Made by a program: the position numbers and the translations under genes. The notes below the pieces were generated by a model. The model saw only the letters and a program-made list of their open reading frames with translations, was not told where the DNA came from and searched no databases. A DNA stretch of 41,784 nucleotides from an uncultured bacterium (GTDB lineage Bacteria; Desulfobacterota; Desulfobaccia; Desulfobaccales; 0-14-0-80-60-11), in NCBI GenBank assembly GCA_937943575.1, contig CALEAV010000032.1, positions 1 to 41,784 on the forward strand, in the 5' to 3' direction. Below, piece by piece: positions 1-41,784 of this stretch; position 1 is the first letter of the stretch, and every line of letters starts with the position of its first letter.

Positions 1-118
1 CACCCCCCCTCCCCCAATCCCTTAAGGGGCTCAATAACCTGGGATGGCAGGCTTTTGGCCCACCATCCCAGGGAAGCATAAAGGCTGGGGAGGAGGGTGT
101 GGGGGGAGGGCAGGGAGC
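1..118 (+). repeat. Intergenic GC-rich hairpin repeat, copy A (partial)
   Basis: This stretch shares its right half with the repeat at 22372-22495: an ATAAAGG loop followed by a G-rich arm that ends GGAGGGCAGGGAG. The left C-rich arm (CCCCCCCTCCCCCAATCCC) starts at or before the window edge. Inserted between the arms is a separate perfect 10-bp hairpin, CCTGGGATGG at 38-47 pairing with CCATCCCAGG at 63-72. The G-rich arm runs into the presumed hemW start codon. Its function is unknown; structured mRNA or a G-quadruplex is possible because at least four G-tracts of three or more lie close together. Confidence 0.6.
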
Positions 119-1253
119 CGTGCGCCCGGGCCCGCCTCCCGCCGCACCTGCCCCCGGCCTCTATGTGCATGTGCCCTTTTGCCGGGGGAAGTGCCCGTAT
201 TGCGGCTTCCATTCCTGCACCGATCTCACCCTGATCCCGGCCTGGCTGGAGGCCCTGGAGGCGGAGGCGGAGCTCTATCGGGAGGCCTTTCCCCCCTTTG
301 ACACCCTCTACCTGGGGGGCGGCACCCCCAGCCTGCTGGCGCTCCCGGAGCTGGAGCGCCTGCTCACGGCCCTCAGGCGGGTCTTTGCCGTCGCTCCCGG
401 AAGCGAGCTCACCCTGGAGGCCAACCCCGACGATGTCACCCCGGAAAAGCTGCGGGGCTACCGGGAGCTGGGAATCACCCGCCTCAGCCTGGGGGTGCAG
501 TCCCTGGTGGAGGAGGAACTCCGCTTTCTTCAGCGGCGCCATTCCGCCGTTCAGGCGGAGGCGGCCCTCAACGCCGCCCTCGCAGCCGGGTTTCCGGCGG
601 TGGCGGTGGACCTCATCTACGGCCTGCCGGGGCAATCCCTCATCGTGTGGGAGAAGACCCTGGGCCGGATTGCGGCCTGCCGGCCCCAGCACCTGTCCTG
701 TTATCAGCTCACCGCCGAAGCCGGCACGCCCCTCATGGCCCGGCTGGACCGAGGGGAGCTGGCCCTGCCCGGGGAGGAGGACGGCCTGGCCTTCTTCCTT
801 TTTACTTCGGAATTCCTGACCGACCAGGGCTATCTGCACTACGAGGTCTCCAACTTCGCCCGGGGGGAGGAGCATTTCTCCCGCCACAACCGCAAATACT
901 GGCAGCACCTCCCCTACCTGGGGCTGGGGCCGGCGGCCCACTCCTTTATGGCGGGGCAGCGCTGGTGGAACCATGCCGACCTTGCCGCCTATCGGCAGGC
1001 CTTAACCAGAGGGGAGACGCCGGTGGCCGGCCGGGAGGTCCTCACCCCCGAGCAGCTCCGCCTGGAGGCCCTGCTTTTGGGCTTCCGCACCCGCTTCGGG
1101 GTGGAAAAGGGTCTGCTGCAGGCGGGGGAGAACTGGCAGGAAAACCTGGCGCGCCTGGTAGAGACGGGCCTGGTGGAGCTTGCCGACGGGCTGGTCGTCC
1201 CCACCCGGGAGGGCCTGGCGGTGGCCGACCGCCTGCCGGAGCTGTTCCTTTAA
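99..1253 (+). CDS. hemW: HemW-like radical SAM heme chaperone / coproporphyrinogen III oxidase-like protein
   Basis: The protein is 384 residues and lacks only a distinctive N-terminus. The radical SAM cluster motif CxxxCxxC reads CRGKCPYC at about residues 28-35, preceded by LYVHVPF as in HemW. Downstream are the SAM-binding GGGTPSLL segment, EANPDDVT and SLGVQSL, all typical of the HemN/HemW family. HemW proteins are thought to deliver heme to respiratory enzymes, whereas true HemN oxidases carry an extra N-terminal Cys and differ in sequence. The start is uncertain. GTG at 99 has AGGAGG too close upstream, and GTG at 120 has a better spaced GGGAGGG. The first 20 residues are low-complexity Gly/Pro encoded by an intergenic repeat. 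No neighbour shares its pathway. Confidence 0.85.
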   Translation: MGGGQGAVRPGPPPAAPAPGLYVHVPFCRGKCPYCGFHSCTDLTLIPAWLEALEAEAELYREAFPPFDTLYLGGGTPSLLALPELERLLTALRRVFAVAPGSELTLEANPDDVTPEKLRGYRELGITRLSLGVQSLVEEELRFLQRRHSAVQAEAALNAALAAGFPAVAVDLIYGLPGQSLIVWEKTLGRIAACRPQHLSCYQLTAEAGTPLMARLDRGELALPGEEDGLAFFLFTSEFLTDQGYLHYEVSNFARGEEHFSRHNRKYWQHLPYLGLGPAAHSFMAGQRWWNHADLAAYRQALTRGETPVAGREVLTPEQLRLEALLLGFRTRFGVEKGLLQAGENWQENLARLVETGLVELADGLVVPTREGLAVADRLPELFL

Positions 1254-1740
1254 GACGGGGGGCAGAAAGGAGCGGGCGCCTTCCCCCCGGGCCCGCCGCG
1301 TCCACGGGGTCGTCCCCATTGCCGTTCCAGCAACTTCTGCCTGCTTGCCCGGGCCGCCGCGCCCAACCTTGACCGGGTCGGCGAGGGGATGGAAGGCCGG
1401 CGGGGTGGCAGCCCGGGTGATGGGGCGGGAGCCGGGCCGACCCCAGCCCGGGGGACACCCACCATATCGGGCGGCTCCGGGAGGTCGCGGGAGAAAAAGG
1501 CGCCAGGCCGGGGTTCCAGGCAGGATGGCCCGGAAGATCCATGTGCACCCGCCCAGGCCCTTCATGGCGGGCAGGATGCTTTCCGGGCCCCGGACTTCCC
1601 AGGGCCGGGCTCCCGGAGGCCGTCTTCTCCTCAGAGGAGGTTCTGACCGGGGGAGGGTCCCGGCTCCCCGCCCCGGTGGTCACCCCGCCCTCCCGGTTCT
1701 TCCCCGTCTGCCTGGATACCCGGGCCCTCCGCGCCGGTGG
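1254..1740. other. Intergenic, no gene recognised
   Basis: The 487 bases between the convergent stops of hemW and the PP-loop gene are GC-rich in all frames. The frames that stay open have compositionally random, Pro/Gly/Arg-rich translations. A short near-repeat, CGCCCCGGTGGTCAC near 1668 and CGCGCCGGTGGTCAC near 1730, flanks the end of the gap. I saw no convincing terminator or RNA gene. Confidence 0.5.
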
Positions 1741-2724
1741 TCACACCATCCAGGAGGCGAGCTCGGCCTTCTCCGGGGTCAAGAGGGTGAGGCGCCGGGG
1801 CCTATCCGGGCCCTCGGCCAAGACCGTGACCGTGGTGCCCGGCCGGGCGTCGCTGTAGGCGGCGGCCAGCCGGGCGGCCTGGAGGAGGGCCTCTTCGTCC
1901 CCGCCCCCGGGGATCAGCACCAGGGGGCCGGGCACGCCCAGGACCCGGAGCACCAGATCCCCGGGGCGCAGGAGTCCGGCCAGGGCCTCGTTCTCCCGGC
2001 GGGTGCGGCCCACCACCACCTTGGGGCCGCCGGGCAGGCGGAAGTGGCGGCCCCATTTCAGGAGCTCCAGATCCTCCCGGGCCACCTGGGTCTGGTGAGC
2101 CAGCAGCTCCTTGAGCCGGGCGGCGTAGCCGGGGTCGGTGAGGAGGCAGCCCCCCGCCGGAGAGGGATAATCCCGGAGGCCGTATCTTTCCGCCAGCTCC
2201 ATCTGGCGTTTGCGGCCCCGGCCGCTGAGGTTGAGGAGACGCTCCCGGTCCACCCAGCCTTCCCGTTCCGGCAGGGTGGGGGGGAGGAGTTTGGCGGACA
2301 GAGGCCTGAGCACCAGATCCGGCACCCCCGAGCCTTTGGCCACCAGCTCCAGGGCCTGGCGGTTCTGGCTCATGGGCCGCTGCCCCAGCACCTCCCCGGT
2401 GAAGAGGAAATGAAAGCCCTCCGCCTGCATCACCGCCGCAGCTTCCCGGAGCATCAGGATATGGCAGTCGATGCAGGGGTTGTGCCCCTTGCCGAAGCCG
2501 TAGCGTGGGGTGAAGAGCAGGGGGAAATACCGGTCAGTGATCTCCACCACCCGCAGAGGCAACCCCAGCACGGCGGCAGACTTCCGGGCCCGCTCAGGCC
2601 CAAAAAAGGGAGTGACGAAGGTGAGGAGTTCCACCTCCACCCCCTGGTCGGAGAGCACCCGGGCGGCCAGCATGCTGTCCAGGCCGCCGGAGAAGACCCC
2701 CAGGCCGCGAATTTTACTGCTCAT
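1741..2724 (-). CDS. PP-loop ATPase (MnmA/ThiI-type tRNA thiolation family) fused to an NFACT-R-like domain
   Basis: The protein is 327 residues. The N-terminus has the PP-loop SGGLDS (residues 12-17), used by ATP-pyrophosphatases to adenylate a substrate before sulfur transfer. A CIDCH segment near residue 83 and a cysteine in GGCLLTDPGY near residue 192 could be the sulfur-carrying or metal cysteines. The C-terminal roughly 100 residues (VVVGRTRREN, LRPGDLVLRVLGVPGPLVLI, AARLAAAYSDAR) match the NFACT-R (DUF814) RNA-binding fold. This two-domain layout is known in deltaproteobacteria and is usually annotated as a tRNA methyltransferase or thiouridylase; the exact substrate is not established. 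It overlaps arsC upstream by 4 bases (ATGA), so the two are translationally coupled at the end of a four-gene run. Confidence 0.8.
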   Translation of the reverse strand: MSSKIRGLGVFSGGLDSMLAARVLSDQGVEVELLTFVTPFFGPERARKSAAVLGLPLRVVEITDRYFPLLFTPRYGFGKGHNPCIDCHILMLREAAAVMQAEGFHFLFTGEVLGQRPMSQNRQALELVAKGSGVPDLVLRPLSAKLLPPTLPEREGWVDRERLLNLSGRGRKRQMELAERYGLRDYPSPAGGCLLTDPGYAARLKELLAHQTQVAREDLELLKWGRHFRLPGGPKVVVGRTRRENEALAGLLRPGDLVLRVLGVPGPLVLIPGGGDEEALLQAARLAAAYSDARPGTTVTVLAEGPDRPRRLTLLTPEKAELASWMV

Positions 2725-3146
2725 CTGCCTTGGCGGGCCTTCTCGCGAATCAGGGGAATGAGCTTAGCCCGCATGTCATCCCTGACCTCCCGGAACCGGG
2801 CCATGATCTCCTCCTCGCTGCCGGTGGCCTTGGCAGGGTCGGGGAAGCCCAGGTGGATGACCTCGGTGGGGCCGGGGAAGAAAGGGCACTGCTCCCGGGC
2901 CGCATCACAGACGGTGACCACCAGGTCAAATCTCTTGTCCGCCAGCTCATCCACGGATTTGGAATACTGGCCGCTGATGTCGATCCCCAGCTCCGCCATG
3001 GCCCGGATGGCCCGGGGGTTGACCCGGGTGGGGCGCACCCCGGCGGAGAAGGCCTGCACCTCCCCCGCCAGGTCGTGGTTCACCAGCCCCTCCGCCATCT
3101 GGGAGCGGCAGGCGTTCTCTGTGCACAAGATCAGCACCGTGAACAT
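2721..3146 (-). CDS. arsC: Thioredoxin-coupled arsenate reductase ArsC (LMW protein tyrosine phosphatase fold)
   Basis: The protein is 141 residues, normal for this family. The phosphate/arsenate-binding loop C-x5-R is CTENACRSQ near residues 8-16. The resolving cysteine pair is VTVCDAAREQCPFF (near residues 79-92), and the FPDPAKATGSEEE segment carries the general acid Asp. These three cysteines form the relay that passes electrons from thioredoxin and reduces arsenate to arsenite. Glu replaces the usual Gly in the CTGNS loop and Ala the usual Ser; the consequence is unknown. No arsR is adjacent. A separate Acr3 efflux permease lies at 32018-33034, so arsenic functions are split across the window. 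No strong Shine-Dalgarno is visible before this ATG. Confidence 0.88.
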   Translation of the reverse strand: MFTVLILCTENACRSQMAEGLVNHDLAGEVQAFSAGVRPTRVNPRAIRAMAELGIDISGQYSKSVDELADKRFDLVVTVCDAAREQCPFFPGPTEVIHLGFPDPAKATGSEEEIMARFREVRDDMRAKLIPLIREKARQGR

Positions 3147-3205
3147 AGGTGGTCTGAGCCTCCGTCATCGGAAATGGGTGGAGCAGAACCCGGTTGCTGG
3201 CTCCT

Positions 3206-3985
3206 TCAGGCCGCCGGTGCCCTCAGGGGGGCCAGCTCCCAGTGGTGCCAGCCTTCCCGGGCCAGCCGGGCTGCAAAGGCTGGTCGCACCGGGGAGGTCA
3301 GGAAGGCGCCCCAGCGTGCCGGTGGCAGTTCCAGGCGCACCCCGGCTTCCTGCACCCTGAGGCGCACCGCGGCAAACCCCCGGGCCGCCAGCCAAGCCTC
3401 CAGGCGCCCCACCCGGGCCAGTTCGGCCGCGCTGAGGGGCGTGTCATACGGGAAGCGGGTGGCCAGGCAGCTTTGCGACGGCCGATCCGCCGGCAGGCCG
3501 AGGGCCCGGCTTAAGGTGCGGATGGCCGCCTTGCCCAGGCCGGCCAGGAGCAGCGGGCTCACCACCCCGGCCTCCCGGGCGGCCCGCAATCCGGGGCGGA
3601 AATCGTCCAGGTCATCCAGGTTGGTGCCATCCCAGACCACCTCGGCCCCCAGCTCCGCCGCCAGCTCCCGGGCCAGGGCGATGACCGCCTGTTTGCACAC
3701 ATAGCAGCGCTCCCGGGTATTGGCCCGGAAGGCCGGCAGGGCCAGGGGATCAAAGAGCCGCACCCGGTGGCGCACCCCCAGGCGCCGGGCCAGGGCCACG
3801 GCGTGGGCCAGCTCCCCCGGGGCGGTATGCGGCCCGGCAACCGTGAGAGCCGTGAGTCCGCCCCCCAACGCCCGGGCGCCGGCGGCCAGAACCAGGCCGG
3901 AGTCCAGCCCCCCGGAAAACAGGAGCACGGCCCGCCGCCATGGCCGGAGGAAGCGGAGCAGATCGGCAAGCTCTTCAGATTTCAT
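3206..3985 (-). CDS. larE: LarE-type ATP-dependent sulfur transferase
   Basis: The protein is 259 residues from ATG at 3985. The frame stays open further upstream, but that would overlap the preceding gene and add a non-conserved leader. The PP-loop LLFSGGLDS is near residue 25. LarE activates the carboxylates of a nicotinate-derived dinucleotide and inserts sulfur to make the nickel-pincer cofactor of lactate racemase-like enzymes. Three cysteines are placed as in the iron-sulfur-type LarE subclass: CYVC and the conserved SQSCLATRFPY. This implies a [4Fe-4S]-bound sulfide donor rather than a sacrificed cysteine, which is inference from the pattern. No larB, larC or larA is adjacent. It sits 59 bases after the DUF39 gene and 59 before arsC. 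Confidence 0.85.
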   Translation of the reverse strand: MKSEELADLLRFLRPWRRAVLLFSGGLDSGLVLAAGARALGGGLTALTVAGPHTAPGELAHAVALARRLGVRHRVRLFDPLALPAFRANTRERCYVCKQAVIALARELAAELGAEVVWDGTNLDDLDDFRPGLRAAREAGVVSPLLLAGLGKAAIRTLSRALGLPADRPSQSCLATRFPYDTPLSAAELARVGRLEAWLAARGFAAVRLRVQEAGVRLELPPARWGAFLTSPVRPAFAARLAREGWHHWELAPLRAPAA

Positions 3986-4044
3986 AAGGGGATGGGGGAG
4001 TGGGAAAAGGGATGCGTAGAGCCCTAAGTGCCACCCTCGCGGCT

Positions 4045-5253
4045 TCAGCTCTCCCGGGTATAGGTGGGGGGCGGAGGGGTCTCCTCCGCCGTGGGCAGCA
4101 GTTCCACCGGCTCCCCCAGCAGGAAGCGGCCGCTTCGGATCCACTCCTTCAGGATCTGGGCCACCTCCCGGGCCCGCACCAGGCTGGAGAGGGGCACGGT
4201 GGCCACCTCCCTGCCGTTTAAGGTGATGCGTCCGCTTTTAAGCTGGGCGTAGCTCACATGTCCCAGCACCCGGCCGGTGGCCTGGGGGTAGTCGGTGCCG
4301 TAATCCACGATGGGGGCCAGAAGCTCGTCGTCGCTGACGGCGCAGAAATGAGCCAACTCCTCATTGAGGAGGGGGATGGGGACGCCCAAGCCCACGGTGA
4401 GGGAGCAGCCGTAGCCCAGGAGGCTCACCCCCACCAGGTAGCGGGGGTTCATCTGCTTCAGGTCGCCGATGACCATGAGGGTGCCCGCCGGGCTCAAGGG
4501 GATGCCCCGGTCGGTGCGGGGTTTGCCCGGATGGTGCTGCGTGCCGGGGAAGCAGACATAGCCCACGCCGCCGCCCAGGAAGATGCGGGTGCCGATGCCG
4601 ATGGTGCGGTAGTAAGGGTCGTTGAACAGGGGGCTCAAGGCCCCGGAGGTGCAGTAGTTGGCATTGGCGGCCCGGGGTTTCAGCGGCCCCATGTAGGTGT
4701 AGATGATGCGGTTGCTCAGGTTCACCGCCACATTGTAGTTCTGGTAACAGTTGCGGGGGTTGCAGAGGATGGCGTTCACCATCTGCCTCAGGGTGATCTC
4801 CTTTTCCACCCGCTTGTTGGGATAGCAGTCGGTGCCGTAGGCCTCGGCCACCAGATGCACCGTTTTGCCCGCCACCAGGTCCTGGATGACATGGCCGCCG
4901 CCGTATTTGAACTCGCCGGGATAGACCTTGTTCAAGGGGTCGTCCGCCGCCGGCTCGGTGGCGCCGATATACACATCCACCGCCGCCAGCCCGGCGTAGG
5001 CCGGCACGTTGTTGAGCCACACCCGGGAGGCTTTGATGGGGGGCCTGGTGTGGCCGAAGTTGAGGAAGGCGCCGGAGGAGCACATGGGGGAGAAGGTGCC
5101 GGTGGTGACCACGTCCACGGTGCGGGCCGCCTCCACTTCGCCCTTTTCCCGGACGATGCCGATGATCTCCTCCGCGGTGACCACCACCGCCTTTCCCTGC
5201 TTGATTTTTTCGTTGATTTCCTGGTATGTCTTGTTGACCTGGAAGTGTGCCAT
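4045..5253 (-). CDS. DUF39 homocysteine biosynthesis protein (HcyBio family)
   Basis: The protein is 402 residues. Diagnostic features are the N-terminal VNKTYQEINEKI, the SPMCSSGAFLNFGH segment near residue 57 with its conserved Cys, GGGHVIQDLV, and a Gly-rich GTRIFLGGGVGYV segment. In methanogens and sulfate reducers this family is needed, with a NIL/ferredoxin partner, to make homocysteine from aspartate semialdehyde and sulfide without O-acyl homoserine. No NIL-ferredoxin gene is next to it here. It is the first gene of the minus-strand run DUF39-LarE-ArsC-PP-loop. A purine-rich GAGGAAAGG precedes the ATG by two bases and could act as a close Shine-Dalgarno. The C-terminus ends in a Pro-rich tail of unknown role. 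Confidence 0.87.
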   Translation of the reverse strand: MAHFQVNKTYQEINEKIKQGKAVVVTAEEIIGIVREKGEVEAARTVDVVTTGTFSPMCSSGAFLNFGHTRPPIKASRVWLNNVPAYAGLAAVDVYIGATEPAADDPLNKVYPGEFKYGGGHVIQDLVAGKTVHLVAEAYGTDCYPNKRVEKEITLRQMVNAILCNPRNCYQNYNVAVNLSNRIIYTYMGPLKPRAANANYCTSGALSPLFNDPYYRTIGIGTRIFLGGGVGYVCFPGTQHHPGKPRTDRGIPLSPAGTLMVIGDLKQMNPRYLVGVSLLGYGCSLTVGLGVPIPLLNEELAHFCAVSDDELLAPIVDYGTDYPQATGRVLGHVSYAQLKSGRITLNGREVATVPLSSLVRAREVAQILKEWIRSGRFLLGEPVELLPTAEETPPPPTYTRES

Positions 5254-5425
5254 GGCCTTTCCTCATCCTGCCCCACGGCATTCCGGCAGGGAGTCAGGGA
5301 TGGATGCCGATGGCGTCCGGGAGAACCCCCAGGGGTCCTGGCCCCGGGGGGAAAATCCCCCTGCCTGAGCCCGGCTCTCCTCCAGGCCCCAAGGGCGAGG
5401 GCCCTTCTGGGGAAGGGGCGCCATC

Positions 5426-6076
5426 ATGACGGAATTCACCAGCCACACCCTGCATCTGTTCATCACCAGCCTGGTGTCCCTGTGGGTCATTGTGGATCCG
5501 CCCGGCAATATCCTGGCCTATCTCACCCTGTCCGCCGGCCTCTCTTCGGAAGAAGCCCGCACCCTGGCCCGCCGGGCCTGCCTGTTTTCCTTTGTCGTGC
5601 TCACCGCCTTCATCGTGGCGGGCCGTCTGGTGCTGGCCTTCTTCGGCATCACCCTGCCGGCCTTTCAGATCGCCGGCGGTCTCATCCTCTTCCGCATCGC
5701 CTTTGACATGCTGGAGGCCCGGGGCCATTTCAACCGCCTGGACACCTCCTCCAGCCTGGTGGCGGAGGATTACCGGGATGTGGCCCTGGTCCCCCTGGCG
5801 GTGCCCCTGCTGTCGGGCCCCGGGGCCATCTCCACCGTCCTGGTGCTCACCAGCCGCTCCCGCAATCTCCTGGAGGACGGCCTCATCCTCCTGGCCCTGG
5901 CCCTGGTGATGCTCAGCACCTACGCCGCCTTCCGCTTTGCCGAGCCCCTGCTTGGCCTCCTCAAGGATACGGGCATCCGGCTGCTCACCCGCCTCATGGG
6001 CCTCATCCTGGCGGCCCTGGCGGTGCAGTTCGTGCTGGACGGCCTGAAGGCCGCCCTGGCCCAGTTCCCTCAGTAA
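5426..6076 (+). CDS. MarC-family integral membrane protein
   Basis: The protein is 216 residues, the usual size for MarC/UPF0056. About six membrane segments are evident, starting with LFITSLVSLWVIVDPPGNI, whose DPPG turn is a hallmark of the family. Also typical are FQIAGGLILFRIAFDML and the LAVPLLSGPGAISTVLVL repeat of the same motif. The transported substrate of MarC proteins is not known; the early link to multiple antibiotic resistance was not upheld. It is divergent from the DUF39 gene, with a 172-base shared upstream gap, and its end overlaps the convergent B12 radical SAM gene by 7 bases. Confidence 0.9.
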   Translation: MTEFTSHTLHLFITSLVSLWVIVDPPGNILAYLTLSAGLSSEEARTLARRACLFSFVVLTAFIVAGRLVLAFFGITLPAFQIAGGLILFRIAFDMLEARGHFNRLDTSSSLVAEDYRDVALVPLAVPLLSGPGAISTVLVLTSRSRNLLEDGLILLALALVMLSTYAAFRFAEPLLGLLKDTGIRLLTRLMGLILAALAVQFVLDGLKAALAQFPQ

Positions 6077-7383
6077 AAATCCACCGGGTCGAGGCGGCGG
6101 TTCACCGCCCAGCGGAAAAAGAGGTTGCTGGGCAGCCCCTGAAAGACATAGCGGCTGGGGGGCCACAGCAGCCGCCGGAAGATGGAGGGCAGGGAGTAGA
6201 ACTTCCGGAAGCAGTCCCAGACGCCCTCCTCGCACTCCTCCGGGGTCATGTGCCGGGGGACGAAGTTGCACACCATGCCCAGGTATTTTTCCGCCTCGGG
6301 GTTGTGCACCCGCCCTTCCTTGGCCAGCTGCTCCCACATGGGGGTGCCCCGCCGGGGGGTGGCCACATTGAAGAAGGCCATGGGGGCCTTGACCCGCTCC
6401 AGGAAATCCAGGGTCTCGGCGAAAAGCTCTTTGGTGTCCCCGTCCAGCCCGAACATGAAATTGAGGGAATAAAACAGGCCCCGCTCCCTCAGGCGGGCCA
6501 GCATCTCCTCGTAGTCCCTCACCCGGTTCTGCACCTTGTCGATGGAGGCGATGGACTCCTGGCAGACATTTTCTATCCCGATATTGATGTGAAAACAACC
6601 CGACTCCCGGGCCAGGTCCAGGAGCTCCTCATCCCGGCTGGTGTTGATGGTCCACAGGCAGCTCCAGCGGATGTTCAGGGGCTTGAGGGCCTTGAAGAGT
6701 TCCTTGGCGTACTCCCGGTGGCCGGTGAGATTGTCATCGATGAAGTAAATCTTGCGCAGGCCCGTGAGGGCCACGTTGGTCCTGATCTCCTCGATGACCT
6801 CGCCGATGGGTCGGCGGCGGTAGGTGTGGCCGTAGACGATGGGCACCTCGCAAAAGGCGCAGTGATAGGGGCAGCCCCGGGAGGTCTGGGTGGGGAGGAT
6901 CTTCACCCGGTAGCGGCGGAAGTCCACCAGCTCCAGGCGGGGCCGGGGGAGGCCTTTCAAGTCATGGAAATCGGCGGCCTGATAGCGGGGCTTCAGGCGC
7001 CGGCGCCGGGCGTCCTCCACTACCTGGGGCCAGACGTCCTCCGCCTCCCCCACCACCACGGCGTCGGCGTGCTCCAGGGCCTCCTCGGGGTGGAGGCTGA
7101 TGTGAAAGCCGCCCATGACCACCGGCACCCCCCGGCGGCGGAACTCGGCGGCGATTTCATAGGCCCGCTCCGAGGTGGCGCAGGTGGCGGTGATGCCCAC
7201 CAGATCGAAGGCGCGGTCATAGGGGAGGGGCGAGAGGCGGTCGTCCACCAGCTCCACGTCCACCCCCGGTGGGGTGAGGGCCGCCAGATAGGGCAGGGTG
7301 ATCCCCAATAGCCAGCGTTTGCGGCTCCGGAGGGGCCGCCGGTTTGGATATTTGGTGGTGGGCTGCACTAACAGGATGCGCAT
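6070..7383 (-). CDS. B12-binding-domain radical SAM protein
   Basis: The protein is 437 residues. The N-terminal roughly 140 residues form a Rossmann-like cobalamin-binding fold (MRILLVQPT, then DLVGITATCATSERAYEIA and VPVVMGGFHISLHPEEAL). The radical SAM cluster site CPYHCAFC is near residue 175, followed by IYFIDDNLTGH and NIGIENV of the Elp3-type fold. Such class B proteins often methylate unactivated carbons or act in lipid, hopanoid or antibiotic modification; the substrate cannot be told here. The architecture resembles the HpnP/HpnJ/BchE superfamily. The C-terminal 100 residues are Trp/Phe-rich (RRLLWPPSRYVFQG), suggesting contact with membrane or lipid. The stop codon overlaps that of the convergent marC. 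Confidence 0.85.
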   Translation of the reverse strand: MRILLVQPTTKYPNRRPLRSRKRWLLGITLPYLAALTPPGVDVELVDDRLSPLPYDRAFDLVGITATCATSERAYEIAAEFRRRGVPVVMGGFHISLHPEEALEHADAVVVGEAEDVWPQVVEDARRRRLKPRYQAADFHDLKGLPRPRLELVDFRRYRVKILPTQTSRGCPYHCAFCEVPIVYGHTYRRRPIGEVIEEIRTNVALTGLRKIYFIDDNLTGHREYAKELFKALKPLNIRWSCLWTINTSRDEELLDLARESGCFHINIGIENVCQESIASIDKVQNRVRDYEEMLARLRERGLFYSLNFMFGLDGDTKELFAETLDFLERVKAPMAFFNVATPRRGTPMWEQLAKEGRVHNPEAEKYLGMVCNFVPRHMTPEECEEGVWDCFRKFYSLPSIFRRLLWPPSRYVFQGLPSNLFFRWAVNRRLDPVDFY

Positions 7384-7606
7384 GCCGGTTGCCGAAACCC
7401 GCCCATCGGGAACAAATCTTTACCAATATAATTCACCGGGGCAAAGATGGAAAGAGGGATGTTTGAGGTCTGCCGCCGGAGCGGCCGGCGGGAGGCGCCA
7501 GCCCACGGCTCCCCGGCTGGAAAGGGGCATGCATCCTCAGGTCCTGCGCCCCACAGGGCGACGCTGCGCCTTGCGGGACGGGACGCTCCCGGTCCGCCCC
7601 CCAGGC

Positions 7607-7915
7607 TTATGACTTGCGGGTGAGGGGGATGACCTTGGCCGGCTTGCCTTCCGGAGGAGGCTCGGGTTCCGGGGCCGGCGCGGATTTGCGGGGCACCAGG
7701 ACCAGGCGCATGGGGCGGCCCCCCATGGTGAAGTCCTGGCCGTTGACCTGGTCCTCATCCAGGATCCAGGTGACGAGCTGGGGCGGCACCGTCAGCACCA
7801 GGAGCTCCACCTGGTACCAGCCCTTCCTGACGTCCGGGCGCAGCTCCTCGATGCGGGCGTAAAACGCCGGCCGGTGATCCACATAGACCAGGACCAGATC
7901 ATTGACGCCGGCCAT
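7607..7915 (-). CDS. Small conserved hypothetical protein
   Basis: The protein is 102 residues and I do not recognise a named domain. The first 75 residues are ordered in appearance, with alternating beta-like segments (DLVLVYVDHRPAFYARIEEL, GWYQVELLVL, RPMRLVLVP). The tail is a Pro/Glu linker ending in KVIPLTRKS. Codon use matches the neighbouring genes and the open frame starts at a plausible ATG. It is probably a soluble small beta-barrel-like protein; RNA or nucleotide binding is possible but not shown. It lies between the exported DUF4198 gene, 72 bases upstream, and the B12 radical SAM gene. Confidence 0.6.
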   Translation of the reverse strand: MAGVNDLVLVYVDHRPAFYARIEELRPDVRKGWYQVELLVLTVPPQLVTWILDEDQVNGQDFTMGGRPMRLVLVPRKSAPAPEPEPPPEGKPAKVIPLTRKS

Positions 7916-7987
7916 GCCTTGCTGTCTCCCCTCAGACGCCCGGGCGCCCGTTGTTCCCAGCCCCAGCTCCCCCCGGGGGAGACGGCC

Positions 7988-8869
7988 TCATGGCCGTGAG
8001 GGCGGGGGTCCGTCGGCGGGCCGGGCCTGGCCCGGAAGCTCACCGGCCTTGGTCGGTCCCGGCGGCGTCCAGGGTTCCTCCACGTGCACCCACAGGGAGG
8101 CCCGCTTGTGCACCGGGTAGGCCCTGCCCTCCCGGGTGAGAGTGCCCTCAGCCCGGCTCACGGTGATGACCCACCAGCCGGGGCGGTCCAGGGTGACGGT
8201 GAAATAGCCGTTGAGGTCGGTCTTGGCGGTGCGGGTCAAAAGGGGCGAGTTCTCCCGGCCGAAGCGGTCCCGGGGCCGCCTCTCCGGGGGCACCGGGACG
8301 CCGCTCAGCGGCTCCACCTCCACCACCGCCCGGGTCAGGGGGCCGTTTTTGAAGACCGCCTTGCCCCTGAACGCCACCCCCGCCGGCCACCCATAAGGGC
8401 GGGTGAGGGGGACGATCTCCACCTCCAGCCCCAGGGTGTCATCCCAGCCCCTTTCCACCTCCACATGATAGATACTCTTGACCCAGTCCCGGATGAAGAC
8501 CTTGTCCTCGGGGATGAAGACCGGGGGGCTTTCCAGGACCAGGTAATAATCCCCCGGGGCGGCGGGGGTGAAGGCCGCTTCAAAGGCCCGGCGTTCCTGC
8601 CCGCTCTCCCCGTCCCGGAGGCGGTTCTCCCTGAGGGCTGCCGGCTCTTTGCGGCCGTCGGGGCCCCGGGCCCACATCCTGGGGGTCGGGGCGTCATCCA
8701 CCAGCATTTCCGCGGGGTGGCCCCAGAAGAGAGTCCACGCCGCCGCCTCCCCCTTCTGGCCAAAGCAGCCCGGGGTCTTGGGCACCAGCACGTGGACGTG
8801 GGCCGCCCCCGCCTGGGGCAGGAGAAGCAGGGCGGCTGCCACCACCGCCAGGTGCAGAAGCTGTCCCAT
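7988..8869 (-). CDS. DUF4198 exported protein (metal-uptake-associated family)
   Basis: The protein is about 293 residues from ATG at 8869. A GTG at 8881 would be only about 6 bases from the predicted transcription start and has no Shine-Dalgarno, while the ATG has AAGGTGAG at good spacing. A signal peptide (LLHLAVVAAALLLLPQAGAAHVHVLVP) is followed by a His-containing mature start. DUF4198 proteins are periplasmic, have an Ig-like or carboxypeptidase-regulatory fold, and often sit with nickel or cobalt importers. The late segment TAKTDLNGYFTVTLDRPGWW is the typical beta-sandwich core. No transporter gene is adjacent, so the metal link is only family knowledge. The C-terminal tail is Pro-rich. 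Confidence 0.8.
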   Translation of the reverse strand: MGQLLHLAVVAAALLLLPQAGAAHVHVLVPKTPGCFGQKGEAAAWTLFWGHPAEMLVDDAPTPRMWARGPDGRKEPAALRENRLRDGESGQERRAFEAAFTPAAPGDYYLVLESPPVFIPEDKVFIRDWVKSIYHVEVERGWDDTLGLEVEIVPLTRPYGWPAGVAFRGKAVFKNGPLTRAVVEVEPLSGVPVPPERRPRDRFGRENSPLLTRTAKTDLNGYFTVTLDRPGWWVITVSRAEGTLTREGRAYPVHKRASLWVHVEEPWTPPGPTKAGELPGQARPADGPPPSRP

Positions 8870-8893
8870 GGCCGGACTCACCTTCGTCAGCCA

Positions 8894-8923
8894 TCTTTAG
8901 CAAAAGCCGTCCCCCCTTGTCAA
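8894..8923 (-). promoter_or_regulatory. Sigma70-type promoter for the DUF4198 gene
   Basis: On the minus strand, TTGACA at 8918-8923 is followed after 18 bases by TAAAGA at 8894-8899. Transcription would begin near 8887, giving an 18-base leader before the ATG at 8869 that contains AAGGTGAG as ribosome-binding site. The AT-rich patch is conspicuous in this GC-rich region. Confidence 0.6.
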
Positions 8924-9537
8924 ATGGAACCTGGAGCCACCTTAAGGGGCAGGGTGGGCGCAGAAGTGCCGGGAGAGAGCCCCCGGGGCGGGGAGGCCCG
9001 GGGCTTGCGGGCTTGGGGAAGATTGCGGTTGCCAAAGAGGCCTCACGGAAATGCCCGGGGAGGGAGAACCTCCCATCCGGAGTAATTCCGGCAGCCGGAC
9101 CGAGGTGGGTGCCGGGAGATGCAGGGCGGCCGGTATGCGGGTGGCGGTCTGGCGGTGGCGGGGGATGAGGCGAAAGAGGTGGTCGTTCACCAGGTGGGAG
9201 TGACGGCTGCCGGCCTCGGCTGTGGCGGTGGCCTGGCATGGCCGCCGGCCGGGTGGGCGTTCGGCTGCCGGGGCGGGGACGATCATGGTCAGGGCCATAC
9301 GGCTGGGAAGGGTTGAAGTGCTGACGGGAGGATGGCAGAAAGCCCCCCCCCGTTGCCCGGCTTCCCTTTGCCCTTTTTTCCCGCCGCCCCCCCGCTCCTG
9401 CCGCCCCCCCCGTTCCTGCCGTCCCCCCGTTCCTGCCGCCCCCCCTTGTCTCTGCCGCCCTCCTTTATCCCTAGCGCCCCCCTTTATCCTGGTGCCCCTC
9501 CCTTGCCCCTTCCGATCCCGGCGGCCGCCGCCTGAGG
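8924..9537. other. Long intergenic stretch, no gene recognised
   Basis: These 614 bases between the DUF4198 promoter and the HD-GYP stop codon hold no credible gene. Open frames exist only because of the GC content and have no family resemblance. The right end is the C-rich tandem repeat listed separately. No clear terminator was found. Confidence 0.5.
9393..9513 (+). repeat. Degenerate tandem repeat, about 17-18 bp unit
   Basis: About six to seven copies of a unit like CGTTCCTGCCGCCCCCC run head to tail. The first three copies (from 9393, 9411 and 9428) are nearly identical, and later ones drift towards CTTTATCCCTAGCGCCCC. The strand asymmetry is extreme: the top strand is almost pure pyrimidine. 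It lies just downstream of the HD-GYP gene stop. Confidence 0.75.
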
Positions 9538-10488
9538 TCAGGCCTGGGCGGTGAGCCGGTCCAGGAAGCGGCGCACATTTTCCAGCAGCCGCAGGTCGAA
9601 TTCGGAGCCGTGAGCGCCGGAGTAGAGCATGCAGGCCAGGGCTTTGGCCGGACTTAAGGGGGGGCGCCAGGGCCGGACCGAGGTGAGGGCCTCAAAGGTG
9701 TCCAGGATTCTCAGCAGCCGGGCGTAAGGGTGGATGGCGGCCAGGGGCAGGCCCAGGGGGTAGCCGCTGCCGTCGGCGTTTTCATGGTGTTGGGCCACCA
9801 TGAGGAAGACCTTCCCCGGGAGCTGGGGGAAGGGGGTCAAAAGCTGCACCCCGCCCTGGGGGTGGCGGCGCAGGAGCTCCAGTTCGTCGCTGTTCAAGGG
9901 GCCGCTCTTCTCCCAGGCGCCGGGGAGGGCGGTCATCCCCAGGTCGTGGAGGAGGGCGCCCAGCCCCAGGGTGCGGGCGGCGGTCTCCGGCCAGGAATTA
10001 TGGCGGGCGTAGCTGAGGGCGAGGAGGCTGACATTGAGGCAATGGCCCGCCAGGCCGGCGTCCAGGCGGCGGAAACTGAGGGCCAGTGCGCCCAGACGGG
10101 GGGCGGCGGCCAGCAGGCGGTAGAGGGTGCCCACCAGGTCCCGGGCCACATCCAACAAGGGGCCGGAGCGGCACTGAGGGGAATTATAGAACTGCCGGGT
10201 CCAGGCCAGCAGGAGGTCGTAGAGGAGCGCCCCCTTCTCCTCCGGCGAGGGCCCCTGGTCCTGCATCAGGTCCTGCATCGCCTGGCGCAGGGTCACCAGC
10301 AGGCGCTGGGAGTTGGCCTTGAGGCCGTTGGCCTCATCCCCGGCCGGCCCCTCCTCCGGGGGGAGGTTTTCTCCCGGTGCGGGCAGGCTTAAAGAGGCTT
10401 CCGGCGCCCGAACCGCTGGCAGCGTGTCCTGTCCCCACCCGGTCATCTCCGTTTTGACGCCCTCTGCCGCCGGTTCCGCCTGGCTCAT
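9538..10488 (-). CDS. HD-GYP domain protein (putative c-di-GMP phosphodiesterase)
   Basis: The protein is 316 residues. The first 85 residues are Pro/Ala/Glu-rich and probably disordered. The HD-GYP domain follows: HCLNVSLLALSYA near residue 147, HDLGM near residue 178, a later metal-site His (LLRRHPQGGVQLL), and the signature HHENADGSGYPLGLP near residue 229. These residues bind the di- or tri-iron centre that hydrolyses c-di-GMP, so the enzyme looks active. There is no receiver or sensor domain, so input would have to come through the N-terminal helices or a partner. It lies downstream of the operon coding for a PilZ-like protein and a MinD-type ATPase, separated by 281 bases, which supports a common c-di-GMP theme. 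Confidence 0.88.
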   Translation of the reverse strand: MSQAEPAAEGVKTEMTGWGQDTLPAVRAPEASLSLPAPGENLPPEEGPAGDEANGLKANSQRLLVTLRQAMQDLMQDQGPSPEEKGALLYDLLLAWTRQFYNSPQCRSGPLLDVARDLVGTLYRLLAAAPRLGALALSFRRLDAGLAGHCLNVSLLALSYARHNSWPETAARTLGLGALLHDLGMTALPGAWEKSGPLNSDELELLRRHPQGGVQLLTPFPQLPGKVFLMVAQHHENADGSGYPLGLPLAAIHPYARLLRILDTFEALTSVRPWRPPLSPAKALACMLYSGAHGSEFDLRLLENVRRFLDRLTAQA

Positions 10489-10769
10489 CCTGTCATCCTC
10501 GTCTGCCCTGGGTCACAGGGGATGCATCCGTCTCGGCCTGCCCCCCTGCCGCGGCCCACGGGACCGGCAAGGGGGAAGATGGTCCCTTCATCACTTCTCT
10601 TTCCGGGGTTACGGCCACGGGGCCTCTCCCGTGATTCGGAGGGGCCTCTCTGGGGATGCCCTCCCGGTGCAGTCCGTCGGGGGTGCGGCGGCCCGGCCAA
10701 GGCAAGGCACCCGGGTCAGCTCCCTCCCGCCGCGTCCGCCTCCCTTTGCCCAGGCCGGTCTCATGCCGG

Positions 10770-11777
10770 TTACGCCGGGGCCCGGCGCCAGAGGCGGGCC
10801 ATGGTGCCCACGGGGCGAGGTTCCCCGGTCTGCGCGGCCTCCTCCGGGGGGAGGGAGGATCCGGGCAGACTGGCCCGGGCCACCGATTCGGCGATCTGTT
10901 CCAGATCTTTCACCGCCTGGCCCTTTTCCTGACGGAGCGGGAAGGGCATCATCTGGTTGACCGCCGCCTCCACGGCCGGATCAAAGGAGAGGCGACCCAG
11001 GATGCGGGGGGAGATGCTGAGGAAAGAGGTGCAGACCCGCTCCACGATGGCCCCGGCCTGGAAGTCCCGGTCGCTCTTCACCATGTTCACCACCAGGTTG
11101 ACTTTGAACTGCCGGAGCAGGTCCACCAGCCGTTGGTGGCTCTCCGGCTCCGTCTGCTTGAGCTTGAGGAGGACGTCATGCATGGACCTCACCTGCTCGG
11201 GACTGTCCTTGAGGTCCGTCTGCTGCAGGAGATCCAGCACCCGGGGGTGTTTGGCGAATTCCCGGGAGATCTGGCGGTAGAGGCCGCTTTTGATGAAGCC
11301 GTAGACATTCTGCAGCGAGGTGGCCTGGCTGGTGAGGACGCAGATCTTCCCGGGCGAGTAATTGAAGAAATCCAGGACGTTGAAGGAGGTGCCGGCGCCC
11401 AGGTCCAGGAGCACCAGGTCGGCCGGCAGATCCTCGATCTGGTTGAGGAGGCGCACCTTCTGGGCGTAGGTGGGGTTGGCCGCCCCCAGGATGTCGTCGG
11501 CGCCGCAGATGAGGCCGATGCCGGCGATCTGGGTTTCGATGATGAGATCCTCGAGCCGGCCGACCCGTTTCAGCAGGAAGTCCTCCAGGGTGAGGGGCGG
11601 GTAGCGCACCCCCATGAGGGTGTGGAGGTTGGCGCCGCCCAGGTCGGCGTCCACCAGGATGACCTTCTTGCCCAGGCGGGCCAGGCAGATCCCCAGGCCC
11701 AGGGTGAAGACGCTCTTGCCCACCCCGCCTTTGCCGCCGCCGATGCTCCACAATTTTCTTGTGCTCAGCTCCTGCAT
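10770..11777 (-). CDS. MinD/FlhG-family ParA-like ATPase
   Basis: The protein is about 335 residues from ATG at 11777, chosen because GGGA sits 6 bases upstream; a GTG lies 6 bases earlier. The deviant Walker A motif GGKGGVGKSVFT is near residue 14, VDADLGGANLHTLMG is the switch region, and LVLLDLGAG is Walker B. The family dimerises on ATP and positions cell machinery; FlhG/FleN-like members count flagella or control pili. The C-terminus has no clear amphipathic MinD membrane helix and ends Arg-rich. No minC, minE, flhF or flagellar gene is adjacent. It is the last gene of a run with a PilZ-like protein (33-39 bases upstream) and a Prim-Pol-like protein. Confidence 0.88.
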   Translation of the reverse strand: MQELSTRKLWSIGGGKGGVGKSVFTLGLGICLARLGKKVILVDADLGGANLHTLMGVRYPPLTLEDFLLKRVGRLEDLIIETQIAGIGLICGADDILGAANPTYAQKVRLLNQIEDLPADLVLLDLGAGTSFNVLDFFNYSPGKICVLTSQATSLQNVYGFIKSGLYRQISREFAKHPRVLDLLQQTDLKDSPEQVRSMHDVLLKLKQTEPESHQRLVDLLRQFKVNLVVNMVKSDRDFQAGAIVERVCTSFLSISPRILGRLSFDPAVEAAVNQMMPFPLRQEKGQAVKDLEQIAESVARASLPGSSLPPEEAAQTGEPRPVGTMARLWRRAPA

Positions 11778-11816
11778 CGCCACTCCCTTTGCCCTTTGGG
11801 GCCCGGACAGCTGCTC

Positions 11817-12413
11817 TTACGGCCGGGAGGCGGCCCGGGAGCGCCACAGGGACCAGATGCTTTTGGCGGCCATCATCAGACAGCCATAGAGGGCCATGAT
11901 GCAGCCATACAGCTTCAGGGTGTCCGGGCCGGCCAGGTACAGGGTGGTGCCGGCGGCCACCGCGCCCACTCCCACCAGGTAGGCGGCCTGTTCCGCCACC
12001 TGGGCCGGGCGGCTGCGATGCACCTCATCCCAGGCGTCCCACAGCTCCTTGAGGTCCCGGGGAAACGACCCCATATGCTCCTCCAGCACCCGGCGCACCT
12101 CCAGGTCCGGTTCCTTGAGTTCGAAGGCCACGATGAAGCCCTGGGCCGCGGGCCGGGTCCAGGAGATGCGGCCGGGAATGTCCCGCAGGGGGGAGGAGTC
12201 GGCGGGGACGGTGAGCACGGCTTCCCGCCCGCCCAGGGAGAACAGAGCCGACGGGGCGTCGTTGTCGGGGACCTCCAACAGCGCCCCGGTGGCTGACAGG
12301 CTGTTGATCCGCACCGGGAGCTGGAGGGGCTCCCGGCCCCGTCCCCGGGGGGTCACGGAGAGGATGAGGTCCCCCGTTCCCCGGGAGCTCTTCGGGCCAC
12401 GTTCCTCGCTCAT
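11817..12413 (-). CDS. PilZ-like domain protein with C-terminal membrane segments
   Basis: The protein is about 198 residues. The start at 12413 overlaps the previous stop (ATGA), so translation is coupled. The N-terminal 110 residues look like a PilZ barrel: an Arg-rich stretch (PRGRGREPLQLP) followed by NSLSATGALLEV, which fits the D/NxSxxG part of the c-di-GMP site, and a final strand FIVAFEL. The exact RxxxR spacing is not canonical, so nucleotide binding is inferred. Two hydrophobic segments near the C-terminus (YLVGVGAVAAGTTLYLAG and KLYGCIMALYGCLMMAAKSI) would anchor it in the inner membrane. It sits between the Prim-Pol-like gene and the MinD-like ATPase. Confidence 0.65.
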   Translation of the reverse strand: MSEERGPKSSRGTGDLILSVTPRGRGREPLQLPVRINSLSATGALLEVPDNDAPSALFSLGGREAVLTVPADSSPLRDIPGRISWTRPAAQGFIVAFELKEPDLEVRRVLEEHMGSFPRDLKELWDAWDEVHRSRPAQVAEQAAYLVGVGAVAAGTTLYLAGPDTLKLYGCIMALYGCLMMAAKSIWSLWRSRAASRP

Positions 12414-13837
12414 TCCTGCCACCACGATCGGTACCATCCCTTTTTTGGCTTTTTGGCGGTCAGCTGCTGGCGGAGGTATTCCAGCTCCGCGGTCCACTGG
12501 CTCTCCAGCTTGTCCCTCAGGGCCTTGTTCTGCCGGTTCTCCCGCCGGAAGATCTCCTGCAGGGCCCCCAGCTTGCCCAGCTCGTAGATCATGGCCTCAT
12601 AGCGCCGGCGCTCCACCAGCAGGTTTTCCTGGGTCAGGCGCAGGATCTCCTGCCAGGAGGGCGGGGCCGGGCCCGCCGGTTCGGGCCGGGAATGGCCGTT
12701 GCCCCCGGGAGGGGGGGGCGCCATGCCGGCGGCCGGAGGTGTGGCCTCCGGGGCGGTGGGAACCGGAGCCTCCGGGTCCCCCGTGGCCGGAGCCCGGGCC
12801 TCGGCCTCCCGGGCCGGGGCGAAGCCCCCGGTCAGCGGCTGCACTCCCGAGAGGGCCTGCTTCACCAGCTCCTCCAGGTGGGCCGCCTTCTCCCAGGACT
12901 CCCGGGAATCCCCCAGGGGCGCATGCCACAGGAGCCCCAAAAGCACTGCCGGATCCTCCAGCCCCACGGCCCGGGCCTCGGAGAGCAGGGTGCGATAGTA
13001 GGCCTCAAAGGACACGGCCGGGGCCAGCAGGGCCTGGAGAATGCGGGGATGCGGCTGGATGAGGGGGTAAATCCGGCTCCAGGCCAGGACCTCGTCCAGG
13101 GGTTTGGCCTTCTCCGACTTAAGGCGCGGGGCATGGTCGGTGATGAAACGGCACAGGGCCGGAGAGGGCCGGGTGGGGGGGCTCTCCCAGGGCGGCCGCA
13201 GCCACCGGAGGTTGGTCTGCAGCTGGGGGTCCATGGAAGGCGGCGCCAGCACCAGGCCGCCCTCCCCGAAGATCATGATCTGGAAGCCCTCCAGGAAAAA
13301 GGACGACGGCGGCTGCCAGCCCTTGGGCAGGGTGTAGTAGTGCTGCTCCCGTTCCAGACCCACTTCCGCCACACAGCCCGACCCCCACTCCCCCCGGCGG
13401 TCGAAGGGGGGGCGGCTCTCCTCCCGGTGGACCTCCACCACCAATAACCGGGACGGGGCGCCGGTGCGGATGCCCAGATTCACCTGATGCCCTTCCAGGC
13501 TCCAATCCGTCAGCCTCGCCGCCCAGACCTCCTCCCCCTCCCGGAAATCCAGGTCAAAGGCGGGTTCCCCCCGCAGATTCACCGCCACCAGCTCCCAGCC
13601 CATTTTGCGGTACTTCCCGGCGTATTGGATGAGGGTGTCGCTGTAGTCCAGGTTCCGTTTCAAATGCAGGATGCGTTCCAGCTCCTCCTCCCTCAGGCCG
13701 GAGAAGTTGCGTTTGGGGGCTGAGCGCGGGCCGCTGCCGGCCTTGGCGCCTCCCCCCCGGCCGCCGCCTTCGGCCCCCTCGCCGCCCGTTTCCTTGGGGA
13801 GGGCCTGGCCGCCCTGCATCAGGAAGGTGTCCTCCAC
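12410..13837 (-). CDS. Degenerate Prim-Pol (archaeo-eukaryotic primase)-like protein with coiled-coil C-terminus
   Basis: The protein is 475 residues from GTG at 13837 (GAGGA upstream). After a disordered Gly/Ala leader, residues 62-205 can be laid along the bifunctional primase/polymerase N-terminal domain of the mobile-element protein at 37660-38529. YAGKYRKMGWELVAV matches YARRGWRVLPL, NLGIRTG matches NVGVATG, LLVVEVHRE stands where LLVVDVDPR should be, QHYY matches WHLY, and GEGGLVLAPPS matches GPGGYVVAPPS. The two metal-binding Asp residues are therefore Glu135 and His137, and the third Asp is lost, so polymerase activity is unlikely. A Pro-rich linker and a C-terminal coiled coil (about residues 400-460) follow. 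It is the first gene of the operon with the PilZ-like and MinD-like proteins. Confidence 0.6.
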   Translation of the reverse strand: MEDTFLMQGGQALPKETGGEGAEGGGRGGGAKAGSGPRSAPKRNFSGLREEELERILHLKRNLDYSDTLIQYAGKYRKMGWELVAVNLRGEPAFDLDFREGEEVWAARLTDWSLEGHQVNLGIRTGAPSRLLVVEVHREESRPPFDRRGEWGSGCVAEVGLEREQHYYTLPKGWQPPSSFFLEGFQIMIFGEGGLVLAPPSMDPQLQTNLRWLRPPWESPPTRPSPALCRFITDHAPRLKSEKAKPLDEVLAWSRIYPLIQPHPRILQALLAPAVSFEAYYRTLLSEARAVGLEDPAVLLGLLWHAPLGDSRESWEKAAHLEELVKQALSGVQPLTGGFAPAREAEARAPATGDPEAPVPTAPEATPPAAGMAPPPPGGNGHSRPEPAGPAPPSWQEILRLTQENLLVERRRYEAMIYELGKLGALQEIFRRENRQNKALRDKLESQWTAELEYLRQQLTAKKPKKGWYRSWWQE

Positions 13838-14132
13838 TTTTGATCCTCAGAACCCCTGGGATGACTCGGCCTCAGTCCGCCGGCCCGGCAGACTCACCGG
13901 GGTCGGCTCCCGGGACGGGGCTGTTTCGGTCTGCACCTGGCTGACCCCGTCCGCCGGGGTGCCTCCCCCCTTCCCCGGACGGAAAGGCTCCCGGAGCGAG
14001 AGCAATTGCCCAGAACAAAAGCACGCCGCCCCGTCCCGCCTCTTCCTCCCCCCCCCGCTACTTCCCCTATCGGCCCTCTTCGCCGGTTGCTTAAATCCAT
14101 TGCACCCCCCTTCCCCAACGCTGAACTTTCCC
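13838..14132. other. Divergent intergenic region
   Basis: The 350 bases between the Prim-Pol-like gene (leftward) and trpB (rightward) must hold both promoters. The trpB promoter at the right end is clear. For the leftward operon I see no good -35/-10 pair. C-runs dominate 14045-14125. No gene is recognised. Confidence 0.5.
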
Positions 14133-14161
14133 TTGACAGGCGCCGGCGGACGGCCTAATAC
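14133..14161 (+). promoter_or_regulatory. Consensus sigma70-type promoter for trpB
   Basis: TTGACA at 14133-14138 and TAATAC at 14156-14161 are separated by exactly 17 bases. Transcription would start near 14168, giving a leader of about 21 bases that carries AAGGAG at 14178-14183, five bases before the ATG at 14189. The leader is too short for a trp attenuator or T-box, so no leader-based tryptophan control is visible. Confidence 0.75.
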
Positions 14162-14188
14162 AAGGGCATCTTGTCCCAAGGAGTTCCC

Positions 14189-15553
14189 ATGGAGTCATAC
14201 AAGATCGTGCTGCCCGAGGCGGACTTGCCGGCGGCCTGGTACAACATCCAGCCGGATCTGCCCCGGCCCCTGCCCCCCTATCTCCATCCCGCCACCGGCC
14301 GGCCCGTGACCCCCGAGGACCTGGCCGCCATCTTCCCTCCGGAGCTCATCCGCCAGGAGATGAGCCAGGAGCGGGAGATCCCCATTCCGGAGGCGGTGCG
14401 GGAGATCTACCGCCTCTGGCGCCCCACGCCCTTGAGGCGGGCCGTGCGGCTGGAGCAGGCCCTTTCCACCCCGGCCCGCATCTACTACAAGGATGAGTCG
14501 GTGAGCCCGGCGGGCAGCCACAAACCCAACACCTCGGTGCCCCAGGCCTACTACAACAGGATCGCCGGCATCCAGAGGCTGGCCACCGAGACCGGTGCCG
14601 GCCAGTGGGGGAGCGCTTTGGCCCTGGCTTGCAACTTCTTCGGGCTGGAGTGCACCGTCTATATGGTGAAGGTGAGCTATCAGCAGAAGCCCTATCGGCG
14701 CTCCCTCATGCAGATCTGGGGGGCGGAGGTGCTGGCCTCCCCCACGGAGCGCACCCAGGCCGGCCGCCGCATCCTGGCCGAAACCCCGGACACCCCCGGC
14801 AGCCTAGGGATCGCCATCTCCGAGGCGGTGGAGGACGCCGCCACCCATGAGGACACCAACTACTCCCTGGGCAGCGTCCTCAACCACGTCATGCTCCACC
14901 AGACGGTCATCGGCCTGGAGACCAAAAAGCAGCTGGCCCTGGCCGGGGAGACTCCCGACGTCCTCATCGGCTGCGTGGGCGGCGGCAGCAACTTCGCCGG
15001 CTTGGTCTTCCCCTTCGTGCCGGACAAACTGAAGGGGCAGAACCTCAGGCTGGTGGCGGTGGAGCCCACCGCCTGCCCCACCCTCACCCGGGGGGCCTAC
15101 GCCTACGATTTCGGGGACACCGTGGGGCTCACCCCCCTCATGCTCATGCACACCCTGGGGCACGGCTTTGTCCCCCCGGGCATCCACGCCGGCGGCCTGC
15201 GCTACCATGGGGACTCCCCCCTGGTCTGCCTCCTGGTGCATGAGAAGGTCATCGAGGCCCGGGCCTATCCCCAGACCCCGGTCTTTGAGGCGGCCCGGTT
15301 CTTTGCCCGGTGCGAAGGGGTGGTGCCGGCGCCGGAGACCGCCCACGCGGTGAAGGCCGCCATCGACGAGGCCATCCGCTGCCGGGAGGAGAACCGGCCT
15401 GAGGTCATCGTCTTCAACTTCTCCGGCCATGGTTTCCTGGATCTGGCGGCCTACGACGCCTTCCTGGCAGGCAGGCTGGAGGATGTGGAGTTTCCTGAAG
15501 CGGAGCTCCGGCGCTCCCTGGCGGACCTTCCGAAAGTGCCCCGGGCGGATTGA
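14189..15553 (+). CDS. trpB: Tryptophan synthase beta chain, TrpB2 type
   Basis: The protein is 454 residues, about 50 longer than TrpB1 and typical of TrpB2. ATG at 14189 is chosen for its AAGGAG; an in-frame TTG lies 18 bases earlier. PLP is bound by the Lys of [15 protein letters not shown] (near residue 111), and the phosphate by [12 protein letters not shown] near residue 267. It condenses indole or a related nucleophile with serine to give tryptophan. TrpB2 enzymes usually work without a tightly bound alpha subunit and act in indole salvage or as the main beta chain. No trpA or other trp gene is adjacent; it is a single-gene unit with its own promoter. Confidence 0.9.
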
Positions 15554-15692
15554 CCGTGAGGATGGGAGAGGGGGCCATGGAGTCGTGGGCCCCTGCCCCC
15601 TCTTCCATGCCCCCATGTCCAACCCCGGATGAATGGGATCGGGAGGGGAGGGCGGGGGGCCGGTGCTCCCTCAGAGGGACGGGAGCGGCCTG

Positions 15693-16148
15693 TCACTCCG
15701 CCAGGGGCAGAAAGGCGCCCGCCGCCCGCTGGCGCACGGCCCGGCGGATGACCTGGGCGGTGAAAGGGGGGAGCTCCAGGCTGTCCAGCTCTGCCAGGGT
15801 CACGAAACGGGCCGCGGTGATGTCCGAGGCGGGCCGGGGCTCGCCGGCCACGTGCTCGCAGGCAAAGTCCACCAGGACGTAGTGATAGGGGACGCCGCCC
15901 GCCTCATCCCGGTAGATGCGCTCCAGCACCGCGGTGATGCCCAGGATGCGGACGGCGAGGCCGGTCTCCTCCCGCACCTCCCTGAGCAGGGCCTCAGGCA
16001 GGCGCTCCCCCACCTCCACCAGGCCGCCGGGGAGGCTCCAGTCGCCTTTCTGGGGCTCCTGGCCCCGACGCACCAGGAGGACCTCCTCCCCCCGGAAGAT
16101 GACTGCGCCCACCCCCACCAGGGGCTGCTCTGGATAATGGCGTTTCAT
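15693..16148 (-). CDS. Nudix hydrolase
   Basis: The protein is 151 residues. The Nudix box GGLVEVGERLPEALLREVRE continues into ETGL and matches Gx5Ex7REUxEExGU completely, so the metal-binding glutamates are intact. The N-terminal VGVGAVIFRGEEVLLVRRG strand and the C-terminal LPPFTAQVIRRAV fit the ADP-ribose/NADH pyrophosphatase-like group, but the substrate (nucleoside diphosphate linked to another moiety) cannot be assigned. It converges on trpB and is followed by GC-rich spacer sequence. There is no operon partner. Confidence 0.88.
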   Translation of the reverse strand: MKRHYPEQPLVGVGAVIFRGEEVLLVRRGQEPQKGDWSLPGGLVEVGERLPEALLREVREETGLAVRILGITAVLERIYRDEAGGVPYHYVLVDFACEHVAGEPRPASDITAARFVTLAELDSLELPPFTAQVIRRAVRQRAAGAFLPLAE

Positions 16149-16279
16149 AACCTGGGGTGATTCCGGGGCAGGGGGCCAGGGATCTCCCCCCTGCCCTCTC
16201 TATGTGCCCCTCACCCTAACCCTGGTAGAAGGGGGCGGGAGGGGAGTGCATGGGGCCTTTGGTCCCCCAGCCCTCCCCC

Positions 16280-17965
16280 TCAGATTTCCACCCGCAAGGA
16301 CCGGCGCACCCGCACCGCCGCGGCGCCGCCCACCGGGCAGACATGCTCGCAGTGGCCGCAGCCGATGCAGCGGTCGGGGTGCACCACCGGCAGTTTCACC
16401 GTCACCTTCTCCCCGTTGGGGGTGAGGACCTCTCCGGGATTGAAGGTGATGGCCTTGGGGGAGACGGGGCAGTGCTCCTCGCACACCAGGCAGTCGCTGC
16501 CCTCGGACCAGGGGATGCAGCGGTTGCGGTCGAAGGCCGCCACCCCCAGGGCGAGGGCCTGCTTGGCGGCCAGCTCCAGGGCCGGGATGGCGCCGGTGGG
16601 GCAGACCTGGCCGCAGAGGTTGCAGCCGTAGGAGCAATACCCCAACCGGGGGATGAGCCGGGGGGTGTAGAGCCCCTCCAGCCCCGCCTCCCACAACACC
16701 GGCTGCAGGCCGTTGGTGAGACAGACCTTCATGCACTGGCCACAGCGGATGCAGCGGGCCAGGAACTCGCCTTCGTCCTGGGCGCCGGGAGGGCGGATGA
16801 GGAACTCATCGGGCCGCCGGGCCAGGGAGCCCAGGCGCACCACCGGCGCCAGGGCCGCCCCGGCGGCCACCGCGGTGATGACCTGCCGCCGTCCCAGATC
16901 CAGGGGTGCCCGGGGCAGGCGCCGCCAAACGAAGTCGGCCCGGCCCTTCTCACAGGCCGCCACGCAGCTCAGGCAGAGCTGGCACTCCGAGGAGAGGTGG
17001 GGGCTGAGGCGCGCCCTGGTCAAGGAGCCGGGAGAGGCGGCCGTGCCCCCGGCCTCCCCCCTCTCCGCCCCCCCGGAGGGCAGGTCGGGTCCCTGCCGCC
17101 CCCCTTCCTCCCCCTTGAAGGCCCCCATCTTGCAGACCACGGCGCAGTCGCCGCAATCCGGGCAGAGGCTGGCGGGGGTGCGACGCAGGAGGGAGAAGCG
17201 GGCGAAGATCCCATAGAGCGCCCCCAGGGGGCACAGGGCCCGGCACCAGAAGCGGCGGTCCAGCCGCTCGGCGGCCACAATGAGGGCAAAGAGCGCCAGG
17301 GTGAGGAAGGGGAGCAGAAACACCAGCCCCCGGAAGGGGAGTACGGTGGCCTTGAGAAGCTGATACACCGGTTCGCTGAGGGTACTCACCGGCGGCCCCA
17401 GGTGGTAGAGGACGGTGCTCCCCTTCTCCACCCCGTAGCTGAAGGCGGGGTAGAAGACGATGGTCAGGGTGCGGTAAAGCAGGGAAAGGGGGTCAAGGAG
17501 CCCGGCCAGGTTCACCGACAGGGGCGCGGCGGCCAGCAGGGCGATGAGGAGGTAGTATTTGGCCCGGCGCCAGCGGTCCGCGACCCCCCGGTCGGGGCGG
17601 GGGGAAAAGAGGAGGCGACGGCAGGCATCCAGGGTGGTGCCCAACGGGCAGACCCAGCCGCAGAAGAACCGCCCCAGCACCACGGTGAGGGCTACGAAGG
17701 TCAGGGACCACAGCAGGGCCGGCACCAGGGGGCTGAAGGTGAGGAGGGTCACCGCCAGGGCCAGGGGATCAAAGCGGAAGAAGAGGTCCACCGGCCAGGC
17801 GAGCTGGGGGGCGCTGCGGTATTCCGCCTGCAAAAACAGCCAGACAAAGAGGAGGAAAAAGAGGACCTGGCTCAGCCGGCGCACATGCAGCCAGAGGCGG
17901 CGCTTCGGGGGCGCAGGGGACTTGGGAATCTGTTCAGAAGTAAGGCTCATGAAAAGTGGACTCAC
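16280..17965 (-). CDS. Membrane-bound polyferredoxin (NapH/CcoG-like 4Fe-4S protein)
   Basis: The protein is 561 residues. The N-terminal half has about five membrane spans and the paired NapH/NosR-type motifs CGWVCPLG (near residue 100) and CRALCPLGALYG. It is followed by a series of ferredoxin-like sites: CPDCGDCAVVC, CQLCLSCVAACEKG, CIRCGQCMKVC, CSYGCNLCGQVCPTG, CLVCEEHCP and CIGCGHCEHVCPVGG. In all about eight cluster-binding motifs make it an electron conduit from the quinone pool or periplasm. The middle carries LGRRQVITAVAAGAALAP, a twin-Arg-like hydrophobic segment, so the C-terminal ferredoxin part may be exported. It follows the DUF362 gene with a 256-base gap holding a hairpin repeat; this pairing is common in Desulfobacterota. 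Confidence 0.85.
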   Translation of the reverse strand: MSPLFMSLTSEQIPKSPAPPKRRLWLHVRRLSQVLFFLLFVWLFLQAEYRSAPQLAWPVDLFFRFDPLALAVTLLTFSPLVPALLWSLTFVALTVVLGRFFCGWVCPLGTTLDACRRLLFSPRPDRGVADRWRRAKYYLLIALLAAAPLSVNLAGLLDPLSLLYRTLTIVFYPAFSYGVEKGSTVLYHLGPPVSTLSEPVYQLLKATVLPFRGLVFLLPFLTLALFALIVAAERLDRRFWCRALCPLGALYGIFARFSLLRRTPASLCPDCGDCAVVCKMGAFKGEEGGRQGPDLPSGGAERGEAGGTAASPGSLTRARLSPHLSSECQLCLSCVAACEKGRADFVWRRLPRAPLDLGRRQVITAVAAGAALAPVVRLGSLARRPDEFLIRPPGAQDEGEFLARCIRCGQCMKVCLTNGLQPVLWEAGLEGLYTPRLIPRLGYCSYGCNLCGQVCPTGAIPALELAAKQALALGVAAFDRNRCIPWSEGSDCLVCEEHCPVSPKAITFNPGEVLTPNGEKVTVKLPVVHPDRCIGCGHCEHVCPVGGAAAVRVRRSLRVEI

Positions 17966-17981
17966 AAACCAAATTTGTTGA

Positions 17982-18115
17982 GGGGAGGGCTGGAGGAGCA
18001 GTGGTTCCCCCCCACCCTCCCCTCAAACACCCCTTCCACCCCCTGTATAAGGGATTGCGGGTGGGGGCGTGGGGGAGTGGGTAAGGGTCCACGACCCTTA
18101 GCCCCAACTGTTCCC
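17982..18115 (-). repeat. Intergenic GC-rich hairpin repeat, copy C
   Basis: Read on the minus strand it begins GGCTAAGGGTCGTGGACCC and has the same order of parts as the copy at 22372-22495: a small AAGGG stem, a C-rich arm, an ATCCC(T)TATA turn and a G-rich arm. The small stem is AAGGGTC/GACCCTT here against AAGGGCC/GGCCCTT in the other copies, a compensatory change. It lies between DUF362 and the polyferredoxin gene, in the direction of their transcription. Confidence 0.7.
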
Positions 18116-18221
18116 CAGCAAAAAGCATGCAGGGCGGGGAGGGGAACCTCCAACCGCCCTGAATCTCAGGACAGCGGGGCTGGAGGCCCGGTTTTCGGGC
18201 CACCTCCGGCTCGCCTGCCGT

Positions 18222-19133
18222 CTAGACGAAAGTGACCTTGCCTAAATCCATCTCCCCCAGACCCAGCTCGTAGGCCTTGGTGATGTAGCCGATGTCGGTG
18301 GGTTTGAGGCCGAAAAGCGTGCTGCCGTAGGCGTCCAGGGCCACCGGGTCGGGGCTGGCCGCCACCAGGTTTCTGACCTCCACGTCCGCCAGGTTGCCGC
18401 CGGTGGGGCCGTTGCGCAGGAGGATCCGGGTGCAGTCCAGCACATGCAGGTCGGGCCTAAGCACCAGGTTCATGTCGGCGATGTTCTGGTGCAGGCCCAC
18501 ATGGCAGCGGCCCCGCCAGCCGCCGATGGCCCCCATCATGTTCTTCAGGGCCAGGGTGAGGCGGGCCTCGCTATGGTGTTTGGCCACCGGGATGTTGATG
18601 AAGCGGTCGGCCTCCAGGATGTCCTTGTAGTACAGCCACTTTTTCAGGGACTTGGCCCGCTCCGCCTTCACCTCCACAAAGCGGCGCTCATCCACATACT
18701 CCACCGACACCCGGGGGTCCCTGAGGGCCTCCACCGCCGGCTTGATGCCGCTGTTCTGATAGGCCTTGCGGGCGTCGTGGCAGGTGTGGTCCAGGACTTT
18801 CACCTTTTTGGCGCCGGCCTCGAGGCACATCTCCACCACCCGGCGCACCACGTCGGGATGGGCGTTGGCGGCCAGCTCCGGGGCCCGGTCCCAGGCCATG
18901 TTGGGCTTCACCACCACCGTCTCCCCGGGGTTGACGAACTTTTTCATGCCGCCCAGGGCCTGGACCGCATCGGAGGTGATGTTGGCCCAGTGGCTGCCCT
19001 CCACCTTGGCGATGACGGGCTGGGGCCGCTTCTCCGGGGCCATGGCCCAGAGCTCCTCGGGCAAAACGAAGCGGGCCGCGCCCGCCGCGGCGCCCAGGAG
19101 CGCCAATCTCTTCAGAAATTCCCGTCGTTCCAT
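18222..19133 (-). CDS. DUF362 domain protein with Tat signal
   Basis: The protein is 303 residues. The N-terminus MERREFLKRLALLGAAAG is a Tat signal (RREFLK), so a folded, probably cofactor-containing protein is exported. The body has DUF362 features: VVVKPNMAWDR, HPDVVRRVVEMCLEAGAKKVKV, INIPVAKHHSEARLTLALKN and the late DPVALDAYG segment. DUF362 function is not settled; members are often fused or adjacent to 4Fe-4S domains. This copy has no ferredoxin domain of its own, but the next gene downstream is a polyferredoxin membrane protein, which is likely its redox partner. The start ATG is the one that gives a complete Tat signal. Confidence 0.87.
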   Translation of the reverse strand: MERREFLKRLALLGAAAGAARFVLPEELWAMAPEKRPQPVIAKVEGSHWANITSDAVQALGGMKKFVNPGETVVVKPNMAWDRAPELAANAHPDVVRRVVEMCLEAGAKKVKVLDHTCHDARKAYQNSGIKPAVEALRDPRVSVEYVDERRFVEVKAERAKSLKKWLYYKDILEADRFINIPVAKHHSEARLTLALKNMMGAIGGWRGRCHVGLHQNIADMNLVLRPDLHVLDCTRILLRNGPTGGNLADVEVRNLVAASPDPVALDAYGSTLFGLKPTDIGYITKAYELGLGEMDLGKVTFV

Positions 19134-19271
19134 AAATCCTCCCGGAGGTCCTGGTGCCCCCCCTGCAGGCCGTGCCTGCCTTCTGCCCGTGGCCGGCCCG
19201 GACTGGCTGCGCTTTCACTTACCCATTATTTTGACGATAATCCCGCGGGCGGCGCAAGGGAAAGTTTTCCC

Positions 19272-19300
19272 TTGACAGGGGGGCCGTGCTGTTTTATTGA
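19272..19300 (+). promoter_or_regulatory. Likely promoter of the tetR-efflux operon
   Basis: TTGACA at 19272-19277 followed after 17 bases by TATTGA at 19295-19300 gives a plausible promoter whose -10 overlaps the first TetR operator. A second reading, TTGACT at 19297-19302 with TATAAG at 19322-19327, would place transcription at the ATG itself (leaderless). In either case a repressor on the palindromes would block it. Confidence 0.5.
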
Positions 19301-19331
19301 CTTAAAAGTCATTTTTCTGACTATAAGGTCA
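19298..19331 (+). promoter_or_regulatory. Two tandem TetR-type operators TGAC-N6-GTCA
   Basis: TGACTTAAAAGTCA at 19298-19311 and TGACTATAAGGTCA at 19318-19331 are each near-palindromic, are spaced 20 bases centre to centre (about two helical turns), and end exactly at the tetR ATG (19332). Such paired sites suit cooperative binding of two TetR dimers on the same DNA face and autoregulation of the efflux operon. The patch is AT-rich against a GC-rich background. Confidence 0.75.
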
Positions 19332-19976
19332 ATGAGCCCCAAAGTCACGAAAAAAGAGGTGCTGACCCGGTTCCGCACCCAGGAGATCCTGACCGCCGCC
19401 CGCCGGGTGATGGAGGCCCGGGGCGGGGTGGAGGCGGTCACCATGGAGGAGGTGGCCCAGGCCGCCGGCGTGGCCAAGGGCACCATCTACCTCTATTTCC
19501 AAAGCAAGGACCACCTCATCTGCGCCCTCATGTCCCAGGTGGGGGAGAACCTGCACCGGGATCTGAGCGGCCTGCTGTCTGCGCCGCTGCCCGCCTGGGA
19601 CCGCCTCCTGGCGGTCATGCGCCTGTGCCTCGATTACCTGAGGCGGGAGCGGCTGCTTTTCCCCGCCTATTTCCGGGACCTGCCCCGCCATCTCTCCAAG
19701 GGGGGGGAGACCCCTTTCCGGCGGATCCAGGAGCTGGAGGAGGAGATCCTGACCCAGCTCACCCAGCTTTTTCATCAGGGGGTGTCCCAGGGGGAGTTTG
19801 TGGTGGCGGAGCCCCGCCTCCTCACCTACCTCTTCCGGGGCCTCATCCGGGCGGTGGGTCACTACCAGATGCAGCGGGCGCCGGAGAACGGGGTGGGCGA
19901 GGCCGAGCCGGTGTTGCAGGCGCTGCTGGGCGGGCTGAGGCCGTCCGCGCTCTCCCGGGAGGTGGCCTCGGCATGA
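19332..19976 (+). CDS. TetR/AcrR-family transcriptional repressor
   Basis: The protein is 214 residues from ATG at 19332; the frame stays open upstream through the operator, but this ATG gives the standard N-terminus. The HTH is at about residues 36-58 (TMEEVAQAAGVAKGTIYLYF), the classic TetR signature with the SKDHL turn after it. The ligand domain contains YLRRERLLFPAYFRDLP. It most likely represses its own operon until a toxic substrate binds. The stop overlaps the start of the TolC-like gene (ATGA), so translation is coupled with the efflux genes. No other regulator is nearby. Confidence 0.9.
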   Translation: MSPKVTKKEVLTRFRTQEILTAARRVMEARGGVEAVTMEEVAQAAGVAKGTIYLYFQSKDHLICALMSQVGENLHRDLSGLLSAPLPAWDRLLAVMRLCLDYLRRERLLFPAYFRDLPRHLSKGGETPFRRIQELEEEILTQLTQLFHQGVSQGEFVVAEPRLLTYLFRGLIRAVGHYQMQRAPENGVGEAEPVLQALLGGLRPSALSREVASA

Positions 19977-21313
19977 ATAGGCTCCCGGCGTGGCTGGCCT
20001 GGGGACTGGTGGTGCTCGTGGGGGCCGTGGGGGCGGCGGGCGGCGCCGAGACGCCCCGACACCTCACCCTGCGGGAGGCGCTGCGCCAGGCGGCCCAGGC
20101 CAATCCCACCCTCAAGATCGCCCGGCTGGAGGAGCTCATCGCCGATGAGGAGGCGGTCAGGGCCCGGGCCGGGTTCCTCCCCCAGGTGAAGGGGAGCCTG
20201 GGCCACACCCTGTATGACAACCCGGTGAAGGTGCGCATCCGGGGGACGGAGGCCTTCGGGCCGGGCAGCTTCCCCATGACCAACCGCAACTTCTGGTCCA
20301 GCCAGGTGGTGGCGGAGCAGACGGTCTTCGACTTTTTCGCCACCCCCTCCCGCTACCAGGCCGCAGTGCTGGGCAAGACCATCAGCCGCCTGGACAGCGC
20401 CCAGGTGCGGGACAATCTCTTCCTGGCGGTCTGCCAGGGGTATTTCCGGGTGCTCCGGGCCGAAAAGATGGTGCTGGTGGCGGAGCAGGAGGGGAAGCAG
20501 CTCCGGGAACACCTGAAGAACGCCCGCCATCTCTATGAGGTGGGGCTCACCACCTACAATGACGTCCTCCAGGCCGAGGTGGCCCTGGCGGATGCGGAGC
20601 AGCGTCTCATCAGCGCCCGCAGCGACCTCACCACCGCCCAAGCTCAACTCAACAAGCTCCTGGGTCTCCCCCTGGAGACGGCCCTGAGGCTCGCCGAGGA
20701 GAGCGAGCTCACCGTGCCCCCCGGGGACCTGCCCCAGGCGGCCCACCGGGCCCTGAATCAGCGGCCGGAGCTCAAGGCGGCAGAGACCCGCATCCGCCAG
20801 GGAGAGAAGGCGGTCACCCAGGCCAGGGCGGGTTTTTATCCCCGCATCTACCTCCAGGGCGGCCATGCCTGGCAGCAGAACGACTCCTGGGTTCACGACC
20901 ACCAGTGGTTTGGCATGCTGGGCCTGCAATGGAGCCTCTTTTCCGGCTTCGACACCCGGGCCCAGGTGCGCCAGGCCCGGGAGCGCCTGGAGCAGCTGCG
21001 CCTGAAGCGCCAGGACCTCAGTGAGCAGGTGAAGCTGGAGGTGCAGACCGCTTACCTGGAGGTGCGGGACACCGCCGAGCGCCTGCGGGTGACCCAGAAG
21101 GCCGTCTCCCAGGGCGAGGAGAACCTGCGCCTCAATGAAGAGCGCTACCGGGAGCAGGTGGGCACCGCCACCGACGTCATCGACGCCCAGACCCTCCTCA
21201 CCAAGGCCCGGGTCAATTTCTACACCGCCCGCTACGACCATCAGATGGCCAAGGCCACCCTGCTGTGGGCGGTGGGGGCCATCAATGAACTCCTCAGCGA
21301 CCCCAAGCCGTAA
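19973..21313 (+). CDS. TolC-family outer membrane efflux protein
   Basis: The protein is 446 residues with a signal peptide (AWGLVVLVGAVGAAGGAETP). Two OEP repeats are visible. The first contains LREALRQAAQANPTLKIARL and YFRVLRAEKMVLVAEQEGKQ with LYEVGLTTYNDVLQAEVAL; the second contains NQRPELKAAETRIRQGEKAV and YREQVGTATDVIDAQTLL. It forms the trimeric outer-membrane channel and periplasmic alpha-barrel that meets the adaptor encoded next. Unlike E. coli emrAB, the outer channel is in the same operon. The ATG overlaps the tetR stop by four bases, and the hlyD-type gene starts three bases after its stop. Confidence 0.9.
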   Translation: MNRLPAWLAWGLVVLVGAVGAAGGAETPRHLTLREALRQAAQANPTLKIARLEELIADEEAVRARAGFLPQVKGSLGHTLYDNPVKVRIRGTEAFGPGSFPMTNRNFWSSQVVAEQTVFDFFATPSRYQAAVLGKTISRLDSAQVRDNLFLAVCQGYFRVLRAEKMVLVAEQEGKQLREHLKNARHLYEVGLTTYNDVLQAEVALADAEQRLISARSDLTTAQAQLNKLLGLPLETALRLAEESELTVPPGDLPQAAHRALNQRPELKAAETRIRQGEKAVTQARAGFYPRIYLQGGHAWQQNDSWVHDHQWFGMLGLQWSLFSGFDTRAQVRQARERLEQLRLKRQDLSEQVKLEVQTAYLEVRDTAERLRVTQKAVSQGEENLRLNEERYREQVGTATDVIDAQTLLTKARVNFYTARYDHQMAKATLLWAVGAINELLSDPKP

Positions 21314-21316
21314 ACC

Positions 21317-22375
21317 ATGGCGCGCACGATCCTGCTTCGCTTCCTCCTGCCCCTGGTCCTGCTGGTGATGGTGGCCGCCGGGGTGGGCTACTGGTATTAC
21401 CTGCGGATCTTTGTCAGCACCGACAATGCCTATGTCAGCGGGCACGTGGGGGTGGTCTCCGCCCGGGTGCCGGGCAGGGTGGCCCAGGTGCTGGTGGACG
21501 ACAACCAGCCCGTCACTGCCGGCCAGCTGCTCCTCACCCTGGAGCCCCAGGACTTCGAGGTGGCGGTGGCCCAGGCCGAGGCCGCCCTGCACCGCCTGCG
21601 CCAGGATCTGGCGGCCCAATACGCCCGGGTGGCCGCCGCCCGGGGCAAAATCCTCCAGGCCCGGGCCCACCTCCAGCAGGCCCTCACCGACCAGCGCCGG
21701 TACAGCCAGCTCTATGAGCGCCGCACCGTGCCCCGCCAGACCCTGGACCAGATGAACACCCGGGTGAAGGTGGCCCAGGGCGAGCTCGCCGAGGCCCAGG
21801 CGGAAGAGCGCCGGGCCCTGGCGGCCATCGGCGGCTCCACCGACCTCCCCCTGGAGGAGCAGCCCGCCGTCCGGGAGGCCAAAGCCCGCCTGGAGGAGGC
21901 CCGCCTGCGCCTCTCCTACACCCGGGTCAAGGCCGGGGTGAGCGGCTACATCACCCGCCGCCAGGTGAAACCCGGCAACTGGGTGCAGCCCGGCCAGCCT
22001 CTGATGATGGTGGTGCCGGTGGATTACTCCGAGGTGTGGATCGAGGCCAACTACAAGGAGACGCAGCTCACCCATGTCTGCATCGGCCAAAAGGCCGAGG
22101 TGACGGTGGACGCCTACCCGGGGACGAAATTCAAGGGGGTGGTGGATTCCATCATGTCGGGCACCGGCGCCGCCTTCGCCCTCCTTCCCCCCGAGAACGC
22201 CACCGGCAACTGGGTCAAGGTGGTGCAGCGCATTCCGGTGAAGATCCGCCTGCTGCCGCCCTTCCCGGAGAACCAGCCTCTTAGGCTGGGCATGTCCTGT
22301 TCCGCCACCATTGACACCCGGGACCGCCGCGGCCCCCGGCTCCTGTCCGGGGCGGTGGCCGGGGGAGGAGGCTAA
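21317..22375 (+). CDS. HlyD/EmrA-family periplasmic adaptor
   Basis: The protein is 352 residues. It has one N-terminal membrane anchor (LLPLVLLVMVAAGVGYWYYL) followed by STDNAYVSGHVGVVSARVPG, the start of the biotinyl-lipoyl half typical of EmrA. A coiled-coil hairpin (about residues 95-190, heptads of Ala/Leu/Arg with a QLYERRTVPRQTLDQ turn) is followed by YTRVKAGVSGYITRRQVKPG and the beta-barrel with VWIEANYKETQL. It links the TolC-like channel to the MFS pump. The C-terminus is Gly-rich (AVAGGGG) and its stop codon lies inside the intergenic hairpin repeat. Confidence 0.92.
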   Translation: MARTILLRFLLPLVLLVMVAAGVGYWYYLRIFVSTDNAYVSGHVGVVSARVPGRVAQVLVDDNQPVTAGQLLLTLEPQDFEVAVAQAEAALHRLRQDLAAQYARVAAARGKILQARAHLQQALTDQRRYSQLYERRTVPRQTLDQMNTRVKVAQGELAEAQAEERRALAAIGGSTDLPLEEQPAVREAKARLEEARLRLSYTRVKAGVSGYITRRQVKPGNWVQPGQPLMMVVPVDYSEVWIEANYKETQLTHVCIGQKAEVTVDAYPGTKFKGVVDSIMSGTGAAFALLPPENATGNWVKVVQRIPVKIRLLPPFPENQPLRLGMSCSATIDTRDRRGPRLLSGAVAGGGG

Positions 22376-22495
22376 GGGCCGGGGGCCCTTACCCCTCCCC
22401 CAGACCCCTCCCCCCCATCCCATAAAGGGTTGGGAGGGGGGTGTGGGGGGAGGGCAGGGAGCTGCGCTCCCTGGTCCTCCCCCCACTTTCCACGC
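22372..22495 (+). repeat. Intergenic GC-rich hairpin repeat, copy B
   Basis: This is the most complete copy. It has a small stem AAGGGCC (22374-22380) with GGCCCTT (22384-22390), then a C-rich arm (CCCCTCCCCCAGACCCCTCC and on to ATCCC), an ATAAA turn, and a complementary G-rich arm GGGTTGGGAGGGGGGTGTGG ending GGGGAGGG. A final GGGAGC/GCTCCC hairpin closes it. It starts at the adaptor stop codon and fills the gap inside the efflux operon, so it would be transcribed and could act as a processing site, partial terminator or mRNA stabiliser. Confidence 0.75.
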
Positions 22496-22545
22496 AGTTA
22501 TCCATCAGGGCCGCCCCGGACCTGCTGGATAATCAAGATGGAACC

Positions 22546-24192
22546 ATGACCCAGGACCGGCCGCCGGTGAACAAGTGGCTCGTCACCATTGCGGTGATGG
22601 CGGGCACCTTCATGGAGATCATCGACACCACGGTGGTGAACGTGGCCCTGCCGCACATGGCGGGGTCGCTCTCCGCCGGGGTGGATGAGGCCACCTGGGT
22701 GCTCACCTCCTATTTAGTGAGCAACGCCATCGTACTGCCCATCACCGGCTGGCTGGCCGCCCTCTTTGGCCGCAAGCGCTTCCTCATGCTCTGCCTGGCC
22801 CTGTTCACCCTCTCCTCCATGCTCTGCGGCTCGGCCCCCAACCTGGGGCTCCTCATCCTCTTCCGCATCTTCCAGGGCATCGGCGGCGGGGCCTTGCAGC
22901 CCATCTCCCAGGCGATCCTGCTGGAGAGCTTCCCGGTCAGGGAGCGGGGCATGGCCATGGCCATCTGGGGCATCGGGGTGGTCTTCGCCCCCATCATCGG
23001 GCCGCTTCTGGGCGGCTGGATCACCGACACCTTAAGCTGGCGCTGGGCCTTCTACATCAACCTGCCGGTGGGCCTCCTCTCTTTGGTGATGACCGCCCTG
23101 TTTATCTTTGACCCCGCCTACATCCGGGAGCAGCGGGCCGGGCGCATCGACTATGTGGGCCTGGGGTTTCTGTGCGTCGGCCTGGGGGCCCTGCAGGTGG
23201 TGCTGGACAAAGGCGAGCGGGAGGGCTGGTTTGAGAGCGACTTCATCGTCCGGCTGGCCGTCGTCTCCGCCGTCAGCCTCATCCTCCTCCTCTACTGGGA
23301 GCTGAGGGTGAAGGAGCCGGTAGTGGACTTAAGGCTCTTCAGGGAGCGCAACTATGCCGCCGGCACCGCCATCATGTTCTTCTTCGGCTTTGTGCTTTAT
23401 GGCAGCATCGTCCTTCTGCCCCTGTATCTGCAGACCCTCATGGGCTATGACGCCACTTTGGCGGGCTGGGCCCTGGCCTACGGCGGGGTGGGCTCCCTGA
23501 TGATTCTCCCTATTGTGGGCCGCCTCACCCAGCTCATTGACGGCCGCTGGCTGGTGGGGACGGGGCTGCTCATCAACGCGGCGGCGGTGTATCTCATGAG
23601 CCTCTACAACACCCAGATCGACTTTGCCCATGCCTGGTGGCCCCGCTTCGTGCAGGGCTTCGGTCTGGGGACCACCTTTGTGTCGCTCACCACCCTCACC
23701 ATGTCCCGCATCAGCCAGGAGAAGATGGGGAATGCCACCGGCATCTTCAACCTCATGCGCAACCTGGGGGGCAGCTTCGGCATCGCCACCGCCACCACCC
23801 TCCTGTCGCAGCGCGCCCAGTTCCACCAGACCCACCTGGTGGAGCATGTCACCCCCTTGTCGCTGCCCTTCACCTATTGGCAGCAGCGCATGGGGCAGCT
23901 CTTTCCCCAGCTGGGGCCGGACTGGCAGTGGTGGCAGGGCAAGGAGGCCATGGGGGGGCTCTACCTGGAGGTGCAGCGCCAGGCCCAGATGCTGGCCTTC
24001 TGCGACGTGTATTACCTCTTTACCCTCATCTGCCTGGCCCTCCTGCCCCTGGTGGTGCTCATGCGGCCGCTTCCCCGGATGGCAGCCGCACCGCAGAGCC
24101 GGGGACCCGGGGTGGAGGCGCCGGCAGCGGCCCCCGGGCCCGCCGCCCCTGACCGCCCGGCGGAGGACTATGGCCCGTCGGCAGCCCGCTGA
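22546..24192 (+). CDS. DHA2-family (EmrB-type) MFS drug:proton antiporter
   Basis: The protein is 548 residues from ATG at 22546. The frame is open upstream into the repeat, but family members begin close to NKWLVTIAVMAGTFMEIIDTTVVNVALPHMAGSL. Fourteen membrane segments are expected. The motif-D1 region (DTTVVNVALP) and the antiporter motif C region with GIGVVFAPIIGPLLGGWI are present. The late LTTLTMSRISQEKMGNATGIFNLMRNLGGSFGIATATTLL segment is characteristic of EmrB/QacA relatives. It works with the adaptor and outer membrane channel just upstream as a tripartite pump. The C-terminal tail is Pro/Ala-rich and cytoplasmic. The substrate is unknown; hydrophobic drugs, uncouplers or solvents are usual for the family. 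Confidence 0.93.
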   Translation: MTQDRPPVNKWLVTIAVMAGTFMEIIDTTVVNVALPHMAGSLSAGVDEATWVLTSYLVSNAIVLPITGWLAALFGRKRFLMLCLALFTLSSMLCGSAPNLGLLILFRIFQGIGGGALQPISQAILLESFPVRERGMAMAIWGIGVVFAPIIGPLLGGWITDTLSWRWAFYINLPVGLLSLVMTALFIFDPAYIREQRAGRIDYVGLGFLCVGLGALQVVLDKGEREGWFESDFIVRLAVVSAVSLILLLYWELRVKEPVVDLRLFRERNYAAGTAIMFFFGFVLYGSIVLLPLYLQTLMGYDATLAGWALAYGGVGSLMILPIVGRLTQLIDGRWLVGTGLLINAAAVYLMSLYNTQIDFAHAWWPRFVQGFGLGTTFVSLTTLTMSRISQEKMGNATGIFNLMRNLGGSFGIATATTLLSQRAQFHQTHLVEHVTPLSLPFTYWQQRMGQLFPQLGPDWQWWQGKEAMGGLYLEVQRQAQMLAFCDVYYLFTLICLALLPLVVLMRPLPRMAAAPQSRGPGVEAPAAAPGPAAPDRPAEDYGPSAAR

Positions 24193-24231
24193 GGACTCTC
24201 CTGGCACATCCCGGCCCCAGGGGAGGGTGCG

Positions 24232-25191
24232 ATGCGGCGGCTGACCCTGGTCCTCCTCCTCATTGCCGGGATCTTCCTCTTCTGGATGCTGGCGGAAGTG
24301 GGCTGGGCGCCTCTCCGCGCCAACCTCACCCGGGTGGGCTGGGGGTTTCCCCTCCTGCTTTTGCCCTACGGGGTGACCACTACCCTGGACGCCTACACCT
24401 GGAGGCGCCTCCTGCCGGACGCCGGCGGCCGGGTGGGATGGTGGCGGGTGTGGTCCCTGCGCCTGGAAGGGGAGGCCCTCAACGTCCTCACCCCCACGGC
24501 CAGCCTGGGGGGCGAGCCCTACAAGGCGGCGGGGCTCCTCAATGCGGGTTACCCCATGGAAGCCGCCCTGGCCAGCCTGCTTTTGCACAAGGCCCTCCGG
24601 GTGGTGGGCCTGTTTGTCTATATCCTTACGGGCCTGGCCCTGGCGCTCCTCTTCCTGCCGGAGATCTCCCCGTTCCTGTATGGCCTGCTGGCGGGGGCCC
24701 TGGTTTTGGGGCTGGGGGTGGCGGGTTTCATTGCGATACAGCGCCGCCAGCCCTGCCAGAAGCTGGTGGGTTTGCTCAAGCGCCTGCATCTCTGTCCCCT
24801 GGCCCTGGCGGCCCGGGAGGCGGAGCTCCGCCAGATTGACGAGCGGCTGGCAGCTTTTTATGCGGAGAAAAAGGGCCTGGCCCTGGGGCTGGTGGGAGTG
24901 CAGCTTATGGGGTGGGCGGTGAACGCCCTGGAGGTCTGGCTGGCCTTCCGGCTGCTGGAGGCGCCGGTGGGGCTGACTGCGGCCGTGATCTGGGATTCCC
25001 TGGCCATGATCTTCACCGGTCTGGGGTTTTTCCTCCCCGCTTCCCTGGGGATGCAGGAGGGGGGGAATATCCTCCTGGCCGTCGGCCTGAAGCGGGGGGC
25101 GGCCTTCGGCGTCGCCTTCAGTATCCTGAGGCGCCTCAGGGAGGCCGTGTGGATGGGCCTCGGGCTGCTATTGGCCCTCAGGCGGCGCTGA
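24232..25191 (+). CDS. LPG-synthase/AglD-type integral membrane protein (UPF0104)
   Basis: The protein is 319 residues with about eight membrane segments. Family marks are the early TLDAYTWRRLLP, the LNVLTPTASLGGEPYKA motif near residue 84, LLHKALRVVGL and the late LGFFLPASLGMQEGGNILLAVGL. This family covers the flippase part of lysyl-phosphatidylglycerol synthases and hopanoid- or glycan-associated HpnL-like proteins; most members without a soluble domain are thought to flip lipids. It follows the MFS gene by 39 bases on the same strand and may be cotranscribed, though it is not part of known tripartite pumps. Its substrate is not known. Confidence 0.82.
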   Translation: MRRLTLVLLLIAGIFLFWMLAEVGWAPLRANLTRVGWGFPLLLLPYGVTTTLDAYTWRRLLPDAGGRVGWWRVWSLRLEGEALNVLTPTASLGGEPYKAAGLLNAGYPMEAALASLLLHKALRVVGLFVYILTGLALALLFLPEISPFLYGLLAGALVLGLGVAGFIAIQRRQPCQKLVGLLKRLHLCPLALAAREAELRQIDERLAAFYAEKKGLALGLVGVQLMGWAVNALEVWLAFRLLEAPVGLTAAVIWDSLAMIFTGLGFFLPASLGMQEGGNILLAVGLKRGAAFGVAFSILRRLREAVWMGLGLLLALRRR

Positions 25192-25301
25192 GCCGGGCCG
25201 CAAGGCGGCAGGAGAAGAGGGAGGGACGAAGGGGGCTGGGGAGAAGAGGGAAATCCGGCCCCTCTCCCACAGCCGTTTGGGGGCCGTGGCCGGGCTTAGT
25301 C

Positions 25302-26777
<1,476 letters not shown>

Positions 26778-26912
26778 TCAGGTTTTTAAGGGGAGGGCCG
26801 GGGCCGGAGCTCAGGCGTCCTCCCCTCCAGCCTCAGCCCCACGCCCATCCGGGGTCGGAGGGAGGAAGCAGTCCGCCGCCCCCCCGCCTCCCCTGAGGGA
26901 TGGGAAACCGGC

Positions 26913-27851
26913 TCATCCCCCGGCCAGTTCCGCCAGGATGCCTTCCAGCAGGCCGGCATCCACCGTGACCAGGGAATCCCGGCGGAAGAGCTCCAGGATG
27001 GCCAGCACCAGGATCACCCCGGCCACCATCACCCCGGCCTTGGCGGGCTCCAGCCCCGGGAGGCGGGCCCGCTCCATCTCCGGCAGGCGGCAAATGTCCT
27101 CGGCCAGCGCCGTCAGTCGCGTCCGGGTGAGGCGGTAGTGGTTGATCCGGGCCGGGTCATACTCCCGCAACTCCTGGGCCATGGCCGCCAGGGTGGTGAC
27201 GGCGCCGGCGGTGCCCACCAGGGTCTCGGGGGCGGGACGGCCGGTAAAATTCTCTTTATAAAATATTTCCAGCCGGCGGGCAACCTCGGCTCTGAGGGCG
27301 GCCACCTCCTCGGAGCGGGGCGGGTCACTGAGCGGCATCAGGGCGCCAAGACCCAGCACCCCCAGGGGCAGGCCGGCGAAATACGGCTCCTCGGGGGGGG
27401 CGAGGAGCACAAACTCCGAACTGCCGCCCCCTACATCAAAGACCAGAGTCGGGCCGGCGGCCGTCACCGCCGGGTCGAGGACCGTTACAATGCCCTTCAG
27501 GGTCAGGCGGGCCTCCTCCTCGGGGGGGATGAGCTCCACCGGCCACCCCAGGCTGGCCGTGGCCTGCCGTAGGAACTCCGGCCCGTCTGCGGCCTGGCGC
27601 ACCGCCTGGGTGGCCACCGCCCGGACGCGGCTCACCTGCCGCGCCTGCAGGAGGGCCCCGTAGGCCGCCAGGGCCTCCAGGGTCGCCGCCACCCCGGCGG
27701 GGGCTAAGGGCCCGGCCCCGGTGAGCCCCCGCCCCAGGCCGGTGATCTCCCGGCGCCGCTCCAGGACCCGAAAGCGCCCACCGCCCGTGACCTCGGCCAG
27801 GGCCAGGCGCACCGTCAGGCTGCCCACATCCACTGCGGCGAGGCGATTCAT
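26913..27851 (-). CDS. Ppx/GppA exopolyphosphatase/guanosine pentaphosphatase family protein
   Basis: The protein is about 312 residues from ATG at 27851; an in-frame TTG lies 12 bases upstream. It has the sugar-kinase/Hsp70-type ATPase fold: AAVDVGSLTVRLALAEV (phosphate 1), VFDVGGGSSEFVLL (phosphate 2) and ETLVGTAGAVTTLAAMAQ. It lacks the C-terminal HD-like extension of E. coli Ppx, giving the short form common in deltaproteobacteria. It removes terminal phosphate from polyphosphate and/or converts pppGpp to ppGpp; which is not decidable here. The gap of 63 bases to hpt suggests cotranscription from the hpt promoter, linking it to purine salvage. Confidence 0.88.
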   Translation of the reverse strand: MNRLAAVDVGSLTVRLALAEVTGGGRFRVLERRREITGLGRGLTGAGPLAPAGVAATLEALAAYGALLQARQVSRVRAVATQAVRQAADGPEFLRQATASLGWPVELIPPEEEARLTLKGIVTVLDPAVTAAGPTLVFDVGGGSSEFVLLAPPEEPYFAGLPLGVLGLGALMPLSDPPRSEEVAALRAEVARRLEIFYKENFTGRPAPETLVGTAGAVTTLAAMAQELREYDPARINHYRLTRTRLTALAEDICRLPEMERARLPGLEPAKAGVMVAGVILVLAILELFRRDSLVTVDAGLLEGILAELAGG

Positions 27852-27914
27852 GGCATCTGCCAAGCCCGAAGGCCCCGGGGGATGACCCCGGTCAGGGGGG
27901 GCGGGGCGGGTTGC

Positions 27915-28457
27915 TCACGGGGTGCAGCTTTCTCCCCCCATGTCCACCGCATAGACCTCCGGCAGGGTACGCAGCTTCTCGCCGCAATCCAGGCCGTAGC
28001 CCACCAGAAACCCCCCGGGCACCACAAAGCCCACATAGTCCAGGGGCACCTCCACCCGGCGGCGCTCCCGCTTGTCGATGAGGCAGCAGATCTTCAGGGA
28101 GGCGGGCCCCAAGGCGTTCAGATGGCGGCGCAGGAAGTCCAGGGTGTAGCCCGCATCCACGATGTCCTCCACCAGCAGCAGGTGGCGGCCGGCCAGGGGC
28201 AGTTCCACGTCCTTGGTGAGGCGAATCACCCCGGCAGACTCGGTGCCGGCCCCGTAGCTGGCGGCCCGGACAAAGTCCACCTCCACCGGGAACTCCAGCG
28301 CCCGCACCAGATCGGCCAGGAAGATGAAGGCCCCTTTGAGGATGCCCACAAAGACCGGCTCCAGGCCCCGGTAGTCCCGGCTGAGCTGGGCCCCCAGCTC
28401 CGCCACCCGCCGGGCCAGAGCCTCCCGGTCCAGAATGAGGCGGATCGCGGTCTCCAT
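27915..28457 (-). CDS. hpt: Hypoxanthine phosphoribosyltransferase
   Basis: The protein is 180 residues. The PRPP-binding motif LLVEDIVDAGYTL is near residue 95, PVFVGILKGAFIFLADLVRA is the flexible-loop start with conserved Lys, and FVVPGGFLVGYGLD is the purine-binding C-terminal segment. It salvages hypoxanthine (and often guanine) with PRPP to IMP or GMP. The ATG at 28457 matches family N-termini (ILDREALARRVAELG). It is the first gene of a probable hpt-ppx unit, with guaB 147 bases beyond ppx. A consensus promoter lies so close that the mRNA would be nearly leaderless. Confidence 0.94.
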   Translation of the reverse strand: METAIRLILDREALARRVAELGAQLSRDYRGLEPVFVGILKGAFIFLADLVRALEFPVEVDFVRAASYGAGTESAGVIRLTKDVELPLAGRHLLLVEDIVDAGYTLDFLRRHLNALGPASLKICCLIDKRERRRVEVPLDYVGFVVPGGFLVGYGLDCGEKLRTLPEVYAVDMGGESCTP

Positions 28458-28466
28458 GATGGCTGT

Positions 28467-28495
28467 AGCATACGGCCCAACCCGGCGATTGTCAA
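28467..28495 (-). promoter_or_regulatory. Consensus sigma70-type promoter for hpt
   Basis: On the minus strand TTGACA (28490-28495), 17 bases, then TATGCT (28467-28472). The expected start site, six to seven bases downstream of the -10, falls at about 28460, two to four bases before the hpt ATG at 28457. No Shine-Dalgarno fits between, so translation would be leaderless if this promoter is the one used. Confidence 0.65.
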
Positions 28496-29092
28496 ACCGG
28501 GAAAACCGCCGCCGCCTTTTTCCCGTGAGGAGACCGGCCGCCGTCCCTTCGTCAGGGGCCTGACCGTCCGGCAGCTGTCGTCCCTGGCAGGGGCGGCCCC
28601 TTCAGGTGGGGGAGACCATGCTTTGCCCCCCATGCCGCTGCCTGCCGGAATCCGCCCCTGCCGGCGACGCTGAAGGCCAGGGGGGAAGCGGCCCGCCAGG
28701 CCGGGAAAACCGGTGGCTCCAGGCGGCCGCCGGTCCGGTCCCGGCCACAAGGTCTGCAGGGGAGGCGGGGAAGGGTCCTACCGCCGGCCGGGGTGGGGGG
28801 AAAAAGAATTTACCGGGGCATGAGCCTGGCCTCTGCCGGTCCCTGACCGGCGCCCCCGGGGGAGGACCGCTGGCAGCGCCGGGGATGCAGGGCCATGCCG
28901 CCTTGCCGAGCGCCGTTTAATCTCCTGTCGTGCCACGCAGACGGCCGCCCGGACACGGAGGCACCCTGCCCCTCCTGGCCGCCTGCCCCTTCAGGGCCAC
29001 GTCTGCGCTCCACCGCCCTGGCGCCGGGGGCGCCCCCGGGCCGGCCGCGCCCCTGGGGGGACGACATGCGGTCGGCGCCGGAGGCTGCGCTC
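28496..29092. other. Intergenic, no gene recognised
   Basis: The 597 bases between the hpt promoter and the stop of the radical SAM gene are GC-rich, with open frames of no recognisable family. A short AT-rich spot (AAAAAGAATTTACC, around 28802) is the only compositional feature. I saw no terminator for the radical SAM gene, which ends into this region. Confidence 0.5.
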
Positions 29093-30550
29093 TCAGGCGG
29101 CAAACAGCCGGAGCACGGTTTCCTTCAAGTGATAAAAGTTGTTCATCTCGCCTTTTTCCTCGGCCCAGACCGACCGGTAGACCTCCTGGACCCGGGCGCA
29201 GTAGGAATCGATATTTCGTTTGAGATCCTCCCGCCGCAGGATGTCGTCGGCGCCGGGATGGCAGGGATTAAGCGCCAGCTGAGCGTAAAGTTCCCGGCTG
29301 ACCTCGGGGTTGTCGATCCACATGCAGGGGAGGAAGAGATTATCATTGTAGGGCTGCCGCCTCCGCAGCTCCCGGAAAAACTCCGAGTTCATGATCTCCC
29401 GGAGGGACTTGGTTTTGATGTTGTCCTGGCAGAAATGCGTGAAGATACAGGGCTCCGCACACCCCTGGGGATTGATGTGGACGTAATACTTGCCGGCGAT
29501 GCAGCCGCCCACGTAGGGGGCATCATTCCAGAAGTCGATCAGAAAGATGGGCCGGGTGTCCCGCATCCGGTTGACGAATTCCAGCATCTGAAGCCGCTGC
29601 TCCGGGGTGGGCAGCAGCTCCAGGTCCGGGTTGCCGCCCACCGGCATGCACAGGAACATCCAGCCCATGAGGGCCCCCTTGGCGATCATGAGGTCCACAA
29701 AGGCGTCGCTGGTAATGACCGGGACGTTCTTCCGGGTGGCGGTGACGGAATAGCCGAAAGGAATCCGTGCCTGCCGGAGCCGGTCCATGGCCGCCATGAC
29801 CTTGGCGAAGGTTCCCGGTCCCCGCCGGGCGTCCGTTTCTTCCTCGAACCCCTCCACGCTGAGGGTCAGCATGAGATTCCCCAGCCGCTGCAGCTTTGCC
29901 ACCCGGTTCTGATCAATGAGGGTGCCGTTGGTGAACACCAGAAAATACATCCGGGGATGACGCGCAATGAGGTCCACCAGCGGCCCCCACATAAAGGGCT
30001 CGCCCCCCAGCAGGGTGACCACGGCCACCCCCAGTTCCTGAGCTTCCCTGACCACCCGGTCCACCAGGGAAAAGGGCAGCTCGTCCTTGACGGAGTAATT
30101 GGCCGCATAGCATCCCTGGCACCTGAGGTTGCACCTGGCCGTGGGGGAGATGAGCAGGGCATAGGGCACCGCTTCGCCCTGCAGGTCCGCCTGCAGTCGT
30201 TTCTCCTCCCGCACGATGAGGCCGTCCACCAGGAAGTTGATGGCCAGGCCTTCCAGGGACCTGCGGCTGATGAGCCGGGAGAGCCTAAAGGCAATGTCCC
30301 CGAAACCGCTGGAGGTCAGAAAATCCACCAACGCTTTGATCTGGTGAGGCGGTTTCCTGGAAAAGAGGACGGCGTACCAGGTCAGCAGGTGGATGATCTG
30401 TTCCCTGGAGGCGAAAGGAAAGAGAGACAGGATAAGCTTCAGGGTATAGAGCATGAGCACCTGCTTGACCTTGAGCAGAAGAAGCACATGGCGGCGACGT
30501 CGGCTTTCTTCCCGGTCCTTGACGAATTGGACGATCTTTTCAAAGCCCAT
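29093..30550 (-). CDS. Radical SAM protein with SPASM-like C-terminus
   Basis: The protein is 485 residues from ATG at 30550, which has GGAGGG at ideal distance; the frame is open about 60 bases further. The N-terminal 140 residues are helical and hydrophobic in part (VLMLYTLKLILSLFPF). The cluster motif CNLRCQGCYA is at about residues 162-171, followed by VVTLLGGEPFMWGP (the GGEP SAM site). The C-terminal half has cysteines in GGCIAGKYYVHINPQGCAEPC, HFCQD and LFLPCMW, which resemble auxiliary-cluster (SPASM/twitch) sites. Such proteins modify peptides or proteins or act in cofactor maturation; no precursor peptide is adjacent. It is a single gene with codon use like the host. Confidence 0.83.
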   Translation of the reverse strand: MGFEKIVQFVKDREESRRRRHVLLLLKVKQVLMLYTLKLILSLFPFASREQIIHLLTWYAVLFSRKPPHQIKALVDFLTSSGFGDIAFRLSRLISRRSLEGLAINFLVDGLIVREEKRLQADLQGEAVPYALLISPTARCNLRCQGCYAANYSVKDELPFSLVDRVVREAQELGVAVVTLLGGEPFMWGPLVDLIARHPRMYFLVFTNGTLIDQNRVAKLQRLGNLMLTLSVEGFEEETDARRGPGTFAKVMAAMDRLRQARIPFGYSVTATRKNVPVITSDAFVDLMIAKGALMGWMFLCMPVGGNPDLELLPTPEQRLQMLEFVNRMRDTRPIFLIDFWNDAPYVGGCIAGKYYVHINPQGCAEPCIFTHFCQDNIKTKSLREIMNSEFFRELRRRQPYNDNLFLPCMWIDNPEVSRELYAQLALNPCHPGADDILRREDLKRNIDSYCARVQEVYRSVWAEEKGEMNNFYHLKETVLRLFAA

Positions 30551-30643
30551 GACCACCCTCCTTATCCAGCAGGCCAGGTTAGTGGGTTCGCCGACAGGTT
30601 GGGTCAGCGGCATAAAAATGAGAGGATTGAGTCTGGTTTCGGT

Positions 30644-30695
30644 GAAGGGCCGCGGCCCTTGGCCCTCCCCCGGACACCCGCATCCACCGCCTCAC
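30644..30695 (+). repeat. Intergenic GC-rich hairpin repeat, copy D (left part)
   Basis: The perfect 16-base palindrome AAGGGCCGCGGCCCTT (30645-30660) is followed by CCCTCCCCCGGACACCCGC and ATCC, matching the left half of the copy at 22372-22495. The G-rich right arm is missing, so this is a truncated copy. It lies between the radical SAM gene and the decayed region. Confidence 0.6.
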
Positions 30696-30699
30696 AATC

Positions 30700-31099
30700 C
30701 TGGCATCACCTCCTCCCGTGACATGATGGTCCCACCCCCGGGCTTGCGCAGGGGCATGAGCCCGGAGTGCCAGGGGCTCACCGCCCCGCAGCCTCACGCT
30801 GATGCCGTGGCCGCGCTGCCAGAGCCCTCCCTGGCGGGTCCGGGATCGGCCCGCCCCCCTCTGTCCGCCGCGCCAGCTCATGACCCCCGGGAAAGGGGCT
30901 GCAGGCCCCGGAGACGACCAGGAGGCCGGCCACCTGCTGCAGGAGGCCCCGGCCCGCCGGGCCTGCAGGAGGTGGCTGGTCAACCCGGTAAAAGGGCCCC
31001 GCACTCGGAGGGAGCGGGCCCTGCCCCAGGGCGGAGGCGAACCGCAGGGGGCCGCCCCACGCCGCCTCCCCTTCGGCGCGGCCACGGTCAGGATGAGCG
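30700..31099. other. Intergenic/decayed stretch, nothing identified
   Basis: These 400 bases have no recognisable gene. Minus-strand frames give Gly/Pro/Arg-rich translations with scattered hydrophobic pieces and no consistent frame; they may continue the remnant at 31100-31745. Confidence 0.4.
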
Positions 31100-31745
31100 C
31101 CCACCCCGGGGAAGCGCCCAGGGAGAGCGCCGGGCCGAAAAGGGCCCCCACCATCGGTGCGCCGATGAGGCGGGGCGGGAGTTTTGCGAGTCACCGCCGG
31201 GTGGATGCCTGATGACCCCGGCCGGGTGCAGGCCCCTGGGCACGAGGATCAGCGCCACCGGAGATTCCCGGAGGCAGTGCCCCCTGCGCATGGTGCCCAT
31301 GAGCGCCGCCATGGCCCCCCAGATGGCCGCCGCCAGGCCCACCCCAACGGTGACGAACAGGAATAGGCCTGTCTCCTCCTGCCGCCGGCAGAGCCCCGGC
31401 ATAGCCCAAAACCAGGAGGATGCCGGCCACAATGCCGGGCCTGGTGGCGGTCACCGTGGGAGGCGCCACAGGCCAGGGGCGGATGGGTCGACAGGACCTG
31501 CCCCGCAACTTCACTCCACCCCACAACCGTAACGCCCCTATGGTAAAGTTAAGGTCCTTCGGTCTTTGATGCACCCCTTCCTCGGTCAAAACACCCCGAG
31601 GTGCCGCCGGCATTCGGACCACCTGGATGGGAACGGCCACAATCTTGTATTCCCGAAACAGGGGCCGTTCCTCGTCCACCCGGACCGGGCGAAATTCCCC
31701 CCGGCTGCCTTGGCTTGCCTTCATCTCCGCCATGACCCGCGTCAT
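31100..31745 (-). pseudogene. Remnant of one or two unidentified genes, part membrane protein
   Basis: Coding-like sequence switches frame here. From 31745 leftwards one frame reads MAEMKASQGSRGEFRPVRVD and then EYKIVAVPIQVVRMPAAPRG with host-like codon use. Further on it reads a hydrophobic stretch PGIVAGILLVLGYAGALPA (near 31400-31440), which continues after a frame change as LFLFVTVGVGLAAAIWGAMA (near 31310-31380) and, after another, as MVGALFGPALSLGASPGWAL (near 31100-31154). The pieces look like a small multi-span membrane protein broken by frameshifts next to the Acr3 permease. I cannot name the family. Confidence 0.4.
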
Positions 31746-32017
31746 CCGGAGGCAGGGGCGCAGGTTTGAGACCCGAATTCATCCAGGGCGACCCCGGCCC
31801 CGGAGGCCGGCGGACTCCCGCACCAGACCGTCGGACCCACCACCGCCGTCCCCGGAAGAGCCAGGGTTCTGGACCCCTTCGGGATTTGACACGCCAAGGT
31901 TCCCCCCTGGAGGACGATTACCTGGGTGCCGTTTCTGCCCCTCAGGAAATTGACCCCTCCCCCTCTTGCCCACGGGGGAAGGAAAACCGGATTTTCCCCG
32001 GCCGGAGGCCGGCCGGC

Positions 32018-33034
32018 TTATGGGCGAATGAACCAGGCCTGGGAACGCCGCAGCCCTTTGGTGGCCGTCACCATCACCGGCACCTCGATGAGCGGCCCCA
32101 CCACGGTGGCCAGGGCGGCCCCGGAGCCCAGGCCGAAGACCACCAGGGCGGTGCCGACAGCCACCTCGAATTGGGTGCTGGAGCCGATAAGCGCCGCCAT
32201 GGCGGCGTCGGCATAGCGGAAGCCCAGCAGCCGGGCGACGCCAAAGACGCCTCCCAGCATGAGAAAGAAGTGCAGGAAAAGGGGGAGGGCAATCAGGGCC
32301 ACGGTTGCAGGATATTCCAGGATCAGCCGCCCTTCCGAGGAAAACAGGAGGACCAGCATGGCCAGGAGCGACGCCGCGGCCAGGTGGTTCATCACCGGCA
32401 GGAAACGCCCGGAAAACCAGGCGGCGCCCTTAAGCCGGGTCAGTATCCACCTGGACGACTGGCCCGCCAGCAAAGGCAGCGCCACAAAGAGCAACACGCC
32501 GAGAGCCACCAGGGAGAAAGGCACCGGCACGCCCCCCACGCCCAAATAAAAGGCGGCCAGCGGCGCATAGAACAACAGGGTGGACACCGCGTTGATGGCG
32601 GTGACCACGATCCCTTGGGTCACATTACCCCGGGCGAAGGCGATCCAGAAGAGCACCATGCCGGTGCAGGGCGAAATCCCCAATAAAATCACCCCCGCCC
32701 GGAAATCGGGATTCTCCAGACACAGCGCCGCCAGCAGCACCATCAGCGGCGGGGCGATGATCCAGTTGGCGACCAAGGTCAGGACTGTGGGCCCCACGTT
32801 TCTGAGGGCGTGGGCCATCTCTCCCAGTTCCACTTTGGCCATGGTGGGATACATGAGAAAAAACATCAGCCCCGCAAGGGGAAGGGACACCCCGCTGATG
32901 TTCAGCCGATTGACCCCGGCCGCCACCTCGGGCGACAGCCTCCCCAATCCCAGGCCGGCGGCGCCGCACAGGACGATCCAGAGGTAGATGTACTTTTCAA
33001 AGAGACCCAGGGTGATTTCGGCTTCCTGCTCCAT
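32018..33034 (-). CDS. acr3: Acr3-family arsenite efflux permease
   Basis: The protein is 338 residues with ten membrane segments. The key Acr3 features are the cysteine in GISPCTGMVLFW (near residue 120), which matches the essential Cys of Acr3, and the final-helix region STQFEVAVGTALVVFGLGSGAALATVVGPLIEVPVM. It exports arsenite produced by ArsC using the proton motive force. The substitution of Gly for the usual Ala after CT and GISP for LAP set it off from typical Acr3, so antimonite or another oxyanion cannot be excluded. The neighbours on both sides are decayed, and arsC is about 29 kb away, so an ancestral ars cluster may have been broken up. Confidence 0.85.
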   Translation of the reverse strand: MEQEAEITLGLFEKYIYLWIVLCGAAGLGLGRLSPEVAAGVNRLNISGVSLPLAGLMFFLMYPTMAKVELGEMAHALRNVGPTVLTLVANWIIAPPLMVLLAALCLENPDFRAGVILLGISPCTGMVLFWIAFARGNVTQGIVVTAINAVSTLLFYAPLAAFYLGVGGVPVPFSLVALGVLLFVALPLLAGQSSRWILTRLKGAAWFSGRFLPVMNHLAAASLLAMLVLLFSSEGRLILEYPATVALIALPLFLHFFLMLGGVFGVARLLGFRYADAAMAALIGSSTQFEVAVGTALVVFGLGSGAALATVVGPLIEVPVMVTATKGLRRSQAWFIRP

Positions 33035-33070
33035 GGACCCCTCTTGCGGGGCAGGCTTCCCGCCTTAAAG

Positions 33071-33562
33071 TCAATTTCCCCCGCCACCCCGCGCCCGGCG
33101 GATTGCCGGGGAAACCGGCAGCGCCGGGGGGCCGCAACGCAGGCTGCACACCCCGGGAAAGGCTCTTCGATTCAGCCTTCCCCTGGGTGCCGGTCCCGGG
33201 CGCTCACCCTGGCCACGGGGCCAGGGCCGCCCACAGGAGGCCCAGGCGTATTCCGGATCCTCTGAGAGGAACTGCCTTGCCGGGAGAAACAGCGGCAACT
33301 CCCCCGGCTCAGGACGGGGGAGGCCCTGGAGCCTGACTGACCAAAGTCCGGGGCAGCCCCTGGCAGGGGCCCCGGGCAGAGGAAGAAATATCTTGACGCT
33401 GAGGCCGATGGGGATGACGATGTCGGTGCCGCAAGCCGGGGACCCGCCGCCGCAGCGGGCGAGATCCGGGATGAAGCAGACCCGCCCCACCTTTGGGACC
33501 ATGGCCGGGATGACCCCCACGCGGGAAAGTTCCACGAAACCCGGGCGTCCGGCGGCTTCCAT
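33071..33562 (-). pseudogene. Probable 5' remnant of an unidentified gene upstream of acr3
   Basis: From ATG at 33562 about 60 codons have strong host-like third-position GC and a sensible protein (GFVELSRVGVIPAMVPKVGR, then DLARCGGGSPACGTDIVIPI). After that the translation becomes Pro/Arg-rich and loses coding character, although the frame stays open to 33071. An AT-rich, operator-like patch lies directly upstream. A Cys-rich product (VCFIPDLARC, PACGTD) could bind metal or arsenite, but I recognise no family. It could also be a real short gene. Confidence 0.35.
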
Positions 33563-33581
33563 TCCGACGCTTTGTTCTCTA

Positions 33582-33624
33582 GTATTTGTATCTCCGAATT
33601 TTGTAAATACACTACCACAAAATT
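33582..33624. promoter_or_regulatory. AT-rich nested inverted repeats, possible operator
   Basis: AATTTTGT (33597-33604) and ACAAAATT (33617-33624) form a perfect 8-base inverted repeat with a 12-base spacer, overlapped by GTATTT (33582-33587) with AAATAC (33605-33610). The low-GC patch is isolated in very GC-rich DNA and is located where an ars promoter/operator would sit relative to the leftward gene remnant and acr3. Binding by an ArsR/SmtB-type repressor is a guess; no arsR is present in the window. Confidence 0.45.
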
Positions 33625-34085
33625 TCGTTCAGGAGGGCGGCTGCCCGGCTTTGCCTCCGGCGCGCCTGCCGTCGGCGGCCAGGACATCAGGCGGCAAAAC
33701 CCGGTGAGGAACGGGGTGCGGCTTGCCGGCTCCCTGGCGGCTCGGCCATCCGGGCCCGGAAATGACCGGGAGGCAGAGGCCCATGGCGGTGGCAGCAACG
33801 CCCCCGCCCCGGCCATAGTTTGCCCGACTCCCCGGCGGGCTTGACCGGTGGGCGAGTCTTTCGGCGGGGCCAGGCGAAGGAGGGGGGAGGGCTGGCGGCC
33901 CAGGGCCAGGCGCCTCAGCTTAAGGGCGCTGGCCGCGGCCTGGCCGGCGGAATGGTGTTGCGGGGCCTTGGTGAGGAGCTTCCGGGTGCCTTTCCCCACT
34001 TCGGCGAGCAGTCATAGCAGGCCTGGCGGTCCTTCCCACCTCATTCCCGCAGGGGTGCGCCCCCGGGAATTTTGCGCCGGCTGAC
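33625..34085. other. Intergenic/decayed stretch, nothing identified
   Basis: These 461 bases have no gene I can support. A minus-strand frame from 33999 has host-like codons for about 60 residues (KLRRLALGRQPSPLLRLAPP), but no start with a ribosome-binding site and no family. Confidence 0.4.
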
Positions 34086-34606
34086 GTGCCCGCCGGGCTT
34101 CCCGCCGTTGCCTTTGAACCCGGGCCCTTGACCTGGCTCCGTCAGCACGCCCTTGAAGCCTTTCTCGCGGAGACCCGGGCGGAACGCCTGTCTGAAGCGG
34201 ACCCTCCCAGCCCATGTGGAGCTTTCCCTCACCGAATTGCTTCAGCGGGCCGCCGAAGAAACTGGCGGGCCTGTGGGACAAAGAAAAGGGTATAATCGGA
34301 ACGGGAGGAGGTCTGGCCCGGGGTGGAGACCGGCATGCCGAACTGCTGGCCGCCGGCCTCGGCGCCGCTCTGACTGCCGAAGCCGCCACCCCGGCCGGGG
34401 CCACCACTTTGGACTGGGTCCACGCCGCCATGCTGCTCCAGGCCGGCGGCCGGGCCGAGGCCCTTCGGGCCCTTATCCGGGCCGGGAGGGAGCGCGGTCC
34501 GGACTTCCTGCGCCTGGCCAATGCGCTTTCGGTCCTCTATCCCGCCGGCAGCGAGGAAAAGCGTCTTCTGGACGCCATGCTCTTAGCGGGACCGAGAATG
34601 AGACCA
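34086..34606 (+). pseudogene. Frameshifted remnant resembling the C-terminus of a DUF1156-type DNA methylase
   Basis: Three successive pieces in different frames have coding character: GPLTWLRQHALEAFLAETRA (about 34120-34195), PAHVELSLTELLQRAAEETG (about 34205-34265) and the longest, from about 34330, with TTLDWVHAAMLLQAGGRAEA, RGPDFLRLANALSVLYPAGS and EEKRLLDAMLLA. The last piece resembles the end of DUF1156-containing adenine-specific methylases as I remember them (memory, not a search). The catalytic parts are absent. If correct, this is the relic of a modification or defence gene. The remnant runs straight into the next broken gene. Confidence 0.4.
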
Positions 34607-35075
34607 TGCTTTCCTTTGCCTATGGCTCCACTATGGATTGGGATCAGATGAGAAGCCGCTGTCCAGGGGCAGGGTTTCGGGGAGTTGCCGAACTGCGCAA
34701 CCACCCTCTGGCGTTCACCCGCCGGTCGCGTCCAGGTGGGTGGTGGGTGGCGGACGATGTCCCTGCACAGGGGGAGAGCGTCTGGGGAGTGGTCTACGAT
34801 ATCCCGGCCCAGGATATCAGTTCTCTCGATAAGGCCGAAGGCTACCAGCCGGGGAGGCTGAAAACTGCCGATGTCCGGGAAGAGCAGCCGGTTTATTTAA
34901 TTGGTCATGGGGAGAAGCCGTTGCCGGCGGCGATCTGCATCGCCACCAAAGAGCAGAATCCGCCCTTGCCCAATCAAACCTGCAAGGATTTTTATTTAAA
35001 GGCGCCAGGTTCTGGGGGTTGCCGGAGGACTATATCAGAAAAACCTTGGAAACCATTGAGGTGTCAGAAGGGTGA
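34606..35075 (+). pseudogene. Frameshifted gamma-glutamylcyclotransferase-like (AIG2/GGCT) gene
   Basis: From ATG at 34606 the frame reads MLSFAYGSTMDWDQMRSRCP, GVAELRNHPLAFTRRS and ESVWGVVYDIPAQDISSLDK, the standard GGCT-like fold with its YGS phosphate-loop motif and an EGY segment. After CKDFYLK (near 35005) the frame shifts: the continuation GARFWGLPEDYIRKTLETIE, then VSEG and stop TGA at 35073-35075, is found one base over. A one-base loss in the AAGGCGCCAGG stretch (possibly with a few missing codons) explains it. The family acts on gamma-glutamyl amines or glutathione-type substrates. The intact protein would have been about 155 residues. Without reads, a sequencing error cannot be excluded. 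Confidence 0.7.
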
Positions 35076-35199
35076 TCCCCGCAATGGGCCGGAGGTCCGC
35101 CTTCGAGGCCACTTTGCCCCTTTTATCCGAAACGCTGCACCACAGGTGGGCAGGAACTCCTTAAACTACTACCGGGGCCCCCAAGATATCCCCAGGTAA

Positions 35200-35417
35200 C
35201 CCGACCCTCCCCCCGAAAGCCCTGATGCCGCTCTCATTAATGGTGAGAAAACCTGCTCCGTCTGCGCCGAGACTATCAAACTATTTGCCGTTAAGTGTCG
35301 TTTTGCGGGCATGATTTCAGCAAAAAAGAAATAGATGTTGCGATTGCAGAGGCGATGGAACGTGCTGGCAAACTCCAATGTCCCCTCCTGACGCATATGT
35401 CCCGGATGGCGGCTTAG
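35200..35417 (+). pseudogene. Frameshifted zinc-ribbon protein remnant
   Basis: An open frame from 35200 reads NGEKTCSVCAETIKLFAVKC then RF. After a one-base slip in a T-run near 35302-35304 it continues CGHDFSKKEIDVAIAEAMER, AGKLQCPLL and so on to TAG at 35415-35417. The C-x2-C...C-x2-C arrangement (CSVCAETIK...CRFCGHDF) is the common bacterial zinc ribbon of the CPFCAEEIK...CRYCG kind. There is no start codon in the left piece, so the N-terminus is lost as well. It is a second single-base frameshift within 300 bases of the GGCT-like one. Confidence 0.6.
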
Positions 35418-35522
35418 GCCCTTGTGCCCCCATTGCAGGAGACCTGCCCAATGATGCCTGAGGCTATCTTGCACGTAATTGGAAAAAAATGGCGGTTCAT
35501 CCGGCCTATTCGGGAGAATCGG

Positions 35523-35551
35523 CAGATAAACTTTAACCTGGAGTTTATCTG
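35523..35551. repeat. Perfect 10-bp inverted repeat
   Basis: CAGATAAACT (35523-35532) and AGTTTATCTG (35542-35551) are separated by 9 bases. It lacks a following T-run, so it is more likely an operator, or part of a mobile element end, than a terminator. Confidence 0.55.
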
Positions 35552-35966
35552 AGGAATACCTCCCAATCGAATCGATCCCGTCTGTCGCCCTCAGAGCGTA
35601 GCACAAGCCGCCGGGTAGTCACGGCTCGTCTCCTGCTCTTGAGACAGCATTTGACGCCAGAATAACCGACTGCCGTCCGGCACCGGCCCGCCACGGGGAC
35701 AGGAGCACCAAGGGTGATGGTGGCACAAGTCTCAAATGAGAGGATGTGCAGCGCTCGGATGAGGCTGGGGGCCGCCGGAGGGAAAATAAAGAGGCTTTTC
35801 TACGCACGCACAACGGGCTTCCATCATGGGAAGTCCGCTTGAACAAGCACCTCTTGCCCCATGAAAGCCAGGTTGCCTGCGCATTGCCCGAAGTGCAGCA
35901 GATATCAGCTGGTTTCAACAATCTTGGGGTAGTTTGGGGGATTTTGTATACGAGGGCAATTTATCC

Positions 35967-35998
35967 CCGGGGGCAGGCGTCCCGCCCCCGGATTTTTT
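35967..35998 (+). terminator. Rho-independent terminator, orphan
   Basis: CCGGGGGC (35967-35974) pairs with GCCCCCGG (35984-35991) over a 9-base loop and is followed by A and six T residues. The T-run is only on the plus strand, so it ends rightward transcription. No complete gene or known RNA is seen just upstream, which makes it an orphan or the end of an unannotated RNA. Confidence 0.7.
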
Positions 35999-36170
35999 AT
36001 CGTGCGGCTGGGCTGGCCTCCAATGCGGCTATTGGCGGCGCAGAAGGGTGCCGGCGGCCCCCCAGGCCTACGGCTATCCCCACTGTAGAGGAGACCCTGC
36101 AGGACCTTGCACCATGCTGACGTCCGGGTTTGGCGGTGTAAAGCTCCTGCCGCTAACCCCTTGATTTTCC

Positions 36171-36215
36171 TGGCGCGCCCAGAGAGATTCGAACTCCCGA
36201 CACACGGATTCGTAG
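36171..36215 (-). tRNA. 3' half of tRNA-Arg(ACG): attachment-site scar
   Basis: Read on the minus strand the fragment begins with the anticodon loop CTACGAA (anticodon ACG), continues with the 3' anticodon stem TCCGT, a variable loop, a complete T-arm (GGGAG-TTCGAAT-CTCTC), the 3' acceptor strand TGGGCGC, discriminator G and encoded CCA. The 5' half is absent: the bases before the loop (CCGCA) cannot pair with TCCGT, and no D-arm follows. A 45-base block from anticodon loop to CCA is the classic att core of tyrosine integrases. The functional tRNA should be restored at the other end of the element, to the right of the window. Confidence 0.8.
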
Positions 36216-36220
36216 TGCGG

Positions 36221-36261
36221 AAAGGCAACTTGGTAGAAATTATGCCAAGTTGCCTTTTTTT
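36221..36261. terminator. Perfect 13-bp bidirectional terminator at the element edge
   Basis: AAAGGCAACTTGG (36221-36233) pairs perfectly with CCAAGTTGCCTTT (36245-36257) across an 11-base loop. A T-run follows to 36261, and the AAA at the left end provides a short T-run for the other strand. Six bases from the att core, it insulates element genes from host transcription. Confidence 0.85.
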
Positions 36262-36335
36262 AGTTCTTGCAATAGGTTAACGTTTGTGATATTGTGCTGG
36301 AAATGGCTCCAATTAGCCCTATTTGGGGGGGGAAT

Positions 36336-36369
36336 ATTCACCTATATATTCACCTAAATAATGCACCTA
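36336..36369 (+). repeat. Three short direct repeats (ATTCACCTA), possible integrase/excisionase arm sites
   Basis: ATTCACCTA at 36336-36344 and 36348-36356 and ATGCACCTA at 36361-36369 are spaced 12 and 13 bases apart in an AT-rich stretch about 120-155 bases inside the att core. That distance and spacing suit arm-type binding sites of a tyrosine integrase or Xis. A replication iteron or operator for the neighbouring gene is the alternative. Confidence 0.5.
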
Positions 36370-36437
36370 TGACAATAATACACACACGCGGAGCCGTTGA
36401 TGCCTGAATTGCCGGGTGGCTGGAAAACAAAAGCTCA

Positions 36438-37349
36438 GTGGATGTTTTACATGAATCAAGCGGGGTAACGGTGCATATCGCAGATAGGAAAACCGAACTG
36501 ATCAGGCGAGACCCCTTGGGGCGGGAGTTCGATTCCCTGTTTGCCCAGTGGATGCTGAGACGAAAACATGACGCCACTTGGGAAAGGCTCACTGAACTAA
36601 GAAAAGAGATAAATAAAAAATATTGCTGTACTATTTATATTCCGGAGATTACCATCCAAGGGGTGGCTAATTTTTGGTTTATCGCTGCTAATCCACGAAT
36701 ATCAGTAGAAGACGCCCGGGAAGGTGGAACCATTACTATATGCCCTGAAACTGAAGCTATTCGAACTTATTCATTCGAAAAAGACGGTTCAATATATTGT
36801 CCGCCCCACAAAATCCCAATTATTATTGAGCCAACCACACTAACGTTAAATGATGAGAGGAGGATTAAACAAGAAGTTTGGAACATTGTTAAGAAATATA
36901 TTCCTAAAGCAACCAAAGAAAATGGCACCTGGGATCCTGTGGCGCCAGAGGGAGAGCCCCGTGAACTAGCTTGGGTTCTCAGACTGCGGAGTGATACTTT
37001 TCAAAAATATCTAAATTGGTATGATTTGAAAATGGCAGGGTTGCCGTTCAGGTTGATAGCGTTCGTTGATTTAAAGTCTGGCCAGGATAGGAAAGAGAAA
37101 GTTTTTCAACGCCTGATTGATTCAAACAGGCGCATTCATGTGGGAGAAAGGGTGCCGGGCGAAAGCAACGTCAGATACGGTTTTAATGTGATCTACGAGG
37201 CAATCCACCGCCGGAAGGCCCCTTCTAAAGATGGGTCAATAGAGACCGTTGAGCCTTACAATTGTCCCAAACACGGGACCGAGTGTGGAAGTGACTGCCT
37301 TTATCTAAAAGAGTGGTTCAAGCGTTTTGAAAGTTCCATGCGTCCTTGA
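36438..37349 (+). CDS. Unknown protein, AT-rich cargo-type gene at the element boundary
   Basis: The protein is 303 residues from GTG at 36438; a stop lies 13 codons upstream and no ATG exists between. It has no domain I recognise. Its base composition is far more AT-rich and its codon use (AAA, AAT, ATA, TTT common) unlike both the host and the rest of the element, so it came from another source. It is predicted soluble, mixed alpha/beta, with PEITIQGVANFWFIAANPRI, ICPETEAIRTYSFEKDGSIY and RLIAFVDLKSGQDRKEKVFQ as ordered segments. The C-terminus has CPKHGTECGSDCLYLKEWF, a Cys/His cluster that could bind zinc. A 22-codon open frame at 36400-36468 overlaps its start. Position beside att suggests cargo such as a defence or accessory function, which is inference only. 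Confidence 0.7.
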   Translation: MDVLHESSGVTVHIADRKTELIRRDPLGREFDSLFAQWMLRRKHDATWERLTELRKEINKKYCCTIYIPEITIQGVANFWFIAANPRISVEDAREGGTITICPETEAIRTYSFEKDGSIYCPPHKIPIIIEPTTLTLNDERRIKQEVWNIVKKYIPKATKENGTWDPVAPEGEPRELAWVLRLRSDTFQKYLNWYDLKMAGLPFRLIAFVDLKSGQDRKEKVFQRLIDSNRRIHVGERVPGESNVRYGFNVIYEAIHRRKAPSKDGSIETVEPYNCPKHGTECGSDCLYLKEWFKRFESSMRP

Positions 37350-37457
37350 TTTTCTCGTCAAGTAACTCCCGCCAACTCTAACCCTTTCAAAAAGGCCCCC
37401 CACCCCCTTTTTGCGATTTCTATTAGTAAAAAGAGATCGTTGAAAGGAGAGTGGTGT

Positions 37458-37673
37458 ATGCAAAGCCCATTGTTGACGGCCCAGGAGGCCGCAGCCTACC
37501 TACGCATCAGCCTGTTCACCTTGCGAGGCTGGACCAGCCGGGGGCTCTTCCCCGTGGTGAAAATTGGGCGGCGGGCCCTTTACCGGCTGGCGGAGGTGGA
37601 GCTGGTGGCCAAAGAGGGTCTTGAGAGCCTTACAGCCCGGAGCAAGCACGGGAGGGGCCATGGTAGCAACTAA
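37458..37673 (+). CDS. AlpA/excisionase-like helix-turn-helix protein
   Basis: The protein is 71 residues from ATG at 37458, preceded by AAAGGAG; an in-frame start 18 bases earlier is less good. The segment LLTAQEAAAYLRISLFTLRG followed by WTSRGLFPVVKIGRRALYRL is the MerR-like winged HTH of the HTH_17/AlpA/Xis family, with the GRR wing. Such proteins act as excisionases or activators of element genes. Its end overlaps the Prim-Pol start by 14 bases, indicating one transcript and a role in switching on replication and/or excision. The C-terminus is basic (RSKHGRGHGSN). Confidence 0.85.
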   Translation: MQSPLLTAQEAAAYLRISLFTLRGWTSRGLFPVVKIGRRALYRLAEVELVAKEGLESLTARSKHGRGHGSN

Positions 37674-38529
37674 CAACAATCTGACCAACGTGGGGGCGGC
37701 GGCCTTGGGTTACGCCCGGCGTGGCTGGCGGGTTCTGCCATTGTGGTGGCCGGCCAAGGGTGGCTGCGCCTGTGGCGGTGGGTGTGGAAATCCTGCCAAG
37801 CACCCTATGGCCAAACTGGCCCCGCGCGGCGTCTACAGCGCCACCATAGATCCAGCAGTTCTCCGCCGGTGGTGGCGGACAGCCCCCTGGGCCAATGTGG
37901 GGGTGGCCACCGGGGGCGGCTCCGGGTTGCTTGTTGTAGACGTTGACCCCAGAAGCGGCGGGGCCCTGGAGCGGCTGCCTGGACCGGTGCCCACCACTCC
38001 CACCGTCCGCACCGGCGGGGGAGGCTGGCATCTCTATCTGGCCTGGCCGGAAGGGGTAACGCGTCTTCCCCAGGCCCTGCCCGGCTGCCCCGGGGTGGAC
38101 CTGAAGGGCCCCGGCGGTTACGTGGTGGCCCCACCATCCCGGCACCTGTCCGGCCGGGCCTACGAATGGCTGGTGCCGCCGGACGTCCCCCTGGCTCCGC
38201 CCCCGGCCTGGCTCCTGGAGGCCATCCGGCCCTCACCCCGCCCCGCCTGGCAGCCCCTCCCGGGAAGCGGCGGGGCCCATGGCACCCCCTACGGCCGGGC
38301 GGCCCTGCGCCAGGAGTTGGCCCGCCTGGCCCACACGCCGGTGGGAAACCGGAACAACGCCTTGAATCGAGCCGCCTTTGCCCTGGGACGCCTGGTGGCC
38401 GCCAGCCACCTGGACGAGGGGACGGTGGTGGGTCTGCTGACCTCTCTCGGTTACCAGATCGGCTTGGGCGGTCGGGAAACGGAGAAAACCACCCAAAGCG
38501 GCCTTACTGCCGGGCTGCGGGAGGTTTAG
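37660..38529 (+). CDS. Bifunctional DNA primase/polymerase (Prim-Pol, AEP family)
   Basis: The protein is 289 residues from ATG at 37660 with GGAGG in front. The AEP catalytic set is intact: LLVVDVDPRSGG with D94 and D96, WHLYL with H124, and GVDLKGPGGYVVAPPS with D147. A Cys-rich insert, GCACGGGCGNPAKHPMAK (about residues 35-52), is typical of phage and plasmid Prim-Pols and may bind zinc. The C-terminal part (PVGNRNNALNRAAFALGRLV, then GLGGRETEKTTQSGLTAGL) matches the helical accessory domain that follows Prim-Pol in element replication proteins. It would synthesise primers de novo and extend them for element replication. The helicase-like ATPase follows two bases after its stop. Confidence 0.9.
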   Translation: MVATNNNLTNVGAAALGYARRGWRVLPLWWPAKGGCACGGGCGNPAKHPMAKLAPRGVYSATIDPAVLRRWWRTAPWANVGVATGGGSGLLVVDVDPRSGGALERLPGPVPTTPTVRTGGGGWHLYLAWPEGVTRLPQALPGCPGVDLKGPGGYVVAPPSRHLSGRAYEWLVPPDVPLAPPPAWLLEAIRPSPRPAWQPLPGSGGAHGTPYGRAALRQELARLAHTPVGNRNNALNRAAFALGRLVAASHLDEGTVVGLLTSLGYQIGLGGRETEKTTQSGLTAGLREV

Positions 38530-38531
38530 CC

Positions 38532-40133
38532 ATGACGGAAAAACTTAAAGCCCTCTTCGCGGCCCTGGGCGGCCTCCGCAAGGACCTGCCCGAGGAGGAG
38601 GCCAAGGCCTTCCTCCGCCATGCCCTGCCCCTTTTCTTGGACCTGAGTCCCACGGAAGTGGTGGACGCCCTGGTGTGGCTGAAAGAGCGCACCACCCTGA
38701 GCAGATCCTGGCTGCGGGCCTTTAAAAAGGAGATCAAAGAAGCCCTGGCTAAAAATAGGGCACAACCAACCAACCCAGCGGGTTCAGCTCATGACACCCA
38801 CGATCGGCAGGCGCTTTGGGAAGCGGCAAAACCACTTTGGGAGTCACCTTCCGTTTTGGACTGCGCTTTGGAAGCCTTGGCTAAACTTGGCTTAGTAAAC
38901 CAGCACCGGGAGGCGGCCTTGCTCTATTTAGCGGTGACTTCCCGCATTTATACCCCCGTGAACGTAGTGGTAAAGGGTGCTTCCAGCGGCGGAAAGTCAT
39001 TTTTGACCGCCACTGTGTTGCGGCTTTTTCCAAAGACCGCCTATTATGAGCTTACCGCCATCAGTGAGCGGGCCTTGGCTTACTCTGAAGAGACGTTGGC
39101 GCACCGCTTTCTGGTATTATACGAGGCGGCCGGATTAGGAGGCGAATTCGCCCAGTATTTGATTCGCAGTCTGTTGTCCGAAGGTCGCTTGCGCTATGAG
39201 ACGGTGGAAAAAGCTCCCGACGGGAAATTACGGCCGCGGTTGATTGAACGGGAAGGGCCCACCGGTTTCATCTCTCCCACCACTGCCGTTCAGCTTCACC
39301 GTGAAAACGAGACCCGCTACTTAAGTCTCGAAGCCGACGATTCTCCCACCCAAACCGCAGCTATCCTGGCCCGCCAAGGGCGGGAGGCAGCAAGCCCGAG
39401 TGAACCCACGGAAATTGATCTCACGCCTTTCCAGGCGTTCCAGGTCTGGTTGGAACTTTCTCCCCCTGCCGTGGTCATCCCTTATGCCGAAGGGATTGCG
39501 GCCAAGTGCGATCCCCAGGCCGTCCGATTGCGCCGGGACTTTCCGCAGGTGCTCACCTTGATCAAAACCCATGCCGCCCTGCATGGACACCGCCGCCCTT
39601 TGGACGAGCACGGGCGGGTGCTGGCCATACAGGAGGATTACGAGGTGGTGTATCGGCTGGTGGCCGATATTCTCGCCTTCGGCACCGGCGCAAAGATCGA
39701 CCCTAAAGTCCGGGAGCTCGTGGCGGCGGTGGAGCGTCTGGCGGGAGAGGACGGGGTGACAGTGAAGCAGGTGGCCCGGGAGATGGGGGTTCATGAAAGC
39801 AGCGCCTGGCGCCTGGCCCAAAAGGCCCTGAAAGGCGGATTCCTACATAACCTGGAAACCCGGCCGCGAGCCCCGGCCAAATTGGTGGTGAAAGAGCCCC
39901 TCCCTCCGGATGGGGTGGTCCTGCCAGCGCCGGAAGTAATTTTTACCCAAAAGGTTAACAGTCCCCCTCCGGAAAACCTGAAAACTGCCCAAACCACCTC
40001 TAAAACCCCGACCAACCCTGAATCTCAGGTTTTCAGGGGGGGTGAAAACGTAGGGCAAACCTTTGAAAACCAGGAAGATTGGCTCGATGACCTGCTGTCT
40101 CGCTTATTTGAAACCGGAGAGGTGCGCTTATGA
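38532..40133 (+). CDS. P-loop ATPase, helicase-like replication protein of the element
   Basis: The protein is 533 residues from ATG at 38532. Walker A is VVVKGASSGGKSFLTATVL (GASSGGKS at about 149-156) and a Walker B-like strand is RFLVLYEAAG near residue 192, with the catalytic Glu. This combination, SSGGKS with LYEAAG, belongs to a group of phage and plasmid helicase-like ATPases paired with Prim-Pol. A winged-helix segment, GVTVKQVAREMGVHESSAWR (about residues 410-440), probably binds the origin. The N-terminal 100 residues are helical (PEEEAKAFLRHALPLFLDLS). The C-terminal tail is low-complexity Thr/Pro/Asn. It likely unwinds DNA as a hexamer with the Prim-Pol. It overlaps the next gene by four bases. 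Confidence 0.8.
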   Translation: MTEKLKALFAALGGLRKDLPEEEAKAFLRHALPLFLDLSPTEVVDALVWLKERTTLSRSWLRAFKKEIKEALAKNRAQPTNPAGSAHDTHDRQALWEAAKPLWESPSVLDCALEALAKLGLVNQHREAALLYLAVTSRIYTPVNVVVKGASSGGKSFLTATVLRLFPKTAYYELTAISERALAYSEETLAHRFLVLYEAAGLGGEFAQYLIRSLLSEGRLRYETVEKAPDGKLRPRLIEREGPTGFISPTTAVQLHRENETRYLSLEADDSPTQTAAILARQGREAASPSEPTEIDLTPFQAFQVWLELSPPAVVIPYAEGIAAKCDPQAVRLRRDFPQVLTLIKTHAALHGHRRPLDEHGRVLAIQEDYEVVYRLVADILAFGTGAKIDPKVRELVAAVERLAGEDGVTVKQVAREMGVHESSAWRLAQKALKGGFLHNLETRPRAPAKLVVKEPLPPDGVVLPAPEVIFTQKVNSPPPENLKTAQTTSKTPTNPESQVFRGGENVGQTFENQEDWLDDLLSRLFETGEVRL

Positions 40134-40441
40134 CGGTGCCAACCCTCATCCAGTCCCTGACCAGCCTGGGGTTTGAGGTGAGCTTGACAGGGGAGGAGAT
40201 TGTGGTGCTGGGGAAGCCTTCTAAAATTCTAAATCCGGAATGGCTGAAAACTCTCCTTAAAAACCTGAAACAACACAAGCCAGCAGTCTTGGTCCACCTC
40301 CGGGAGACCATGGCCCAGTCCCAAACCATTCCCTCATGCTCCACCTGTCCCTGGTGCTTAGACCACCCCTGGACCCACTACCCCGACCTCCCCAAGTGGT
40401 GCGGCTGGTGGTGGGACCATCTCCTGGCCGACCACCCCTAG
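40130..40441 (+). CDS. TubC N-terminal docking-domain-like protein with Cys/Trp-rich tail
   Basis: The protein is 103 residues; its ATG overlaps the helicase stop (ATGA). Residues 5-58 (LIQSLTSLGFEVSLTGEEIV, NPEWLKTLLKNLKQHKPAVL) match the alpha-beta-beta-alpha-alpha TubC docking fold known from hybrid NRPS/PKS assembly lines, where it joins subunits. The tail CSTCPWCLDHPWTHYPDLPK followed by WCGWWWDHL has three spaced cysteines and six Trp and may form a metal-bound or DNA-contacting module. No NRPS gene is nearby. Translation coupling with the helicase points to a partner-docking role in replication. Confidence 0.65.
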   Translation: MTVPTLIQSLTSLGFEVSLTGEEIVVLGKPSKILNPEWLKTLLKNLKQHKPAVLVHLRETMAQSQTIPSCSTCPWCLDHPWTHYPDLPKWCGWWWDHLLADHP

Positions 40442-40465
40442 TGCCGGGACCGCCGGGAAGGGCGG

Positions 40466-41107
40466 GTGCCGGAGCCGAAGGTGAGGCCAAGGGGAGATGA
40501 AATACAAGCAATTCCTCACCCCGGACCGACGAAGGCTACCTGCTGTGGTTGCGCCCATTTCCAGCCGGCTGACCCTTCGCCGAACCCCACCCAGGCGTGG
40601 GGCCGGTGCCGCCGCCTGGCCAAGGGCCGCTACGGGGGGGCCCGGGCCTGCGACGCCTTCGCCCCCAGAGGAGAGCTACCCATGCACGACCCTAACCCCG
40701 TACCCCAACCCGGCTACACCCGGTTTTTCTCCTTCGCCAAGTCCCACTGCTGCAACTACGTCCCGGTGGGCCCGTGGCAGCGGAGGCACCATTGTCTTCT
40801 GGAACCCGCCAGGACCGCCAAAACCTGTGTCCTGCCCTTCGGGGTGAGATGCTCCTGGTTCTCCCGGGCCGTGATGCCCCTGGACCCGGCCCTGCAGGCG
40901 GAGTGGGAGCGGTTAAAGGCAAGGGAAGCAGACCCGCAGGCCGCGCCTGCGCCAAAAGTCCGGCGCTGCCCCGAGTGCGGCCAACTTTTCTGCTTCCGCA
41001 GCAATCGCCAGTTACGCTGCCCGGCCTGTGCCCAACAGGTTGCCTTGGCCCGCCTGCGGAAAAGGGTAAAACGGCAGCGCCACAAGAATAAGACTGTAAC
41101 GCTTTAG
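40466..41107 (+). CDS. Double zinc-binding small protein of the element
   Basis: The protein is 213 residues from GTG at 40466. The first Cys group (CCGCAHFQPADPSPNPTQAW, GRCRRLAKGRYGGARACDAF) is a C-x2-C...C...C module often seen in products next to phage Prim-Pol genes. A second group of spaced cysteines occurs in the middle (HCCNYV, HCLLE, TCVLPFGVRCSWF). The C-terminal module CPECGQLFCFRSNRQLRCPA with C after A is a zinc ribbon followed by a very basic tail (RLRKRVKRQRHKNK), which suggests nucleic-acid binding. No enzymatic motif is seen. The alternative frame across 40497-40847 lacks these patterns and is rejected. Confidence 0.65.
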   Translation: MPEPKVRPRGDEIQAIPHPGPTKATCCGCAHFQPADPSPNPTQAWGRCRRLAKGRYGGARACDAFAPRGELPMHDPNPVPQPGYTRFFSFAKSHCCNYVPVGPWQRRHHCLLEPARTAKTCVLPFGVRCSWFSRAVMPLDPALQAEWERLKAREADPQAAPAPKVRRCPECGQLFCFRSNRQLRCPACAQQVALARLRKRVKRQRHKNKTVTL

Positions 41108-41369
41108 ATTTTACAACTGGTTCATATTATTAAGAATAAAGGTGGCATTACGGCGGGGTGAATAGTTTAGGGTGGGGGACGTCTGTAAAGCGTTACCGGA
41201 CTCTTTGGTGAAAACACACGACCGCAAGGCTTAGATTAATGATAATATTATTCTCATAAAAATTCGTATAACGCTCATGTATCTTCTCTTCTGAAACAGG
41301 TCATAGATGGTGTATTTCATTGTTCTTTATCAGCAACTTCCATAAGAAAATAACAGTGGGAGGCGCACC
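41108..41369. other. AT-rich intergenic region, likely promoter area
   Basis: These 262 bases separate the replication block from the DUF5681 gene. Low GC and palindromic AT stretches (TGATAATATTATT near 41240-41253) suggest a regulatory region. The left half resembles half of a Fur box (TGATAAT), but the right half does not, so no regulator is assigned. GGGAGG at 41358-41363 is the ribosome-binding site for the next gene. Confidence 0.5.
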
Positions 41370-41784
41370 ATGAGGGAAAAAGGACCACTACCCTTGGAAA
41401 AAACAGATAAAAAAGAGCAAAGGCGGACTTCCAGCCGTGGGGAAAAGTGCGAGGTAAAGGCCGTCCAAGGTGAGAATTCTCCTCCTGAATTGGTACAGAA
41501 TTTACCCAAAAAACGTCCCCGGGGGAAGCCCTGGCCCCAGGGGGTCAGCGGCAATCCAGCCGGGAGGCCCAAAGGGGCCCGGAATAAGCTCACCCTGGCC
41601 CTCCTCGCGGGCGTCCGTCAGGCCGAGGCGAAACTGGCCCAGCCCCGCATCTTGAACCAGGAAAAACCTTTTGAGGTCGATGGTAATTACTGCCTTCAGG
41701 AAGGCCTCTGGTTCGCCTGGGACCCTATCCTTGAGGACTATGTGGCCCTCCCGGACCAAACACCGCCCCCACCCCCCGCCCGCG
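41370..41784 (+). CDS. DUF5681-type protein, partial (runs off the window)
   Basis: The frame is open from ATG at 41370 (GGGAGG 6 bases upstream) to the window edge, 138 codons. The diagnostic segment KRPRGKPWPQGVSGNPAGRP followed by KGARNKLTLALL is the DUF5681 motif (GxSGNPxGRPKGxRNK), which occurs at the N-terminus of small phage proteins commonly encoded next to terminase genes. The first 45 residues are charged and probably disordered. It implies that a packaging or terminase region could follow to the right, but this is not visible here. The Pro-rich stretch at the window end could be a linker to a second domain. Confidence 0.75.
   Translation, partial: MREKGPLPLEKTDKKEQRRTSSRGEKCEVKAVQGENSPPELVQNLPKKRPRGKPWPQGVSGNPAGRPKGARNKLTLALLAGVRQAEAKLAQPRILNQEKPFEVDGNYCLQEGLWFAWDPILEDYVALPDQTPPPPPAR

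Follow-up and report, generated by a model that had tools for sequence, protein, structure and literature searches.

AEP/Prim-Pol domains are known as enzymes of replication, repair, and defence; they are DNA-binding proteins and are typical of phages and plasmids. MinD-type ATPases alternate between ATP-bound association with the membrane (or DNA) and release, and adaptors set the place and timing of this cycle. In the cellulose secretion system of E. coli, BcsE is a catalytically incompetent GGDEF* protein that binds BcsQ, an ATPase of the MinD family, as well as c-di-GMP; BcsF, the product of the gene immediately downstream, recruits BcsE to the membrane (PMC7439463). Among open-licence papers, literature searches linking Prim-Pol to PilZ or to pseudoenzymes, or AEP to MinD, retrieved nothing relevant. 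Here, a Prim-Pol-like protein is described from the window, the whole stretch of 41,784 nucleotides that was analyzed, and its fold, its lost residues, and its operon suggest that a replication enzyme has been turned into a regulatory adaptor.

The pseudo-Prim-Pol protein (PP) is 475 aa in length and is encoded on the minus strand at 12410..13837, as indicated by the ORF, the Pfam family PF09250, the AlphaFold model, and fold matches. The ORF starts with GTG, with GAGG seven bases upstream, and this start is conserved in two congeners. PP consists of a Prim-Pol-like domain, a helical domain, a disordered linker, a single long C-terminal helix, and a KKGWYRSWWQE tail. The helical domain (residues 246-333; 12839..13102, minus strand), recognized with AlphaFold and with NrS-1 alignments running to residue 333, lies where NrS-1 Prim-Pol has its helical subdomain. 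The long helix (residues 395-461; 12455..12655, minus strand), predicted by AlphaFold, likely forms a coiled coil. The pLDDT of the single-chain model is around 90 or above across most of the core.

PP is a genuine Prim-Pol (AEP) homolog. It matches PF09250 over residues 75-221 with the E-value 9.9e-8 (33 bits; cut-off 22.8 bits), and two distant paralogues score better, with the E-values 4.5e-10 and 3.5e-9 (37.7-40.6 bits). In the reverse search, a PP family profile of 31 members recovers the Prim-Pol of the integrated element in the window (E-value 1.5e-7) and also matches phage-type Prim-Pols of related genomes with E-values of about 1e-7 to 1e-11. The profile-profile alignment of the PP family with six ordinary Prim-Pols using HHalign gives a probability of 97-98% and E-values of 1e-10 to 3e-12, and the motifs of the two correspond one to one. 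The top nine Foldseek matches of the PP model are all Prim-Pol or AEP primases (best E-value 6.4e-5), the first being NrS-1 Prim-Pol and pRN1 ORF904 (6e-5 to 2.8e-4). With VIA-align, the AEP/Prim-Pol fold is placed at residues 64-241 (13115..13648, minus strand), and the core aligns with pRN1 ORF904 (1rni) over 167 residues with Z 11.6 and rmsd 3.9, well above unrelated matches. The hmmsearch of PDB sequences with the PP family profile returned just one chance match, BpuSI (E-value 1.3); the direct search was unproductive because the relation is too distant, and Pfam, HHalign, and fold comparison were needed. PHROGs gave no match for the window PP and weak DNA-primase matches for two paralogues.

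The integrated element lies at 37564-40133 on the plus strand and encodes an ordinary active-type Prim-Pol (DVD, GGGGWH, VDLK) beside a putative AAA/HTH protein. The translations of two 784-aa primase-helicase ORFs from two genera (L098 in G021 and L099 in G019) look identical over the stretch read, which may reflect recent mobile-element transfer or contamination. Many PP paralogues (L050, L052, L042, L045, and L057) share a C-terminal segment of ~55 residues, NPDLA..KVQML.FCLKNYI..NPEN.GL.F.EKL..A..MAR.FL; the two examined lack a clear match in Pfam.

The metal-binding acidic positions of Prim-Pols correspond to E135, H137, and M188 in the window PP. In the alignment with ordinary Prim-Pols, motif I reads E135-V136-H137 instead of D-x-D (13427..13435, minus strand) and the metal site is lost. 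Motif II is E164-Q-H166 in the family alignment (13340..13348, minus strand). The motif III strand, IMIFGEGGLVLAPPS (13235..13279, minus strand), has M188 in the position of the catalytic Asp and keeps GG and APPS. The first triad position is E in 27 of the 31 members and K or R in the other four; the second is non-acidic in 30/31, with H in 8/31 and otherwise A, R, N, T, C, P, or E; the third is D or E in 0/31. The complete triad is thus present in 0/31 members, and the second position of motif I as well as motif III drift freely across the family. As a control, seven sequences of ordinary Prim-Pols, drawn from related genomes as well as the window itself and including two that look identical, all retain DxD, GGGxxH, and xD[ILF][KR]...APPS. 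E164 and H166 are each kept in 30/31 PP members, a single copy lacking both, while W151 is kept in 29/31 and S129 in 28/31. That these four residues are nearly invariant despite the loss of the triad suggests a constrained pocket, not decay. Judged from established AEP chemistry, it is very unlikely that PP still catalyzes by the known metal-dependent mechanism.

These results agree with much of the first-pass annotation, which had read PP as a catalytically dead fold with the motif order of the element Prim-Pol and had proposed structure prediction with a Foldseek comparison. The predicted fold is indeed that of AEP/Prim-Pol, the motif order is borne out by the one-to-one placement and the PF09250 match, and the loss of the triad extends to all 31 members. 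The third Asp is gone and the GG..APPS strand is kept, as claimed. The replacement of DxD by ExH holds for the window, and its E holds family-wide, but the H is not a family feature.

On the minus strand of the window, the genes are ordered PP, PilZ-like protein (198 aa; 11817..12413), MinD/FlhG-type ATPase (337 aa; 10770..11783), and HD-GYP phosphodiesterase (316 aa; 9538..10488). The PP and PilZ-like genes overlap by 4 bases (ATGA), the gap between the PilZ-like and MinD genes is 33 bases, and the HD-GYP gene follows 281 bases after MinD. The HD-GYP protein, recognized from its ORF and Pfam (E-value 3e-28), has the canonical HD...HHExxDGxGYP motif and its gene is kept in two genera (g1 and g3); it is possibly a fourth operon member. 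Promoter prediction called none in the operon, and terminator-like sites were near expectation.

At related loci, genes were called by simple codon usage together with six-frame reading; the assemblies are drafts, and neighbours missing at contig ends were scored as undetermined. The PP-PilZ-MinD order is found in 17 loci, which cover seven genera of the window's family plus the only sister-family genome that carries PP, and four further loci have PP-MinD without PilZ. Other copies have other partners. HD-GYP follows PP directly in five copies, in one of which a J-domain/MinD fusion comes next; a membrane PAS sensor gene follows PP in one copy. The role of PP as an adaptor must therefore exceed MinD, given the copies with HD-GYP, ThiF/E1-like, or sensor partners. 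The ThiF/E1-like gene lies directly upstream of PP in two genomes (L052:56-1327 and L053:7429-8640) and resembles PADLOC E1-E2 proteins. At L049:3758-4975, a J-domain is fused to a MinD-type ATPase beside PP and HD-GYP, while L145 from another family has a separate DnaJ-HTH gene after MinD. An AAA-type ATPase of ~490 aa is encoded after MinD at six loci, such as L042:11199-12665, L045:7954-9426, and L047:2898-4415. MinD paralogues without PP are found at L155 and L156, and L157 has PilZ-MinD only.

The PilZ-like protein was identified by Pfam PilZ (E-value 7.2e-5, 23.5 bits; cut-off 22.5), by its structural model, and by PDB matches; the top VIA-align matches of the model are PilZ domains with Z up to 10.8. 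It carries a DLKELWDAWD helix and two predicted TM helices, and TM helices are predicted in the PilZ partners of most PP copies. The proteins at the PilZ position of L045, L050, and L057 are unrecognized by Pfam and were assigned by alignment, position, and the LWDxWD motif. D120, L124, and W125 are invariant in the 20 PilZ sequences compared. The c-di-GMP motifs are not conserved: the window's RGRGR agrees with RxxxR, a motif that its relatives do not keep, and [DN]xSxxG is found only in L042/L043, the window reading SLSATG. This weakens a direct interpretation of the system in terms of c-di-GMP. All three window proteins end in Trp/Arg-rich tails (KKGWYRSWWQE in PP, KSIWSLWRSR in the PilZ-like protein, and WRRAPA in MinD), which are possibly membrane-associating.

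The ATPase has an intact deviant Walker A motif, GGGKGGVGKS; it matches the Pfam MinD/ParA-type family with the E-value 1.2e-14, and its best PDB matches are FleN (1e-15). In a congener, G008, MinD is split over two frames (L063:7717-8726; residues 1-133 and 129-337), by frameshift or assembly error. MinD relatives outside the class are about 42-51% identical, and in three outside families they are preceded by a canonical PilZ protein of ~150 aa, with RxxxR, [DN]xSxxG, and the C-terminal end D-H-N/K-x-L-W-x-L-W, without a Prim-Pol-like gene. The window's PilZ-like protein has this C-terminal motif in common with them. The same MinD standing behind a canonical PilZ elsewhere indicates that PP looks added to an older PilZ-MinD pair. 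The simplest history to be drawn from this distribution would be that PP joined the pair while PilZ drifted off c-di-GMP binding. In another Desulfobacterota family (L139 and L141), HDOD, GAF/guanylate-cyclase-like, PilZ, and MinD genes lie in one apparent operon.

PP is present in 19/22 genomes of the window's family and 1/7 of the sister family (20 of 29 sampled species in the class), with up to five copies per genome. Outside the class, a search of about 377 further Desulfobacterota genomes at E-value 1e-12 detected no PP among the four candidates scored per genome. The scan of genome contigs revealed one close relative only, the 'Syntrophobacterales bacterium' MAG, HOT.CON.10. The tblastn search against phage and plasmid collections gave no match, the viral-contig scan gave one ordinary Prim-Pol, whose DVD motif is intact, and PADLOC reported nothing for the pseudo-Prim-Pol. 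In the core tree, the PP family is one fully supported clade separate from active Prim-Pols, with eight branches that largely follow the partner type.

PP and a close MinD are both present in 20 species and both absent in nine, where a close MinD is defined by a best E-value of 1e-100 or lower, reached in every carrier, the next match class being at 1e-45 or weaker. The Fisher p of this co-occurrence is about 1e-7, counted by species as if independent. The distances of PP and MinD across 18 operons are correlated (r 0.83; 0 of 10000 permutations as high), with loci treated as independent. Both tests ignore shared ancestry, and their significance is thus overstated; the pairing of paralogues within genomes (MinD of L050 with L057, and of L051 with L062) points in the same direction as the correlation. 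Purifying selection acts on the PP family: in comparisons of PP with its two closest relatives, dN/dS is 0.21-0.27 overall and 0.14-0.21 in the core. The most constrained part is residues 399-475, the region of the C-terminal helix (0.015-0.07 within the genus), and the N-terminal extension and the linker are under relaxed selection.

On balance, PP is probably a pseudo-enzyme adaptor or sensor subunit that controls, together with the membrane PilZ-like protein, the MinD-type ATPase. We infer a physical complex of the three proteins, with its membrane topology, ligand, and cargo, along the following lines. In PP, the AEP/Prim-Pol domain has lost the catalytic metal site and retains parts of the substrate cleft, and a long C-terminal helix has been acquired; in this form, PP would serve in the cytoplasm as an adaptor or sensor for a MinD-type ATPase complex bound to the membrane. 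Its PilZ-fold partner would anchor this complex in the inner membrane by a TM hairpin, and its conserved LWDxWD helix probably contacts the ATPase. The dead Prim-Pol domain may provide a second input, its former cleft taking up a ligand that is either a nucleotide or a protein, and this input could tune the recruitment of the ATPase or its ATP-driven cycling. A wider proposal is tentative and can be put forward only as a possibility: the Prim-Pol fold would have been domesticated to sense nucleotides or dinucleotides and to regulate second-messenger enzymes and ParA/MinD-type ATPases accordingly, as a signalling module that is specific to this lineage and has partners of several classes.

The observation behind the first-pass annotation is confirmed, and its interpretation in part: the fold, the loss of the triad, and the operon stand, and the suggested c-di-GMP or positioning machine is less well supported. 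The neighbours it named, a PilZ-like membrane protein and a MinD-type ATPase, are borne out by Pfam, PDB matches, and predicted TM helices. The operon, whose conservation it proposed to check in Desulfobacterota, is conserved but was found in one class only, and the phylum at large does not share the three-gene arrangement. Neither of the results that it had named as refuting, an unrelated fold or the lack of a conserved operon in relatives, was obtained. For c-di-GMP, HD-GYP beside several copies and canonical PilZ before the same MinD in other lineages are favourable, but the motifs in the PilZ partner are not conserved. The sole basis of positioning is MinD family membership.

The output of the module is probably the placement or assembly of an envelope machine, for which Tad/Flp pili, and not flagella, are the leading candidate. 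Tad genes lie directly upstream of three PP copies (L050, L057, and L055), and at L042 a Flp pilin gene is found just after MinD and before the AAA-type ATPase. Tad-domain proteins are encoded in 21/22 genomes of the window's family, one of them without PP, and thus the cargo is not specified by Tad.

Several alternatives were weighed against the adaptor or sensor role. PP may still bind DNA as Prim-Pol domains do, acting as a ParB-like adaptor that links the ATPase with the nucleoid or some specific site. The retained helical domain and the ParA/MinD-type genes directly upstream of PP in three copies (L051, L061, and L062) are consistent with such a tether, but the membrane helices predicted in most PilZ partners and the lack of partition-like genes at the copies with HD-GYP or sensor partners make it unlikely. 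It is rather more doubtful that PP is a pure structural scaffold, in which the fold serves only to keep the protein stable and to make protein contacts, the long helix being the active part. The strong constraint on this helix and the free drift of the second position of motif I and of motif III would fit, but E164, H166, and W151 are nearly invariant across copies about 30-40% identical, and six PP copies are short and lack the helix. Marginally less probable again is a new enzyme, with E135, E164, and H166 in the cleft supporting some other reaction of a nucleotide or dinucleotide that needs a single metal or none; the conservation of these residues and the position of several copies next to families degrading cyclic dinucleotides speak for it, but E135 is replaced by K or R in four members, a second or third acidic ligand is conserved nowhere, and one copy lacks both E164 and H166.

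A flagellar control of number or placement of the FlhG type, with a dead Prim-Pol added, is very improbable. FleN/FlhG are the closest solved relatives of the ATPase and the window genome has FliP, but FliP is missing in 9/20 PP carriers, four of them at least 97% complete, and flagellar genes were not recognized next to the PP operon. A flagellar role was therefore rejected as a general explanation, and flagella are not the general target despite the nearness of the ATPase to FleN/FlhG. That PP is a leftover primase from a mobile element, fixed accidentally and without function, as the active-type Prim-Pol 24 kb away in the window might suggest, hardly merits consideration, and this pseudogene or relic reading was rejected on dN/dS, spread over eight branches, the conserved operon, co-occurrence, and correlated divergence, as well as on the phage and plasmid collections, which hold no similar protein.

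If PP is an adaptor or sensor subunit, a multi-copy, selected family without the metal site, encoded beside MinD ATPases, PilZ-like membrane proteins, and HD-GYP enzymes, would mean that the Prim-Pol fold is able to leave nucleic-acid synthesis for signalling or adaptor use. Compared with the Prim-Pol/AEP proteins (PF09250; pRN1 ORF904, 1rni; NrS-1), PP shares the profile match, the fold with its helical domain, the motif-II His, and the GG..APPS strand, but it differs in the triad lost in all members, the absence of a fused helicase, the long C-terminal helix, and the chromosomal signalling-type operon. FlhG/FleN are the nearest solved structures of the window ATPase, whose Walker A is intact, but ATPases of the window type are also encoded in genomes without FliP and their neighbours are PilZ-like and pseudo-Prim-Pol genes, not flagellar ones. 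TadZ/CpaE of Tad pili belong to the MinD family like the window ATPase, and some copies of the PP system adjoin Tad genes; the window ATPase of 337 aa, however, has no N-terminal receiver-like domain, its Walker A beginning near residue 14, and no CpaE match over the cut-off was obtained for it. The PilZ-MinD pair of other Desulfobacterota has the same ATPase family, preceded by a PilZ protein with C-terminal LWDxW(D/K), but this PilZ has RxxxR and [DN]xSxxG and no TM helices, and a Prim-Pol-like gene is absent. BcsE-BcsQ-BcsF is alike in outline, with a dead nucleotide-enzyme fold, a MinD-family ATPase, and an adjacent gene for a membrane partner. BcsE has a degenerate REC-GGDEF* tandem in contrast to the Prim-Pol of PP, and the resemblance is in mode, not descent. 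BcsE binds its ATPase directly, whereas the link between PP and MinD is suggested here by co-occurrence and correlated divergence. The PP system is thus a testable parallel to BcsE, and it may show how MinD-type ATPases gain new inputs.
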